Below, piece by piece: positions 1 to 64,000 of a DNA stretch of 64,000 bases. The notes under the pieces were generated by a model that was given only the letters and a program-made list of their open reading frames with translations, had not been told where the DNA came from and searched no databases. The position numbers and the translations under genes were made by a program. Every line of letters starts with the position of its first letter. Within the stretch, counting starts at the first letter, position 1. Source of the DNA: Pseudomonadota bacterium (GTDB taxonomy: Bacteria > Pseudomonadota > Gammaproteobacteria > Xanthomonadales > Rhodanobacteraceae); NCBI GenBank assembly GCA_021827205.1, contig JAKAWV010000011.1, forward strand, positions 1 to 64,000, read 5' to 3'.

Positions 1-124
1 ACGCGCCTGCCGACCACGCGCGATCGGGACATCGGCACCCTGCTGCCCACGACCTGGCAGCCGGCGACCTGATCGCACCACGCGCATCTCGCCACCGCGC
101 AAGGTGGCGTGGCCGCACGCTTAC
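1..124 (+). mobile_element. Right end of an IS66-family-like insertion sequence (partial)
   Basis: Frame 1 reads 23 residues to a stop at 70-72, ending in LLPTTWQPAT. This resembles the C-terminal element of IS66 transposases, which typically end in a DxLLPxxW-type motif. The following 52 bases end in GCACGCTTAC; the reverse complement begins GTAAGCG, the terminal sequence usual for IS66-type inverted repeats. I therefore place the element boundary near 124. The rest lies outside the window, so neither the left end nor an 8-bp target duplication can be seen. The call rests on a short peptide and a short terminus. Confidence 0.45.
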
Positions 125-138
125 CGTGCTCGTCGCGG

Positions 139-177
139 CGGCACATCCATGTGCCGGAGCGGTTTTGCAAACCGCTC
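139..177. other. Two adjacent perfect hairpins downstream of the molybdenum hydroxylase genes
   Basis: GGCACAT/ATGTGCC (139-154, 2-base loop) and GAGCGGTTT/AAACCGCTC (157-177, 3-base loop) lie between the IS66-like end and the stop of the minus-strand gene at 200. They could end minus-strand transcription, although no U-tract follows on that strand. The 10-mer ATCCATGTGC occurs at 145-154 and again at 203-212, inside the end of the gene. Confidence 0.35.
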
Positions 178-199
178 GGCTCTCGCTGAGCTTGAGGGA

Positions 200-2439
<2,240 letters not shown>

Positions 2440-2443
<4 letters not shown>

Positions 2444-2994
2444 GCCGGCTTGCCCGGCATGTCAGACGCGTCCGGCTTGCCCGCCTTGCTGCGCGCGGCG
2501 CGCTGCAAGGCCTTGCGGATGCGCGGGTAGCTGCCGCAGCGGCACAGGTTGGGCAGGCTGTCGAGGTCGGCTTCGCTGGGCTGCGGATGGCGCTGCAGCA
2601 GCGCGTGCGCGGCGATCAGTTGTCCGGTCTGACAGTAGCCGCACAGGATCGCGTCCTCGTCGATCCACGCCTGCTGCAATGCGCTCGGGCTGCCGTCCGC
2701 CTGCGCCAAGCCTTCCACCGTGATCACCTTGCGTCCTTGCAGGGTTTGCATCGGCGTCAGGCAGGCGTGCGCGGGCTCACCGTCGATCAGCACGCTGCAT
2801 GCGCCGCAGGCGCCGATGCCGCAGGCGTACTTGGTGCCGGTCAGTTGCAGGTAATCGTGCAGCCACCACAGCAGCGGCATGTCCGGATCGCCGGCGTGCA
2901 GATAGGGCTTGCCGTTGACGTGCAGGTGGATGCCGCTGCGTTTGGGCTGCGGGGTGATGTGTGCGGGCGGAACATGCGGGGGCAACTGGGCCAT
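2440..2994 (-). CDS. 2Fe-2S small subunit of molybdenum hydroxylase (IorA-like)
   Basis: About 184 residues from the ATG at 2994; another in-frame ATG at 3021 would add nine. Both cluster sets of the family are present. A plant-type ferredoxin set (CGIGACGAC plus a Cys about 12 residues later) is followed by the C-terminal helical set CGYC...CRC. These carry the proximal and distal 2Fe-2S clusters that move electrons away from the molybdenum centre. It has no signal peptide and presumably travels through Tat attached to its partner, the usual hitchhiker arrangement. Its stop overlaps the partner start by 4 bases. Confidence 0.88.
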
Positions 2995-3081
2995 GGTGCG
3001 GATCTCGGGGGCAGCGCGCATTCTCGCATCGCGCGGTGGGCTGGCGCGCGCGGCATGGCGGGCAGTTCAGCGCGGGTAAGC

Positions 3082-3564
3082 TCAACGCGGATAAGCGATG
3101 TAGGTGACGCTGAGCATCCGCGTGCCGGCCGGGCGCCGCCAGACCACCACGTCGCCGACTTGCGCATCGAGCAGGGCGCGCGCCAGCGGCGACACCCAAC
3201 TGACCTTGCCGGAGCTGGCGTCGGCTTCATCCTCGCCCACGATCCGCCAGCGCTGCGCGGCGCCGCAGTCGTCCTCCACGGTGACCTCCGCGCCGAAGGC
3301 CACGCGCGCCGGCGGCTGCGTGGCGGGATTCACCACGATGGCGGCGGCGATGCGTGCATCCAGCCAGCGCAGGTCGCGCGCCAAGGTCATCGCGGCGGCG
3401 ACATCGATGCGGGCTTGCGCGGCATGCAACTCCATGCGCGTGGTTTCGACGCGCGCGCGCAACTGCGCCAACCCGCATGCGGTGACGTAATTCGGGTATG
3501 CGCTCAGCGCGCGCTCGGGCAGGGCCGCGGGCGCATCCGATTCCCTGGTGAAGGCGCGGCTCAT
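3082..3564 (-). CDS. GreA/GreB-family transcription factor, atypical N-terminus
   Basis: 160 residues. The C-terminal half (about 85-158) is a clear Gre FKBP-like domain: FGAEVTVED, RIVGEDEAD, SPLARALLDAQVGD. The N-terminal half should form the coiled coil that enters the RNA polymerase secondary channel. Canonical GreA/GreB carry GD-SENADY at the tip; here the equivalent stretch is RIDVAAAMTLARD and lacks that acidic pair. It may therefore bind polymerase without stimulating transcript cleavage, as proposed for other Gre-like regulators. It is a single gene between the molybdenum hydroxylase and the permease. Confidence 0.8.
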   Translation of the reverse strand: MSRAFTRESDAPAALPERALSAYPNYVTACGLAQLRARVETTRMELHAAQARIDVAAAMTLARDLRWLDARIAAAIVVNPATQPPARVAFGAEVTVEDDCGAAQRWRIVGEDEADASSGKVSWVSPLARALLDAQVGDVVVWRRPAGTRMLSVTYIAYPR

Positions 3565-3594
3565 GCTAGTGATATGGTAGTGCCGGCGGCGCGA

Positions 3595-4914
3595 TCAAGC
3601 CGGCTTGCGCCGACTCCAGAACCCGTACACCGGCAGCCCGATTAGCATCACCACCAGGCCCATGCCGGCATCGCTCGGGCTGTAGGCCACGGTCACCGCG
3701 ACCACCGCCAGCACCAGCGCGATGAACAGGATCGGCTCCAATGGATACAGCGGTGTGCGAAAGCCGCGGTAATCAGGCTGCCGGTGCCGATACCAGAACA
3801 GCGCGGCGATGGCCGCGGCGTAGCCCAGCCAGTCGACCACCGTGGTGTAGTTCAGCAGCCACGCAAAGCTGTTGCTCAGCGCCAGCACGATGGACCATGC
3901 GGCCAGCAGCAGCAGCGCGCGCTGCGGCGTGCGCCGGCGCGGATGCAACATGCCCAGGCTGCGGAAAAACAAGCCCTGCGCGGCGATGGTTTGCAGCACG
4001 CGCGCGGCGCCGCCCAGCGCCACCGCGCAGTAGCCAAAAGTCGATGCGGCGATGCCGGCTGCGATCAGGCGCTCGCCCAACGGACCGAACGCCTGATGCA
4101 TCACCGCTGCGGCCGGCGCCGCGCTCCTGGCCAGGCCGGCATGGCCCAGCGCCGCCAGATAACCCAGGTTGATCAGCACGTAGGCCAGCATCACCAGCAG
4201 CAGGCCACCGAGCAGCGCGCGTGGCAGCGTGCGCAGGGGATCGCGCACCTCGCCAGCCAGCGCGTTGAGATAGGCGAAGCCGCCATAGGCGAACAGCACC
4301 GGCAACAGCGCCATGGCGAAATTCGGCTGGGTGATGCTCGGGTCGGGCGCCAGCGCGACGGGCAAATGCGGCGCCGCCAGCCACAACCCGGTGCCGGCCA
4401 GCGCCGCCACCGCGCTCAGCTTGAGCAAGCTCAGCACGTTCTGCAGCGCCGCGCCGCTGCTGATGCCGCGCGCATGCACCAGTGCGATCAGCACCAGCGC
4501 GCCGCTGCCCAGCGTCGGCGCGCTGTGCAGCGGCAGGCCGACTGCCGTGGCCGCATAGCGGCCGAAAATCAGCGCCACCGCCGCCAGCGAACCGGGCAGA
4601 TCGGCGATCAGCATGGTCCAGCCGAACAGGAACGCCAGCAGCGGCCCGAACGCTTCGAAGATATACAGATAACTCCCGCCCGCCTCGGGCCGCCGCGCGC
4701 CCAGTTCGGCGAAGCACAGCGCGCCGATCATGGTCAACACGCCGCCCAGCACCCATGCCAGCAGCAGCTCGGCGCCCGAATGCGTATGCGCGGCGACCAC
4801 CGCGGGATTGAGAAAAATCCCCGCGCCGATCACCCCGCCCACCACCAGCATGGTCGAGGAAAACCCGCCCATGCGGCGCAGATACGTGCCGCCCGCTGCC
4901 GCCGCGTTGCCCAT
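3595..4914 (-). CDS. APC-family amino-acid permease
   Basis: 439 residues from the ATG at 4914. I chose this start because AGGGG lies about 8 bases before it and because the family begins just before the first helix; an in-frame upstream ATG at 5013 adds 33 non-membrane residues. Around twelve hydrophobic segments are visible. The first contains GGVIGAGIF, the substrate-binding unwound-helix motif of the APC superfamily. Likely an inner-membrane amino-acid importer or exchanger; the substrate cannot be read from the sequence. No partner genes are adjacent. Confidence 0.85.
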   Translation of the reverse strand: MGNAAAAGGTYLRRMGGFSSTMLVVGGVIGAGIFLNPAVVAAHTHSGAELLLAWVLGGVLTMIGALCFAELGARRPEAGGSYLYIFEAFGPLLAFLFGWTMLIADLPGSLAAVALIFGRYAATAVGLPLHSAPTLGSGALVLIALVHARGISSGAALQNVLSLLKLSAVAALAGTGLWLAAPHLPVALAPDPSITQPNFAMALLPVLFAYGGFAYLNALAGEVRDPLRTLPRALLGGLLLVMLAYVLINLGYLAALGHAGLARSAAPAAAVMHQAFGPLGERLIAAGIAASTFGYCAVALGGAARVLQTIAAQGLFFRSLGMLHPRRRTPQRALLLLAAWSIVLALSNSFAWLLNYTTVVDWLGYAAAIAALFWYRHRQPDYRGFRTPLYPLEPILFIALVLAVVAVTVAYSPSDAGMGLVVMLIGLPVYGFWSRRKPA

Positions 4915-5145
4915 GCCGTTGACCCCTGCGCGTAAATGATCGTCGCGACAAGTTTGCCCGAGTCGCGCAAGGTGTGCCGCGTGGGCGATGGGTGCGATCG
5001 TTCGCACTGACATGGCGGCGCGTTGTTACCCCGATGTGACGCTTTACTGCTGAGCGGCGCGAAGGATCTCGCCGCGGCACGGGCGTTGTGGTTTGTGGGT
5101 GCTTGAGCGATCGTCCGTGCCTTTTCAACTGTATGTGCCCCCCAG

Positions 5146-5175
5146 TTGGTGCCGCCGCCTGCGCGGACGGATAAT
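5146..5175 (+). promoter_or_regulatory. Candidate sigma-70 promoter for the gcv operon
   Basis: TTGGTG (5146-5151), an 18-base spacer and GATAAT (5170-5175) lie 29 bases before the gcvT start. I saw no glycine-riboswitch core between 5014 and 5203. Confidence 0.35.
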
Positions 5176-5203
5176 CCGCACTTTCCCTTGCGGCGATGCA
5201 TCC

Positions 5204-6313
5204 ATGACCGAGATGACCGTGCTCAATCCCGTCCACCGCGCGCTGGGCGCGAAGATGGTCGACTTTGGCGGCTGGGACATGCCGATCAGCTACGGCTCGC
5301 AGATCGAGGAGCACCACGCGGTGCGTCGCGATGCTGGCATGTTCGATGTGTCGCACATGACCGTGGTCGATCTGCGCGGCGTTCGCGCGCGCGAGTTTCT
5401 GCGCCAGTTGCTGGCCAACAGCGTGGACAAGCTCAAGGTGTCGGGCAAGGCGCTGTACACCTGCATGCTCAATCCCGCAGGCGGGGTGATCGACGATCTG
5501 ATCGTGTATTTCCTCGATGAAAGCCACTTCCGCCTCGTGGTCAACGCCGCCACGCGCGACACGGATCTGGCCTGGATTCGTCAGCACGCCGCGCTGTTCG
5601 GCGTGCAGGTCGAGCACCATCCGGAGCTGGCGATGATCGCGGTACAGGGTCCGAATGCGCGCAGCAAGGCCAGCAGCCTGTGGCCGGCGGAGTTGGCGGC
5701 GCGCGCGCTGGCACTGAAGCCGTTCAGCGCCACACGCGAGGGCGCGTTGTTCATCGCGCGCACCGGCTATACCGGCGAAGACGGTTTCGAGATCACCCTG
5801 CCGGGTACGGATGCCACGGCGCTATGGCGGCGCTTGCGGGGCGCCGGCGTGCAGCCCTGCGGTCTGGGTGCGCGCGACACGCTGCGCCTGGAAGCCGGTA
5901 TGAATCTCTACGGCCAGGACATGGACGCGAGCACCACGCCGTTCGAGGCCGGGCTGGCGTGGACGGTGAGCCTGGACGAGGGCCGCGATTTCATCGGCCG
6001 TGCCGTGCTCGAACGCCAGCAGCGCGAGGGCGCGCCGCGGCAGATGATTGGCTTGGTGCTGGACGAAAAAGGAGTGCTGCGCCATGGCCAGAGCGTGCAC
6101 ACCGCGCAGGGCGCGGGCGAGATTCTCTCCGGCACCTTCGCGCCCACGCTGGGCAAGGCGGTGGCGTTCGCGCGTGTGCCGGCCGGCGACACGGGCACGG
6201 TCAGCGTCGATATCCGTGGCCGTCAGCTCGCGGTGCGCGTGGTCAAGTATCCTTTTGTGCGCAACGGTCAGGCTTGCGCGGGCGTTTCGCTCGCCATCGC
6301 GGCCGCTTGCTAG
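5204..6313 (+). CDS. gcvT: Glycine cleavage system T protein (aminomethyltransferase)
   Basis: 369 residues from ATG 5204. The reading frame is open back to 5093, but family members begin just before the conserved [22 protein letters not shown] segment, which fixes this start. GcvT transfers the aminomethyl carbon from the lipoyl arm of GcvH to tetrahydrofolate, releasing ammonia. The folate-domain signatures [14 protein letters not shown] and [13 protein letters not shown] are present, the last near residue 225. Length is normal. It heads gcvT-gcvH-gcvPA with 43 bases to gcvH. Confidence 0.96.
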
Positions 6314-6356
6314 AATCGCGCCCCCGCACTCCATCACTCAAACCGGAACCTTTCCC

Positions 6357-6755
6357 ATGAGCGAGATCCCCGGCGACCTCAAGTTTCTCAAGTCCCACGA
6401 ATGGGCGCGGCTCGAAGACGACGGCCTCGTGCGCGTCGGCATTTCCGAGCATGCGCAAAGCCAGTTGGGCGATCTGGTCTATGTCGAACTGCCCGGCGTC
6501 GGCGATATGGTGCAGATCGGTAGCGCCTGCGCCGTGGTCGAATCGGTCAAGGCGGCTTCGGATGTGTACACGCCGGTCTCCGGCACCGTGGTCGAGGTCA
6601 ACGACGCGTTGTCCGACAAGCCCGAGACCATCAACGAGGACGCCTACGGCGAGGGCTGGATTTTTGCCGTCAAGCCAAGCAACCCCGAGGATATGGAGGC
6701 CTTGCTCGATCCGGACGCTTACGCCGAACTGCTCGACGAAGAAGACGCGCACTGA
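6357..6755 (+). CDS. gcvH: Glycine cleavage system H protein (lipoyl carrier)
   Basis: 132 residues, the usual length. It shuttles the aminomethyl group between the P, T and L proteins on a lipoylated lysine. The lipoylation motif [11 protein letters not shown] is intact, with the Lys near residue 65, and the N-terminal HEWAR segment is canonical. It sits between gcvT and gcvPA. A second, divergent GcvH-like protein is encoded at 55499-55945; this one is clearly the canonical housekeeping copy. Confidence 0.97.
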
Positions 6756-6774
6756 GCGCAGATGTCCGATCTCC

Positions 6775-6805
6775 GCGCCCGGTCTCGGCCGGGCGCTTTG
6801 CGTTT
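6775..6805 (+). terminator. Hairpin with T-rich tail between gcvH and gcvPA
   Basis: GCGCCCGG (6775-6782), a 6-base loop and CCGGGCGC (6789-6796) are followed by TTTGCGTTT. The structure sits inside the operon, 13 bases before the gcvPA ATG. It could attenuate gcvPA expression relative to gcvTH or stabilise the gcvTH 3' end. Confidence 0.5.
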
Positions 6806-6817
6806 ACGGAAACCGCC

Positions 6818-8182
6818 ATGCCATTCATTCCGCACTCCGAAGCAGACGTCCGCGCCATGCTCGCGGCCATCGGCGTCACGCAGATCGAGGATCTGTTCGA
6901 CGAGATTCCGCCCACGCTGAAGGCGCAGGCTCTGCAGCACGTGCCCACGGGCATGCCGGAGATGCACGTCGCGCGTCTGATGCAGGGCCGCGCCGCACAG
7001 GATGCCGGAGTGCTCAATTTCGCCGGCGCCGGCGCTTACGAGCACCACATTCCGGCGGCGGTGTGGCAGATCGCGACCCGCGGCGAGTTCTATTCGGCCT
7101 ACACGCCATATCAGGCCGAGGCCAGCCAGGGCACGCTGCAGTTGATCTACGAATACCAGACCATGATGACGCGGCTGACCGGAATGGATATCAGCAATGC
7201 CTCGCTGTACGACGGCGCCACCGCGCTGGCCGAGGCGGTGCTGATGGCCGAGCGCTGCATGAAGAAGGGCGCGCGTCGCGTGCTGGTGCCGCGCAGCGTG
7301 CATCCCGCGTATCGCAAGACATTGCGTACCATCGTCGATTTGCAGAACATCGATGTGGTCGAATTCGATTTCTGTCACGACGGCGCCACGGCCGGCGGCA
7401 TCGCGCCCGACTGGCTGGCGCAGCAGGATTTCGACGCGTTCACATCGCTGGTGGTGCCGCAGGTCAATTACCTTGGCGTACTTGAAGAGGTCGATGCATT
7501 GACCGATTGGGCGCACGCGCGCGGCGCGCTGGTGATCGGCCTGATCAATCCGCTGGCGCTGGCAGTGCTCAAGGCGCCCGGACAATGGGGTGCCAAGGGA
7601 GCCGATATCGTGATCGGCGAGGGTCAGCCGCTGGGCGTGCCGCTCAGTTCGGGCGGGCCGTATTTCGGCATCCTGGCCTGCAAGCTGGAATTCGTGCGGC
7701 AGATGCCGGGACGCATCGTCGGGCGCACCACCGATCTTGATGGGCGAGAGGGTTTCACGCTCACCTTGCAGGCGCGCGAGCAGCACATCCGCCGCGCCAA
7801 GGCCACCTCCAACATCTGCACCAATCAGGGTTTGCTGGTGACCGCCGCAACCATCCACATGGCGTTGTTGGGCCCTGAGGGTCTGCGCCGCGTGGCAGCG
7901 CACTGCATACACAACGCGCGTGCGCTGCGCGCGCGCCTGACGGCGCTGCCGGGTGTGCGCGTGCTGTTCGAGCGCGCGGGTTTTCACGAGTTCGCGCTGG
8001 CGTTGCCGTTGCCTGCCGGCACGGTGATCGAGCGCCTTGCCGAGGCGCGCATTCTCGCTGGCGTTGCCCTCGACGAGGACTATTCCGAGCTGGGCAACGC
8101 GTTGCTGGTGTGCGCCACCGAGACCAAGACCGAGGGCGATCTCGACCGCTACGCCAAGGCGCTCGACGGTGCATTGCGCTGA
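6818..8182 (+). CDS. gcvPA: Glycine dehydrogenase (decarboxylating) subunit 1
   Basis: 454 residues, matching the N-terminal half of the P protein as found in organisms with a split glycine decarboxylase. It opens with [15 protein letters not shown] and contains [14 protein letters not shown] and [10 protein letters not shown] segments. In the two-subunit P protein the PLP lysine sits in subunit 2 (GcvPB), so this chain needs that partner. No gcvPB follows: the next gene is the metJ-like regulator. GcvPB must lie elsewhere or be missing. Confidence 0.94.
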
Positions 8183-8382
8183 AATCGGCGCGCGCGCAGG
8201 CAAAAAATTTCTGTCGCCGCGCGTGCTCAACGCAATTTTTTTATTGCGAAGTTCACTGGCGTTCAGTGCCATTTGTACCACGTGGCACGCATCACGTCGT
8301 ATGCGTGCGTCGCCGCCATGGACGCGCGCGCGACGGTGCAATGCAAGCAATAGCAAGGCTTGCAGCGCAAACATGAATTTCA

Positions 8383-8414
8383 AAACGTGAAGACGTCTAG
8401 ACATCCATACGTCC
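8383..8414 (+). promoter_or_regulatory. Tandem met boxes (MetJ operator)
   Basis: Four contiguous 8-mers in exact 8-base phase: AAACGTGA, AGACGTCT, AGACATCC, ATACGTCC. The second is the full consensus met box AGACGTCT, and the others match it at 4 to 6 of 8 positions. MetJ dimers bind such arrays cooperatively. The array lies in the 373-base gap between gcvPA and the metJ-like gene, about 140 bases before its ATG, and points to autoregulation. The rest of the gap (8183-8382 and 8415-8499) shows nothing else I recognise. Confidence 0.75.
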
Positions 8415-8499
8415 ATAACAACAAATTGTTCATTGCCGCACAGGCTTGAGTACGCGTCGCCTTGCCGCGCGCGTCGTGCGTCAAATGCAGCGAAATCGA

Positions 8500-8535
8500 T
8501 TGACAGTGGAAAAATGACGCAATAGTTTCTGCGTC
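8500..8535 (+). promoter_or_regulatory. Candidate promoter with overlapping inverted repeat before the metJ-like gene
   Basis: TTGACA (8500-8505), a 17-base spacer and TAGTTT (8523-8528) form a sigma-70-like promoter 28 bases before the ATG. GACGCA (8516-8521) and TGCGTC (8530-8535), separated by 8 bases, form an inverted repeat across the -10 region. The met boxes are about 85 bases upstream of this -35, unusually far for simple occlusion, so a second promoter or looping is possible. Confidence 0.45.
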
Positions 8536-8555
8536 GGAAGATCAGTGAATAAAGA

Positions 8556-9122
8556 ATGGCGACGTCCAAATTCATCAAGCCTTATATCGAGCACGGCGCA
8601 AAAGCCGAGGCGGTACGCAAGATCACCGTGTCGGTTCCGCTGCATGTGCTCAAGGTGCTCTCTGATGAACGTACCCGTCGCCAGATCTGCAATCTCAGGC
8701 ACGCCACTATTAGTGATCTTCTGTGCGAGGCGTTCCTGCATGCTTTTACTGGGCAACCACTGCCAACTGACGAGGAGCTGAGACGAATTATGGCTATCAA
8801 GAAAACTGCTGCGAAGAAACCCGCCGCCAAGAAGCCTGCGGCGAAAAAGTCCACTGCCAAGAAGGCCACGACCAAGAAGGTCGCCAAGGCCAAGGTCGCG
8901 ACCGCCCGCAAGACGGCCGCGAAGAAGCCCGTGAAGAAGGCTGCGGCCAAGAAGCCGGCAGCCAAGAAGGCTGCGGCCAAGAAGCCGGCCGCCAAGAAGA
9001 AGGCTGCGGCCAAGAAGCCGGCCGCCAAGAAAGCCGCGGCGAAAAAGCCCGCGGCGAAAAAGTCCGCCAGGAAGGCGGTGAAGAAAGCTGCTCCCATGAA
9101 GGTGGCAGCGCTCGCCCTCTGA
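8556..9122 (+). CDS. metJ: MetJ methionine repressor fused to a histone-H1-like Lys/Ala-rich tail
   Basis: 188 residues. Residues 1-80 are MetJ: the beta-strand [19 protein letters not shown] that enters the DNA major groove is followed by [20 protein letters not shown] and [10 protein letters not shown], near-identical in plan to E. coli MetJ. Where E. coli MetJ continues into a final helical segment of about 30 residues, this protein switches at about 81 to 108 residues of AAKKPAAKK-type repeats with no acidic residues, like eukaryotic H1 or bacterial H1-like/AlgP tails. The tail should bind DNA without sequence specificity, so the protein may combine operator recognition with nucleoid compaction. 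Met boxes upstream support repressor function. There is no stop or frameshift at the junction. Confidence 0.85.
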
Positions 9123-9158
9123 GACGAGTGTCGTTCTGCAAGCTGGTAACTTTTCCAC

Positions 9159-9187
9159 CCTCTCCGCGACTGCCCAGCGCGGAGAGG
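9159..9187 (+). other. Perfect 10-bp stem-loop after the metJ-like gene
   Basis: CCTCTCCGCG (9159-9168), a 9-base loop and CGCGGAGAGG (9178-9187). No T-tract follows directly; it precedes the terminator at 9207. Confidence 0.5.
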
Positions 9188-9206
9188 GGCCTCGAAGTCG
9201 AGGTCG

Positions 9207-9234
9207 CGCCCCGCACTGCGGGGCGTTTCATTTT
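9207..9234 (+). terminator. Rho-independent terminator of the metJ-like gene
   Basis: CGCCCCGC, a 3-base loop and GCGGGGCG (9207-9225) are followed by TTTCATTTT. It lies 85 bases after the stop at 9122 and separates that transcript from the TonB-like gene. Confidence 0.75.
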
Positions 9235-9360
9235 GTGTCGGCGACATTTTCGCATTGCTCGCCGCGCGTGATCGGGCTAACGTGGCACTCGCGCTTGCGG
9301 CGTTCCAAACCGCACAGGGGGAAGCAGTCGGGGGCGCGCCCATCCACATGAGGCTTGCCC

Positions 9361-10380
9361 ATGGCTATTGAGTCCGTATTTCCCCGTGCCAACACCCGCT
9401 TTGGGGCGGCGGCGATGGTCGCGCTGTTGTGTGCGGCACTGGCCGCATGCTCCGGCTCCAATCAATCCGCACCGCAGGCCGCCAAGGCGCCTGTTGCCCC
9501 AGCCAAGGCCGCATCGACCAGCGCCAAGCCAGCCACCATCGCCCCCAATGCCGCCGATCGGCTGACCGCGATGAGCGTTGATCAACTCATGGACCATGCG
9601 CAGAAAGCGCTGAAGGAAGACCGCCTGGTTGCGCCTGCGGGCGACAACGCGTTCGAGTATTACCTCGCAGTGCTGCATAAGAGCCCCAACAATCGTGCCG
9701 CGCAGGATGCCCTGCGCGAAACCTTCCCGTATGGCGCGCAGACCGTCGATCAGACCATCAACCAGGGAAACTACGCCGAGGCGCAGCGTGAAATTGACCT
9801 GCTGGCCAAGGCCGACCCGACCAATTACACACTGACGATCTTGCGGTCCAAATTGGATGCTGCGCGCAAGGTGGCGACGCAGCAGCAACAGGCACGGAAG
9901 GCCGCCGCGCTGGCGCAAACCGCGACTGCGGCGGCCGCAGCCGCGCAGAGGCAGCAGGAACAGGCCGCCGCCGCCGCGCTCAAGCAGCGACAGGAACAGG
10001 CGGCTACGGCTGCCGCATTGCAACAACAGCAGGAGCAGCAAGCAGCCGCGGCGGCGGCTGCGCGGAAAGCTGCCGTCGTCAAGGTTCCGGCGCAAACCGA
10101 GAACCGCAATGCGCAGGTCGTGCGTCAGGTGCCGGCCAAGTATCCGCTGCAGGCCGCGCGCAACGGTGAGCAGGGCTGGGTGGACGTCGCGTTCACCGTC
10201 AATCCCGATGGCTCCGTGAGCAATGCCCACGTTACCGACGCGGAGCCGCGCCGAGTCTTCGACCGCGCCGCGATCGATGCCGTGTCGCGCTGGCGGTTCA
10301 AACCGGCGCTGATCAACGGCAGGCCCACTGCGGTCGTGGTCAAGCGCCGCATCGAGTTCAAGTTGTCCGGCAACGGCTGA
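9361..10380 (+). CDS. TonB-family lipoprotein with Ala/Gln-rich linker
   Basis: 339 residues from ATG 9361, with GAGG 8 bases before it; the in-frame TTG at 9355 is less likely. The N-terminal segment ends in a lipobox LAAC near residue 31, so the mature protein is probably lipidated. Residues about 60-165 look helical, with possible TPR-like repeats. About 165-245 is an Ala/Gln-rich coiled-coil linker. The C-terminal 90 residues are a TonB domain (YPLQAARNGEQGWVDVAFTVNPDGSV and RWRFKPALINGRP). Canonical TonB has a transmembrane anchor rather than a lipobox, and no exbB/exbD are adjacent, so this is a variant energy-transducer or envelope protein of unknown partner. Confidence 0.75.
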   Translation: MAIESVFPRANTRFGAAAMVALLCAALAACSGSNQSAPQAAKAPVAPAKAASTSAKPATIAPNAADRLTAMSVDQLMDHAQKALKEDRLVAPAGDNAFEYYLAVLHKSPNNRAAQDALRETFPYGAQTVDQTINQGNYAEAQREIDLLAKADPTNYTLTILRSKLDAARKVATQQQQARKAAALAQTATAAAAAAQRQQEQAAAAALKQRQEQAATAAALQQQQEQQAAAAAAARKAAVVKVPAQTENRNAQVVRQVPAKYPLQAARNGEQGWVDVAFTVNPDGSVSNAHVTDAEPRRVFDRAAIDAVSRWRFKPALINGRPTAVVVKRRIEFKLSGNG

Positions 10381-10433
10381 TCATCGGCCATTGCGGGCGG
10401 TGACTTGCGCGCCGCCCGCTCGCGCCGGAATGG

Positions 10434-11051
10434 CTATTGGTCCAGCAGCACGCGCCGCAGCAGCGCCAGCGCGCGCATCTCCGGCACCGGGTTTGCGCTG
10501 GTACTGTCGAGCACGCCGAGCGCGGCATAAGCGGCGCCGTGCGCCGCTGGCGGCAAGCCCTTCAGCAAGCCCGCGGTGTCGGCCAGCAACAGCAGCGCAT
10601 AGTCTGAAGGAGCTTCGCTGGCGTTGGCGGCACGCAGCAAATCAGCTGCGACTTCATCGCGCGCCTGTTGCGAGCGCAGCGGGTAGCGGTGACCGGCGCG
10701 CGGCAGCCACTTGATACGTGGCACGCGGTGCAGCAGGTCGCGTCGGGCCAACCCATCAAGCAGGCGGCAGCGCAGTTGCGGCAGCTTGCGCCGTGCCAGT
10801 CGCAGCGCGCGCTGTGGCGGCAGCGCGCTCGTACCCAAGGCGCGCTGCAATTCGGCCAGCAGCGGATGCGCCAGCGGCAGCACGCTGTCCTGATGCCACT
10901 CCGCGCCGATGGCTTGCAGACGCCCGGCCAGTGTCAGATCGGCCAGCAACGCAGCGGCGAACAGTGTTTGCGCGGCCAGAGCCCCTTGCACCTGCATGGT
11001 GCCGCGGTGCGGATCAAGCAGCAGCAGAACGAGACGCTCGGTGAGCAGCAT
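10434..11051 (-). CDS. GPP34 (GOLPH3/VPS74-like) family protein
   Basis: 205 residues, all helical in appearance. The opening LLTERLVLLLLDPHRG and the LAAQTLFAAALLADLTLAGR segment match the GPP34 fold, known in eukaryotes as the phosphoinositide-binding Golgi protein GOLPH3. The bacterial function is undefined. It is a cytosolic or peripheral membrane protein. It lies 5 bases downstream of the beta-lactamase-fold gene on the same strand, so the two are probably cotranscribed. Confidence 0.7.
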   Translation of the reverse strand: MLLTERLVLLLLDPHRGTMQVQGALAAQTLFAAALLADLTLAGRLQAIGAEWHQDSVLPLAHPLLAELQRALGTSALPPQRALRLARRKLPQLRCRLLDGLARRDLLHRVPRIKWLPRAGHRYPLRSQQARDEVAADLLRAANASEAPSDYALLLLADTAGLLKGLPPAAHGAAYAALGVLDSTSANPVPEMRALALLRRVLLDQ

Positions 11052-11056
11052 GGAGC

Positions 11057-12319
11057 CTAGCGGGGGTGGCGACGTTTGCGCACAGGATGCGCGCGTTCGC
11101 GCGCGCGATCCAGCCCGGCCCAGTCGACGTAGGGCAGGCCCAGCAGCTTGTCGAAGAACATCGGCATCAACTGCGCCGGCACGGCATCATCGCAATTCCA
11201 CAGGATCACCATGCCGACGTGCAGATCGGGAAAGAAACCGATCATGGCGCGGTAACCCTGTACCGCGCCGGCGTGAAAGATCAGCCGATGTCCGGCGTAG
11301 TCATACACGCGCCAAGCCAGTGCGTATTGCGCGTTGCGCAGGCGCGCGCGGCGCCACGGCGTGGCCCAGCGTTCGCTCGGGGTTTCCACCAGCGGCGTAT
11401 GCAGCACGTGCAGCAAATGCGGCGAGAGCACCTGCGGATCGCCACCCATTTGCGCGATCAGCCATTTCTCCAGATCATCAAGACTGGCATTGACGCCCGC
11501 GGCCGGGGCCAGGCGGTAATAAGCCTCGCGCGGCTGGAATGGCACCCAGCGGCCGCGATCGAGCCAGTGCGGGCGCGCCCAACTCTTGCTGGCCTCCAGC
11601 GCTTCGCGGCCATAGGTCGCGGTGCGCATGCCCAGCGGCAGGAACAGGCGCTTCTCGACCTGGTGATAGTAGAAGTCACCAGTCTCGGCGTAGACCACAT
11701 CGCCGATCAGGCTGAAGGCCACGTTCTGGTAGCTGTAGCAATCGCCGGGTGGGCAGATCGGTTCGACCTCATCGAGTTTGCGCACCAACTCCGGATAGCG
11801 GCCGTTGTCCTCCATCACGTTGTCGTAGGCGTTGTGCGGCAGGCCCAGGCGCTGGCTGAGGATGTCGGCGATGGTGGCGCTGCGCGCGTATTCGGCGTTC
11901 TTGAGCATGAAGAACGGCAGCGCCTGCTCGATGCGTGTGTTCCAGCCGAAGGTGCCGTCCTGCACCAGCAGTCCGGTCAGCGCACTGGCGAAAGCCTTGG
12001 ACAAGGATGCGATGCGGAATACCGTATGCGGCGTGACCCTGGCTCCGGTCACCGCGTCGGCGTAGCCCAGGGTGCGCTGCCAGCGCACCTTGTCATCGAC
12101 GATGACCGCGGTGGCGATGCCCGCGACGTCGTTGCGCGCCATGACCTGATCGAGCCAGCCATCGTAGGCGCGAATGCTGCTGGCCACGCGCCCCCTGGGC
12201 AATGGTCCGCCAATCGGAACCTCCGTGCCGGAGCGCGCGGCCTGCGCGGCGAGCGACAGGGCGATGAGCACGACCGCGACCAATGCCAGTGGCACTCGGC
12301 GCCAATGCAACTTCGACAT
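11057..12319 (-). CDS. Serine hydrolase, class C beta-lactamase / penicillin-binding-protein fold
   Basis: 420 residues with a cleavable signal peptide (hydrophobic 9-26 ending AQA), so periplasmic. The Ser-x-x-Lys nucleophile motif is SLSK near residue 107, the Tyr-x-Asn motif is YQN near 205, and a C-terminal HAG motif near 355 replaces KTG, as is usual in the AmpC/esterase/D-peptidase group. It could act on peptidoglycan peptides, esters or beta-lactams; the motifs do not separate these. It is cotranscribed with the GPP34 gene. Confidence 0.82.
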   Translation of the reverse strand: MSKLHWRRVPLALVAVVLIALSLAAQAARSGTEVPIGGPLPRGRVASSIRAYDGWLDQVMARNDVAGIATAVIVDDKVRWQRTLGYADAVTGARVTPHTVFRIASLSKAFASALTGLLVQDGTFGWNTRIEQALPFFMLKNAEYARSATIADILSQRLGLPHNAYDNVMEDNGRYPELVRKLDEVEPICPPGDCYSYQNVAFSLIGDVVYAETGDFYYHQVEKRLFLPLGMRTATYGREALEASKSWARPHWLDRGRWVPFQPREAYYRLAPAAGVNASLDDLEKWLIAQMGGDPQVLSPHLLHVLHTPLVETPSERWATPWRRARLRNAQYALAWRVYDYAGHRLIFHAGAVQGYRAMIGFFPDLHVGMVILWNCDDAVPAQLMPMFFDKLLGLPYVDWAGLDRARERAHPVRKRRHPR

Positions 12320-12380
12320 GAACTGCTATGCTCATCAAGCCCTGCGCAGCGCTCCGCGCCGCCACAAGGAGGACTGACCG

Positions 12381-12968
12381 ATGTTCACGATCATTGTGCT
12401 GATCGTCGTTGCCGTGATTGTCCTGTATGTCGTCGGGCTCTACAACGGCCTGGTGACCGCGCGCAACGGTTACAAGAACAGCTTCGCGCAGATCGATGTG
12501 CAGCTCACGCGCCGCCATGACCTGATCCCCAACCTGGTGGAGACCGCCAAGGGCTACATCGCCCACGAACGCGGCACGCTGGAGGCGGTCACCGAGGCGC
12601 GCACCGCCGCCGTGAATGGCCTGGCCGCGGCCAAGGCCGCGCCCGGCAGCCCGCAGGCGATGCAGCAACTGGGCGGTGCCGAGACGCAGTTGACGCAGTC
12701 GCTGGGGCGCCTGTTCGCGGTGGCCGAGGCTTACCCGGACCTGAAGGCCAACCAGAACATGATGCAGCTTTCCGAGGAGCTCAGCTCCACCGAAAACCGC
12801 GTCGCCTTCGCGCGTCAGGCCTACAACGATTCGGTGATGGGCTACAACAATCGCTGCCAGATGTTTCCATCCTCGATCATCGCCAACAGCTTCGGCTTTG
12901 CCGCGGCCGAACCGCTGGCCATGGATGATCCGGCCAAGCGCGAGGCGCCCAAAGTCTCGTTCACCTGA
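12381..12968 (+). CDS. lemA: LemA-family membrane protein
   Basis: 195 residues. One N-terminal transmembrane helix (2-22) is followed by YNGLVTARNGYKNSFAQIDVQLTRRHDLIPNLVETAKGY, the LemA signature, and a helical-bundle domain. LemA proteins are inner-membrane anchored with the bundle outside; their biochemical role is poorly known. The gene stands 14 bases upstream of an M48 metallopeptidase, a pairing seen in many bacteria that suggests membrane-protein quality control. Confidence 0.93.
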   Translation: MFTIIVLIVVAVIVLYVVGLYNGLVTARNGYKNSFAQIDVQLTRRHDLIPNLVETAKGYIAHERGTLEAVTEARTAAVNGLAAAKAAPGSPQAMQQLGGAETQLTQSLGRLFAVAEAYPDLKANQNMMQLSEELSSTENRVAFARQAYNDSVMGYNNRCQMFPSSIIANSFGFAAAEPLAMDDPAKREAPKVSFT

Positions 12969-12982
12969 ACTGACCGCGCACC

Positions 12983-15025
12983 GTGGATTTCTTTGCGCAC
13001 CAGGCCGACGCGCGGCGCCACTCGCGGCGCATGGTGGTGTTGTTCGTGCTGGCCGTGCTGGCCATCGTCGCGGCCGTCGATGCGCTGATTTTCGTGGTGT
13101 TCGGCCTGGCGTCCAGCAACCCGGATGGCAGCGTGCAAGTGCCGCTGCAGACACTGATCGCGGTCAGTCTGGGCGTGATCGGCGTGATCGCGCTGGCGTC
13201 GATGTACCGCAGCGCTTCACTGCGCGGCGGCGGCGGCGCGGTGGCGCGCGGTCTGCACGCCACGCCGGTGCCGCCGGACACCAACAACCCGGCGTGGCGT
13301 CGCCTGCGCAACGTGATCGAGGAAGTCGCCATCGCCGCGGGCGTGCCGGTGCCGGAGATTTACGTGCTCGAACAGGAGCCCGGCATCAATGCGTTCGCCG
13401 CCGGCTACAGCCCGAGCGATGCCGCCATCTGCGTCACCCAGGGCTGCCTGGAAACACTCAACCGCGACGAACTGCAGGGCGTGATCGCGCACGAATACAG
13501 CCACGTGCTCAACGGCGACATGCGCCTCAACATCCGCCTGATGGGCGTGGTGTTCGGCATCGTCGTGCTCAGCGTGATCGGACGCCAGTTGCTCAATGCC
13601 GCGTTCTGGACGGGCGGCTCCATCGGCGTTGGTGGTGGCCGCGGTCGCCGCGACAACGGCAATGCGCTATGGGCGATCGGGCTGGGACTGCTGGTGATCG
13701 GCGGCATCGGCGTGTTCTTCGCGCGCCTGATCAAGGCCTCGGTTGCGCGCTCGCGCGAGACGCTGGCCGATGCCTCGGCGGTGCAGTTCACGCGCCAGAC
13801 CACGGGCATCTCCGGCGCGCTGAAAAAAATCGGTGCGCTGGAAGTGGGCTCGCAGTTCACCCAGGTGCATGGCGAGGAGGTCTCGCACATGCTGTTCGGC
13901 GAAGGCCACAACTGGAGCGCGCTGTTCGCCACGCATCCGCCGCTGGAGCAGCGCATCCGCGCGCTGGAGCCGGGTTTCAACGTGGCCGAGTTCGAGCTGA
14001 TCGCCAAGCGCTGGCAAAGCCTGGTGCGCAGCCCGCACGGTGACGATCCGCGCGCCAGCGCCACCGGCCTGATGCCGCGCGAAATCCTGATGGCGACGGT
14101 GACGGGCGCTGCGGTGGTGTCTGGCGCTGCGCCGGCGGTTGCCGCAGCCCCGATTTTGTCGAGCACTGGTTTGCCGAGCGCCGACACACGCACGCCGATC
14201 GCGGCGGCGGCGGTGGCCGCGCAGGTCGGTCAGGCCGACCACGCCGATTTCGCCGCCGCCGCGCAGGTGCGCAACGCGGTGCCTGATGAATTGACTGCCG
14301 CGGCGCGCTCGCCGCAGCAAGCGCTGCCGCTGGTGCTGGCTTTGGCGCTGGCGATGGAAGGCGCGGCGCGCGCGCAGCAGGCGCAACTGATCGCGCAGGC
14401 TTTTGCCACGCCGGTCGCCGAGGCGGTCGGCGTGCTGGTGCCGGCGGTGGCGCGGTTGCATCCGCTCACGCGCCTGCCGCTGGCGGCGATGGCCTTCCCC
14501 GCGTTGCGGCGCCGGCCGCGCGCCGAGATCGAGAAACTGGTCACGACGCTGGCGCAAATGGCGCACGCCGACGGTGAGGTCGCGCTGGACGAATACTGTC
14601 TGGCCACCCTGGTGCGCGTGCAGGCGCTGGACGCGCTGGACCCGGCGCGCGGCTTCGTCGCCGGTAGCCGCAAGCTGATCGACTGCAAGGATCAGGCGTT
14701 GCTGGTGCTGGCGTTGCTGGCCGAGTTCGGTCACGACGATGCTGTCGGTGCGGCACGCGCGTTCCAGCTCGGCATGCAGGAAATGCTGCCCGGTCTCGGC
14801 GCGTCCTACGTGCCGCCCGGAGACTGGCAAGCGCAGCTCGATGTCGCGCTGGCGCAACTCGACCGGCTCGCGCCCGCCGGCAAGGAACTGCTGGTGCGCG
14901 GTCTCACCCGCGCGGTGCGCGAGGATGGCCAGGTGCGCGTCGCCGAGGCCGAACTGCTGCGCGTGGTTTGCGCGGCGCTGCATTGCCCGCTGCCACTGGT
15001 GCTGGGCGAACCACAGGTCGCCTAG
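12983..15025 (+). CDS. M48-family (HtpX-like) membrane metallopeptidase with TerB-like C-terminal domain
   Basis: 680 residues from a GTG start at 12983. Transmembrane helices lie near 12-35 and 52-70. The zinc motif HEYSH is in VIAHEYSHVLNGD near residue 170, with further helices at about 185-205 and 225-250. The second-half glutamate region is SRETLADASAVQFTR. After about 360 the protein carries a long extension not found in HtpX. Its last 180 residues contain two TerB-like repeats (LAQMAHADGEVALDEYC and LTRAVREDGQVRVAEAELLRVV). It is coupled to lemA and converges with the GMC gene, overlapping it by 4 bases. Confidence 0.88.
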   Translation: MDFFAHQADARRHSRRMVVLFVLAVLAIVAAVDALIFVVFGLASSNPDGSVQVPLQTLIAVSLGVIGVIALASMYRSASLRGGGGAVARGLHATPVPPDTNNPAWRRLRNVIEEVAIAAGVPVPEIYVLEQEPGINAFAAGYSPSDAAICVTQGCLETLNRDELQGVIAHEYSHVLNGDMRLNIRLMGVVFGIVVLSVIGRQLLNAAFWTGGSIGVGGGRGRRDNGNALWAIGLGLLVIGGIGVFFARLIKASVARSRETLADASAVQFTRQTTGISGALKKIGALEVGSQFTQVHGEEVSHMLFGEGHNWSALFATHPPLEQRIRALEPGFNVAEFELIAKRWQSLVRSPHGDDPRASATGLMPREILMATVTGAAVVSGAAPAVAAAPILSSTGLPSADTRTPIAAAAVAAQVGQADHADFAAAAQVRNAVPDELTAAARSPQQALPLVLALALAMEGAARAQQAQLIAQAFATPVAEAVGVLVPAVARLHPLTRLPLAAMAFPALRRRPRAEIEKLVTTLAQMAHADGEVALDEYCLATLVRVQALDALDPARGFVAGSRKLIDCKDQALLVLALLAEFGHDDAVGAARAFQLGMQEMLPGLGASYVPPGDWQAQLDVALAQLDRLAPAGKELLVRGLTRAVREDGQVRVAEAELLRVVCAALHCPLPLVLGEPQVA

Positions 15026-16617
15026 GCCACGGGCGGCGCGCGGCCCAGCAACAGATCGGCGGCGCGCTCGGCGAGCATGATCGTGGGCGCATTGGTGTTA
15101 CCGCTGGGCAGTTCCGGTATCACCGCGGCATCGGCCACGCGCAGACCTGCGATGCCATGCACGCGCAACGCCGCATCGACCACCGCGTGCTCGTCGTTGC
15201 CCATGCGGCAAGTGCCAACCGGGTGATAAATGGTCTCGGCCTTGCGCCGAATGAAGGCGGTCAGCGCGGACTCGTCCTGCGCGTCGGCGCCGGGAAAAAT
15301 TTCGCGGCCGCGCACCGCGGCGAATGGCGTCTGGGCGAAAATTTCGCGCGCCATGCGCACGCCCTCCAGCAGCATGCGCAGGTCGTGGCCTTGCGCATCG
15401 GACAGGTAATTGGCCTGGATGCGGATCGGCGCGGTCGGGTCGGCCGAGACCAGCGTCAGCCGGCCGCGGCTGCGCGGGTGCAGCGCGCAGGCGTGCAGGG
15501 TGTAGCCACGCCCCGGCAGGCGCGTGCGGCCGTGGTTGTCGAGCAGTGCCGGCACGAAGTGGAACTGCAGATCGCATTCAGCGCCGCTGGCATGGCGGCT
15601 GCGCGCGAAGCCGCCGGCCTCGGCGATGTTGGAGGTGCCGATGCCGCGCCGTGTGAGCAGGAAGCGCAGCGCCACGGCCAGGTCGTGGGTGCGGTCATAG
15701 GTGTCGCGGCTGTTGCTTTCCACCAAGGTGCAGATGTCCAGATGATCCTGCAGGTTGGCGCCGACGCCGGGCAGATCCTGCACCAGCGCGATGCCGTGCG
15801 CGCGCAACGCCGCCGCCGGGCCGATGCCGGACAGCAGCAGCAGGTGCGGCGAGTTGAGCGCGCCGCCGCACAGCGTCACCGCGGTGCCTTCGATGCGCAT
15901 GCGCCGGCCGCGGCGCAGCATTTCGACGCCCACCGCGCTTTGGCCATCGAGCAGCACGCGCGTGGCCAGCGCCTGGGTGAGCACGTGCAAGTTGGCGCGA
16001 CCCCGCGCGGGCGCGAGATAAGCGCTGGCTGCCGAGCAGCGCGCGCCGTTGCGCTGGGTGACCTGGTACAGCCCGAAGCCTTCCTGCGCGGCGCCGTTGA
16101 AGTCGGCGTTGCGCGGCAGGCCCGCGGCGACCGCGGCCCGGATCAGCCGCTGGCTGAGCGGATTGACGTGGCGCAGATCGCTGACGCCCAGCGGGCCACC
16201 GACACCGTGCCAGGCATCGGCGCCGCGGCTGTTGTCCTCGGCGCGCTTGAAGTAGGGCAGCACGCTGGGCCAGTCCCAGCCTGGGTCGCCGCTGATGGCG
16301 GCCCAGCGCGCGTAATCGGCCGGGCGCCCGCGCACGTAGCACATCGCGTTGATCGAGCTGGAGCCGCCCAGCACCTTGCCGCGCGGCCACCACAGACGCC
16401 GATTCTGCAATTGCGGTTCGGGCTCGGTGAGGTAGTTCCAGTTGTAGCGCGTGAGATTGACCAGCTTGGCCAGACCCGCCGGCATGTGGATGTAGGGATG
16501 CCAGTCGCGCGCGCCGGCCTCGATCAGCAGCACGCGCTGCGTCGGGTCGGCGCTGAGCCGGTTGGCCAGCACGCAGCCGGCCGAGCCGGCGCCGACGATG
16601 ATGTGGTCGTAGTTCAT
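15022..16617 (-). CDS. GMC-family FAD oxidoreductase (choline / alcohol dehydrogenase-like)
   Basis: 531 residues. The FAD-binding motif GAGSAGCVLANRLS is at 8-21, followed by the GMC signatures (GKVLGGSSSINAMCYVRG near 85 and a GALNSPHLLLLSGIGP-type segment near 255). The C-terminal catalytic region has YHPVGTCRMG near 470 and GNTNAPTIMLAERAAD. It probably oxidises a primary alcohol; it resembles BetA-type proteins, but no betaine genes are near, so the substrate is open. Transcribed alone. Confidence 0.88.
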   Translation of the reverse strand: MNYDHIIVGAGSAGCVLANRLSADPTQRVLLIEAGARDWHPYIHMPAGLAKLVNLTRYNWNYLTEPEPQLQNRRLWWPRGKVLGGSSSINAMCYVRGRPADYARWAAISGDPGWDWPSVLPYFKRAEDNSRGADAWHGVGGPLGVSDLRHVNPLSQRLIRAAVAAGLPRNADFNGAAQEGFGLYQVTQRNGARCSAASAYLAPARGRANLHVLTQALATRVLLDGQSAVGVEMLRRGRRMRIEGTAVTLCGGALNSPHLLLLSGIGPAAALRAHGIALVQDLPGVGANLQDHLDICTLVESNSRDTYDRTHDLAVALRFLLTRRGIGTSNIAEAGGFARSRHASGAECDLQFHFVPALLDNHGRTRLPGRGYTLHACALHPRSRGRLTLVSADPTAPIRIQANYLSDAQGHDLRMLLEGVRMAREIFAQTPFAAVRGREIFPGADAQDESALTAFIRRKAETIYHPVGTCRMGNDEHAVVDAALRVHGIAGLRVADAAVIPELPSGNTNAPTIMLAERAADLLLGRAPPVA

Positions 16618-16751
16618 GTGCGCAGGGTACCCGCAGTCGAGAAAGTGCTGCTCTGCATTTTCTCAACATCGTGAGTCCGGCGCGGGTCGGTACTCACTCC
16701 CGCCACGCCATGCCGTCGGGATGCGCATTTCCGCATGCTGGGCTGGCCGCG

Positions 16752-17130
16752 ATGACCGCGTCGCAACCAACGCCGCCGCGCGCGACGCCGCATGCGCTGC
16801 AATGGCTGCGCGCTGCGCCAGTCCTCGCCTGGCGAAACGCCGCGCATGGCGCAGGCGTTCACGGCATTTTTCTGCGTGCTGGCCGCATATTTCGTGATTC
16901 GCCGGTGCGCGATCGGCCGGGTGCGGCGCTCGGCTCGATCCCGTTGCCGTGGTTTTATCTCACGATCTCCATCGTGATGCTGACGCTGGTACCGGTATTC
17001 GGCTGGGCCGTGGCGCGCTTCCGACGCAGGCGATTACTGGGCGCGGTGCATGGGCTTTCGCGTTGAGCCTGGTGCTGCCCGTGCCGGCATTTCTGGCGCA
17101 GCAGCCTGCTCAGCGGACTGCGCGAACTTG
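16752..17130 (+). pseudogene. Probable frameshifted remnant of a small membrane protein gene
   Basis: The 553-base gap 16618-17170 has no convincing intact gene. Three hydrophobic stretches fall one after another in three plus-strand frames: AQAFTAFFCVLAAYFVIRR from 16850, LPWFYLTISIVMLTLVPVF from about 16940, and AWAFALSLVLPVPAFLAQQ from about 17047. Joined, they would give a three-helix membrane protein, so I read this as a gene broken by two indels. Frame 16752-17066 alone is open for 104 residues and could instead be a real small protein. No family was recognised. Confidence 0.3.
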
Positions 17131-17170
17131 CGCCCGAGCAGGCGCCCGCACACCCGGACGCCGCGCCGGA

Positions 17171-17599
17171 TCAGCCCGCGATATAGCGCTGAAGGTGCTC
17201 GATTTCCTCGGCTTGATCGTCGATCACGGCCTTGACCAGATCGCCGATCGAGATCACCCCGACCACGCCACCGCGCTCGACCACCGGCAGGTGACGCACC
17301 CGGCTGTCGGTGCACAAGCGCATGCACGTCTCGACCGATTCCTCGGGCGAAACCGTCAGCACCGGTGTGGTCATGATCCCGCGCACCGGCGTGTCCGTCG
17401 AGGCGCGGCCTTGCAGGATCACCTTGCGCGCATAGTCGCGCTCGGAAACGATGCCCAGCAACTGCTTGCCCTGCATCACCAGCAGCGCGCCGATGCGGTG
17501 CTCGGCCATGCGTCGCACGGCTTCGAGCACGCTTTGCTCGGGCGCGATCGCATGCACGGTACTGCCCTTGCTTTCGAGTAGATGCTTGACCTGACGCAT
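17171..17599 (-). CDS. CBS-domain protein (paired CBS)
   Basis: 142 residues from ATG 17599, chosen because GGAGGAG stands directly before it; the frame is open further to 17677. It consists of two CBS motifs (about 10-65 and 75-135): VHAIAPEQSVLEAVRRMAEHRIGALLV, and MTTPVLTVSPEESVETCMRL with VRHLPVVERGGVVGVISIGDLVK. Such stand-alone CBS pairs bind adenine nucleotides and act as energy or redox sensors. It is divergent from arsR, sharing the 90-base intergenic region, but has no obvious link to arsenic. Confidence 0.9.
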   Translation of the reverse strand: MRQVKHLLESKGSTVHAIAPEQSVLEAVRRMAEHRIGALLVMQGKQLLGIVSERDYARKVILQGRASTDTPVRGIMTTPVLTVSPEESVETCMRLCTDSRVRHLPVVERGGVVGVISIGDLVKAVIDDQAEEIEHLQRYIAG

Positions 17600-17669
17600 G
17601 ACTCCTCCAAGCGTGTGCGGGTAGCTGAGTCTAGCGCGCAAGGCAGCGCCGGGCTTGACGCCGCACAAT

Positions 17670-17697
17670 AATTCCATGAAACTAAAAACATGGAATT
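17670..17697 (+). promoter_or_regulatory. ArsR operator-like palindrome overlapping the arsR start codon
   Basis: AATTCCATG (17670-17678), a 10-base A-rich spacer and CATGGAATT (17689-17697) form a perfect 9-bp inverted repeat. The arsR ATG (17690-17692) lies in the right arm. Size and symmetry fit an ArsR/SmtB dimer site. Binding would block transcription start or early elongation, and the RNA hairpin could also mask the start codon. Confidence 0.55.
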
Positions 17698-18067
17698 GAA
17701 TGAAAGTATCACCGCACTCAAGGCGCTGGCGCAGGACACGCGGCTCGCGCTATACCGCATGCTGGTGCAGGCCGGCCCCGAGGGCCTGTCCGTGGGCGCG
17801 CTTGCCGCGCGCCTGCGCGTGCCGGACTCCACGCTGAGCGCGCACTTGCGCGTTTTGCGCGCGGCAGGTTTGGTGCGCGACGAGCGCCGCGGTCGCGTGA
17901 TCCAGTGCCGCGCCGATTTCGCGCACATGGACGCCTTGCTGGCTTACCTCACCGAAAACTGTTGCGCGGGCGCCGGCGCTTGCGCGATTCCAGCCACCTG
18001 CAAACCTCAATCCGCATCCAGGGCCAACCGCCATGAAACGCTTCCACGTACACGTCAACGTCGCTGA
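17690..18067 (+). CDS. arsR: ArsR-family metalloid-responsive repressor
   Basis: 125 residues. A winged-helix domain spans about 5-85 (LKALAQDTRLALYRMLVQ, LRVPDSTLSAHLRVLRAAGLV, wing RRGRVIQCRADFAHM). The ELCVCDL-type Cys pair of E. coli ArsR is absent from the recognition helix. Instead a C-terminal ENCCAGAGAC cluster near residue 86-95 offers vicinal cysteines, as in ArsR proteins that bind As(III) or Sb(III) at the C-terminus. It heads arsR-arsI-arsC-arsB and overlaps the next gene by 35 bases. Confidence 0.9.
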   Translation: MELNESITALKALAQDTRLALYRMLVQAGPEGLSVGALAARLRVPDSTLSAHLRVLRAAGLVRDERRGRVIQCRADFAHMDALLAYLTENCCAGAGACAIPATCKPQSASRANRHETLPRTRQRR

Positions 18068-18560
18068 TCTCGCCACCAGCATCGGTTACTACCAGACCTT
18101 GTTCGGCTGCGCGCCCAACGTGGTGCAGCCGGACTACGCCAAGTGGATGCTGGACGACCCGCGCGTCAGCTTCGCCATCTCGCAACGCGGCCGTGCGCCG
18201 GGCGTGGATCATCTCGGCGTGCAGGCCGATGGTGTCGAGGAACTTGAAGCAATCGGCGCACGCCTGAGCGCGGCCGATGCGGTGACGCTGGTGGAGCAGG
18301 ACACCACCTGCTGTTACGCGCGCTCGGACAAGTTCTGGAGCGTGGACCCGCAGGGGCTGCGCTGGGAAAGTTTCCGCAGCGTCGGCGGCGCCACCAGCTA
18401 TTACGCGCCCGAGCACGTGCAAAGTATTGGCGCCTGCTGCGGCCCGGAATTGAATGTCACATCTGCGGCAAGCCCCCGCTGCTGCGGTCCGCAGCCCGTG
18501 GCCGGCAGCGACTGCCGCACGCCTGCGCCGCAGAGCAGTGGCTGCTGCGCATCGCGCTGA
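18033..18560 (+). CDS. ArsI/CadI-family VOC metalloenzyme with Cys-rich tail
   Basis: 175 residues. A vicinal-oxygen-chelate domain fills about 1-125 (MKRFHVHVNVADLATSIGYY, GVDHLGVQADGVEEL, TTCCYARSDKFWSVDP). It matches the ArsI (C-As lyase) / CadI group, which breaks the C-As bond of methylarsenite or binds metal; the TCCYA Cys pair is the family's trivalent-arsenic site. The last 50 residues add four more Cys pairs or singles (GACCGP, PRCCGP, SDCR, SGCCAS), which suggests a metalloid-buffering tail. It overlaps arsR in a different frame and precedes arsC by 60 bases. Confidence 0.82.
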   Translation: MKRFHVHVNVADLATSIGYYQTLFGCAPNVVQPDYAKWMLDDPRVSFAISQRGRAPGVDHLGVQADGVEELEAIGARLSAADAVTLVEQDTTCCYARSDKFWSVDPQGLRWESFRSVGGATSYYAPEHVQSIGACCGPELNVTSAASPRCCGPQPVAGSDCRTPAPQSSGCCASR

Positions 18561-18620
18561 ACGCGCGCGTTCTGACGCGGATCATCCCCCCAATTCAACC
18601 GCTCAAATCATGGATACACC

Positions 18621-19153
18621 GTGACCACGACACCCGTCGCGCACCACTACAACGTGCTGTTTCTGTGCACCGGCAACTCGGCGCGCAGCATCCTCGCCGA
18701 AGCCCTGCTCAACACGCTGGGCGCGGGCCGCTTCACCGCGTACAGCGCCGGCAGTCATCCCGGCGGGCAGGTGCAGCCGATCGCGGCCGAACTGGCGCGG
18801 GGCCTCGGTTATGACGCGGCGCGTTTGCGCAGCAAGTCCTGGGATGAATTCACCGCGCCCGATGCGCCACGCATGGATTTCATCCTCACCGTGTGCGACA
18901 GCGCGGCAGGCGAGTCCTGCCCGCTGTGGCCCGGACATCCAGCCACGGCGTATTGGGGGGTGCCCGATCCCGCGGCCGTGAACGGTGACGAAGCCTCACG
19001 CCGCGTCGCGTATCGCGATGCGCTGCTGTGTTTGCGTCGGCGTATCGAACTGCTGCTGGCGCTGCCGGATGAGAAACTGCGCGGCCTCGCCGCGCGCGCC
19101 GAACTGCAGGCGATCGCCGCCCGCGACGCACTGACGCCACGGATCGACACGAC

Positions 19154-19172
<19 letters not shown>
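18621..19172 (+). CDS. arsC: Arsenate reductase, low-molecular-weight phosphatase-fold type
   Basis: 183 residues from a GTG start; the upstream ATG at 18609 reads a stop after four codons. The P-loop CTGNSARS near residue 16 is the C-x5-R active site of thioredoxin- or mycothiol-coupled ArsC. Other signatures are [14 protein letters not shown] and [16 protein letters not shown] with the second redox Cys pair near 93-100. It reduces arsenate to arsenite for export by the next gene. The C-terminus runs about 40 residues past the usual domain and overlaps arsB by 19 bases. Confidence 0.92.
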
Positions 19173-20461
<1,289 letters not shown>

Positions 20462-20470
20462 GCGCGGGTA

Positions 20471-21181
20471 TTACTTGGGCAAATACGAGGGCCCGCCCAA
20501 TTGGCGCATCTGCTGCTCGATCCATGCCGCGCGACGCAGCACGTAGGGCGAGGGTCGATTGGCGTGGAAGATGTGCGGATTGGGCAAGGTCGCGGCCAGC
20601 AGCGCGGCCTCGCGTGGCGTGAGGCGCGAGGGTGGCTTGGCGAAGTTGACGCGGCTGGCGGCAGCGACGCCGAACACACCGTTGCCCAACTCGGCGATGT
20701 TCATGTAGATGGTAAGGATGCGCTGCTTGGGCAGATTCAGCGTCAGCAGCACAGTGAAGTAGGCCTCGATGCCTTTGCGCACATAGCTGCGTCCATCCCA
20801 CAGAAACAGGTTTTTCGCGGTCTGCTGGGTGATGGTACTGGCGCCGCGCAGCCGCGCGCCGTGGTCGGCGGCATCGATGGCGTCCTTGATCTCGCCGAAG
20901 TCGAAGCCCCAGTTGCTGGGAAAGGTCTGATCTTCGCCGGCGACCATGGCCAGTGGCGCCCATGGCGACACCGCGCGCCACGGCACCCAGTGGTAGTCGG
21001 TGCGGTAACGGCTGTCGCCATGCAGGCGCGCACCGACCCAGCGCTCGATCATCACCGCGCTGGTGATGGGTGGAATCCAGCGCAGGCTCAGCACCAGCAG
21101 TTCGGTGATCACGAACCACACCAGCAGAGCGCGCAGCAGATAGCGCCAGAAGCGGCGGCGGGGTTTGGCGGGCTTGGTCAT
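20471..21181 (-). CDS. mtgA: Monofunctional biosynthetic peptidoglycan transglycosylase
   Basis: 236 residues from ATG 21181. An N-terminal membrane anchor (about 12-33) precedes a GT51 domain. The catalytic Glu is in MVAGEDQTFPSNWGFDF near residue 78. Conserved blocks RGASTITQQTAKNLFLW and ILTIYMNIAELGNGVFGVAAAS follow. It polymerises glycan strands from lipid II in the periplasm. It converges with arsB with 9 bases between stops and is divergent from hslO. Confidence 0.94.
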   Translation of the reverse strand: MTKPAKPRRRFWRYLLRALLVWFVITELLVLSLRWIPPITSAVMIERWVGARLHGDSRYRTDYHWVPWRAVSPWAPLAMVAGEDQTFPSNWGFDFGEIKDAIDAADHGARLRGASTITQQTAKNLFLWDGRSYVRKGIEAYFTVLLTLNLPKQRILTIYMNIAELGNGVFGVAAASRVNFAKPPSRLTPREAALLAATLPNPHIFHANRPSPYVLRRAAWIEQQMRQLGGPSYLPK

Positions 21182-21278
21182 GGCGGGCCAGTCGTGGTGA
21201 GCAAAGTATAGAAGTCGGTTACGGCTTGATCGTGGCGCATGCGGCCACATTTCGTTGTTTTGCTGGCAGGATCGCGTG

Positions 21279-22169
21279 ATGCAAGCCGATGACAGTCTGC
21301 AACCCTTCATGCTCGAGCGCGCCGGCGTGCGTGGCGCCGTGGTGCGGCTCGGGCCTGCCTGGCGCGAGGTGGCCTCGCGTCAGGATTACCCCCTGCCGCT
21401 GCGCGTCATGCTGGGTGAAGCCCTCGCCGCCAGTGCGCTGCTGACCGCGCATGTCAAGCTGCAGGGCGCGCTGTCGCTGGAATTCAAGAGCTCCGGCGCG
21501 CTGCGTCTGCTGTTCACCGAGTGCACCGACAGCGGACGTCTGCGCGGGCTGGCGCATCTGCACGAGAGCGCCGTGTTGGCGCCGGATGCACCGCTGGACC
21601 TGGCTGCGCAGCCGGAGGCGCTGCTGGCGATCACCCTCGGCAGCAGCGTGCACGGCCAGCGCTACCAGGGTCTGGTGGATGTGCAGCGCGCCACGTTGGC
21701 GGGCACGCTGCAGGATTACTTCGAGCAGTCCGAGCAGTTGCCGACGCGCATCGTGCTGGCGGCCGATGACGATGTCGCCACGGGCCTGCTGCTGCAGCAA
21801 CTGCCAGGTGGCGATGTCGGGGATGGCGATGCCTGGCCGCGCGTCGGCCACCTCACCGATACCCTGGGCGCCTCCGAGCTGCTGACGTTGCCGGTGCCGC
21901 AATTGCTGCATCGGCTGTACCACGAGGAGCGGCCGCGCTTGTTCGCGGCGCACGTGCTGGGCTTCGGCTGCTCGTGCTCGCGCGCGCGCGTCGAGGCCAT
22001 GCTGAGCACACTGGGGCGCGTCGAGGTCGAGGCGGCGCTGGCCGCGCGCGATGGCGAGATCGAGGTGATCTGCGAGTTCTGCGCCGCGCGCTACACGCTG
22101 GATGCGGTCGATGCCGAGCGTGTTCTGGCCGTGTCGCCTAGCGCGCCGGTTTCATCCACACCACATTAG
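21279..22169 (+). CDS. hslO: Hsp33 redox-regulated chaperonin
   Basis: 296 residues from ATG 21279, supported by CAGG about 8 bases upstream; an in-frame ATG at 21255 is less likely. The zinc-binding redox switch is complete: CSC near residue 231 (FGCSCSRARVEAML) and CEFC near 264. Under oxidative stress the four Cys lose zinc and form disulfides, exposing the substrate-binding surface. The N-terminal domain (DYPLPLRVMLGEALAASALL) is canonical. The 3' end overlaps the convergent GGDEF/EAL gene by 32 bases. Confidence 0.95.
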   Translation: MQADDSLQPFMLERAGVRGAVVRLGPAWREVASRQDYPLPLRVMLGEALAASALLTAHVKLQGALSLEFKSSGALRLLFTECTDSGRLRGLAHLHESAVLAPDAPLDLAAQPEALLAITLGSSVHGQRYQGLVDVQRATLAGTLQDYFEQSEQLPTRIVLAADDDVATGLLLQQLPGGDVGDGDAWPRVGHLTDTLGASELLTLPVPQLLHRLYHEERPRLFAAHVLGFGCSCSRARVEAMLSTLGRVEVEAALAARDGEIEVICEFCAARYTLDAVDAERVLAVSPSAPVSSTPH

Positions 22170-24894
22170 CCGGTGGCGTGCCGATCCAACTGGCCAGCGG
22201 CTGCGGGCGCCCGTACAAATAGCCCTGACCGTAGGGGCAACCGAGCTTGAGCAGCAGGTCGTTTTGCGCGGCGTCCTCGATGCCTTCGGCGATCACGCTC
22301 ATGCCCAGCGTGCTGGCCAGTGCCTGGATGGTGCGAATCACCGCGTAGCCGTTGCCCGTCTCGCCGTCGTCCAGCGCGATCACGAACGAGCGGTCGATCT
22401 TCAGCGCCTGCAGCGGGTACTGGTGCAGATAACTCAGCGACGAATAGCCGGTGCCGAAATCGTCCAGCGACACGGCGATGCCTTGTTCGCGCAGATCGGC
22501 CAGGGTGCGCTTGAACTCCTCTGGGTTGTCCAGCAGCACGCGCTCGGTGACCTCGATGCGCAGGCGCTCCGGTGCAATCTCGTGACGCCCCAGCAGCGCC
22601 AGCAGGCGCGCGGTCAGGCCGGAACTGCGGAAGTGCCGCGCCGACAGATTGATGCTGACGAAACCGCTGTCGCCCAGCAGTTGCCGTGCCTCGGCGGCAA
22701 CGCGCTCGAACACCATCCAATCCATCGCCTCGGACGAGCCGTTGTCCTCGGCCACGGCGAGAAACTGACCCGGCTCCAGCACGCCGCGCTGCGGATGCAG
22801 CCAGCGCACCAGCGCCTCGTAGCCGACCGTGGCGCCATCCGCGAGACGCGTGATCGGCTGGTAGTAGGGCACGAACTCACCGCGCGCCAGCGCACGACGC
22901 AGATCCACCTCGAGATCGAGTAGCAGCACCGCTTCGCGGCGCAGCAGATCATCGAATACCGCCCAGCGCTGGCGGCCCTCGGCCTTGGCGCGGTACATCG
23001 CCGAGTCGGCGTCGCGCAGCAATTCTTCGGGGCGCACGTAATGCGGCTCGGCCATGGCGATACCGATCGAGACCGAGGTGAACATTTCCTTCTGACCAAG
23101 CTGGAACGGCGCCTGCATGCTGGCGATGATGCGATCGGCCACGCGCGTGACCTCATCGATGTCGTGCACGTTCTCGATCAGCACCGCGAACTCGTCGCCG
23201 CCCAGACGCGCGACCACGTCTTGCGATTTCAGGCTGCCGCGGATGCGGCTGCCGGCCTGGAACAGCAAATCATCGCCGACCAGATGACCGACCGAATCGT
23301 TGATGACCTTGAAGCGATCGAGATCGAGGAACAGCACCGCGAAGCGGCGCTGGGTATCGAGCTTGTGGCGCTCCAGCGCGTGCTCGATGCGCTGCACCAG
23401 CAGGTTGCGGTTGGGCAGGCCGGTGAGCGAGTCGTGCAGGGTCTCGAACTTCAGTCGGCGCTCGGCGCGTTCACGCTCGGCCACCTGCTCGCGTAGATCG
23501 CGGTTGGCCAGTGCCAGCGCGCGCGTGCGCTCGGCCACGCGGCGCTCCAGATCGGCGTAGGCGGCCTTGAGCGTATCGGCGCTGCGGCGCCGGTCCAGCG
23601 CATTGGCGATGTGATAGCTGACGAAGGTCAGCAGATCCTGATCGCGCGCGGTGTAGCGGTGTTCAGGCATGTAACTCTGCACGACCAGCGCGCCCACGGT
23701 GCGTTCGCCCAGCACCAGCGGCACGCCCAGCCAGCACACCGAATCAGAGCCGCTTTGCACCACCTCGCCGGCCTCGCGCAGGGCCTGCATGTCGCTCTCG
23801 TTGGCCAGCAGCGCGGCGCCGCGCGTGATCACGTACTCGGTCAGGCCACGGCCGATGCGGCGCGGGCGGCGTACCGCGTCGCGCTCGTCCACCGAATACG
23901 GAAACTGCAGCTCGCGACCGTCCTCGGACAGCAGCGCGATATAGAAATTGCGCGCGTACAACAACCCGCCGATGACGCGATGTACGGCGGCGTAGAACGA
24001 TTCCAGACTGTCGCTGGTGCCGGCCAGCTCGGCGATACGGAACAAGGATGCCTGCAGGCGCTCGCCGCGCTGGCGCTCCAGTACTTGCTGCTGCAGCACG
24101 CGGTTGGCTTCGCGCAGCGCCTCGGTGCGCTCGTGCACGCGCTTTTCCAGATCGACGTGGGCTTCGCGGCGCTCCAGCGCGGACTGGATGTGCTGCGCCA
24201 CGTAGCTCAGCAGTGCCTGATCCTCGGCGCTGTAGCGTGCGTCGTCGCGATAACTCTGCACGGCGATGGCGCCGATGACCTCATCGCCGCGGCGCATCGG
24301 CACGCCCAGCCAGTCGACGCACATCGGACCGGCGGCTCGCAGCGGCCCCTGCACCTGACGCGCGATTTCATCCAGCGGACCGCGCAACGCCTGACCGCCA
24401 CGAATCAGGTGCCAGGTGGGGCTGTAGCGCATTTCCTCGAGCGGATAGTGGTGCTCGGGATGCGGTGGATCCGGATCGGCGACATCGGCGTAGTACGCGA
24501 AGCGCACGGTGTCCGCGCATGTGTCATGCAGCACGAAGTAGCAGTTTTCGGCGTACATCAGCGTGCGCACGATGTCGTGCATCGTGTGCATGACCTCGGG
24601 CAGGCTGCGCTCGCTGCCGGCCTGCTCGGCGATGGTGTATAGCGCGCGCTGCAGGCGTTCGGCGCTTTGCAGCCGCGCGAGGTTGGCGGCGAGCTGGTCG
24701 TACTGCGCGAGCTGCATCTGGCGCTCGGCGATCAGTGCTTCGGACCAATCGTGCAGGGCCACACTGGCGGTCGCATCGAGGCCGCTGGTCATGTGACGCA
24801 GTGCGGTCGCCACGCGCTGCACCTCGCGCGCGCGGGTGGCGCGCAGCAATTGCTCGATCAGCGCCGGCAGGCTGTGGGCAGGAGCGGTTGACAA
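22138..24894 (-). CDS. GAF-GAF-GGDEF-EAL cyclic-di-GMP signalling protein
   Basis: 918 residues, no signal peptide or membrane helix. Two GAF domains (about 75-245 and 275-440) are each followed by a coiled-coil (VHERTEALREANR and VAERTRALALANR). A GGDEF domain has the intact motif RLGGDEF near 563-569, and an EAL domain has YEALVRW near 690. The diguanylate-cyclase inhibitory site (RxxD) reads KSQD, so product inhibition is probably lost. EAL catalytic residues appear intact (EAL, SINLSARHF, EVTERV, LDDFGTGYSS, KIDRSFV, AEGIED). Both synthesis and hydrolysis of c-di-GMP are possible, gated by ligands of the GAF domains. Confidence 0.93.
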   Translation of the reverse strand: MSTAPAHSLPALIEQLLRATRAREVQRVATALRHMTSGLDATASVALHDWSEALIAERQMQLAQYDQLAANLARLQSAERLQRALYTIAEQAGSERSLPEVMHTMHDIVRTLMYAENCYFVLHDTCADTVRFAYYADVADPDPPHPEHHYPLEEMRYSPTWHLIRGGQALRGPLDEIARQVQGPLRAAGPMCVDWLGVPMRRGDEVIGAIAVQSYRDDARYSAEDQALLSYVAQHIQSALERREAHVDLEKRVHERTEALREANRVLQQQVLERQRGERLQASLFRIAELAGTSDSLESFYAAVHRVIGGLLYARNFYIALLSEDGRELQFPYSVDERDAVRRPRRIGRGLTEYVITRGAALLANESDMQALREAGEVVQSGSDSVCWLGVPLVLGERTVGALVVQSYMPEHRYTARDQDLLTFVSYHIANALDRRRSADTLKAAYADLERRVAERTRALALANRDLREQVAERERAERRLKFETLHDSLTGLPNRNLLVQRIEHALERHKLDTQRRFAVLFLDLDRFKVINDSVGHLVGDDLLFQAGSRIRGSLKSQDVVARLGGDEFAVLIENVHDIDEVTRVADRIIASMQAPFQLGQKEMFTSVSIGIAMAEPHYVRPEELLRDADSAMYRAKAEGRQRWAVFDDLLRREAVLLLDLEVDLRRALARGEFVPYYQPITRLADGATVGYEALVRWLHPQRGVLEPGQFLAVAEDNGSSEAMDWMVFERVAAEARQLLGDSGFVSINLSARHFRSSGLTARLLALLGRHEIAPERLRIEVTERVLLDNPEEFKRTLADLREQGIAVSLDDFGTGYSSLSYLHQYPLQALKIDRSFVIALDDGETGNGYAVIRTIQALASTLGMSVIAEGIEDAAQNDLLLKLGCPYGQGYLYGRPQPLASWIGTPPANVVWMKPAR

Positions 24895-25079
24895 GCGGTC
24901 CCCGGAATCGCTGCCGCAGGGCAGAGAGCTGCGAGGCTAGGCGCCTGTCGCGGGTGAATCAAGTCCCGCGATCGAGCTTGTTCGCATGCGCCGCCGCCGA
25001 TGGCGCGCCGAGCACGCATGCACGGGGCGGCCGACGGGGTGCCCACCCCGCCGGCTGCGCACTGCATGGTGATGCGAGC

Positions 25080-25397
25080 TCAGTGCTTGACTGTGACGGG
25101 TCTGGCGGCCGGAACCGGCGCGGCGCCGCTGTCGTTGAGGCGGATGAAGCCGCGATTGCGTTCCACGGTGCGTGCACCGATGCCCTTGACCTCGGTGAGG
25201 TCTTCGGCGCGTTTGAAGGCGCCGTGCTGAGTACGCCAGACGACGATGGCCTGCGCCTTGGCCAGACCGATGCCGTCCAGCGAATCGGCGAGCATGGTAG
25301 CGTCGGCACGGTTGACATTGACCGGCTTGCCGGCTTGGGCGGCGCCGGCCAGTCCGAAGGCGAGCAGCGCGGCGAGGGCGAGGATGGACTTGCGCAT
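25080..25397 (-). CDS. ComEA-like helix-hairpin-helix exported protein
   Basis: 105 residues. A cleavable signal peptide (1-22, ending AQA) precedes a ComEA-type HhH module: VNVNRADATMLADSLDGIGLAKAQAIVVWR and FKRAEDLTEVKGIGARTVERN. ComEA proteins bind incoming double-stranded DNA in the periplasm during natural transformation. Unlike Gram-positive ComEA there is no membrane anchor, which is normal for Gram-negative versions. The 184 bases between it and the GGDEF/EAL gene hold nothing I recognise. Confidence 0.85.
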   Translation of the reverse strand: MRKSILALAALLAFGLAGAAQAGKPVNVNRADATMLADSLDGIGLAKAQAIVVWRTQHGAFKRAEDLTEVKGIGARTVERNRGFIRLNDSGAAPVPAARPVTVKH

Positions 25398-25594
25398 GAT
25401 GCATTCTCCCGATCAGTGATGTGGTTGCGGCACCGTCGAGGGCGCCGTGGGTCCACGTTAGACAAGGTGCTGTGCCGATACAGCCGGCAAGACGGGATGC
25501 GCCGCGTGCGTGACGTCGGCGCGAGCGCGTCGGTTCACGCCTACGCAGTGTCGGCGGGGAGTAAAATTTCGCCTTCACTTGCAGGAGTTTCGTC

Positions 25595-27094
<1,500 letters not shown>

Positions 27095-27231
27095 ACATTG
27101 GTCTTGGTCGGTCTGCGCGGTCATGCATTCCTCGCCGCTTTCTGCGCAGTCGAGCTGACTGCTGATGGCTCGATTGAATTGGCTCCGCCCGCGGCGTATG
27201 GTGTACATGTGCATGCACAGGAGTATCGATC

Positions 27232-27564
27232 ATGGCGGCGACCGCGCGGGTTGTGGTGTTGATGACGCCCGAACAGAAATCGGATGTAACGCTGCGTGCT
27301 GCTGCGGAGAAGCTGTCCGTGGGCGACTACATGCGCCGGCAAGCACTCGGCGATGACGCACTGCTGGCGGCGCTGGTGGAAGAACTTGCGGCCTCCACGG
27401 AACGGGCGCGGGCCGTGCTTGAGCGGACGCTGGCGCGGCTGGACGAGTCGGAACGGCGCCTGCCCGAAATCGAGGCGGCGGCGCGCGCACGCGCCAAGGC
27501 CGAGTTCGCGGCATTCGATCCGCAGTTGTTCGCGCGGATGGTGCGGCGGGAGATCACGGCATGA
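27232..27564 (+). CDS. Small protein with putative ribbon-helix-helix N-terminus and coiled coil
   Basis: 110 residues, not assigned to a named family. Residues 1-40 (RVVVLMTPEQKSDVTLRAAAEKLSVGDYMRRQAL) look like a ribbon-helix-helix DNA-binding module of the kind found in MobC-like or antitoxin proteins. Residues 45-100 are a strongly charged helix, probably a coiled coil. The stop overlaps the start of the next gene by 4 bases (ATGA), so the two are coupled. It could be an antitoxin-like regulator, but no toxin motif is visible in the partner. Confidence 0.6.
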   Translation: MAATARVVVLMTPEQKSDVTLRAAAEKLSVGDYMRRQALGDDALLAALVEELAASTERARAVLERTLARLDESERRLPEIEAAARARAKAEFAAFDPQLFARMVRREITA

Positions 27565-27761
27565 CGACGCTGGGCGACGTGCTGAAGGGCATCCGCGAAA
27601 CCATCGTGCTGAGTGAGCGCGTGGAACAGCTCACCAAAAAGGTCGATCAGATGGATGCGCGCGAGCGTGATTTGATCGAGCGATTGGTGCGGCTGGAGAC
27701 GTTCGTGGATTTCGTGCGGCCGGCGATCACGCGCCGTACCCTGCCACCCTCTAGCAACTGA
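27561..27761 (+). CDS. Small coiled-coil protein coupled to the RHH-like gene
   Basis: 66 residues: ERVEQLTKKVDQMDARERDLIERLVRLETFV is a heptad-patterned helix over about 18-50, followed by a short basic tail. There are no membrane segment, cysteines or catalytic motif. It starts inside the upstream stop codon (ATGA), so both products are probably made together and may bind through their coiled coils. Function unknown. Confidence 0.6.
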   Translation: MTTLGDVLKGIRETIVLSERVEQLTKKVDQMDARERDLIERLVRLETFVDFVRPAITRRTLPPSSN

Positions 27762-27804
27762 TCGTTCGCTGCTGACTGGTACGAAGCGGGCGGGCTGGGA
27801 CGGA

Positions 27805-28467
27805 CTAGCCGCCCATGCTGCGCCTGGCGCTGGCGGTGACCGCCGCCCAGTCGCCGGCATCCAGCCATTCCTTGTTCACCATCCACGAGCCGCCGACGCA
27901 GGGCACGTTGGGCAGGGCCAGATAGTCCTTGGCGTCGTGTTCGCCGATGCCGCCGGTGGGACAGAAGTACAGGTCGGCGAAGGGGCCGTGCAGCGCCTTC
28001 AGCGCGTTGACGCCGCCGCTGGGCGCGGCGGGGAAGAACTTCAGCGTGCGGAAGCCGCGCGCGCGCAGCGCCATGATCTCGCCGGCGGTGGCGGCGCCGG
28101 GGATCACCGGCAGCGGCACGCGCTGCAGCGCGTCGGCCAGCGCGGGCGGCGTGCCGGGGGTGACGATGAACTCGGCGCCGTGCGCGATCGCGGCATCCAG
28201 TTGCGCGGCATCCAGCACGGTGCCGGCGCCGACGCTGAGGCCGAGGCCGGCGTCGCGGATGGCGCGGATGGCCTGCAGCGCCACCGGCGTGCGCAGCGTC
28301 ACCTCGATGGCGGTGAGGCCGCCGGCGGCCAGCGCCTTGGCACAGGCCAAGCCTTGTTCGACCGAGGCGAGGCTGAGCACCGGCATGATGCGCGCGCGGC
28401 GCAGGAGTTGCAGGGCCTGCTGCTGGCGCTCGGCCAGCGTGGCGGCGATGTCGTGATGGGCGTTCAT
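27805..28467 (-). CDS. eda: 2-keto-3-deoxy-6-phosphogluconate aldolase
   Basis: 220 residues, the usual length for KDPG aldolase. It cleaves KDPG to pyruvate and glyceraldehyde-3-phosphate, the last Entner-Doudoroff step. The catalytic Glu is in AIEVTLRTP near residue 50 and the Schiff-base Lys in TLKFFPA near 140; GAGTVLD and FCPTGGI phosphate-binding segments are present. It is last in bgl-zwf-glk-pgl-edd-eda, 12 bases after edd. Confidence 0.96.
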   Translation of the reverse strand: MNAHHDIAATLAERQQQALQLLRRARIMPVLSLASVEQGLACAKALAAGGLTAIEVTLRTPVALQAIRAIRDAGLGLSVGAGTVLDAAQLDAAIAHGAEFIVTPGTPPALADALQRVPLPVIPGAATAGEIMALRARGFRTLKFFPAAPSGGVNALKALHGPFADLYFCPTGGIGEHDAKDYLALPNVPCVGGSWMVNKEWLDAGDWAAVTASARRSMGG

Positions 28468-28479
28468 ATGCTTCTCCGT

Positions 28480-30348
28480 TCAGCAGCCTTGAGCCGGCGT
28501 GCGCAGGGCGTCGGCGTCGCTGCTGCAATCGTCGGGATCGAGGCTGATCGACAGCGCGCCGTGCTCGGCATCCAGCGCCTGCGCGCGGCTGTGGCCGAAC
28601 AGGCGCCGGCCCACATCGCAGCCGCCGGGCGGACGCTGTACCGGCGCGCGCGCGGCCAGCGTGGCGGCGTCCACTTCCAGCGACAGCACGCCGGCCTCGG
28701 CGTCCAGCAGCACGCTGTCGCCCTCGTGCACCTTGGCCAGCAGCCCGCCGCGCGCCGCCTCGGGCGTCAGATGGATGGCCGAGAGCGTCTTGCCGGACGC
28801 GCCGGAGAGGCGCCCATCGGTCACCAGCGCCACGCGCCGGCCCTGGTTTTGCAGGTGGCCCAGCAGCGGAGTCAGGCTGTGCAGCTCGGGCATGCCGTTG
28901 GCGTGCGGACCCTGGAAGCGCAGCACCGCGATGAAATCCTGCGGCAGGGTGCCGGCGCTGTGGCGGCGCGCCAGTTCGTGCTGGTCGTGCAGCACCACCG
29001 CCGGCGCGCGGATGCGGCGCTGTTCGGGCTTGAGCGCGGCGATCTTCACCAGCGCGCGGCCCAGGTTGCCCTGCACCAGACGCAGACCACCGTGCGGCTC
29101 GAAGGCTTCCGCAACGCTGCGCAGTACGTCGCGGTCGCTGCTGGCGGCCGGCGCATCAGCCCAGTGCAGGCGGCCGCCGTCATCCACATATGGTTTGCGC
29201 GCGTGCTCGCGCAGGCTGGCCCCGAACACCGTGCGCGCATCGGCGTGCAGCAGGCCGGCGTCGAGCAGTTCGCGGATCACGAAGCCGATGCCGCCGGCCG
29301 TCTCGAAGCGGTTCACGTCGGCATCGCCATTGGGGTACATGCGCACCAGCAGCGGGGTGATTTCCGAGAGGTCGTGGATGTCGTCCCAGTCGATGACGAT
29401 ACCGGCCGCGCGCGCCACCGCCACCCAGTGGATGCTGTGGTTGGTGGAGCCGCCGGTGGCCAGCAGCACGATGATGGCGTTGACGATGGCGCGTTCGTCC
29501 ACCAGCAGGCCCAGCGGGCGGTAATCCTGGCCCAGGGTGCTGATTTCGATGGCGCGCAGCGTGGCGGCGCGGGTCAGCGCTTCGCGCAGCGGCGTGCCGG
29601 GATTGACGAACGCGGCGCCGGGCAGCATCAGCCCCATCGCCTCCAGCAGCAACTGGTTGGAATTGGCGGTGCCGTAGAACGTGCAGGTGCCGGGCGCGTG
29701 GTAGGACGCCGCCTCGGCGGCCAGCAGCTCGGCCTTGCTGGCTTGTCCGGCCGCGTAGCGCTCGCGCACCTTGGCCTTGGCCTGGTTGGAGATGCCGGAG
29801 GGCATCGGTCCGGCCGGCACGAACACCGCCGGCAGGTGACCGAAACTGAGCGCGCCGATCAGCATGCCCGGCACGATCTTGTCGCACACGCCGAGGTAGA
29901 CGGTGCTGTCGAACATGGCGTGGCTGAGCGACACAGCGGTGGCCTGGGCGATGACATCGCGGCTGAACAGAGACAGCTCCATGCCGGCGCGACCCTGGGT
30001 GATGCCATCGCACATCGCCGGCACACCGCCAGCGACTTGTGCGGTGGCGCCGGCGGCGTTCGCCGTGGTGCGGATCAGCGCCGGATAGCCCTCGAACGGC
30101 TGGTGCGCCGAGAGCATGTCGTTGTAGGCGCTGATGATGCCGAGGTTGGGTGTGGCGCCGCCCTGCAGGCGCGCCTTGGTCTCGGCCGCGCTGGCGGCAA
30201 AACCATGCGCGAGATTGCCGCAACTCAAATGCCGGCGCGCCGCATCGCGCGGCACCGCGGCGATAGCGTCCAGATACGACTGGCGCCGCGGCGCGCTGCG
30301 CTGGCGGATGCGTTCGGTGATCGCGTGCAAACGCGGGTGGATGCTCAT
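28480..30348 (-). CDS. edd: 6-phosphogluconate dehydratase
   Basis: 622 residues from ATG 30348, fixed by GGAGG seven bases upstream; the open frame further upstream is read-through. It converts 6-phosphogluconate to KDPG. The IlvD/Edd family signatures are present: LGIISAYNDMLSAHQPFEGYP near 75, the Fe-S cluster cysteines (GVPAMCDGITQG and CDKIVPG regions near 150-220), and NPGTPLREALTRAATLRAIE. Length is slightly above the usual 600-610. It lies 76 bases after pgl and is tightly followed by eda. Confidence 0.96.
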   Translation of the reverse strand: MSIHPRLHAITERIRQRSAPRRQSYLDAIAAVPRDAARRHLSCGNLAHGFAASAAETKARLQGGATPNLGIISAYNDMLSAHQPFEGYPALIRTTANAAGATAQVAGGVPAMCDGITQGRAGMELSLFSRDVIAQATAVSLSHAMFDSTVYLGVCDKIVPGMLIGALSFGHLPAVFVPAGPMPSGISNQAKAKVRERYAAGQASKAELLAAEAASYHAPGTCTFYGTANSNQLLLEAMGLMLPGAAFVNPGTPLREALTRAATLRAIEISTLGQDYRPLGLLVDERAIVNAIIVLLATGGSTNHSIHWVAVARAAGIVIDWDDIHDLSEITPLLVRMYPNGDADVNRFETAGGIGFVIRELLDAGLLHADARTVFGASLREHARKPYVDDGGRLHWADAPAASSDRDVLRSVAEAFEPHGGLRLVQGNLGRALVKIAALKPEQRRIRAPAVVLHDQHELARRHSAGTLPQDFIAVLRFQGPHANGMPELHSLTPLLGHLQNQGRRVALVTDGRLSGASGKTLSAIHLTPEAARGGLLAKVHEGDSVLLDAEAGVLSLEVDAATLAARAPVQRPPGGCDVGRRLFGHSRAQALDAEHGALSISLDPDDCSSDADALRTPAQGC

Positions 30349-30424
30349 GTTGCCTCCGGGATGTGGCGCGCGCCGCTGCCGGCGTCGCGGGCGCGGATGG
30401 GCGCTGGTTCGCGCGCGGCGCGCA

Positions 30425-31183
30425 TCACGGCGCCCAATACACTTCCAGCGTCGCGCCCGGCGTATCGCAGGCGACGCACACCGGCGCCATGTGAGCATCG
30501 CCCACCACCAGTGCGTGCTGGAACGCGGCAAGCTTGTCCTGGCCGCGCAGCAGCAGCACGCGCTTGCGCGCCGGCGCCAGACCAGCCGGCGTCAGGCTGA
30601 CGCGCTGCGGATAAGCCCCGGCGACAGCGCAACCCGTGGCGTCGATGGCGACGTACGGCCGCGCAGTGGTTAGCGCAGCGGCGAGGTCATGTGAGCCGGG
30701 AAACAACGATGCGGTGTGGGTGTCATCGCCCATGCCCAGAATCACCGCGCTGGGTGGAATGCCGATTGCGTCGAGCCACGCCGATGCGGCGCGCGCAGCA
30801 ACCTCGGCATCCAGCGTGGCGTCGGTCAGCAGCGGGTGGAAAATCGCGGTCTGTGCACCCTGATCCAGCAGCGTGCGGCGCGTGAGCGCATCGTTGCGCC
30901 CGGCGCTGTCCTCGGTGACGCGCTCGTCAACCAGGCCGATGCTGATCTTTGGCCATGGCAGCGGCAGTCGCGCCAGCACGCCAAGCACTGGCGCCGGCGT
31001 ACTGCCGCCGGAAACCAGCAGCAGCGCCCGATCGTGGCTGGCCAGCGCCAACTGCAGCGCGGCGCCGATCGCTCCGCCGGCAGCGGCGGCCCAGGCATCG
31101 GCGTCGGCATAAGGCAGAAAAATACAGCGCGCGGCATGTTCGGGGGCGATTTTTGGCGCCGGATTGGCTGGCAGCGAGTTCAT
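30425..31183 (-). CDS. pgl: 6-phosphogluconolactonase
   Basis: 252 residues from ATG 31183, which overlaps the glk stop (ATGA). DevB/SOL-type lactonase: LLLVSGGSTPAPVLGVLA near 55, LVDERVTEDSAGRND near 85 and ILGMGDDTHTASLFPG near 145, the last two forming the active site. It hydrolyses 6-phosphogluconolactone from Zwf to the substrate of Edd. It sits between glk and edd in the Entner-Doudoroff operon. Confidence 0.95.
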   Translation of the reverse strand: MNSLPANPAPKIAPEHAARCIFLPYADADAWAAAAGGAIGAALQLALASHDRALLLVSGGSTPAPVLGVLARLPLPWPKISIGLVDERVTEDSAGRNDALTRRTLLDQGAQTAIFHPLLTDATLDAEVAARAASAWLDAIGIPPSAVILGMGDDTHTASLFPGSHDLAAALTTARPYVAIDATGCAVAGAYPQRVSLTPAGLAPARKRVLLLRGQDKLAAFQHALVVGDAHMAPVCVACDTPGATLEVYWAP

Positions 31184-32187
31184 GCGCAAGCTCCGGACAC
31201 GGCGCCGCAGTGATGCACCTCGGCACGTCCGCCGGCGATGGCCAATGCGCCCAGCAACCCGGGCTGCGCATGCAGAATCGCGGCGCTGGGGATGCGCGCA
31301 AGCGTGGCGCCAAAGCGGCCCTTGGCGGCGAAGCGCGTGCAAAAATCGCCGGACTGCAGGCGCGGCAGCAATTGTGGCACCAGACCACCAGCGAGCAGCA
31401 CGCCGTCCCATGCACCATAGGCCAGCGCCAAGTCACCGGCGACACCGCCGAGGATCAGTACGAAGCGTTCCAGCGCCGCCAGCGCCAGCGCATTGCCGCG
31501 CAGCGCGTCCGAACTGACTGCTTCGGGCGTGAGCGCCGGCGCCGGCTCGCCGCGCACCTCGCCCAGCGCGCGGTATAGATTCAACAGTCCGCCGCCGCAG
31601 ACCAGACGTTCGTTGGACACGCGTCCGAAGCGCGCGCTGAGTACGCGCAGCAGCTCGATTTCCAGCGCGTCCTGCGGCGCGAAGCCGATGTGGCCGCCTT
31701 CGGTTTCCATGACCAGCCAGCGCCCGCCGCGGCGCAGCACCGCGGTCGCGCCAAGACCGGTGCCGGGGCCGAGTACGGCGAAACAGCCGTCGCTGCCGGC
31801 GCCGAGATCGGGCAGGGTAGGGCCCAGCGCGACCATGTCACCGGCCTGTAGCGCGGCGAGGCTGGCGCCCATGGCGGCAAAATCGTTCACCAGCTTGATG
31901 CGCGGAATCCCCAGCAGCGCGCGCAGCGCGCCGCAGTCGATATGCCAGGGGTGATTGGTGATTTGTGCGCGGCCCTGCTCAACGCGCCCGGCGACGGCAA
32001 ACACCGCCACCTCGGGCTGCGCGCCACGCGCACGCAGGTAACTGCGCGCGGCAGCCTCGAGCGAGGGATGCTCGGCCACGCGCAGGCTGACCAGGCTGTC
32101 CTGGTCCACGCCGCGCTCGGCATCGGCCAGCACCAGACGCAGGTTGGTGCCGCCGACATCAGCCAGGAGCACGCCGGCGGCGCTCAT
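31180..32187 (-). CDS. glk: Glucokinase
   Basis: 335 residues from ATG 32187, overlapping the zwf stop by 4 bases. The bacterial Glk family is shown by the phosphate-binding LLADVGGTNLRL at 7-18, the catalytic Asp in LVNDFAAMG near 100, the LGPGTGLGATAVL adenosine segment near 138 and ETEGGHIGFAP near 160. It phosphorylates glucose, including that released by the co-encoded beta-glucosidase. Length is typical. Confidence 0.95.
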   Translation of the reverse strand: MSAAGVLLADVGGTNLRLVLADAERGVDQDSLVSLRVAEHPSLEAAARSYLRARGAQPEVAVFAVAGRVEQGRAQITNHPWHIDCGALRALLGIPRIKLVNDFAAMGASLAALQAGDMVALGPTLPDLGAGSDGCFAVLGPGTGLGATAVLRRGGRWLVMETEGGHIGFAPQDALEIELLRVLSARFGRVSNERLVCGGGLLNLYRALGEVRGEPAPALTPEAVSSDALRGNALALAALERFVLILGGVAGDLALAYGAWDGVLLAGGLVPQLLPRLQSGDFCTRFAAKGRFGATLARIPSAAILHAQPGLLGALAIAGGRAEVHHCGAVSGACA

Positions 32188-33635
32188 GCCGAAGCCCTTG
32201 GGCTTGCTGCCGCGGTGTGCGCCATGGGTGGCGGCAAAAAAGGCGCCGCCGCGCGCGGTCCCCACGAGCCGGCCACATAGGGCTGTGGCGCGAAATCAGC
32301 GGCACGCCAAGCGTCGGCAATGCTGTCGATCCATTGCCACGCGGCCTCGACTTCGTCATCGCGCACGAACAGCGCGTGGCGGCCATTGAGCGCATCGAGG
32401 AACAAGCGCTCATAGGCGATGCGCCGACGTCGTGTCGGCGCCATGGACAAATTCAGCGGCAGCGATTGCAGTTCCATGGCGCCCCATTCCGGCCCGGCCA
32501 GACTGCTCATCAGGTGCAGCTCGATGTTCTCCTCCGGCTGCAGGCGGACCAGCAGGCGATTGGGCGCCGCCTGCTGGCGCCGCGGCTTTTCAAACAGCCA
32601 GTGCGAAACCGGCTTGAAGGTGACCACGATCTGCGTCGAGCGCGTGGCCAGACGCTTGCCGGTGACCAGATTGAACGGCACCCCGGCCCAGCGCCAGTTG
32701 TCGATGTGCGCGCGCAGCGCGACGAAGGTTTCTACCGACTGGCCTTCGATCTGGCTGAAACCGCCGACCGCCTGCGCGCCGACCACGCCGGCCTGATACA
32801 CGCCGCGCACCGACTCATCCGGCGCGGATTGCGCGTTGAACGGACGCAGCGCGCGCAGCACCATCAGTTTCTGATCGCGCACGGTGTCGGCATCCAGCGC
32901 CGAGGGTGGCTCCATGGCGATCAGGCACAGCAGTTGCAACATGTGGTTTTGCACCATGTCGCGCAGCGCGCCATAGCGCGAGTAATACTGCTCGCGGCCA
33001 TCCACGCCCGCGGTCTCGGCTACCAGGATGTCCACGCGTTCGATCCAGCGCCGGCTCCATACCGCTTCGAGCAGCGTGTTGCCGAAGCGCAGCGCCAGCA
33101 GATTCTGCACGGTGGCTTTGCCGAGGTAATGATCGAGCCTGAACACACGCGATTCAGGCACGCAGGCGGCGATCGCGGCGTTGATCTCGAGCGCGCTGGC
33201 CAGGTCGCGGCCGATGGGTTTTTCCAGCAGCAGTCGCGCTGGATCTTCAAGCAGGCCGGCGGCCTTCAGGCCTTGCGCGATCGGCACGAACAGATCCGGC
33301 GGCACCGCCAGATAGCTGAGCAAGCGCGTGCCGGTCTTCAGCTTGAGCGCGGCGCCCAGCGCCTCGGGTTTGCTCAGATCAATCGAGGTGTAATCGGTGC
33401 GCTGCAGCAGCTCGCGCAGCGCGTCCATGTCGACGGCATCGCCGGCGCGCGCGTGCACGCGCTCCAACAGCCAATCGCGGAAAGCTTCCTGGGTCTCGAA
33501 CGGATGTTTGGCGACAGCGTGAACACGGAAGTTGGCGGGCAGCAGGCGATCGCGCAGCAGATTGGCCAGTGCTGGAAATACCTGCCCGGCGGCCAGGTCT
33601 CCGGTGGCGCCGAACAGCAGGAATTGCTCGTGCAT
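32184..33635 (-). CDS. zwf: Glucose-6-phosphate 1-dehydrogenase
   Basis: 483 residues from ATG 33635, which shares one base with the beta-glucosidase stop. The NADP-binding GATGDLAAGQVFPAL is at 8-22 and the active-site motif RLDHYLGK, with the catalytic His, near 170. EKPIGRDL near 144 is also canonical. The C-terminus carries about 20 Pro/Ala-rich residues beyond the family norm, overlapping glk. It commits glucose-6-phosphate to the Entner-Doudoroff route; no gnd is present. Confidence 0.96.
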   Translation of the reverse strand: MHEQFLLFGATGDLAAGQVFPALANLLRDRLLPANFRVHAVAKHPFETQEAFRDWLLERVHARAGDAVDMDALRELLQRTDYTSIDLSKPEALGAALKLKTGTRLLSYLAVPPDLFVPIAQGLKAAGLLEDPARLLLEKPIGRDLASALEINAAIAACVPESRVFRLDHYLGKATVQNLLALRFGNTLLEAVWSRRWIERVDILVAETAGVDGREQYYSRYGALRDMVQNHMLQLLCLIAMEPPSALDADTVRDQKLMVLRALRPFNAQSAPDESVRGVYQAGVVGAQAVGGFSQIEGQSVETFVALRAHIDNWRWAGVPFNLVTGKRLATRSTQIVVTFKPVSHWLFEKPRRQQAAPNRLLVRLQPEENIELHLMSSLAGPEWGAMELQSLPLNLSMAPTRRRRIAYERLFLDALNGRHALFVRDDEVEAAWQWIDSIADAWRAADFAPQPYVAGSWGPRAAAPFLPPPMAHTAAASPRASA

Positions 33636-34996
33636 CAGGGTTCCTCGTGCAGCGCGGCTCCGTTGCTGGCGACCACGCGGCTGTAATAGCGCGCGCTGTC
33701 CTTGGGGGTGCGCTGCTGGGTGGCGTAATTGACGTGCACCAGCCCGAAGCGTTTGGCGAAACCCAGCGACCACTCGAAGTTGTCCATCAGCGACCACGCA
33801 AAGTAGCCGCGGATGTCCGAGCCCGCCGCGATTGCCGTGTGCACCGCGCCGATGTGCTTGCGAAGATAATCCACGCGCAGCGAGTCGACCACCCGACCGT
33901 TTTCCGCGACCGGAGGATCGTAGAACGCCGCACCGTTCTCGGTGATGTAGACCGGCGGATTGTCGTAGCGTTCCCGGATCCACTGCAAGGTATCGGTGAG
34001 TCCTTGCGGAAACACTTCCCAACTGGTTTCGGTGTAAGTGCCCTGCGGTTGCGGCACGCGTCCGGCGCGCACCGGCCAGGCCTCGGGCGCGTCGCGGGTG
34101 ATGCTGCGCGTGTAGTAATTGAAGCCGATGAAATCGAGCTTCTGCCTGATCAGATCGAAGTCGGCCGCGGGCCACTCGGGCCAGGCCGCGCCGAAGATCT
34201 CCGGCATTTCCTCGGGGTAGCGGCCGAGCAGCGCGGGATCCAGGTATTGCCCGTTCATGTATGCGTGCGCACGGCGCGTGGCGGCCTGATTGGCGGCGCT
34301 GTCGCTGGCGGCGTACTTGGGTTCGAGGTTCACCACCAGACCGATATGATGCTTGCCCACGCTGCGGTAGCGCTGCACCGCGGCGCCATGCGCGCGCAGC
34401 AAGTGATGCGTGGCGATGGGCGCCTCGTACAGGCTGCGGTGGCCGGGCGCCAGCGCGCCGTGCAGATAACCGCCATCGGTCACCACCCAGGGTTCGTTGA
34501 GCGTGGCCCAGTGGCGCACGCGGCCGTCCAGCGCCTTGAACATCACCTCGGCGTAATCGGCGAACCAGTGCGCGATGTCCGGGTTGAGCCAGCCGCCACG
34601 ATCGTCCAGCGCGGCCGGGAGATCCCAATGAAACAGCGTCGTCATCGGCGTGATGCCGCGCGCCAGCAGTTCATCGACCAGGCGCGAGTAAAAATCCAGC
34701 CCCTTGGCGTTGACGGAGCCACGGCCTTGGGGCATCACGCGCGCCCAGGCCACGCTGAAGCGGTAGGCGCGCATGCCCAAGTCAGCCATCATGCGCACAT
34801 CCTCGCGCCAGCGCCGGTAATGATCGCAGGCCACATCGCCGGTATCGCCGCCAATGGTGAGTCCCGGCGTATGCACGAAGCGTTCCCAGATGCTGGGGCC
34901 GGCGCCGTCGGCCAGCGGCGAGCCTTCAATCTGATAGGCCGAGGTCGCGGTGCCCCAGAGGAAATCCTCCGGGAAAGTGGTGTCGTGCGCGGTCAT
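33635..34996 (-). CDS. GH1-family beta-glucosidase
   Basis: 453 residues, cytosolic (no signal). It opens with FPEDFLWGTATSAYQIEG, the GH1 N-terminal signature. The acid/base Glu is in TLNEPW near residue 167 and the nucleophile Glu in YITENG near 355; the C-terminal DNFEWSLGFAKRFGLVHVNY is also diagnostic. It hydrolyses cellobiose-like or aryl beta-glucosides, giving glucose for Glk. It is the first gene of the operon, so beta-glucoside breakdown is built into Entner-Doudoroff expression. Confidence 0.94.
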   Translation of the reverse strand: MTAHDTTFPEDFLWGTATSAYQIEGSPLADGAGPSIWERFVHTPGLTIGGDTGDVACDHYRRWREDVRMMADLGMRAYRFSVAWARVMPQGRGSVNAKGLDFYSRLVDELLARGITPMTTLFHWDLPAALDDRGGWLNPDIAHWFADYAEVMFKALDGRVRHWATLNEPWVVTDGGYLHGALAPGHRSLYEAPIATHHLLRAHGAAVQRYRSVGKHHIGLVVNLEPKYAASDSAANQAATRRAHAYMNGQYLDPALLGRYPEEMPEIFGAAWPEWPAADFDLIRQKLDFIGFNYYTRSITRDAPEAWPVRAGRVPQPQGTYTETSWEVFPQGLTDTLQWIRERYDNPPVYITENGAAFYDPPVAENGRVVDSLRVDYLRKHIGAVHTAIAAGSDIRGYFAWSLMDNFEWSLGFAKRFGLVHVNYATQQRTPKDSARYYSRVVASNGAALHEEP

Positions 34997-35025
34997 GAAA
35001 GGGTTCCGAAGGTTGACGGATGAGC

Positions 35026-35041
35026 ATGTAAACGATTACAT
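35026..35041. promoter_or_regulatory. LacI-family operator-like palindrome
   Basis: ATGTAA-ACGA-TTACAT is a perfect 6-bp inverted repeat with a CG-containing centre, the general form of LacI/GalR-family sites. It lies 30 bases before the beta-glucosidase start and 58 bases before the ABC ATPase start, so it could control both divergent units. No lacI-type gene is in the window. Confidence 0.6.
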
Positions 35042-35098
35042 GGCAGGATAACTGAACGTACTGCGGCTGTGTAGCGCGCAGTCTGCGGAGAGCAGTTG

Positions 35099-36211
35099 AT
35101 GAGCGGTGTGAGGCTCGAAAATGTGCGCAAGGTCTATCCCAACGGACGCACTGCGGTTGCCGCGGCCAACTTCGAGGTGGAGCCGGGTGAACTGATCGTG
35201 TTTGTCGGCCCGTCCGGCTGCGGCAAGACCACTTTGTTGCGCATGATCGCCGGGCTGGAAAGCATCAGCGCCGGCACGCTCAGCATCGGTGGACGCGTGG
35301 TCAACGACGTGCCGCCCAAGGATCGCGATATTGCGATGGTGTTCCAGAACTACGCGCTGTATCCGCATATGAACGTGGCCGAGAACATGGGTTTTGGTCT
35401 CAGACTGCGCGGGGTTCCGCGCGCCGAGGTCGCGACCAAGGTGCAGGCCGCCGCGGCCATGCTGGGCCTTGAGCACGCCTTGCAGATGAAGCCGGGTCAG
35501 CTATCCGGTGGACAGCAGCAGCGCGTGGCGGTTGGACGCGCGCTGGTGCGCGAGCCCAAGGTATTCTTGCTCGACGAGCCGCTGTCCAACCTCGACGCCA
35601 AGATGCGTCTGAGCATGCGCGTGGAAATCGCGCGCCTGCATCGGCGCCTGGGCACCACCATGATCTACGTCACCCACGATCAGATCGAGGCGATGACGCT
35701 CGGACAGCGCATCGTGGTGCTCAAGGATGGCGTGATCCAGCAGATCGACACGCCGATGCGCCTATATCGCGCGCCAGTGAACCTGTTCGTGGCCGGGTTC
35801 CTCGGTAGCCCGGCGATGAACACGATGCGCGGGATTTATCGCGCAGATGCAGCGGGCAGCATCGAGCTGTCGGCCGATACGCGCATGGCGCTGGCCTTGC
35901 CGGGCGAGACGCATGCGCGCCTCGCGGCATTCGATGGGCGCAAGTTGGTGCTGGGTCTGCGTCCCGAGCATCTGCACCTGGCCGATGCCGCGACGCCGCA
36001 AAGCTGGCCGCGCTGTACCGCGCAGGTGGATGTGGTCGAGCCGGTCGGCAGCGAAGTGTTCGTGGGCATGCGTTGGGGCGCGTGCGCGCTGACCGCGCGT
36101 CTGGCGCCCGACTGTTTGCCCGCAGTGGGTGACAGTCTGGAGTTGAGCTTCGATCCGGCCACGCTGCATTTCTTCGATGCCGAGAGCGAAGCGCGCATCG
36201 ACAGCGCATGA
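35099..36211 (+). CDS. Sugar ABC transporter ATP-binding protein (MsmK/UgpC-type)
   Basis: 370 residues from ATG 35099 (GGAGA about 9 bases upstream). Walker A GPSGCGKTT near 37, signature LSGGQQQRVAVGRAL near 135, Walker B VFLLDEPLSNLDAK and the switch His in VTHD. The C-terminal third is the TOBE regulatory region of carbohydrate importers (LGLRPEHLHLAD near 285). No permease or binding-protein gene is adjacent, so it probably serves one or more transporters elsewhere, as MsmK-like shared ATPases do. It diverges from the beta-glucosidase operon around a LacI-type palindrome. Confidence 0.92.
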   Translation: MSGVRLENVRKVYPNGRTAVAAANFEVEPGELIVFVGPSGCGKTTLLRMIAGLESISAGTLSIGGRVVNDVPPKDRDIAMVFQNYALYPHMNVAENMGFGLRLRGVPRAEVATKVQAAAAMLGLEHALQMKPGQLSGGQQQRVAVGRALVREPKVFLLDEPLSNLDAKMRLSMRVEIARLHRRLGTTMIYVTHDQIEAMTLGQRIVVLKDGVIQQIDTPMRLYRAPVNLFVAGFLGSPAMNTMRGIYRADAAGSIELSADTRMALALPGETHARLAAFDGRKLVLGLRPEHLHLADAATPQSWPRCTAQVDVVEPVGSEVFVGMRWGACALTARLAPDCLPAVGDSLELSFDPATLHFFDAESEARIDSA

Positions 36212-36337
36212 CAGAGCCTGCTGCGGCGCAACATCGCGATATGCTTCGACGCTTACCTTGGCATCGCAGGCCCGCGCGCGAGTTGTTATTGCCGGGCGAT
36301 ATGATCCGGGCGTGCGTCGCCGCACGGAGATCTCGTC

Positions 36338-37579
36338 GTGGACATTGCCGCCCTGATGGGCCTGATCGCCGCGCTGGGTAGCGGTCTGCTGCTCGGCATC
36401 GAGCGTGAGCGCCACAAGGGCCGCGGTCCGCGGCGGCAGCCGCTGGGCTTGCGCAGCTTTCTGTTGGCGGCGCTGGCCGGTGCGGTCGCCATCCGGCTGG
36501 GCGATGCGGCGCTGGCGGTGACGCTGCTGGCCGCCGCGGCATTCGCGCTGGCCGGCTACCTGCGCGCGCGCGACGACGATCCCGGTCTGACCACCGAGCT
36601 GGCGCTGCTGCTGGCTGTCCTGCTCGGCGCGCTGGCGATGCGCGCGCCGGCAGGGGCGGCGGCGCTGGCGGTGCTGACCACGTTGGCGTTAGCCGCGAAG
36701 ACGCGGCTGCATCATTTTGCGCGGCGCGCGCTCAGTGCCGAAGAACTGCACGCGGGCCTGCTGCTGGCGGCCGCCGTGCTGGTGATCCTGCCGCTGTTGC
36801 CGGATCGCCCGTTCGCGCTGCTGGCCGGACTGAATCTGCGCACGCTGTGGGTATTGGCGTTGCTGGTGATGGCGATCCAGAGTCTCGGCCACGTGACGCT
36901 GCGCCTGCTGGGTCCGGCGCGCGGACTGGCGCTCAGCGGCCTGGTCGGCGGGTTCGTCTCCAGCACCGCCACCATCGGCGCGATGGGCCAGCGCGCGCGG
37001 CAGCAGCCGGCGCTGTTCGCGGCCTGCCTCGGCGGCGCGCTGCTGTCGAACATCGCCACCGTGCTGCAGTTGGCGCTGCTGGTCGGCGCGCTGGCGCCGG
37101 AACTGCTGCTGCATCTGTCGGCGCCGCTGCTGGCGGCCGGTGTGGCGGCGCTGATCGCTGCGGCGATCGCATTGCATCGCGGCGCAGCGCGCGTGGAGCG
37201 CGCGGCATTGCCGTTGCGGCGGCGGCCCTTCGACCCGCGCCATGCGCTGGGTTTCGCGCTGCTGGTCAGCGCGGTGCTGCTCGGGGCGGACGCGGCGCGA
37301 CGCGCGCTCGGGGCGACCGGCGCGCTGCTGGCGGCGACCGCGGCCGGATTGGCCGACGCGCACGCCGCCGCGGTCTCGGTCGCGCAGTTGACGGTGGATG
37401 GACATCTGTCGTCCGGGCTGGCGCCGGTCGCGGTGCTGGCGGCTTTCAGCAGCAACGCGCTCAGCAAGTGCGCCGCGGCATGGATCGCCGGCGGGCTGCG
37501 GTTCGCGGCGCCGCTGGCCGTCGCGCAGGCGGCGATCGTCGGCGGCGCGTGGCTGGCGTGGTGGATCGTCGGTGCTTGA
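36338..37579 (+). CDS. MgtC/SapB family membrane protein with DUF4010
   Basis: 413 residues from GTG 36338. Residues 1-130 are the MgtC-like membrane domain (AALGSGLLLGIERERHKG, LGLRSFLLAALAGAVAIRLG). The rest is a DUF4010 membrane module (LALSGLVGGFVSSTATIGAMGQRAR near 200), for about eleven to twelve helices in all. MgtC proteins affect ATP synthase or magnesium homeostasis, but the DUF4010 fusion has no settled function. It is flanked by the convergent small membrane gene. Confidence 0.85.
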   Translation: MDIAALMGLIAALGSGLLLGIERERHKGRGPRRQPLGLRSFLLAALAGAVAIRLGDAALAVTLLAAAAFALAGYLRARDDDPGLTTELALLLAVLLGALAMRAPAGAAALAVLTTLALAAKTRLHHFARRALSAEELHAGLLLAAAVLVILPLLPDRPFALLAGLNLRTLWVLALLVMAIQSLGHVTLRLLGPARGLALSGLVGGFVSSTATIGAMGQRARQQPALFAACLGGALLSNIATVLQLALLVGALAPELLLHLSAPLLAAGVAALIAAAIALHRGAARVERAALPLRRRPFDPRHALGFALLVSAVLLGADAARRALGATGALLAATAAGLADAHAAAVSVAQLTVDGHLSSGLAPVAVLAAFSSNALSKCAAAWIAGGLRFAAPLAVAQAAIVGGAWLAWWIVGA

Positions 37580-37603
37580 GTTGACGGCGGGCCGCGCGGC
37601 TGC

Positions 37604-38149
37604 TCAACCGGCCGCGCTGCGGCCGTCGTCGCGGTCCACCAGCTCCACCTCGGCGTGCGCCAGCGCGTCGAGTGCGCGCAGCTCGGCGACCGCCTCGCGG
37701 CGCTGGAACAGCAGCAGGTCGAGCGGATACCACAGCATCACCCAGCCGAGGATCTGCACGCCCTCGCCCAGCCAGTCGAGCAGCGGCAGCCGGCGCAGCT
37801 CCTGGCCGACCAGGGTGGTCGAGGCCAGGATCAGCATGCCGACCAGCAGTGCCCGCCACGCCAGGCGCATGCGCGCGCGCAGCAGTCGCGCGGCCTGGTC
37901 GCGCTCGTAGGCGAAATGGTTGTGCACCGCCGCGTCGATGGTGTCGGCCGCATCGCGCAGTTCGGGTGGCAGGTGCAAGCGCAGGCGCAGGGCGCCGCGC
38001 GGGTCGAGTTCCTGCGCGTAGGAGAGCAGATAGCGATGCGCGTGCGGATCCAGCGCGCGCTCGCGGAACGGCGCCGGGTCGAGCACGTCGAACAGTTGCG
38101 CGAGACTGTGCAGTTCGAGCTCGATGGTGGGAACGGCAACATTCGCCAT
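37604..38149 (-). CDS. Hypothetical protein with two membrane helices
   Basis: 181 residues from ATG 38149. Residues 1-90 are soluble (IELELHSLAQLFDVLDPAPFRERALDP and a FAYERDQAARLLRAR helix). Two transmembrane helices at about 97-117 and 124-150 form a hairpin, with a charged cytoplasmic tail ending AEVELVDRDD. The FRERDLDP-type opening recalls small proteins annotated only as hypothetical in other Proteobacteria; I cannot assign a function. The 158 bases up to gap include a hairpin (38233-38252) with a T-run on the plus strand and no gene to serve. Confidence 0.65.
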   Translation of the reverse strand: MANVAVPTIELELHSLAQLFDVLDPAPFRERALDPHAHRYLLSYAQELDPRGALRLRLHLPPELRDAADTIDAAVHNHFAYERDQAARLLRARMRLAWRALLVGMLILASTTLVGQELRRLPLLDWLGEGVQILGWVMLWYPLDLLLFQRREAVAELRALDALAHAEVELVDRDDGRSAAG

Positions 38150-38307
38150 GCGGCCGATTCTGCCGGGTGCCGCGGCCGTGCGCGAGCGCCGCAGGTTGGG
38201 CCGGCAAGTCCTGCGCTTTCCCGCAGCGTCGGGCCGGGCCGGCAAGCCCGGCGTTTTCCTGCGATCTAGGCTGAAGTTTACGGTCCAGCCTGCCTGCTAC
38301 GGGCTAC

Positions 38308-39321
38308 TCAGGGCGCCGCCATCAGCGCCAGCGTCATATCCAGCATGCGGTTGGAGAAGCCCCACTCGTTGTCGTACCAACTGAGCACCTTGACCAGGGT
38401 GCCGCCCATCACGCGCGTCTGGGTGGTGTCGTAGATGCTCGACAGCGGGTTGTGGTTGAAGTCCACCGACACCAGCGGCTTGCTGTTGATGCCGAGGATG
38501 CCCTTCAACGCACCCGCGCTGGCTTCCCTGATCGCGGTGTCGATCTCGTCCTTGCTGGTGGCGCGCGCGGCGACGAAGGTCAGATCGACCACCGACACGT
38601 TGATGGTCGGCACGCGCATGGCGAAGCCGTCGAGCTTGCCGTTGAGCTCCGGCAGCACCAGGCCGACCGCGGCGGCGGCGCCGGTCTTGGTCGGGATCTG
38701 GCTCATGGTGGCGCTGCGCGCGCGGCGCAGATCCTTGTGATAGACGTCGGTGAGCACCTGATCGTTGGTATACGAGTGGATGGTGGTCATCAGCCCGTGC
38801 ACGATGCCGATCCGGGTGTGCAGCACCTTGGCCAGCGGCGCCAGGCAGTTGGTGGTGCAACTGGCGTTGGAGATCACCTGGTGACCGGTCTTGAGCTGGT
38901 CGTGGTTGACGCCCATCACGAAGGTGCCGTCGACGTCCTTGTCGCCCGGCGCGGAGATGATCACCTTCTTCGCGCCCGCGGCCAGATGCGCGCCGGCCTT
39001 GGCCTTGCTGGTGAACAGGCCGGTGCATTCCAGCACTACGTCTACGCCCAACGCGCCCCAGGGCAGTTTGGTCGGGTCGCGCTCGGCGCACACCTTGATG
39101 CGGTCGCCTTTGACGACCAGGTCGCCGCCGTCCACCGAGACCTCGTGCGGGAAGCGGCCGTGCGCGGTGTCGTACTGGGTCAGATGCGCGTTGGTTTCGG
39201 CATCGCCGAGGTCGTTGATGGCGACGATCCGAATCGCGTCGGTGCGATTGGCCTCGTACAGCGCGCGCAGGATGTTGCGGCCGATGCGGCCGTAGCCGTT
39301 GATGGCGACCTTGATGGGCAT
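38308..39321 (-). CDS. gap: Glyceraldehyde-3-phosphate dehydrogenase (type I)
   Basis: 337 residues. The NAD-binding NGYGRIGRN is at 8-16, the catalytic Cys in [13 protein letters not shown] near 155, the His in IHSYTNDQ near 182, and the C-terminal [14 protein letters not shown] is normal. It oxidises the glyceraldehyde-3-phosphate produced by Eda, so it connects functionally to the Entner-Doudoroff operon 3 kb away although it is a separate transcription unit. Confidence 0.97.
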
Positions 39322-39438
39322 GACGAGCGTCCTCGGGCGGATTGCGGAAACGCGATCTTATCGGCAACGTGACCTTCGGGCGATGTGCCGCCCTGCGACG
39401 CGCTACCACACTGGCATGCATTGATCCGGAGACTTCGC

Positions 39439-40272
39439 ATGCGCTCGATCCATCGCGGCATCCTGCTGTGCCTCGGCCTGCTGGCCACCACGCCGGCCTT
39501 CGCCTGGGGTCCGCTCGGGCATCGCATCGTGGCTGATCTGGCCGATGCGCAATTGGCGCCGGGCGCACGCGCGCAGGTCGATGCGCTGCTGGCCAGCGAG
39601 CACATGCAAAGCATGGCCGACATCGCCAACTGGGCCGACACGCTGCGCGACGATCCGGCGCAGGCCGCGCTGGGCAAGGCCACCGCGCCGCTGCATTACG
39701 TCAACATGCACGGCTCCTGCGATTACAAACCCGCGCTCGACTGCCCCGACGGCCAGTGCGTGGTCGGCGCCATCAACCACTACGCCGCGATCCTGGGCAA
39801 CCGCGGCCTGCCGATCGCCGCGCGCGCGCAGGCGCTGAACTTCGTCGTGCATTTCGTCGGCGACGTCAACCAGCCGCTGCACGCCGGCTACTTGCAGGAC
39901 CGCGGCGCCAACGACTACCAGGTACGGTTCGAAGGCGAGGGCAGCAACCTGCACCGCGTGTGGGATTCGGGCCTGCTGTCCACGCGCCATCTGGATGCGC
40001 GCGGCTACGCCGCGCTGCTGCAGAAGCAGGGACCGGTGACGCTGCCGGCGCCGATCGCGCCGCTGGACAATCCGCCCGCGCAGTGGGCCGAGGAATCCTG
40101 CAAGGTGGTGATGAACGAGGGCGTGTATCCGCAAGGCCACGTCATCGGCCAGAGTTACATCGAGCGCGAGCGCCCGATCGCCGAGCGGCAACTGCGCATC
40201 GCCGGCAAGCGCCTGGCCGATCTGCTCAATCGCGTGCTGGGCGATTCGCGCGCGGTTTCGACGCCGCGGTAA
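39439..40272 (+). CDS. Secreted S1/P1-family zinc nuclease
   Basis: 277 residues from ATG 39439 (CCGGAG upstream). A signal peptide of about 22 residues ends FA, leaving Trp as mature residue 1 (WGPLGHRIVADLA); that N-terminal Trp is a zinc ligand in S1/P1 nucleases. Other ligands appear in HYVNMHG, INHYAAI, VHFVGDVNQPLHAGY and NLHRVWDSGLL. It degrades single-stranded nucleic acid outside the cytoplasm, probably for phosphate or nucleoside recovery. Its stop directly abuts the convergent sirB2 stop. Confidence 0.92.
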   Translation: MRSIHRGILLCLGLLATTPAFAWGPLGHRIVADLADAQLAPGARAQVDALLASEHMQSMADIANWADTLRDDPAQAALGKATAPLHYVNMHGSCDYKPALDCPDGQCVVGAINHYAAILGNRGLPIAARAQALNFVVHFVGDVNQPLHAGYLQDRGANDYQVRFEGEGSNLHRVWDSGLLSTRHLDARGYAALLQKQGPVTLPAPIAPLDNPPAQWAEESCKVVMNEGVYPQGHVIGQSYIERERPIAERQLRIAGKRLADLLNRVLGDSRAVSTPR

Positions 40273-40680
40273 TCAACGGTCCAGCAGCGCGAACACGCCC
40301 CAAGGGTTCTGCGTGATCGCCACGCTGACGATGAAGCCGAAAGTCGTCAGCGCGGCCACGTAAGCCGCGGCGCGCACCCGCGGCGTGCGCCCGCGCTTGA
40401 GCGCGATCGAGCCCAGCGCGATGTACACCAGCAACAGCGCGACCTTCACCGTCAACCACGCGTCCAGCAGTGGGTACTGATGCACGATCACGGTCAGCAG
40501 GATCGCCGCCCCCAGCAGCACGGTGTCGTTGAGATACGAGAAATAACGCACGGCGGCGTGATTGGCGATGCGCCAATCGGCCATGCGCGCCAGCCCGCGC
40601 AGCGTGAACAGCGTACCCGAGATGACCACCGCGCCCACGTGCGCGGCCAGGATTTGCGGAAACCAGTTCACCAATGCCAT
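40273..40680 (-). CDS. SirB2-family membrane protein
   Basis: 135 residues from ATG 40680. Four hydrophobic helices fit the SirB2 family (LVNWFPQILAAHVGAVVISGTLFTLRGLARM, NDTVLLGAAILLTVIV, LTVKVALLLVYIALGSIALKRG). The family is of unknown function and includes copper- or haem-related small membrane proteins. It follows nnrS by 71 bases and may be in the nsrR-nnrS transcript. The frame extends upstream to 40932 with no membrane character, so I rejected the longer start. Confidence 0.85.
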   Translation of the reverse strand: MALVNWFPQILAAHVGAVVISGTLFTLRGLARMADWRIANHAAVRYFSYLNDTVLLGAAILLTVIVHQYPLLDAWLTVKVALLLVYIALGSIALKRGRTPRVRAAAYVAALTTFGFIVSVAITQNPWGVFALLDR

Positions 40681-40751
40681 GTCGTATCTCGTCGCGTCGG
40701 CGCGATCGCGCACCGGACAGGTTCTTTCGCCCCATGCACGCATTTTGCCGT

Positions 40752-42038
40752 TCAGCCCGGACGACCATCGCGCCGCGGCGTCAGATAAATCCACGCCGCA
40801 CGCAGCGCCCACGGCAGAAACGCAGCCACCCAGGCGGCGCCGGTCAGGGTGTAAGCCAGCGCGCCGCAGCCCGCCAGCGAGTCGACCACGCGCGCGATCG
40901 CCACCGCCTGCAGCGCGAGGAAGGTGAACCACGGAATCGCGCCCATGCGCAGCGGTCGACCGGAATGGCCATGCGTCACGCGCGTCACCATCGCCACCAG
41001 CATCGAGCCGAAGAAGCCCACGGTCAGCGCGTGCAATGCGGCCATGTCCCAGGCGCCATAGTTGCCCTCACCGTACAGGCCGCCCACCGCGAACAGCGCG
41101 AAGCTCAGCGGCAGCCAGGCAAAGGCCATGTACAGGACGCTCAGCAGTCCCGGTCGACGCGCCTTCCAGGGTTGCCAGGCGATCCAGTGCCCGAGAAACA
41201 ATAGTGCCAGCAGGGCATCGCTGAGTGCACGCAGGCGCGGCTGATCCAGTGCGCCCAACAGCAGATGGGCCAACAACAACAGCCATGCCGCGGGCAGCGA
41301 CCACGCGGGCCGTACCACGCGATAACCCGCGATCACGCTGCTGGAGAAGAACGGCAGCATGCGATGGGTGACGGTGAAGAACACTGGCATCAGGAAGACG
41401 AAGGTGCCGATGCGGATCGCCGCCAGCGCCAGTGCGCCAGGTGCGCCCAGCAGAAAGGCCAGGAACAGCGCCAGGCCGAGTGCGCCCAGCGTCAGCGCGG
41501 CGAGGATCGACCACGCCCAGTGGTCGCGCGAGCGCGCCGCGCGCAGCACGCCGAGCAGGCGCGTGATGCCATACAGCCAGCCTGCAAGCAGCAGCGCGAA
41601 ACCGGCGAGCAGCAGCGGCCGCAGGTCCAGCAGCCCGATCACAGCCAGCACGTAGCCGCCGAACACGCCAATGAATACCGGCACGTAGGCGCCACGGCGC
41701 AGTTCCGGCTGACCGCTCCAGCGTGGAAACACCGTCAGCGTGAAGCCGAAGATGAAAGGCCCGAGCATGCCGTACTGCGCCAGCATCGCGTGCGCCCAGA
41801 TCGTCGGGATCGGCGCCTGCGGCCAGTGCGCCCAGCTCCAGGTTCCGGCGGCCAGTGCCAGTGTCCACCACAGCATGCTCAGCAGCACCGCCGTGGCGCC
41901 GGCAAAGAACATCATGCGATGCGGCGCGGCGGCCAGTATCTGCGCCATGGATGGCGAGATGCCGCGCGAATTCGCTCGCCCGTGTTCGAGGCTTGCGGCG
42001 ATCGGTCGTGGCTTGCGCCCGGCTTCGGGTCGATTCAT
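40752..42038 (-). CDS. nnrS: NnrS-family haem/copper membrane protein
   Basis: 428 residues with about twelve transmembrane helices. NnrS features: SMLWWTLALAAGTWSWAHWP, WAHAMLAQYGMLGPFIFGFTLTVFPRWSG near 85, and a later LHALTVGFFGSMLVAMVTRVTHGHSGRPL. NnrS proteins help cells resist nitric oxide or related iron-nitrosyl stress. The gene is 57 bases after nsrR, whose product senses NO, and fits the nirK/NO reductase content at 57-64 kb. Confidence 0.93.
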   Translation of the reverse strand: MNRPEAGRKPRPIAASLEHGRANSRGISPSMAQILAAAPHRMMFFAGATAVLLSMLWWTLALAAGTWSWAHWPQAPIPTIWAHAMLAQYGMLGPFIFGFTLTVFPRWSGQPELRRGAYVPVFIGVFGGYVLAVIGLLDLRPLLLAGFALLLAGWLYGITRLLGVLRAARSRDHWAWSILAALTLGALGLALFLAFLLGAPGALALAAIRIGTFVFLMPVFFTVTHRMLPFFSSSVIAGYRVVRPAWSLPAAWLLLLAHLLLGALDQPRLRALSDALLALLFLGHWIAWQPWKARRPGLLSVLYMAFAWLPLSFALFAVGGLYGEGNYGAWDMAALHALTVGFFGSMLVAMVTRVTHGHSGRPLRMGAIPWFTFLALQAVAIARVVDSLAGCGALAYTLTGAAWVAAFLPWALRAAWIYLTPRRDGRPG

Positions 42039-42095
42039 GGCGCGGATTCCAAGTGTGGGCTCGATGGTGTTGCGCGGCGTCGATACGCATGCGGC

Positions 42096-42524
42096 TCAAG
42101 CGGCCGGCTGCAATCCGAAGTCCTCGGGATGCAGCAGCAGATCATCCAGAGTGTGGCGATCGAGCACCGCCACGAAGGCGGCGAGGGCTTCACGCAATAC
42201 GCCGCGCAAGCGGCAGGCGGGTGCGATCAGGCAGTGGTTGCCCGCGGAAAAGCATTCCACCAGCGCGAAGTCGGGCTCGGTCAAGCGCAGCACGGCGCCG
42301 ATGCGTATGCGATCCGGGCGCTTGGCCAGCGTGAATCCGCCGGCGCGGCCGCGCACGGCTTTCAGATACCCCGCGCGCGTCAGCACATTGACCACCTTCA
42401 TCAGGTGATTGCGCGAGATGTCGTAAATCTGCGCGGTTTCCTCGATGGTGATCAGACGCTCGCGTTGCGCTGCGGCGTACATCAACACGCGCAGGGCGTA
42501 ATCCGAGAAGTTGGTCAGTCGCAT
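42096..42524 (-). CDS. nsrR: NsrR-type Rrf2 repressor (NO-sensing)
   Basis: 142 residues. A winged helix at the N-terminus (MRLTNFSDYALRVLMYAA) and the cluster motif ECFSAGNHCLIAPACRLRG near 90-108, with three Cys spaced x7 and x5, identify NsrR. The 4Fe-4S or 2Fe-2S cluster reacts with NO and releases DNA. It heads nsrR-nnrS and is probably autoregulated. A palindromic site lies upstream at 42577. Confidence 0.93.
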   Translation of the reverse strand: MRLTNFSDYALRVLMYAAAQRERLITIEETAQIYDISRNHLMKVVNVLTRAGYLKAVRGRAGGFTLAKRPDRIRIGAVLRLTEPDFALVECFSAGNHCLIAPACRLRGVLREALAAFVAVLDRHTLDDLLLHPEDFGLQPAA

Positions 42525-42576
42525 GATGGCTCCTTAGTATCTGCCCGGCATGGTTTGCGTGGCCTCGAAGTGCACT

Positions 42577-42593
42577 ATATGATGCACGCATAT
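42577..42593. promoter_or_regulatory. Candidate NsrR site
   Basis: ATATG-ATGCACG-CATAT is a short perfect inverted repeat 53 bases before the nsrR start. It contains ATGCA as in NsrR half sites (AAGATGCAT) but is not a good match to the full consensus. Confidence 0.3.
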
Positions 42594-42679
42594 TACATGT
42601 TTGCGCGCGACCGCAAGCGCGGTCCATGCCGGTTGCGCGTGTTGCGTGTATGCATTGCATCGCACTGATGGAGCGCGCC

Positions 42680-43045
42680 ATGACGCGGATTTCGATCCAG
42701 CGGGTGTATGCCGCCGCGGCACCTGGAGAGGGTGTGCGCATTTTGGTGGATCGCTTGTGGCCGCGCGGCTTGAGCAAGGACAAGGCCGCCGTGCGGCACT
42801 GGTTGCGCGAGGTGGCACCCAGCGATGCCTTGCGCCACTGGTTCGCGCACGATCCGGCGCGCTGGGATGAATTCCAGCAGCGTTATTTCGCCGAACTCGA
42901 CGCCCAGCCCGAGGTCGTGCGCGAATTGCGCAGCGTGCTGGCCGGGCATCCGCACGTCACCTTGTTGTATGCCGCGAGGGACGAGGCCCACAACAACGCG
43001 GTGGCGCTGCTGAGCTATCTGCGCCGCCATGGAACTGCGGCTTGA
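42680..43045 (+). CDS. DUF488-family protein
   Basis: 121 residues from ATG 42680 (an ATG at 42668 is also in frame). Family signatures are ILVDRLWPRGLSKDKAAVRHWLREVAPSDALRHWF and LLYAARDEAHNNAVALLSYL. DUF488 proteins are small cytosolic proteins without a proven activity; some are annotated as uroporphyrin-III methyltransferase-like in error. The end overlaps the start of the glycosylase gene by 17 bases, so translation is coupled. Confidence 0.9.
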   Translation: MTRISIQRVYAAAAPGEGVRILVDRLWPRGLSKDKAAVRHWLREVAPSDALRHWFAHDPARWDEFQQRYFAELDAQPEVVRELRSVLAGHPHVTLLYAARDEAHNNAVALLSYLRRHGTAA

Positions 43046-43964
43046 GGCGCGCGCGCCGTTCCGCCTGGACTTGACCGTCTGGGCGCTGCGGCGCCAGCCC
43101 GGCAATCGCATCGACACATGGCAGAGCGGCGTCTATCGGCGCAGCTTCGGCAGCCATGCGGGCGCGGTGCTTGCCGAAGTGCAGCAGCGCGGCAGCACGC
43201 AGCAGCCCATGCTGCAGGTGCGGCTGCATGGCGTTGCCGTGGATGATCCGGCCCGGCGCGAGGACATTGTCGTCGTGCTGCGGCGCATGCTTGGACTGGA
43301 TGTCGATTTGTCGGGCTTTTATGCGCAGGCTGCTGGCGATCCCGATCTGGGGCCGCTGGTGCTGCGCTATCGCGGGCTCAAGCCGCCGCGCTTCGCCACG
43401 CTGTTCGAGGCGCTGGCCAATGCGGTGGCTTGTCAGCAGGTGAGTCTGGCTTCGGGCATCGCCTTGCTGGGCCGTCTCAGCGCGCAGTTCGGGCCGGCGC
43501 ATCCCTTGGCGCCGGAGTTGCATGCTTTCCCGCGTCCGCAGGATCTGTGCGATGCCGATTCCCACGCGTTGCGCGCCCTGGGCTTCAGCCAGCAGAAGAC
43601 CGGCTATCTGACCGGCCTGGCGCGAGATCTCGCCGGAGGCAAGCTGACAGCCGCCGCGCTCGAAGTGGCCGATGATGCGGGCGCAATGCGTATGCTCGGC
43701 ACGCTGCGCGGTATCAAGCGCTGGAGCGCGCAGTATGTGGCTCTGCGCGGTCTGGGCCGGCTGGGTGTGTTTCCCGTGGACGATGTGGGGGCGCACAAGC
43801 ATCTGGCGGCGTGGCTGGGATTGCCACGACTCGACGCTGAAGCCACCGCAGCTCTGGTGCGGCGTTGGCAGCCCCATGCGGGGCTGGTGTATTTCCACGT
43901 GCTGCTCAGGCGCCTTGAAGAAGCCGGCCATCTGCGGATCGACACGCCAGCGGGGTCGGAGTAG
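43029..43964 (+). CDS. AlkA-like DNA-3-methyladenine glycosylase
   Basis: 311 residues. The N-terminal domain (RAPFRLDLTVWALRRQ) is the AlkA-like TBP-fold part. The helix-hairpin-helix glycosylase core contains LANAVACQQVSLASGIALL near 140 and the HhH LRGIKRWSAQYVALRGLGRLGVFPVDDVG near 235, whose Asp is the catalytic residue. It excises alkylated purines. Alkylation or nitrosation damage from nitrite chemistry is a plausible need here, though that is inference. Confidence 0.88.
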   Translation: MELRLEARAPFRLDLTVWALRRQPGNRIDTWQSGVYRRSFGSHAGAVLAEVQQRGSTQQPMLQVRLHGVAVDDPARREDIVVVLRRMLGLDVDLSGFYAQAAGDPDLGPLVLRYRGLKPPRFATLFEALANAVACQQVSLASGIALLGRLSAQFGPAHPLAPELHAFPRPQDLCDADSHALRALGFSQQKTGYLTGLARDLAGGKLTAAALEVADDAGAMRMLGTLRGIKRWSAQYVALRGLGRLGVFPVDDVGAHKHLAAWLGLPRLDAEATAALVRRWQPHAGLVYFHVLLRRLEEAGHLRIDTPAGSE

Positions 43965-44040
43965 ATCGGCTCGGGAGCGGCTCATGCACCCGGTTGAGAT
44001 GCTTGTGGCGCAGCATCGCGACGTCATACATGGCTTGTTG

Positions 44041-44205
44041 GTCGTGCTGCGCGCCATTCCCTGCAATCCACCTGCGAGCATCCCATGGCGGCGATCCGTG
44101 GCGTGGCGCGCCTCGCTTATTCGCCGAAGCGGCGGGTGATCGGCATTTCCAAGCTGGCGCGGCTGGTCGAGGCCTGTGGCTGGTGCCTGCAGATCCAGCA
44201 GTGCA
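44041..44205 (+). pseudogene. Decayed partial copy of folE
   Basis: This segment aligns with 45313-45475 inside the intact folE. Both contain GTG/ATG-rich starts, CTGCGAGCATC-CATGGCGGC and an identical 34-base run (44140-44173 = 45412-45445). In one frame the copy reads CEHPMAAIRGVARLAYSP then VIGISKLARLVEACG, a recognisable GTP cyclohydrolase I core. A one-base deletion near 44062 breaks the frame from the upstream VVLRAIP part. Both ends of folE are missing. It runs antisense into the 3' end of the exported-protein gene. Confidence 0.75.
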
Positions 44206-44839
44206 GGGAAGCCAGCTTGACCTTCTTCAACCCCAGCGCCTGTGCCACGTCGTACATTGCTTGATTGGTGATGCGGTGCCCGTTCTCGTCATAAGGGAGA
44301 CCGTGCACGGCTTGCAAGTCGGCCATCACCATGTCGTGAATATCATGCGAAAGCAGATGGTCGAACAGCCAGCCGGCCCAGAACACACCGTGCGGGTCGG
44401 TTCCCTCGCTGACCAGTCGCTTGGCCAGCGTCACACCCTTGAGATCGGCCGGCGCAGCGGGCAGATTGATGCCCATCGCCGTGGCGTGCTTGAGCCCGTC
44501 GGTGACGTAGAAATCCATCGCGGCGATCCAGTCATTGACCTTCTTGGAGCCGTACTGCTTGGTCAACTTGCCGACCTCAGCATGCACGGTCTTTTCGCCC
44601 AGCATCGACACCAGCGCTTGCTGGAAGCTGAAATGTTCGACACCGCCACCGGCATCGACCAGCGCCGCGGTGACCTCGAGGTTCGGCTTGCCGTCGTAGG
44701 CCGGGCCGCCGAACCAGTTCATGCCCTGCATGTTCGGGGTCGCGGCTAACGCCGCGCTACCGTAGAACGCGGTGGCGACGCCGGTCAGGGAGACCGCAAG
44801 CGCCGTCAGGACCGCAAATAGTTTCGCTTTCTTGAACAT
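44117..44839 (-). CDS. Exported protein of unknown function, 3' end altered by the folE remnant
   Basis: 240 residues from ATG 44839 (GGAGAACG upstream). A signal peptide or anchor spans 7-33, ending ALA. The mature part is helical with NMQGMNWFGGPAYDGKPNLEVTAALVDAGGG, HFSFQQALVSMLGEK and FDHLLSHDIHDMVMADLQAVHGLPYDENGHRITN. I do not recognise the family. The last 30 or so residues (from about CWICRHQ) are encoded by the antisense strand of the folE fragment, so the native C-terminus has probably been replaced. Confidence 0.65.
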   Translation of the reverse strand: MFKKAKLFAVLTALAVSLTGVATAFYGSAALAATPNMQGMNWFGGPAYDGKPNLEVTAALVDAGGGVEHFSFQQALVSMLGEKTVHAEVGKLTKQYGSKKVNDWIAAMDFYVTDGLKHATAMGINLPAAPADLKGVTLAKRLVSEGTDPHGVFWAGWLFDHLLSHDIHDMVMADLQAVHGLPYDENGHRITNQAMYDVAQALGLKKVKLASLHCWICRHQPQASTSRASLEMPITRRFGE

Positions 44840-45044
44840 GATCGTTCTCCTATGGGTGGATGAGCGGACACGACAAGGGCAGCGAGCGGACGGCTCCGAT
44901 GTCTTGCCGGCGCCTATGTGATGCAGCAGCGGCGCGCAGGTTCCGGCGCATGGCGCCGATGGCTTCCACGGGCGTTCCGATGACGGGAACCTCGTGCGCG
45001 GTCGCTGCATCGGATCGGTGTCATTCACTACCGAATCCGCAGCC

Positions 45045-45674
45045 ATGCTCGAATCCGATCAGCTCATGTCTTCCGCTGTTTCCGTGGCGCCTGCGGCTAT
45101 TCCCGAAATACGGCGTCCGTCGCGGGCCGAGGCGGAAGCTGCGGTGCGCACGCTAATCCGCTGGGCCGGCGATGAGCCTTCACGCGAGGGTCTGCGGGCG
45201 ACGCCGGCCCGCGTGGTACGCGCCTACGAGGAATGGTTTTCGGGCTACCGGCAGGATCCGATCAGCCTGCTCAAGCGCACGTTCGAGGAGGTCGGCGGCT
45301 ACGATGACCTGGTCATGTTGCGCGACATCCCGCTGCAGTCGACCTGCGAGCATCACATGGCGGCCATTCGCGGCGTGGTGCACATCGCCTACCTGCCTGA
45401 CCAGTGCGTGGTCGGCATTTCCAAGCTGGCGCGGCTGGTCGAGGCGTTCGGCCGACGCCTGCAGATCCAGGAGCGGCTGACCGCCGAGATCGCCGATACG
45501 CTGGCCCATGTACTGCAACCGCATGGCGTGGCGGTGATCATCCAAGCAAGTCACGACTGCATGTCCTCGCGTGGCGTACGCCTGCATGGGGTCGCGATGC
45601 TGACCCGGCGTCTGCTCGGTCAGTTCGCGCAGGAACCACAGCGGCGGGAAATCCTGTCGCTGCTCGCCGGTTGA
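45045..45674 (+). CDS. folE: GTP cyclohydrolase I
   Basis: 209 residues from ATG 45045; starts at 44994 (GTG) and 45066 are also in frame and the ribosome site does not decide. It converts GTP to dihydroneopterin triphosphate for folate or pterin synthesis. Zinc ligands are in STCEHHM near 103 and the ASHDCMSSRGV segment near 172, with GISKLARLVEAFGRRLQIQERLT between them. It is followed by an ECF sigma factor gene. A degraded relative of this gene lies 1.27 kb upstream. Confidence 0.95.
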   Translation: MLESDQLMSSAVSVAPAAIPEIRRPSRAEAEAAVRTLIRWAGDEPSREGLRATPARVVRAYEEWFSGYRQDPISLLKRTFEEVGGYDDLVMLRDIPLQSTCEHHMAAIRGVVHIAYLPDQCVVGISKLARLVEAFGRRLQIQERLTAEIADTLAHVLQPHGVAVIIQASHDCMSSRGVRLHGVAMLTRRLLGQFAQEPQRREILSLLAG

Positions 45675-45727
45675 AGCGGGAACCTCAGGACGGCGGCTGC
45701 ATCTCATCGGGTGTACAAGGAATCACC

Positions 45728-46417
45728 ATGTCAGTTCATGCCCATGCAACACCCATCGATTACGCCGCGCTGGACGATCACGCGCTGGTGGCGCTCGTTC
45801 GCAGCGGTCAGCGCGAGGCTTTCCACTACATCATGCAGCGTTGCAACCAGCGCCTGTTCCGCATCGCGCGCAGCATGGTTGGCGAGGATGCGGAAGCGGA
45901 GGATGTGCTGCAGGAGTCGTACCTGCGCGCCTATCACAAGCTGGATTCGTTCCGCGGTGATTCGACTCTGCTGACCTGGTTGACCAGCATCGTGCTGAAC
46001 GAGGCGCGCGGCCGGCTGCGCAAGCGCCACAGCATGGTCGGGCTGGAGCAGATCGACGCGGCGCCCGACGACACCCACCAGATCATCCAGTTCCCGTCCA
46101 GGTTTGGCAACGAGGATCCGGCCGTGTCGGCCGCCCGTGCGCAGATCCGTCATCTGCTCGAACACGCCATCGACGGATTGCCGGAGACGCTCCGCACGGT
46201 CTACGTGATGCGCGAACTCGAAGAATGCACGGTGGAAGAAACAGCCATCCAGTTGCGGATCAAACCGGAAACAATCAAGACCCGTCTGCATCGCGCGCGC
46301 CGTTTGCTACGCGCTTCGTTGCAGGCAACGCTGGCGGACACACTGAGCGAGGCATTCCCGTTCATGGGCCGGCGCTGCGCCCGTCTGACCGAGGCGGTGA
46401 TGGCGCGGTTGCCGTAA
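45728..46417 (+). CDS. ECF-type RNA polymerase sigma factor
   Basis: 229 residues from ATG 45728. Region 2 (EAFHYIMQRCNQRLFRIARSMVGEDAEAEDVLQESYLRAYHKLDSF, split here for brevity into helix and DVLQE core) and region 4 (LPETLRTVYVMRELEECTVEETAIQLRIKPETIKTRLHRARRLL) are clear. The C-terminus has about 35 extra residues (AFPFMGRRCARLTEAVMARLP) resembling sigma factors of the group found with anti-sigma or hemerythrin genes. No anti-sigma gene follows, so its regulation is not apparent. The gap 46418-46608 holds nothing I recognise. Confidence 0.9.
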   Translation: MSVHAHATPIDYAALDDHALVALVRSGQREAFHYIMQRCNQRLFRIARSMVGEDAEAEDVLQESYLRAYHKLDSFRGDSTLLTWLTSIVLNEARGRLRKRHSMVGLEQIDAAPDDTHQIIQFPSRFGNEDPAVSAARAQIRHLLEHAIDGLPETLRTVYVMRELEECTVEETAIQLRIKPETIKTRLHRARRLLRASLQATLADTLSEAFPFMGRRCARLTEAVMARLP

Positions 46418-46608
46418 CCTCTGCGCCTCATAAGCGGGCACGTCCAGAAGTGCAGACTCGACAAGTTGCCGCAATCTAGCCGCCTCGCGCATCAACAGTG
46501 CGATGCCGCCCCAATGGAGCGGGCCGTGAGCCTCCGATGCCGGTTACGTTGGGTAACGCCATGCGACTTTCGATCGCCGTGATGCGTGGCGATATCGGCA
46601 CTGCCATA

Positions 46609-46763
46609 GGGAAGGTCTGAACAAGTTCAGACCTTCCCCAAGCCATGGATGGCTTGTCGCGTATCGAGCACGCAAGTGCTTGATGCAGCGTAGCCAAGTC
46701 CGGACCTGCGCCGGACTCGGCGCCCTCTGACAAGTCCAGGATGGACTTGTTCAGAGGTTTCCC
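46609..46763. repeat. MITE-like 155-bp element with terminal inverted repeats
   Basis: The left end GGGAAGGTCTGAACAAGTTC and the reverse complement of the right end, GGGAAACCTCTGAACAAGTC, match at about 16 of 20 positions. The left end is itself a perfect 14-bp palindrome with a 2-base loop (46609-46638). A CAAGTCC/GGACTTG hairpin sits near the right end. No transposase is encoded. It stands between the sigma factor and the Rieske/FAD gene and is probably a mobile or dispersed non-coding repeat. Confidence 0.6.
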
Positions 46764-46811
46764 AGGTCGTCCACGATAGAGCCCCATTCATCGGCATCCG
46801 GAGGTAACACC

Positions 46812-48338
46812 ATGAACGAAACCCAGCATCTCGACGGCCCTGATCTGCGCCGGGGCGTGGTACGGGACCGGTTGACCGAAGGCCAGCCGCTATTGGGTCA
46901 CGTCGATGGCGAAGCAGTGATTCTGGTGCGGTCTGGAACCCGGGTCGACGCGGTTTCGGCCACCTGCACGCATTACGCAGGCCCACTGGCCGAGGGCGTG
47001 GTGGATGGCGAACGCGTGTACTGTCCTTGGCATCACGCCTGTTTTTCGCTACGCAGCGGCATGGTGCTGGGTGCCCCGGGCCTGAATCCGCTGCGCTGCT
47101 ACACGGTGGAAGAACGCGACGGTCGGGTGTTCGTAACCGTGCCACGAACGCCGCCGCGGCCCGCGCCGCCACCGCGCAATCCGGCCAGCGTGCTGATCGT
47201 CGGTGCTGGCGCCGCCGGCGAAGCCGCCGCCACGGAGCTGCGCCGCGCCGGTCATGCCGGATCCATCACCCTGCTGGCGGCTGAGCCGGATACGCCGGTC
47301 GACCGGCCCAATCTGTCCAAGGATTATCTGGCCGGCAAGGCGCCGCCGGAGTGGCTGCCGCTGCGCGGCGCCGAGTATTGGCGAGAACAGGACATCCGGT
47401 TGCTGCCCGGTGCACGCGCCACGGCACTGGATACGGCCGCGCGTCGCGTCATGTGCAGCGACGGGCGCCAGTTCGAATACGCCGCGCTGTTGCTGGCCAC
47501 CGGCGCGCAACCGATTCGGCTGTTGATTCCCGGCGCGGACGCCCCTCACGTTCATGTGCTGCGCAGTCTGGCCGATACGCAGGCCATCCTGACCGCCATC
47601 GAGCGCGGCGCGCGACGCGTGGTGGTGATCGGCGCCAGTTTCATCGGATTGGAGGTGGCGGCCGCGCTGCGCGCACGCGCCATCGAGGTGCGCGTGGTCG
47701 CGCCCGAGACGCGTCCGCTGCAGCGCGTGTTCGGTGCGCGCCTGGCCGATCACCTGCGCGGCGTACACGAGGCGCTGGGCACGGTGTTCCATCTCGGCCG
47801 CAAGCCCGCCGCGATCCATGCCCATGCGGTGGAACTCGACGATGGTGCGCTGCTGCCCGCCGACCTGGTGGTGATGGGCGTGGGCGTGCGCCCCGATGTC
47901 GCGCTGGCCGAGCAGGCCGGTTTGCGCATCGACAATGGCATCGTGGTCGATCGTTACCTCGCCACCAGCGTCGCCGATGTCTGGGCTGCGGGCGATGTGG
48001 CCAACTGGCCCGACGCGCGCGGTGGCCGGCGTCAGCGCATCGAACACTGGGCGCTGGCACAGGCGCAGGGCAAAGCCGCCGCGCGCAATCTGCTGGGCTT
48101 TGTCGAGCCTTTTCTCGAGGTGCCGTTTTTCTGGAGCCAGCATGGCGATTTGACCCTCAGCTACGTGGGCCATGCCACGCACTGGGATGCGCAGGAAGAA
48201 GAGGGCGATCCGGCTTCCGGCAATTATCTGTGCCGTTATTTGCTGGACGGCAGCGTGCGGGCCGTGGTCAGCATCGGCCGAGACCGGGACAGCCTGCGCG
48301 CCCAGATCGCGATGCGGCACGCCGTCAGCGCAAGCTGA
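46812..48338 (+). CDS. Rieske-FAD/NAD(P)H oxidoreductase (AIF-M3 / ferredoxin reductase-like)
   Basis: 508 residues. An N-terminal Rieske domain (about 8-110) has both ligand pairs, CTHYAG near 52 and CPWHHACF near 72. It is fused to a pyridine-nucleotide disulfide reductase-type flavoprotein: FAD motif VLIVGAGAAGEAAATELR near 128, NAD motif VVVIGASFIGLEVAAALR near 268, and DVWAAGDVANWPD near 390. A C-terminal reductase domain contains FFWSQHGDLTLSYVG. It would pass electrons from NAD(P)H to the Rieske cluster and on to a partner, perhaps the FdxA ferredoxin encoded downstream. Confidence 0.9.
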   Translation: MNETQHLDGPDLRRGVVRDRLTEGQPLLGHVDGEAVILVRSGTRVDAVSATCTHYAGPLAEGVVDGERVYCPWHHACFSLRSGMVLGAPGLNPLRCYTVEERDGRVFVTVPRTPPRPAPPPRNPASVLIVGAGAAGEAAATELRRAGHAGSITLLAAEPDTPVDRPNLSKDYLAGKAPPEWLPLRGAEYWREQDIRLLPGARATALDTAARRVMCSDGRQFEYAALLLATGAQPIRLLIPGADAPHVHVLRSLADTQAILTAIERGARRVVVIGASFIGLEVAAALRARAIEVRVVAPETRPLQRVFGARLADHLRGVHEALGTVFHLGRKPAAIHAHAVELDDGALLPADLVVMGVGVRPDVALAEQAGLRIDNGIVVDRYLATSVADVWAAGDVANWPDARGGRRQRIEHWALAQAQGKAAARNLLGFVEPFLEVPFFWSQHGDLTLSYVGHATHWDAQEEEGDPASGNYLCRYLLDGSVRAVVSIGRDRDSLRAQIAMRHAVSAS

Positions 48339-48427
48339 ATCCGCAACGCGCCGGGCGCGGCGCCTGCTTCTGTCACGGCGGTTTGCGTTATCGCCGCATG
48401 ACGGTTTGGGCTGTGCTTAAAGAGGCA

Positions 48428-48456
48428 TTGACAATGCATGTTACGAAGCCTAATCT
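48428..48456 (+). promoter_or_regulatory. Sigma-70 promoter before the redox cluster
   Basis: TTGACA (48428-48433), a 17-base spacer and TAATCT (48451-48456). It excludes the in-frame ATG at 48434 as the start of the following gene and suggests that DUF2249 and the downstream genes have their own transcript. The remainder of 48339-48541 shows nothing else. Confidence 0.6.
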
Positions 48457-48541
48457 TGCCTTGCTGCGGCACGCGTCATCTCGCTTGCGCGCGCAAGTAC
48501 GGCAGCCCTCATCACACATTCCCCAACACTTGGATGAAGCC

Positions 48542-48802
48542 ATGTCTCAAGCCACCCCGACTTCTGTTGCGCCCGAGATCGATGTGCGTCCGTTGATCCC
48601 CGCGCAACGCCACGCCAGGATCTTTGAATTGGTTGCCGCGCTCACCCCGGGCGGTGCTTTCGTGCTGGTCAACGATCACGACCCCAAGCCGCTGTATTAC
48701 CAGCTCGAGGCCGAGTATCCGCGGCAGTTCTCGTGGACGTATGTGGAAAACGGCCCGCGGGTGTGGCGCGTCGAGATTCGCAAGCTCGCGCGCGCCGTCT
48801 GA
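48542..48802 (+). CDS. DUF2249 single-domain protein
   Basis: 86 residues from ATG 48542. It is one DUF2249 module: EIDVRPLIPAQRHARIFELVAALTPGGAFVLVNDHDPKPLYYQLEAEYP then WTYVENGPRVWRVEI. The fold is related to TusA-like small proteins, and DUF2249 is often found with hemerythrin or NO-response genes. It contains no cysteine. It is separated by 70 bases from the polytopic membrane gene, downstream of which a two-domain DUF2249 protein is encoded. Confidence 0.88.
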   Translation: MSQATPTSVAPEIDVRPLIPAQRHARIFELVAALTPGGAFVLVNDHDPKPLYYQLEAEYPRQFSWTYVENGPRVWRVEIRKLARAV

Positions 48803-48872
48803 GCCGCGCGTTGCATGAAAGTGCGGCCGAGCCGGAAACCGGCCCGGCCACATCGATCCGAGGAAACCTGTC

Positions 48873-50243
48873 GTGGTTGGCGTTTCACTCTCGCGTTGGA
48901 CGATGACCTACTTTGCCGCAGCCCTGGTCGCGCTACTGACGGCGGAGATCCTGATGAGCGTGGGCTGGGGCTACCCGAACGCCGTGCTGGCCGCTCCCTC
49001 CACGCTGGTGCTGGTGCATCTGGTCACGCTGGGATGGCTGAGCCTGTTGCTGTGCGGTGCGCTGTTCCAGTTCGTGCCGGTGCTGGTGGCCAAGCCGCTG
49101 CGCTATCCACAACTGCCATTGATCACCTTGCTGCTGCTGGTGGCGGGCATATCGACGCTGCTGCTGGGTTTTCTGGGATTGCGCGGCACCCTGAGCGCGC
49201 GCGGGGCGCTGTTTCCCATCGCCAGCACGCTGCTCGCCGCGGGCTTCGGACTGGTGCTGTGGAATCTCGGCCGTACCCTTGCCTCGGCGCGTCCGCTGAC
49301 GCTGCCGGCGCGTTTCGTGGTCGTGGGCCTGCTCAGTCTGGTCGCCACGGTCGCGCTGGGCATCACTTTCGCCTTGGTGCTGGGCGCCGATGTCACCGCG
49401 CCGTTCGCGGTGCGCCTGTTCGCCTATGGTCTGCCGCTGCACATCATTGCCGGTCTGGGTGGTTGGCTCAGCCTGACCGCCATGGGCGTGAGCTATCGCC
49501 TGCTGGCGATGTTCATGCTCGCGCCCGAGTCGGATCGGCGCAGTACGCGGGCGGTGTTGCTGTTCGGCGCGGGCGCGCTGGGCGTGAGCGTGCTCGGCGG
49601 CACGGTCGTGATCGGATTCGATCACGGCATCGCGGCGGTACTTGCCGTCGCGGCGCTGCCGGGACTGTTGGCAATCGCCCTGTATGTGCATGACCTCGTG
49701 CACCTGTATCGCGTGCGCAAGCGCCGCGTGATCGAGCTCAACAGCCGGATGGCCGCGGCGGCCGTGGCCTCGCTGGCAATCGCCGCCGTGCTGCTGATCG
49801 TATCGGTGGGCACGGAATCGCTGACGCAAAACGTCGCTGCGCTGGTGTTTCTGATTCTGTTCGGATGGCTGTCAGGGCTCGGTCTGGCCAAGCTTTACAA
49901 GATCATCCCGTTCCTGACCTGGCTGGAGTGCTATGGCCCGGCGCTGGGCAGGGCGCCCACGCCGCGCGTGCAGGATCTGGTCGCCGAACAGCGCGCGCGC
50001 AAGTGGTTCGCGTTGTATTTCGCGGCGGTCTGGATCGGCACCGGCGCGCTGCTGGACCATGCGGCGGGACTGTTTCACGTGGCGGCGGCGCTGCAATTGA
50101 TCGCGACCGCAGGCATCACCGTGCAACTGATCCGCGCGCGCCGTCTGATCGATGTGCCCGCGCCGGTGCGTTTTCCCGCCGGCAGCCGCCGCCCGGCGCT
50201 TTTGTTCGCCGCGCTTGATGCGCGCCCCACCACAGGAGATTGA
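48873..50243 (+). CDS. Twelve-helix membrane protein related to NnrS / haem-copper oxidase subunit I-like proteins
   Basis: 456 residues from GTG 48873, with AGGA about 8 bases upstream. About twelve transmembrane helices. Conserved-looking His residues stand in LVLVHLVTLGWLSLLLCGALFQFVPVL near 45-70 and YGLPLHIIAGLGGWLSLTAMGVSY near 190-210, both in the H-to-GW arrangement of NnrS and oxidase-like haem proteins. I cannot name the family with certainty. Position between DUF2249 genes and sharing their strand suggests a joint function in respiration or NO handling. Confidence 0.7.
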   Translation: MVGVSLSRWTMTYFAAALVALLTAEILMSVGWGYPNAVLAAPSTLVLVHLVTLGWLSLLLCGALFQFVPVLVAKPLRYPQLPLITLLLLVAGISTLLLGFLGLRGTLSARGALFPIASTLLAAGFGLVLWNLGRTLASARPLTLPARFVVVGLLSLVATVALGITFALVLGADVTAPFAVRLFAYGLPLHIIAGLGGWLSLTAMGVSYRLLAMFMLAPESDRRSTRAVLLFGAGALGVSVLGGTVVIGFDHGIAAVLAVAALPGLLAIALYVHDLVHLYRVRKRRVIELNSRMAAAAVASLAIAAVLLIVSVGTESLTQNVAALVFLILFGWLSGLGLAKLYKIIPFLTWLECYGPALGRAPTPRVQDLVAEQRARKWFALYFAAVWIGTGALLDHAAGLFHVAAALQLIATAGITVQLIRARRLIDVPAPVRFPAGSRRPALLFAALDARPTTGD

Positions 50244-50245
50244 TG

Positions 50246-50776
50246 ATGACTGACTTCGTCGATTTGGACGTACGCCCGATCTTGAAGCGCGGCGGCGAGC
50301 CGTTCGAGCACATCATGGCGGCCGTCGTTGCGTTAAGGCCCGATCAGGGCCTGCGCCTGCTGGCCACATTCAAGCCAACGCCACTGTTGAGCGTGCTGGG
50401 CTCCAGGGGCTACACGCACAGCGCGCGCGAGATCGGCGATGGCGACTGGGAGGTGCTGTTCACGCCCGCGCCAACCGCTGTGGATGCGTCTGCGCCCGCT
50501 GCGGACAATGACAACGCGGCGCAGGCTTGGCCCGCGCCGGCGATCACGCTCGACCACCGCGATCTCGATCCGCCCGAGCCGATGGTGCGCATCCTGGCCG
50601 CGCTGGAATCGATGCGGCGCGGTGAAGTGCTGGCGGCACTGCTGTGCCGTGAGCCGATATTCCTGCTGCCGGAGCTGGTCCAGCGCGGCCATGCCTGGCG
50701 CGGCGGATTCGAGTCGGACGGGAGCACATATCGCATCCTGGTGCGCGTTGGCGGCGAGGCGCGGGGCACGTCATGA
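50246..50776 (+). CDS. Protein with two DUF2249 domains
   Basis: 176 residues from ATG 50246; ATG 50243 is also possible and overlaps the previous stop, but AGGAG spacing (7 bases) favours 50246. Domain 1 (about 1-75) reads FVDLDVRPILKRGGEPFEHIMAAV and GLRLLATFKPTPLLSVLGSRGY; domain 2 (about 100-170) reads LDHRDLDPPEPMVRILAALESM and a divergent second half. Its stop overlaps the Fe-S factor start by 4 bases. Confidence 0.82.
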   Translation: MTDFVDLDVRPILKRGGEPFEHIMAAVVALRPDQGLRLLATFKPTPLLSVLGSRGYTHSAREIGDGDWEVLFTPAPTAVDASAPAADNDNAAQAWPAPAITLDHRDLDPPEPMVRILAALESMRRGEVLAALLCREPIFLLPELVQRGHAWRGGFESDGSTYRILVRVGGEARGTS

Positions 50777-51108
50777 GCAGTACCGATATCGTGCCCGTGG
50801 CCGAACGCATCCGCACGGCGCTGCGTGTCGTGATCGATCCCGAGCTGGGCTACAACATCGTCGATCTCGGGCTGATCTATGACATCGCCGTCGACGTGGC
50901 GGGTGCTGCGCGCGTGCTGATGACCACCACCACGCGTGGCTGCCCGGCCACCAGTTATTTGCAGGAAGGCGCACGCCACAGCGCGACGCAGGTGGCGGGT
51001 GTCACCTCGGTCGAGGTCGTGATGACGCACGAGCCGCCCTGGTCGCCGCAAAACATGAGTTCCGCAGCCAAGCAGCACTTTGGCATCCCCGAGGAGGGCG
51101 CAGCATGA
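50773..51108 (+). CDS. MIP18/PaaD-family (DUF59) iron-sulfur assembly factor
   Basis: 111 residues. The family motif VIDPELGYNIVDLGLIYDI is near residue 20 and the conserved TTRGCPATSYLQEGA, with the reactive Cys, near 57. MTHEPPWSP near 90 is typical. These proteins (SufT/PaaD/MIP18) assist insertion of Fe-S clusters into target proteins; nearby candidates are the ferredoxin, the Rieske protein and LipA. It is coupled by ATGA overlaps to the genes on both sides. Confidence 0.92.
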   Translation: MSSTDIVPVAERIRTALRVVIDPELGYNIVDLGLIYDIAVDVAGAARVLMTTTTRGCPATSYLQEGARHSATQVAGVTSVEVVMTHEPPWSPQNMSSAAKQHFGIPEEGAA

Positions 51109-51341
51109 GCCATGCGACGCCGGCAACGAATGCCGAGCGCATGCACGCAGCGCCATGCGTGCCCGCGGGGGTGGTCGGCATTCTCTTGGCCAGTCTGGAG
51201 GCGCTGGCTGCGGCCGGGCAGGTCGACGCCGCCTGCCGTTTCGCCGGGCAGGCCTGTGTGAGCTTGCGTCACGACGATGCGCACGGCGAGCGTCAATTCA
51301 ACGCGCTGCTGCATCGCCTGGCGCCGCGCGTGCCGTGGTGA
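51105..51341 (+). CDS. Small hypothetical protein
   Basis: 78 residues, coupled by ATGA to the Fe-S factor. [51 protein letters not shown] is helical and contains two Cys six residues apart (ACRFAGQAC). No family recognised. The strict coupling suggests a real protein belonging to the cluster. Confidence 0.6.
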
Positions 51342-51429
51342 GCACACATGCACCAGGCCGCGATGCGCAGCGCGTGCGGCATGTCGCGTGCTGGCTCGGC
51401 CATGCCGCGCCAGGTTCCAGGGGTCTGCC

Positions 51430-51753
51430 ATGACCCACGTCGTCACCGACAACTGCATCAAGTGCAAATACACCGATTGCGTGGAGGTGTGCCCGGTCGA
51501 CTGTTTCCACGAGGGCCCCAATTTTCTGGTGATCGATCCCATCGAGTGCATCGACTGCACGCTGTGCGTGGCCGAGTGTCCGGCGCAGGCCATTTTTCCC
51601 GAGCAGGATGTGCCCGGAGGCCAGGAGCACTTCGCGCAGATCAATGCCGAACTGGCACCGCGCTGGCCGGTGATCGACAAGAAGATCGCCGCGCCGCCTG
51701 ATGCGGAGCAATGGAACGGCGTGGCCGACAAGCTGCCCCATCTGGAGCGCTGA
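51430..51753 (+). CDS. fdxA: Seven-iron (3Fe-4S/4Fe-4S) ferredoxin
   Basis: 107 residues from ATG 51430. The N-terminal set [14 protein letters not shown] and the second set [12 protein letters not shown] give the FdxA arrangement with one 3Fe-4S and one 4Fe-4S cluster. The long C-terminal tail ([20 protein letters not shown]) is typical of the family. It is a soluble low-potential electron carrier; in this cluster it could supply LipA, which needs reducing equivalents for radical-SAM chemistry. Confidence 0.95.
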
Positions 51754-51757
51754 AGTC

Positions 51758-52126
51758 ATGACCACACAAAAACTCGATGGCGCCATCGATCCGGTCAGCG
51801 GGCGGCCGGTTGGCGCGAGCGAGCGCATCCGCGAAATCTCCTGGACCGATCTGCCCCTGGGCTGCCCCATGCCGGACCGCAGCCTGTGGGATGTGCATCC
51901 GCGCGTCTATCTGCCGATTCATCTCGGCGGCCGCGAGCGCTGTCCCTACTGCAGCACGCTTTATGTCCTGCGCGACCCGCAGCCCGGTGATGCGGTGCCG
52001 GTATTCGCCAACGCACAGATCGAGCAGTGCTACCAGCGCGCCCTGGCGCGCAGCATGCGCCACGCAAGCACGCCCTTGCCCGTCACGCTCACCGCGCCCT
52101 CCGCCCATTCCGGTCGACTCTCATGA
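51758..52126 (+). CDS. Zinc-finger (CHCC-type) small protein
   Basis: 122 residues from ATG 51758. [23 protein letters not shown] near 50-72 is a CHCC zinc-finger segment like that of the NDUFS6 family (here His...CPYC), though the first Cys is GCPMPD near 36. A long variable region surrounds it. The role is unknown; related proteins assist Fe-S enzyme assembly in complex I. Its stop overlaps the lipA start by 4 bases. Confidence 0.72.
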
Positions 52127-53109
52127 ATCAGCCCGATCCCGCCCCCGTGCCACGCGATGGCAGCAAATATGTCACCGCCGAGGGCACCCGTGCGGTCAAG
52201 GGCGGATTGCGTCCGCATGCGCGCAGCAGCGTGCCCGACGTCGATCGCAAGCCGCCCTGGTTGCGCATCGCGCTGCCCAGCGGCGCGGGCTACGACAAGG
52301 TACGTGGCATCGTTCACGGCCACGGCCTGCACACGGTGTGCGCCGAGTCGAAGTGCCCCAATATCGCCGAATGTTGGGGTCGCGGCACCGCGACCCTGAT
52401 GCTGATGGGCGCGGTCTGCACCCGCGCCTGCAGATTCTGTTCCGTGAGTACCGGCAACCCGCACGGCTGGCTGGATGCCATGGAACCGCCGCGTGTGGCC
52501 GAGGCCGTTGCGCTGATGGGACTGAAATACGTGGTGCTGACTTCGGTCGATCGCGACGATCTGGCCGATGGCGGCGCGGCGCATTACGCGGCCTGCATCC
52601 ACGCGATCCATGCGCGCACGCCGGCGGTCGCGGTGGAGGCGCTGACGCCCGACTTCGCCGGCGACCTCGCCGCGGTGGCGAACGTGCTGGATGCTGGGCT
52701 GGTCACCTACGCGCAGAACATCGAAACCGTCGTGCGCCTGACCCGGCAGGTGCGCGATCCGCGCGCCGGCTACGCGCAAACGCTGCGTGTGCTCGAGTTC
52801 GCCAAGCGGCACGCGCCCGACACGCTGACCAAGTCCAGCCTGATGCTGGGGTTGGGCGAAACCGATGTCGAAATCGAGCAGACCCTTGATGACTTGCGCG
52901 CCGCGCAGGTCGCGATTGTCACCCTGGGGCAATACCTGCGTCCGTCGCCAAACCACCTGCCGGTGGCGCGCTTCGTGGCGCCCGAAGAATTCCATCACTA
53001 TCGCGACCTGGCGCTGGCCAAAGGCTTTGTCGAAGCCGTCGCCGGACCACTGGTACGCTCGAGCTATCGCGCCGAGCGCGTGCTGGAGCACAACAATGTG
53101 GGTCTGTAA
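52123..53109 (+). CDS. lipA: Lipoyl synthase
   Basis: 328 residues from ATG 52123. The radical-SAM motif CTRACRFC near 103 and the auxiliary cluster set [12 protein letters not shown] near 75-86 are both complete; the conserved C-terminal SSYRAERV with the Ser ligand is present. It inserts two sulfurs into octanoyl-protein. Target carriers in this window are GcvH (6357) and the GcvH-like protein (55499). Translational coupling to the zinc-finger gene and the Fe-S genes upstream is unusual: lipA normally sits beside lipB. Confidence 0.95.
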
Positions 53110-53175
53110 GTCGAAGGAGCCGTCCGGGTTCCGACGTTGCCACGCGCGGCACGCCTGCCGCGCAGGAGGTCCATC

Positions 53176-53397
53176 ATGTCGCCGATCGATCAAATCTCAC
53201 ACCCGCGCCATCCCGCGATCCAGCAGGCACATGGGATGCATCCGGCGCCCGCAGTGGCGACACCGCCGCGTGCAGTGAAGGGCGCGCGGAATGTCCGCGA
53301 GCGCCTGCTTGATGACACACTGGCGGATAGTTTCCCGGCCAGCGATCCACCGTCGTGGACGCTTGGCCGACGCGCTTCAGCGCGGCGGTCGCCCTGA
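53176..53397 (+). CDS. Small hypothetical protein with a DSFPASDPPSWT motif
   Basis: 73 residues from ATG 53176, preceded by a strong GGAGG. The C-terminal DDTLADSFPASDPPSWTLG is a motif found in many small uncharacterised proteobacterial proteins. Residues 1-45 are low in structure with several His. There are no cysteines or membrane segment. Function unknown. Confidence 0.7.
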   Translation: MSPIDQISHPRHPAIQQAHGMHPAPAVATPPRAVKGARNVRERLLDDTLADSFPASDPPSWTLGRRASARRSP

Positions 53398-53428
53398 TCG
53401 ATTCCCGTATTTTTCGAAGGAGAGCATC

Positions 53429-53773
53429 ATGGAACACTCAATCTACCCGCAAGCCAGCGCGGAGCTGGCACGCAAGCGCCGCGAGCTGGCACCAGCCACG
53501 CTGGATGCCTTCAAGGCCTTCAGCGCCCAGGTTTTTGCCGACGGCGCATTGCCGGGCGTGACCAAGCAATTGATCGCGGTCGCGGTGGCGCACGTCACGC
53601 AGTGCCCTTATTGCATCCGTGGCCACACCGAGGCCGCGCTCAAGCACGGCGCCAGCGAGCAGGAAATCATGGAGGCCATCTGGGTCGCCGCGGAGATGCG
53701 CGCGGGCGGTGCCTATGCGCACTCGGCGCTGGCCCTAGACGCCATGCAACAGGCGCATGCAGTGTCACGCTGA
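53429..53773 (+). CDS. Carboxymuconolactone-decarboxylase-fold (AhpD-like) protein
   Basis: 114 residues from ATG 53429. The AhpD-type active site is in THVTQ-CPYCIRGHTEAALKHGA, with a redox CxxC (CPYC) near 55 and the nearby His. It probably reduces peroxides or acts as a thiol-disulfide partner. It is one of two AhpD-like genes flanking the cysteine-synthase-like gene; the other is at 54804. Confidence 0.9.
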   Translation: MEHSIYPQASAELARKRRELAPATLDAFKAFSAQVFADGALPGVTKQLIAVAVAHVTQCPYCIRGHTEAALKHGASEQEIMEAIWVAAEMRAGGAYAHSALALDAMQQAHAVSR

Positions 53774-53791
53774 CGCCCGGAAAAAACACCT

Positions 53792-54742
53792 GTGAATACA
53801 CGCTTTGCAGGCGTCTCCGCCAGCATCCTCGATGCGATCGGCGACACGCCGTTGCTCGAGATCGAGGGTATCTACGCCAAGCTCGAATTCCTCAATCCCT
53901 CCGGATCGATCAAGGCGCGCATCGCCAAATACATGATCGCGCGCGCCGAACGCGAGGGTCTGCTCAAGCCCGGCGGCACCATCGTCGAGGCCACCAGCGG
54001 CAACACCGGCAATGCCCTGGCGATGGTCGCCGCGGTCAAGGGCTATCGCATGCTGGTGGTGATGCCGGAAGGCCTATCCAGCGAGCGCGTGGCGATCTCG
54101 CGCGCCTATGGCGCCGAGGTGCTGTTTTGCGGGCGCTTCCACGTCAACGATGCGCTGGCCAAGGCGCGGGAGCTGGGCCGGCAGCCGGGTCATTTCTGCC
54201 CGCGTCAGTTTGATTCGGAATGGAATGTCGAAGAGAACCGCCTGGTGTTGGGCCCCGAGATCCTGGCGCAACTGCCGGCTGGCCGCGTACCGGACGCGCT
54301 GGTGGCCGGCGTCGGCACCGGTGGCACCCTGATCGGCGTCGGCCAGGCATTTCGTGCGATCAATCCCGCAGTGCGCCTGTTCGCGATGGAACCCTCGGAA
54401 TCGTGCACGCTGTTGTGCGGCGAAATCGCCCTGCACCAGATCGAAGGCGTCTCGGATGGCTTCGTACCGGGTATCTTCCAGCGACATGCCAGTCTGGTCG
54501 ACGAGGTGCTCAGCGTCTCCAGCGGCGAGGCCATCGAATCGATGCGTCATCTCGCGCGCCGCCATGGCCTGTTCTGCGGCCCCAGCTCGGGCGCACACCT
54601 GCTGGCCGCGCGTCGCGTGCGCGAACGCCATCCCGAGTTGCGCACCGTGGTCACGCTGTTCTGCGACGAGGGCGAGAAGTACTTGCAGGAACACTTCATG
54701 CGCGGCGACAGCGTCACCGTCAACGCCGGACACTTCGCGTGA
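53792..54742 (+). CDS. PLP-dependent cysteine synthase-like enzyme
   Basis: 316 residues from GTG 53792. The PLP Lys is in NPSGSIKARIAKYM near residue 40, the substrate loop SGNTGNALAM near 67 and the phosphate loop GVGTGGTLIGVG near 170. The family joins O-acetylserine (or phosphoserine) and sulfide to cysteine, but some members are cystathionine beta-synthases. It stands between two AhpD-like genes and just downstream of lipA, so a sulfur-supply role is plausible. The Cys-rich middle (HFCPRQF, SCTLLCGE) is unusual for CysK. Confidence 0.85.
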   Translation: MNTRFAGVSASILDAIGDTPLLEIEGIYAKLEFLNPSGSIKARIAKYMIARAEREGLLKPGGTIVEATSGNTGNALAMVAAVKGYRMLVVMPEGLSSERVAISRAYGAEVLFCGRFHVNDALAKARELGRQPGHFCPRQFDSEWNVEENRLVLGPEILAQLPAGRVPDALVAGVGTGGTLIGVGQAFRAINPAVRLFAMEPSESCTLLCGEIALHQIEGVSDGFVPGIFQRHASLVDEVLSVSSGEAIESMRHLARRHGLFCGPSSGAHLLAARRVRERHPELRTVVTLFCDEGEKYLQEHFMRGDSVTVNAGHFA

Positions 54743-54803
54743 GCTCGCCGCGTGCCGAGCAGGAGCGTTGCGTTGCGGCGATATTGTTGCCCAGGAGGCG
54801 TTC

Positions 54804-55265
54804 GTGAATACCCGTATCGACTATCGCAAAGCTGCGCCCGATGCCTACCAGGCCATGCGGGGCCTGGAAGCTGCCGTACACCGCGCGCGGCTGGAGCATG
54901 CGCTGCTTGAATTGGTGAAGATACGCGTCTCGCAGATCAATGGCTGCGCCTACTGTCTGGATATGCACAGCAAGGATGCCCGCGCCGCCGGTGAAACCGA
55001 ACAGCGCTTGTACCTGTTGCCGGCGTGGCGCGAGGCGCCGCTTTATTCAGCGCGTGAACGGGCGGCCCTGGCCTGGGCCGAGGCAGTGACGCAGATTTCC
55101 ATGAACGAGCTATCCGACACGCTGTACGCCGATGTGCGGGCGCATTTCAATGACAAGGAGCTCGTTGAACTGACCTTGGCCATCATCGCCATCAACGGCT
55201 GGAACCGCCTGGCGATTGCATTTCGTGCGGATGTGGGAGGTCATGTCGCCCAGCCGGTCGGGTAG
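54804..55265 (+). CDS. AhpD-like carboxymuconolactone-decarboxylase-fold protein (longer form)
   Basis: 153 residues from GTG 54804 with AGGAGG upstream. The family core is SQINGCAYCLDMHSKDARAAGETEQRLYLLPAWREAPLYSARERAALAWAEAVT, with the CxxC (CAYC) near 49 and a downstream His. It resembles peroxidase-like alkylhydroperoxidase AhpD relatives. It ends the plus-strand cluster; 55266-55498 holds nothing I recognise. Confidence 0.9.
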   Translation: MNTRIDYRKAAPDAYQAMRGLEAAVHRARLEHALLELVKIRVSQINGCAYCLDMHSKDARAAGETEQRLYLLPAWREAPLYSARERAALAWAEAVTQISMNELSDTLYADVRAHFNDKELVELTLAIIAINGWNRLAIAFRADVGGHVAQPVG

Positions 55266-55498
55266 CACTGTCCAGCAAGACACACGCCCCCAGCGGTCAA
55301 GGAAAGTTGCAATATCGCCCGCCAGCACCGTGATGGCGACAGACAGATGCTGCTCGGCAGCAGTGCATCGATCCACAGCGAGAGTTTGCGAAACAGGTCT
55401 CAGAAACGGTAGATGGCGCTGAGACTGGGTTGATTGCCGCTGCTCGAGTTTGCATCAAGGCCACTATTGGTGCAGTGAGCACATCATGTAGCCGACAC

Positions 55499-55945
55499 TC
55501 AATCAGGGCAGCGCATGCATTGCACGTCGTAACGTTTTATCCATGCCTCAAGTGCCGCAATGGCCTCCGCCCCGGTTTTGACATCGTCCAGAGCATGTTG
55601 CGAGTCATCGGGTTTTACCCGTGCAATCCAGGCGTCGCCATAAGGGTCGATATTGATCAGGTGCGGATTCTCCAGCAGTGCTTCGTTGCGCGCTACGATC
55701 ATGCCTGCGAAAGGGACTGGCACGCCCCCCACCCACTTGCCGCTTTCCAGTGTGGCCACATGGCGTCCGGCATCCACATGGGTGCCCACCTTCTTGATGC
55801 GCGCATTTTGCAGGCGACCGGACAGCGCTTGGGCAGGATCGGTCACACCGATGGTCAGGGTGCCGTCCGCCTCGGGGCGCACCCAGACATAATCAAGGTC
55901 GTAAAACAAATCTTCCGGCATTTCACAACCATGGTATTCGTTCAT
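55499..55945 (-). CDS. GcvH-like lipoyl-carrier protein (LbpA-like)
   Basis: 148 residues from ATG 55945. It has the GcvH fold opening LFYDLDYVWVRPEADGTLTIGVTDPAQALSG. The lipoyl-site segment is TLESGKWVGGVPVPFAGMIVARN, with the Lys in ESGKWV where GcvH has ESVKAAS. This ESGKWVG form is the one I associate with the lipoate-binding proteins of the sulfur-oxidising heterodisulfide-reductase-like system rather than with glycine cleavage. No hdr genes are in the window. lipA lies 2.4 kb away on the other strand. Confidence 0.8.
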   Translation of the reverse strand: MNEYHGCEMPEDLFYDLDYVWVRPEADGTLTIGVTDPAQALSGRLQNARIKKVGTHVDAGRHVATLESGKWVGGVPVPFAGMIVARNEALLENPHLINIDPYGDAWIARVKPDDSQHALDDVKTGAEAIAALEAWIKRYDVQCMRCPD

Positions 55946-55990
55946 GCCGATCGCTCCGTTGCACAGGCTCGTCATCCAAAATGGATTCCA

Positions 55991-56476
55991 TCAAACGTCA
56001 AATTTCTGCGACCTTCCCGGTAGAGCAGCAGTCTCTTGCCGGCTTAGAATTGTTTGGCCCGCAAGCTGTCCCTGATCGGACAGGGCTTCCGCCAGATGGG
56101 GATAAAGCTCCTTTTCTTCCTTGGCATCGTGATGCTTGAGGATGGCCTGTACCGTGCTCAGGAGAGCACTATATTCTTCTGCGTCGCGAGCGCCGATGGC
56201 TTCTTCCATTTCCAGAAAAAACACGCGAAGATCCCGGTGTCCCTTGCGCAATAGCGCGGTCAGCGGAAGGTCGTCATTGCCCTCCCGCGCTTCAAAGGCC
56301 GGGAACAGCATCGTCTCTTCCACCATCATGTGGCCGTCCACCATGCCATGGCGGAATCGTTGCAAAAGATCCGCGGCTTCATGCCAGAGACCCTTGCGCA
56401 CGGCCTTGGCGCCAGCCTCCAGAAGCACGTCCAGGCGCTCATGATCATGGCGCATGATCTGTTCGATGCTTTTCAT
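55991..56476 (-). CDS. Hemerythrin-domain protein
   Basis: 161 residues. HDHERLDVLLE near 10, HMMVEETMLFPAFEARE near 50, HRDLRVFFLEMEE near 82 and ILKHHDAKEEKELYPHL near 115 provide His/Glu ligands for the di-iron centre. Such proteins bind O2 or NO, or repair Fe-S clusters as RIC/YtfE does. Strong similarity of gene context (NnrS, DUF2249, nirK) suggests NO-related function. The GcvH-like gene is 45 bases downstream on the same strand, so the two are probably one transcript. Confidence 0.9.
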   Translation of the reverse strand: MKSIEQIMRHDHERLDVLLEAGAKAVRKGLWHEAADLLQRFRHGMVDGHMMVEETMLFPAFEAREGNDDLPLTALLRKGHRDLRVFFLEMEEAIGARDAEEYSALLSTVQAILKHHDAKEEKELYPHLAEALSDQGQLAGQTILSRQETAALPGRSQKFDV

Positions 56477-56577
56477 GGATACTCCGACTGTCGGATGGAT
56501 GGGCGGTGGTGCGGGCTGTTGGGCCTGTGCTGCGCTGTTCAGATGATCTTGCTTGACCGCCGCGAGTGAGGGTGAAC

Positions 56578-56820
56578 ATGAAAGTACAACTTCTGGTATC
56601 CAAGTGGTGTCCCACGTGCCCGCAAGCGGAAAGGATTTGGACCGAAGCCGCGCACAAGGTACCCATGGAGTTCGAGATCCTGGATGTCGCGGATCGCAAG
56701 GGCCGCGAAGTGGTGAGCCGGCTGCGCATCAGGACCGTCCCCGCGGTGGTGGTGGATGACGTCTTGAAGATGGTGGGCGCACAACCGCTTCCGGATGTAC
56801 TGAAGTTGCTGGGCGCCTGA
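56578..56820 (+). CDS. Small thioredoxin/glutaredoxin-fold protein
   Basis: 80 residues from ATG 56578; an in-frame GTG at 56566 is less likely. The redox motif WCPTCPQAERIW is near residue 9, and the cis-Pro region is IRTVPAVVVDDVLKMVG near 53. It is cytosolic, with the size of a glutaredoxin. It could reduce the AhpD-like or cysteine-synthase partners; that is inference. The gap 56821-56975 shows nothing. Confidence 0.88.
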   Translation: MKVQLLVSKWCPTCPQAERIWTEAAHKVPMEFEILDVADRKGREVVSRLRIRTVPAVVVDDVLKMVGAQPLPDVLKLLGA

Positions 56821-56975
56821 GGTCGCAGGCGTTGGCGCGACCAACCTTTGCTGACCTGAACCGTCGGCGATAAAACAAGATTTGTCAGTCAGTGCCTCGG
56901 CGTGACCAGCGTGAGGTGCGGCGCGTGGTGTTCCATCGGGACTCCCGGTGACGGCAAGGCAGGGGATGCGCTGCA

Positions 56976-57566
56976 TCAGTGCGCGGCCCGCTCCTCGCGC
57001 ACAATGGCCGCGACGAAGGCCGGATCGGCACGGCCGTTGGCCGGATCGGTAGCGATGATGCGTCCCGCGCGATCCAGCAGTGCAACCACGACGTTGTGCT
57101 GGAAGCCGCCGCCCGGCAACGGGCGCCAGCTCACGCCCAGTACGCCGCCGAGCATGCCAATGTCACCGCTGAGCGCACGACTGAGCTGGAACTCCGGCGC
57201 GCTGACGTGGTGTTGCGCAGCGGCTTTTTTGAGTGCCGCGAGATCATCATGTGCTGGGTCGAACGTGACCAGCAGCACCGGAATCGGTTGGCCGCCCGCT
57301 TTCACGACCTGATGTTCGACCTGCTTCAAGGTCTCGATTTCCACGGGACAAGCCATCTGGCACGAGGCATAAAACATCCCCAGCAGACGCGGCTTGCCGG
57401 CGAGACTGGCGAACGTGAAGGTTTGCCCGTTCTGGTTCATCAGCGTGAGCGGCGGAATGCGATAAATCGATGTCGCCGGCAATGACGACGGCGCGGATGC
57501 CGCTGCGGCAACCAATGTGCAGGCGCCAAGCAAAGTACCACACAGCAGGACGATCATGCTTCTCAT
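56976..57566 (-). CDS. SCO1/SenC-family copper chaperone
   Basis: 196 residues from ATG 57566, overlapping the upstream gene stop by 4 bases. A signal peptide or lipobox-like LLGAC lies at 11-15. The copper-binding CxxxC is in ASCQMACPVE near 70, and the distal His is in GGFQHNVVV near 158. It delivers copper to periplasmic cuproenzymes; here the obvious client is NirK, encoded two genes upstream, so this gives the nirK-nirV-sco operon its assembly factor. Confidence 0.92.
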   Translation of the reverse strand: MRSMIVLLCGTLLGACTLVAAAASAPSSLPATSIYRIPPLTLMNQNGQTFTFASLAGKPRLLGMFYASCQMACPVEIETLKQVEHQVVKAGGQPIPVLLVTFDPAHDDLAALKKAAAQHHVSAPEFQLSRALSGDIGMLGGVLGVSWRPLPGGGFQHNVVVALLDRAGRIIATDPANGRADPAFVAAIVREERAAH

Positions 57567-58369
57567 GGGGAATCTCCAGGTTTGCGAACACAGCGAAAGC
57601 CCACGAACGGTGACGAGTCCGCGGGGGCGAGCATGGACAGCGCGGCCACGCGTTCGGCCAGCGCGTAGTCGGATGGATCGCGGAACGCCAGCGCGGCGCC
57701 ACCGCACAAGCGCAAGACCGAACCGGAGCCGGCACTGCCGACATCGCCGTTGACATCGGGAAACATGGCGCCGTAGTCGCTCACCCATTCCCAGATCAGC
57801 CGGTTGAGATCGCGCAGACCGTAAACGTTGGCCGGGCGCTGGCCAATCAAGCCAGGTCGTTGTCCCGTCACGTGCATGAGCGCGGCCAGGATGGCGTTGC
57901 GGCGGGCCATGTTCGCGCGCGCGTCGCGATTGCTGCTGCTGGCTGCGGCCGCATATTCCCACTGATACCAACTGGGCAGTTCGGCTTGCAGGCTGTCGCA
58001 GTAGGCGCGTGCCGCGAACCAGCTGACATCCGTCACCGGGCGCCGCGCCGCCTGCGCATCGCCCGGGTCGGTGGGCGTCAGCCAGCTGGCGAGGTAGTTC
58101 GGGCCGGCGAACAGGACCGCAATATGGCCGCGCTGCCATTCGGGGTGCGCGCGCAGGAATGCGGCAAACTGCGCCTCGGTGACGGGCTCTTCCAGCATTG
58201 CGAAAGGCGCCATCTGCACCGTCACCGTCCGCGTGCCATCGAGCAGGCTGCTGACCAATTGGCCGCCGGGCACAGTCACGAAGCGCGGAGCCGCAGCATC
58301 CGCCGGCGCCGGCCGCGGCATCAGCGCAGCCAGCAGCAGCAATCCCATGAGTGCGCGCAACATGATCAT
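57563..58369 (-). CDS. nirV: NirV-like formylglycine-generating-enzyme-fold protein
   Basis: 268 residues with a signal peptide (about 1-26). The FGE-sulfatase fold is shown by RFVTVPGGQ, PVTDVSWFAARAYCDSL near 110, PSWYQWEYAAAA, NVYGLRDLNRLIWEWVSDYG near 180 and the C-terminal SPFVGFRCVRK. NirV genes typically follow nirK; the exact role is unknown. The family's catalytic Cys pair is only partly kept (one Cys at RAYC). It lies 45 bases after nirK and is coupled to sco. Confidence 0.85.
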   Translation of the reverse strand: MIMLRALMGLLLLAALMPRPAPADAAAPRFVTVPGGQLVSSLLDGTRTVTVQMAPFAMLEEPVTEAQFAAFLRAHPEWQRGHIAVLFAGPNYLASWLTPTDPGDAQAARRPVTDVSWFAARAYCDSLQAELPSWYQWEYAAAASSSNRDARANMARRNAILAALMHVTGQRPGLIGQRPANVYGLRDLNRLIWEWVSDYGAMFPDVNGDVGSAGSGSVLRLCGGAALAFRDPSDYALAERVAALSMLAPADSSPFVGFRCVRKPGDSP

Positions 58370-58414
58370 CGCCTTGGCTTGCGCGCGGGGTGACCGCGCG
58401 CAGTGGCCATGCGC

Positions 58415-59512
58415 TCAATGCGCGCTCGATGCCGCAGCCGGCATGGCACCGGCGGGTGCGAATGGCCTATTCCACAGCGCGCGGTAGAGCGTCGGTTGCT
58501 CGGGTCCGGAGACCACCAGTTGGCCCAGCGCGCCCTTGTTGAACATGCGCACGGCGGCGTGGTCGACCAGCATGAACGTGCCGGGCACGACCAGCTTCAT
58601 GTCGGCGATCACCGCGCCACCCGGTGGCACCGAGATGGTCTGCACGTTGTGGTCCTCGTTGGAACCGCCCCACGGCCACACGGTGTTCCAGATGCCGCCG
58701 ATCATGTGGAAGCTGGAAGTGAGGTTGGGTCCGCCGTTGGCAAAGAAGAAGCGCACGGTCTGGCCCTCCTTTGCGTGCAGTGCGTGCTCGCCGGTGAGCG
58801 AACCGACGCGGCCGTTGAACACCACGTAGGTGGGCTGCTCGTCCAGCAGCTTGGTCATGTCCAGCGATTGCAGGCCGGGCTGCATGTAGGCGCCCTGGGT
58901 GTAGAACTCGCCCTGCATCACGTAGAATTCCTTGTCGACCTTGGGCAAGCCATCGGCGGGTTCGACCATGATCGCGCCATACATGCCGTTGGCGATGTGC
59001 ACCGCGGCCGGCGCCATGGCGCAGTGATAGACAAAAAACCCGGCATGCAGCGCCTTGAACTCGAAGGCGCCCTCGTGGCCCGGAATCACGATCGAATTGG
59101 CCGCGCCGCCGCCGGTGCCCATCACCGCGTGCAGGTCGATGTTGTGCGGCATGTGGTCGCTGTGCGCGTTCTTCAAGCGGATCTCGACGGTGTCGCCCAC
59201 GCGCACACGGATCATCGGCCCGGGCACGGTGCCGTTGAAGGTGTAGAAATCGTACTTCACGCCGTCGGCCAGCGTGCCGACCACTTCCCTGGCTTCCAGA
59301 TTGACGATCACTTTCGCCGGGTAATGACGCGTGATCGGTGCTGGCACCTCGGGTGGTGGCAGCAACTGCTCGACGATGGGTTTACCCTGAGGCGCGCCGC
59401 ACAGGGCGGGCGTGCAGGTCCAGCCGGCGGGCAGCGGCGAAGCGTGGGCATTGCTGGCGAGTGCGGCACAGCCGATTGCCAGCGTGATGGCGGTTGCGAG
59501 GATGCGTTTCAT
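58415..59512 (-). CDS. nirK: Copper-containing nitrite reductase
   Basis: 365 residues from ATG 59512 with a signal peptide (1-25, ending AHA). Two cupredoxin domains. Type 1 copper ligands are the His near 123 (PHNIDLHA), Cys and His in YHCAMAPAAVH near 163-171 and the Met in NGMYGAIMV; type 2 ligands are in HMPHNIDLHA and SSFHMIGG near 260. It reduces nitrite to NO in the periplasm. It leads nirK-nirV-sco and is preceded by an FNR/DNR-type box at 59573-59586. Confidence 0.95.
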   Translation of the reverse strand: MKRILATAITLAIGCAALASNAHASPLPAGWTCTPALCGAPQGKPIVEQLLPPPEVPAPITRHYPAKVIVNLEAREVVGTLADGVKYDFYTFNGTVPGPMIRVRVGDTVEIRLKNAHSDHMPHNIDLHAVMGTGGGAANSIVIPGHEGAFEFKALHAGFFVYHCAMAPAAVHIANGMYGAIMVEPADGLPKVDKEFYVMQGEFYTQGAYMQPGLQSLDMTKLLDEQPTYVVFNGRVGSLTGEHALHAKEGQTVRFFFANGGPNLTSSFHMIGGIWNTVWPWGGSNEDHNVQTISVPPGGAVIADMKLVVPGTFMLVDHAAVRMFNKGALGQLVVSGPEQPTLYRALWNRPFAPAGAMPAAASSAH

Positions 59513-59572
59513 ACATTGCTCCGTGGGTTGGATCTCACGCTTGTGAGTCTGATCGGAGCATGCGCGCGGCCG

Positions 59573-59586
59573 CTGATCTGGATCAG
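59573..59586. promoter_or_regulatory. FNR/DNR-type box upstream of nirK
   Basis: CTGATCTGGATCAG, palindromic, with its nearer end 60 bases before the nirK ATG. It matches the TTGAT-N4-ATCAA consensus except for the outermost base of each arm, and has the same CTGG centre as two other boxes in the window (62838, 63720). Confidence 0.7.
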
Positions 59587-59730
59587 GCGTCGCCGCGGTG
59601 CGCTGTCGCAGCGACAGCGCGTGGGTCAGCAGTCGGAGATGACAACCCAGCGCATCCGGGTGCCGGCGCATCGGTGTGCACGGGTGAGCGCGACGCGGCG
59701 GATGGGCGCCGCGTGCGCTGATTCAACCGC

Positions 59731-60387
59731 TCAGCCAGGTGATGCCGGCGATGAGGATGCGATCAGCAACGACCTGCTGACCGCGGCGCTGGGTCGCGCG
59801 GCGACACGGCGGAACCACGGCCCGATGCGCGGCAGCGCGGTGTCGAAGGGCTGTTGCACGGCGTTGCCGAAATCCAGCCAGACGTACAACCAGATGTCGG
59901 CGGCGCTGAAGCGTTCGCCGCACAGCCAGGGGCCGTCCGCCATCAAACCATCCAGCCAGGCGATGCGGTCCTGCGCGACACGCTTCAGTCCGGCGGCGGC
60001 TTCGGGTGCCACCGGAATGCGGTTCCGGAACCGCGCCAGGCCCTCGGCATAGTGATAGGCGTTGTGGATGAACTCGGTGATGTTGAGTTCGACACGCCGC
60101 CACCACTGCCGGGTTTCGGCGCGCTCTGCTGGATTGCGGCCGATCAGCGCCGGCCACGGGTGCAGCTCCTCGATGTACTCGGCGATGGCCACGGCTTCGG
60201 CCAGCACGCGGCCATCATCGAGTCGCAGTACCGGGGTTTGTCCAGCCGGGTTGAGTGTCAGGAATGGGGGTGCGCGGTTTTCGCCAGCGAAGACATCGAC
60301 CTGCGCCGCGGGCAGTTGCAGCCCTTTCTCGATCAGGAACATGCGCAAGCAGCGCGGGGCGGGGCTGTCGGCGTCGTAGAGCAGCAT
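59731..60387 (-). CDS. Glutathione S-transferase-family protein
   Basis: 218 residues. The N-terminal thioredoxin-fold domain is MLLYDADSPAPRCLRMFLIEKGL with LNPAGQTPVLRLDDGRVLAEAVAIAEYIEE near 47-75, the glutathione-binding Pro and Glu/Ser region. The helical C-terminal domain contains the conserved FSAADIWLYVWLDF near 160. The substrate is unknown. It lies between nirK and the NO reductase on the same strand, so it may be cotranscribed with the reductase, whose stop is 58 bases upstream. Confidence 0.92.
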   Translation of the reverse strand: MLLYDADSPAPRCLRMFLIEKGLQLPAAQVDVFAGENRAPPFLTLNPAGQTPVLRLDDGRVLAEAVAIAEYIEELHPWPALIGRNPAERAETRQWWRRVELNITEFIHNAYHYAEGLARFRNRIPVAPEAAAGLKRVAQDRIAWLDGLMADGPWLCGERFSAADIWLYVWLDFGNAVQQPFDTALPRIGPWFRRVAARPSAAVSRSLLIASSSPASPG

Positions 60388-60445
60388 GGTGGCTCCGGAA
60401 AAGGGCGAGGGCCGTGAGGGCGGCCCTCGCCAGGAGGCATCGCGA

Positions 60446-62776
60446 TCAGTCGCGATTCCGACCCACCAGCGCGATTGCGGCAGTCGCCTTGCCGAGGCGT
60501 GCGAGCCGGCGTTGCATCCACAATTTGCGCATGAAGTCCCAGGCCATGAGCACGGCGCCGGCGGCGAACACGATGTCGCCGGGCATGCGCATCCACTGCC
60601 AGAACAGCGTGGTGTCGTAGAACTTCAGGCTGCGCGCGTAGGCGTAGCCGTGGGTGTACACCGCCTCGAGCTGCGGCCAGCCGATCGGGTAGAAGTTCAG
60701 CACGATCCACAGCACCATGCCGATGTTGTACAGCCAGAACGCCCACACGCCGAGGCGGTCGCTCCATGCGCGATCACCGTTCAAGTAGCGCAGCGCCATG
60801 TACACCAGGCCGATGGCCAACAGGCCGAAGGCGCCGAACATGGCGGTGTGCGCGTGGTTGAGGGTGAGGAAGGTGCCGTGCTCGTAGTAGTTGACCAGCG
60901 GCGCGTTCAGCGTGCCGCCGCCGAACACGCCGGCGCCGACGAAGTTCCAGAACGCCGAACCGAGGATGTACAGGTAGGCCAGGCGGTACGGGAAGTCCTT
61001 TTGTTCGGCGATATGGCGGCGCTGGTCGATGGCCTCCATCACCAGCAGGAACAGCGGCAGCACTTCGAGGAACGAGAACATGCTGCCGACGCCGATCCAC
61101 AGGCTGGGTTCGCCCACCCAGTACATGTGGTGACCGGTGCCGAGGATGCCGCTGAGCAGGATCAGGATCCACTCGAACAGCACGGCGCGCTCGACCAGTT
61201 GGCGCGAGACCAGCCCCAGGCTCATCAGGAAGTAGCCGGTGACCGCGGCGGTGAAGGTCTCGAACGCCCACTCCACCCACAGGTGCACCACCCACCAGCG
61301 CCAGAAATCGGTGATGGTGAAGGACGGGTTGGGCGAGGCCAGCGGGATCATGCCGAACACGTAGATCACCGCCACCGCCAGCGTGCTGTACCACAGCAGA
61401 TGCTCGATGCGGAACAGGCTGTAGAACGATCCGCCCTGCCGGAACAGCGCCTTCAGCGTGGGCCAGAAGGCGCGCAGCAGCACCAGGCTCCACACCGCCA
61501 GGCCGACGAAGAACAGGATCTGCCAGAAACGGCCCAGTTCCAGGTAGGACAGACCCTGGTTGCCGAACCAGAACCAGTGCTTGCCGATCAGCCCCATGAT
61601 GCCGAGGTAGTCGCCGATCAGCGCACCGGCGACGATCACCACCAACACCCAGAAGATCAGGTTGACCAGATGGCGCTGGCCGGCCGGTTCGCCACGCCCG
61701 ATCAGCGGCGCCAGGAACAACCCGGCACCGATCCAGCTCACGCCGATCCACACGATCGCCGCCTGCAAATGCACGCTGCGCAAGAAGTCGAACGGCAGCC
61801 AGCGGTCGACGTCGATGCCGTAGAAGCTGGCGCGCTCGCTGTAGTAGTGCGCCATGATCGAGCCGGCCAGGATCTGCACCAGCAGCACCCCGGCCACCAC
61901 CAGGAAATACTTCCACAGCGCCTTCTGGCTGGGCGTAGGTTCGGCGAAGCCGCGCAGCGCCGGCTCGTAGGTCTCGCCGGGCGACTTCGGCTCGATCCAC
62001 AGGCGGAAGATCACCAGCACCGCGCCGATGGCGAAGAACACCAGGGTGAACGCGGCCCAGGTCCAGATGAAAGTGGCCTTGGTGGGGCTGTTGCCGACCA
62101 GCGGCTCGGCCGGCCAGTTCACCGTCCACGAGTAGTCCTTGCCGGGCCGCAGCGCCACCGTGGTCAGCGACGAATACAGCAGGAAATCGGCGGTATGCGC
62201 GGCGCTGGTGTCATCCAGCGCGTGCGCGCGCGTGTAGCCTTTGGCGAAGTTGTCGGTCAGCAGTGATTGCGCGATGCGCGTGCGCAGCGTGGCGATGGCG
62301 TCGGCCACCGCCTGCGGCAGCACCACCACCGGCCGGCTCAGGTCGATGCCCTTCAGCTCGACCCGCATGCTGCGCGTGATGCCGGACTGCTGGTCGGCGC
62401 CGAGCGCCGCGTAGGGCTTGCCGTAGCGTTCCTGCGCCAGGTTCTCCTGCACCTGCCGGCCCAGTTGCACCAGGTATTCGGCGGTGTAGTCCTCGCCGAA
62501 GTACGAGCCCATGCCATACAGGCTGCCGTAGTCCATCAGGTCGGCCTTCTGGAAGCCCGACTTGCCGGCGACGATGCTGTCGTAGCTCATCACCGTCGCG
62601 CCGCTCGCGGTGATCATCTTCTGCGGCAGCGGCGCGGCCTGCTCGTAGGTTTCCACGGTGGCCACCACCATCGCCGCCCAGCAGACGACGGTGACGATGA
62701 CCATGATCCAGATCAGCACCTTGCTGGTGCGGTCCTGCGGTCCGGCTTGTGCTGCCGGTAGTGCATTGGCGGACAT
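60446..62776 (-). CDS. norZ: Quinol-dependent nitric oxide reductase (qNOR)
   Basis: 776 residues from ATG 62776. A single N-terminal helix and a periplasmic segment of about 190 residues (YDSIVAGKSGFQKADLMDYGSLYGMGSYFGEDYTAEYL, in family terms the fused cytochrome-like part without haem C motif) precede about thirteen helices. Haem and FeB ligands are in HLWVEWAFETFTAAVTGYFL and LNHAHTAMFGAFG near 640. No CxxCH is present, which identifies the single-subunit quinol form. It converts NO from NirK into N2O. A perfect FNR/DNR box precedes it. Confidence 0.95.
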   Translation of the reverse strand: MSANALPAAQAGPQDRTSKVLIWIMVIVTVVCWAAMVVATVETYEQAAPLPQKMITASGATVMSYDSIVAGKSGFQKADLMDYGSLYGMGSYFGEDYTAEYLVQLGRQVQENLAQERYGKPYAALGADQQSGITRSMRVELKGIDLSRPVVVLPQAVADAIATLRTRIAQSLLTDNFAKGYTRAHALDDTSAAHTADFLLYSSLTTVALRPGKDYSWTVNWPAEPLVGNSPTKATFIWTWAAFTLVFFAIGAVLVIFRLWIEPKSPGETYEPALRGFAEPTPSQKALWKYFLVVAGVLLVQILAGSIMAHYYSERASFYGIDVDRWLPFDFLRSVHLQAAIVWIGVSWIGAGLFLAPLIGRGEPAGQRHLVNLIFWVLVVIVAGALIGDYLGIMGLIGKHWFWFGNQGLSYLELGRFWQILFFVGLAVWSLVLLRAFWPTLKALFRQGGSFYSLFRIEHLLWYSTLAVAVIYVFGMIPLASPNPSFTITDFWRWWVVHLWVEWAFETFTAAVTGYFLMSLGLVSRQLVERAVLFEWILILLSGILGTGHHMYWVGEPSLWIGVGSMFSFLEVLPLFLLVMEAIDQRRHIAEQKDFPYRLAYLYILGSAFWNFVGAGVFGGGTLNAPLVNYYEHGTFLTLNHAHTAMFGAFGLLAIGLVYMALRYLNGDRAWSDRLGVWAFWLYNIGMVLWIVLNFYPIGWPQLEAVYTHGYAYARSLKFYDTTLFWQWMRMPGDIVFAAGAVLMAWDFMRKLWMQRRLARLGKATAAIALVGRNRD

Positions 62777-62837
62777 GACGCGCTCCTGATCCAAGTGTAT
62801 GGCGATTGGATGCTAGGAGGCCCGCCGCCGCTGCCCC

Positions 62838-62851
62838 TTGATCTGGATCAA
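62838..62851. promoter_or_regulatory. Perfect FNR/DNR-type box upstream of the NO reductase
   Basis: TTGATCTGGATCAA, an exact TTGAT-N4-ATCAA site whose nearer end is 61 bases before the norZ ATG. The same CTGG centre occurs in the boxes before nirK and the second nirK. Confidence 0.85.
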
Positions 62852-62875
62852 TAACACCGCGGCGAATTGCCGCAG

Positions 62876-63631
62876 TCAGCGCCCGAGCACGTTGCGTGCC
62901 AGTTCATTCAAGGGCGCCGGGGCAAGGATTTCGACATCGCGCCCGTCGATGGCGATCAGCCCGAGGTCGCGAAACCGGGTCAGCATGCGGCTGACGGTTT
63001 CCGCGGCCAGGCGCAGGTAGTCCGCGATTTCGCTGCGCGACATGGCCAGATGCAGACGCCGCGCCGGAAAGCCCTGCGTGGCGTAGCGTTCGGCCAGATC
63101 GATGAGAAATGCCGCCACGCGCTCGTCGGCCGCATGATCGCCCGCCAGGCGCGAGGTCATGCCCAGCTCCTTGGACAACAGGCGGAACAATTGCTGCTGC
63201 AGGCCGGGCATTTTCGTGGCCAGCGCGCTGATCGCACTGAACGAGAAGCGGCAGAAATAGGTCGGCTCCAGTGCCACCGCATCGCAGGGATAGTGCTCGG
63301 GATAAATGGCGTTGAGGCCGACCACCTCGCCGGGAATGTAAAAGCCCAGCACCTGCTCGTTGCCCTCGGTGTCGATCGCGACGGTCTTCACGGTGCCGCC
63401 ACGCACCGCGTAGATCGCGCGAAACGGGTCATGCCTGCGGAACACGTGCGCGCCCGCCTGATAGGGTCCGACATGCTCGACCAGAACATGCAAATCGCGC
63501 AGCGCCGCCTTGTCGTAGCCGGCTTGCGTGCTCGCGCCGGAGAACGCACAGGTGCTGCAAAAGCGCACTTCATCGCCGTCGTCGGCGATGGGGCTGTCGC
63601 GATCAGTGAGGCGGTGTGAGTGCAGCGTCAT
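62876..63631 (-). CDS. CRP/FNR-family transcriptional regulator
   Basis: 251 residues from ATG 63631; a longer start at 63733 lacks family similarity. A cyclic-nucleotide-fold sensor (about 30-150), a dimerisation helix and a C-terminal helix-turn-helix (SRSEIADYLRLAAETVSRMLTRF near 205) are clear. The recognition helix ET-SR contacts the TTGAT half site. N-terminal cysteines are only CSTC near 24-27; the third FNR Cys of the C-x2-C-x5-C set is Ser, while further Cys lie in HYPCDAVALEPTYFC near 110-122. It is the likely regulator of nirK, norZ and the second nirK. Confidence 0.9.
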   Translation of the reverse strand: MTLHSHRLTDRDSPIADDGDEVRFCSTCAFSGASTQAGYDKAALRDLHVLVEHVGPYQAGAHVFRRHDPFRAIYAVRGGTVKTVAIDTEGNEQVLGFYIPGEVVGLNAIYPEHYPCDAVALEPTYFCRFSFSAISALATKMPGLQQQLFRLLSKELGMTSRLAGDHAADERVAAFLIDLAERYATQGFPARRLHLAMSRSEIADYLRLAAETVSRMLTRFRDLGLIAIDGRDVEILAPAPLNELARNVLGR

Positions 63632-63719
63632 GGCAGCCTGGCTTCGCGATTGCAGCGGGTGCCAGTCTAGCAAGCGCGGTGCTGGATCCAGGCCCGAACC
63701 GCGGCGGATTGCCACGGAG

Positions 63720-63733
63720 TTGATCTGGGTCAA
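63720..63733. promoter_or_regulatory. FNR/DNR-type box before the second nirK-like gene
   Basis: TTGATCTGGGTCAA, 62 bases before the ATG at 63796 and 89 bases before the divergent regulator start. It differs from the norZ box by one base. It may serve both directions, which would make the regulator autoregulated. Confidence 0.75.
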
Positions 63734-63795
63734 GAGCTCCCCCGGCGCAAGTCATTACGATCTTCTCACGCTACTTTCGCGATCAGGAGAGGATC

Positions 63796-64000
63796 ATGCG
63801 GCAGCCATTGCTCTCAGCCATCGTTCTTGCCCTCGGCCTCGTCCTTCTTGGCGCGCATGCGGCACCCGCGGGCGCCGCGTCCGTCAAAGATCCCGCCGAT
63901 CTCGGCCCGCCGCGCGGCGCGCCGATCGAGGAGGCCATGCTCGCGCCGCCCGCGGTGCCGCCGCCGATCCATCGCAACTATCCGGCGCGGGTGATCGTGC
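63796..64000 (+). CDS. N-terminus of a second NirK-like multicopper oxidase (cut by the window end)
   Basis: 68 residues before the edge, from ATG 63796 (AGGAGAGG upstream). A signal peptide (about 5-25) is followed by a segment [18 protein letters not shown]. It aligns with PPEVPAPITRHYPAKVIV of the nirK product at 58415-59512, but the leader and spacer are different. The protein is therefore a paralogous copper nitrite reductase or a close relative. It is controlled by an FNR/DNR-type box. Copper ligands lie beyond the edge. Confidence 0.7.

Follow-up and report, generated by a model that had tools for sequence, protein, structure and literature searches.

A MetJ repressor fused to a histone H1-like tail in Rhodanobacteraceae, and a likely internal translation start within its gene

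In Rhodanobacteraceae, a family of bacteria from soil and water, the methionine repressor MetJ is joined in a single reading frame to a lysine- and alanine-rich tail of the histone H1-like kind, and the junction between the two parts is marked by a stretch of nearly invariant codons, containing a Shine-Dalgarno-like motif, that precedes a conserved in-frame ATG. As read from the sequence, the fusion is certainly real, and an internal start yielding the tail as a free H1-like product is likely. The best explanation, which is considered probable, is that one gene specifies both a SAM-responsive tailed repressor and an internally initiated free tail.

In the proposed mechanism, metJ of this family would be a "gene within a gene". 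In the long product, the MetJ core would recognize the tandem met boxes of the metX-metB-hom promoter and of metJ, and probably those of metK, and the Lys/Ala tail, being flexible, would contribute an affinity for DNA that is independent of sequence. The met operon would come under double control by SAM, through MetJ at the promoter and through a SAM-I riboswitch in the transcript. The short product would be the H1-like tail alone, started at the ATG of codon 79 from a ribosome-binding site within the gene that evolution appears to have held almost constant. On its own, the tail would serve as a small nucleoid-associated protein; its level would follow that of the repressor and, by way of metJ autoregulation, may be linked to methionine/SAM status. 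With slightly more reserve, but still as a fairly probable reading, we propose that a conserved ribosome-binding site inside one gene gives rise to two DNA-binding proteins of opposite kinds, so that production of a nucleoid protein is bound to production of the repressor, and that SAM acts on the met operon at two levels, on DNA through this repressor and on RNA through SAM-I.

Organization of the metJ reading frame

The open reading frame lies at positions 8556-9122 on the plus strand of the window, which is the whole 64,000-nucleotide stretch of DNA analysed, and it runs from ATG to TGA with zero frameshifts, encoding 188 amino acids plus the stop. Residues 5-79 match the Pfam MetJ family (PF01340) with 127.3 bits against a cut-off of 25, residues 4-79 match the NCBIfam MetJ equivalog NF003622 with 131.4 bits against a cut-off of 110, and the closest solved structure is that of E. 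coli MetJ (PDB 1cma; E 3e-32, residues 4-83). The core, a ribbon-helix-helix protein by family, comprises residues 1-77 (8556-8786, plus strand) according to the profile and structure matches. Of the 97 profile positions, the Pfam match covers none beyond 79; the C-terminal segment of MetJ (profile positions 80-97) is accordingly missing, its place being taken by the tail. In 15 Rhodanobacteraceae sequences, residues 58-67 of the core are invariant, as are K22 and T24, which we take, from residue identity in the 1cma complex, to be the DNA-contacting β-strand Lys and Thr. The core presumably responds to SAM as a corepressor.

The tail, proposed as a separate 110-residue protein on the grounds of junction conservation, pairing energy and its HC2 match, extends from the internal ATG at 8790-8792 (Met79) to the stop (8790-9122, plus strand) and consists of 40 Lys, 42 Ala, 8 Pro and 2 Arg among other residues, with no Asp, Glu, Phe, Trp or Tyr. 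It scores 41.4 bits against Pfam HC2 (PF07382; cut-off 40), a marginal match that is probably driven by composition, and it remains below the cut-offs of the NCBIfam H1-like models NF038053 (40.7 bits, cut-off 80) and NF038052 (33.2 bits, cut-off 135). The AlphaFold model, built on 13 alignment rows, is too poor for claims about the fold (mean pLDDT 50, pTM 0.19); its values under 50 for residues 88-188 are consistent with predicted disorder. A terminator-like stem-loop with a T tail follows at 9206-9226 on the plus strand, as located by a terminator scan.

These results bear out the initial annotation, which had described a MetJ core joined to an H1-like tail of about 108 Lys/Ala residues with no acidic residue, encoded in an intact frame and followed by a terminator. 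Its further proposals, that the tail compacts or bridges DNA or couples methionine status to nucleoid structure, are conjectural. A second MetJ was not found in the same genome by profile search (3.04 Mb, 43 contigs). The neighbouring genes are gcvPA upstream, at 6818-8182, and, directly downstream at 9355-10380, a gene whose product has a TonB C-terminal domain and a middle part rich in Ala and Gln.

The junction between core and tail

The junction was compared in 144 sequences, corresponding to 147 MetJ-positive genomes (145 from the family sample together with G005 and G012 from the genus search) minus G113, G116 and G123, in which the MetJ match is cut or split at contig ends. The 157 loci collected included 13 from repeat genomes, which were counted once, and two loci (L004 and L030) break off within the tail or ahead of it, leaving 142 complete ORFs.

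A stretch of synonymous constraint identified by codon conservation covers codons 63-76 (42 nt; 8742-8783, plus strand) and ends two codons short of the internal ATG. It reads GCT TTT ACT GGG CAA CCA CTG CCA ACT GAY GAG GAG CTR AGA, with scant synonymous variation except at D72 and L75. Third-position agreement at conserved codons averages 0.92 within this stretch and 0.64 before it (Mann-Whitney p 4e-6; all 144 sequences). E73 is encoded by GAG in 143 of 144 sequences and E74 in all 144, whereas the codons of E12, E38 and E58 are mixed; likewise, R76 is AGA in 137 of 144 and never AGG, AGA being unused at R39, R41 and R42 (104 sequences counted there). These Glu and Arg control positions outside the junction were counted in 104-143 sequences, and one per-codon usage count took 104 of the 144, the anchor motif being missing from the rest. 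Beyond the stretch, codon 77 is CGA in 99/144 (third-position agreement of R77, 0.70) and codon 78 is variable. A 33-nt core of the junction is present with at most three mismatches in 142 of 144 sequences, and in the order sample it occurs as a single copy in each of 34 Rhodanobacteraceae genomes and in none of 166 others. In the tail-less MetJ genes of two other families of the order, f12 (six sequences) and f9 (13 sequences), the codons at this place are mixed and the stretch is absent.

Within the stretch, the Shine-Dalgarno-like motif AGGAG (8773-8777, plus strand) lies 12 nt before the internal ATG. The same spacing is found in 131 of 142 sequences and a spacing of 9 nt in the other 11; the usual optimal distance between a Shine-Dalgarno motif and its start is shorter than 12 nt. 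The ATG of codon 79 is kept in 142/143 sequences, with Ala as the next residue in 137 of 142, and the residue preceding it varies or is missing across the family. Mean computed pairing with the anti-Shine-Dalgarno sequence amounts to -10.3 kcal/mol at the internal ATG; the corresponding means are -5.8 for the start of metJ, for which the Met closest upstream of the PY motif was used, and -5.0 for other Met codons in the frame. Among 50 of the 142 genes that were folded, the junction is less folded than its synonymous shuffles in 50/50, with a mean z of +1.75, against +0.35 and -0.66 for control windows (up to 40 genes). The constrained stretch and the internal ATG together are conserved over 25 of the 26 genera sampled.

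One genome departs from this pattern. In G018, which consists of a single contig, the tail is present, but GTC GTG occupies the position of the ATG, AGGAG is absent and ordinary codons run through the junction, with seven mismatches in the 33-nt core. Since this sequence falls inside the Rhodanobacteraceae group of the MetJ tree, the missing stretch and ATG are most simply explained as a loss.

An unlikely alternative is that the gene has the fusion as its single product, in which the tail lengthens operator residence or bridges DNA and the junction codons act as a rare-codon pause for folding of the MetJ core. In agreement with this, the frame between core and tail is open in 142/142 complete ORFs, many of the constrained codons (ACT, CCA, AGA, CGA and GGG) are rare in these genes, and the constraint ends two codons ahead of the ATG. 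However, particular codons are fixed and not merely rare ones, given that R76 is never AGG and that GAG GAG is not rare, and the presence of AGGAG and the retention of an ATG whose preceding residue is free to vary or disappear are hard to reconcile with a mere pause, which on general grounds would also fall before the core clears the exit tunnel. Furthermore, G018 retains the fusion and has nevertheless lost both the stretch and the ATG.

Less likely again is the possibility that the junction constitutes some other nucleic-acid site, such as an internal promoter, a regulatory RNA or a protein target, next to which the ATG is incidental. The occurrence of exactly one copy per genome in the 34 Rhodanobacteraceae genomes would suit such a site, and the constraint begins 48 nt before the ATG, which exceeds the need of a ribosome-binding site, and stops two codons short of it, so that the stretch may hold something else too. 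On the other hand, a simple scan of the plus strand at 8183-9354, which also misses a weak promoter noted by eye before metJ, revealed no sigma-70-like site; a consistent junction hairpin was not found, a 4-bp hairpin being present in only some of eight folded sequences; and retention in 142/143 sequences would not be expected of an incidental ATG, which in G018 is lost together with the stretch.

Internal initiation at codon 79 is the reading retained here, with the qualification that in some genomes a free tail of no more than about 35-40 residues would result. The frame linking core and tail, closed in none of the 142 ORFs, argues for a need of the fused product as well. The locus offers a test case for internal translation starts, with a 42-nt stretch that is nearly letter-identical in 25 of 26 genera and that one genome, a single contig, has lost naturally. 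In the other frames of codons 71-76, codons 75/76 contain a +1 stop in 137/142 sequences, and codons 71/72 a -1 stop in 128/142. A frameshift or stop-restart device at the junction was considered and is not favoured, the +1 stop being missing in five sequences.

Phylogenetic occurrence of the fusion

Profile searches detected MetJ in 145 of 147 Rhodanobacteraceae genomes, representing 26/26 genera, and in 12 of the 13 genomes of the genus to which the analysed genome belongs. Relatives of the MetJ core include those of Dyella, Luteibacter, Rhodanobacter, Frateuria, Tahibacter, Dokdonella, Oleiagrimonas and Mizugakiibacter. Every one of the 142 complete metJ ORFs carries a tail, which varies from 35 to 310 residues (median 100) and has a median Lys plus Arg fraction of 0.40; in a second locus set, comprising 80 of 553 MetJ-core relatives, all 72 complete ORFs are tailed as well.

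That the tail is a non-functional expansion of low-complexity repeats is very improbable: the wide range of lengths and the simple repeats are what such an expansion would produce, but the tail is never absent from a complete ORF, contains no aromatic residue in any of the 142 sequences, has no acidic residue in 107 of them and only one or two in the remaining 35, and shows conservation of several Lys positions and of the initial Met-Ala. That two separate genes were joined artificially by the assembly or by a sequencing error has a negligible probability, since, although contigs end inside the gene in a few genomes, the same architecture recurs in single-contig genomes, in named isolates and in all 26 genera, and the 142/142 tailed ORFs refute it, in line with the initial judgement that the fusion was not an obvious assembly artefact. 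A separate MetJ of normal length, which that judgement had named, together with a separate H1-like protein, as the observation that would speak for a sequencing error, was encountered in none of the 144 Rhodanobacteraceae genomes; the second MetJ matches seen in a few of them are fragments at contig ends.

In an order sample of 200 genomes, MetJ outside Rhodanobacteraceae is confined to f9 and f12. The MetJ frames of f9 have 95-106 residues, plus one of 143 measured from the stop codon ahead of it, and are without a Lys/Ala tail. Those of f12 have 80-88 residues and terminate in LPTDEELARPE or a similar sequence, exactly at the point where the tail starts here. This coincidence is observed in six f12 genomes (L157-L162), and it suggests that the C-terminal segment of MetJ is dispensable in f12 also. 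Around these six loci (2.8-5.3 kb), no ORF of at least 40 residues with more than 20% Lys, as expected of an H1-like gene, was found beside the tail-less MetJ. A class sample of 369 genomes gave three MetJ matches outside Rhodanobacteraceae, with frames of 112-118 residues. In a tree of the 72-residue MetJ core, calculated from 44 rows (29 Rhodanobacteraceae, five of six f12, nine of 13 f9 and E. coli), the Rhodanobacteraceae rows form one group (98/96), a result to be read in view of the few columns for the number of rows.

Regulatory sites of the met genes

A met-box array (AGACGTCT AGACATCC ATACGTCC) at 8391-8414 represents the probable MetJ operator of metJ itself, positions 8391-8406 having two mismatches to the 16-nt tandem consensus. 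It is followed by a possible promoter, TTGACA-N17-TAGTTT (8500-8528, plus strand), recognized by eye and regarded as weak because it scores under the threshold of the promoter scan. Across the family, a tandem pair matching at least 12 of 16 positions occurs within 300 nt upstream of metJ in 95 of 144 sequences, against 1.1% of shuffles that keep base composition only, and 49 of the 144 upstream regions are without such a pair.

The promoter region of metX in the same genome shows, in order, three met boxes, TTGACA, a SAM-I riboswitch, metX, metB and a hom-like ORF (by eye). The riboswitch (RF00162) was located at L068 1553-1665 with 71.1 bits against a gathering score of 44.4, and a SAM-I match is present in 59/59 Rhodanobacteraceae genomes examined. 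In the best-scoring 30 of these 59 genomes' loci, a met-box pair matching at least 13 of 16 positions was found in 30/30, while only 0.5% of shuffles, again matched in base composition alone, reach 12 of 16, and TTGAC, corresponding to the -35 element, begins no more than 9 nt after the pair in all 30 and exactly 1 nt after it in 23.

The situation differs in the sister family f2, inferred to be Xanthomonadaceae, which was represented by SAM-I promoters from 24 of the 35 f2 genomes in the order sample, 23 of them with a match. No MetJ was found in this family by profile search of the order sample, and the met-box pair is found in 0/23 of its SAM-I loci; instead, a 24-bp ATC-N18-GAT element stands directly before TTGACA in 23/23 (L333-L355) and in 0/30 of the Rhodanobacteraceae loci. 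A 24-bp SamR palindrome has been described for Xanthomonadales in the available portion of one report (PMC4239095), and the f2 element resembles it, so that Rhodanobacteraceae carry MetJ boxes where f2 has a SamR-like site. Within the passages available from earlier studies, the met operon of Xanthomonas is likewise preceded by a SAM-I riboswitch (PMC4239095, PMC7270179, PMC6230763), which has been characterized (PMC7270179). There has thus been an apparent swap of the DNA regulator at one promoter between sister families, and the Rhodanobacteraceae promoter, as judged from its sequence, combines MetJ boxes and a SAM-I riboswitch in series.

In the analysed genome, good met-box pairs lie before metX-metB, metJ and metK and upstream of cysK, the metK and cysK boxes having been looked at in this genome alone. 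A genome-wide scan allowing up to three mismatches returned nine places compared with six for the control, three of them without explanation (C28:216707, C13:31555 and C26:46); because this count is barely over the control, the case for operators rests on position and conservation. The pair near cysK (L269 near 3079; G000:C13:39078-39093) is palindromic, GGACGTCTAGACGTCC, and is situated between a phoU-like gene (by eye) and cysK. The MetJ regulon may include cysteine synthase. The role of an operator-binding repressor, assigned initially from the core alone, gains support from the candidate met boxes preceding met genes, and MetJ of Rhodanobacteraceae is very probably an active met repressor.

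Relation to described proteins and regulators

In comparison with E. coli MetJ (1cma), the protein of Rhodanobacteraceae is alike in its core (residues 4-83) and in the tandem AGACGTCT-type boxes before met genes and its own gene. It differs in lacking the C-terminal segment, in carrying an H1-like tail, in acting, presumably, above a SAM-I riboswitch and in the probable internal start. HupB has a Lys-rich tail on its DNA-binding domain. To our knowledge, no internal start is known at the tails of HupB or TopA. Excerpts on actinobacterial TopA likewise describe a basic repeat tail on a folded DNA-binding domain (PMC7398561), an arrangement common to these proteins and the tailed MetJ, although their domains are not metabolite-responsive operator-binding repressors.

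The tail itself shares Lys/Ala/Pro repeats and H1-like composition with HC2 and the Burkholderia-type H1-like proteins (PF07382, NF038053) and with Pseudomonas AlgP. Unlike in those proteins, the repeats are here attached to a sequence-specific repressor, and the HC2 score is barely above the Pfam cut-off, with the NCBIfam scores below theirs. Fragments of AlgP and KPAA peptides have been reported, in the text available, to bind DNA (PMC9239181). According to the accessible part of another study, SAM binds MetJ on the face away from the DNA and acts through its positive charge (PMC1282579); by analogy, a tail with about 40% Lys/Arg could raise affinity as the charge of SAM does, but unspecifically.

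Genes within genes, or alternative-start proteoforms, were reportedly described by Meydan in 2018. In the excerpts of a further study, in-frame internal starts with Shine-Dalgarno motifs are documented, the Shine-Dalgarno context being stronger at alternative than at annotated starts (PMC11005335), and a stronger internal motif is computed here too. The present case is distinct in that the short product would be a wholly different kind of protein, H1-like, and that its start is retained across 25 of the 26 genera sampled. Production of the free tail would mean that one gene couples a metabolic repressor to the supply of a nucleoid protein.

Regarding MetJ in the order, the four Xanthomonadales genomes of one survey were, in the portion available, listed without MetJ, whose origin was placed in other orders (PMC4239095), and metJ was given as missing from Xanthomonas campestris 8004 (PMC6230763, in excerpt), whereas according to a contrary statement, also from an excerpt, many Gram-negative bacteria, Xanthomonas among them, appear to have conserved the MetR/MetJ system (PMC7270179). 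The present results show a tailed and apparently working MetJ in a family of the order for which the four-genome survey listed none. In the available text of a 2025 study of Rhodanobacter R12, MetJ is named as a putative repressor with changes in abundance (PMC12146267), so that MetJ in Rhodanobacteraceae is not in itself unreported. Histone H1 proteins of Xanthomonas campestris have been described, and MetJ is not named among them in the part available (PMC8578834). Among the matches listed from the open-access PMC literature, as far as their text was available, no description of a tailed MetJ or of an internal start in metJ was found. As the components are each known already, the novelty lies in their combination and in the conserved internal-start element.

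Further H1-like extensions occur in the analysed genome. A 412-residue frame (L331 1408-2643; G000:C34) consists of a long Lys/Ala/Pro N-terminal part and a part that is DksA-like by eye (RNA polymerase-binding), which would make it the second regulator extended by an H1-like part in this genome. In addition, a frame of about 860 residues that is topoisomerase-I-like by eye (L332; G000:C42 near 20901-21116, minus strand) ends in a Lys/Ala C-terminal tail, and frames of about 830-890 residues with HC2 matches are recurrent in many of 41 Rhodanobacteraceae genomes.
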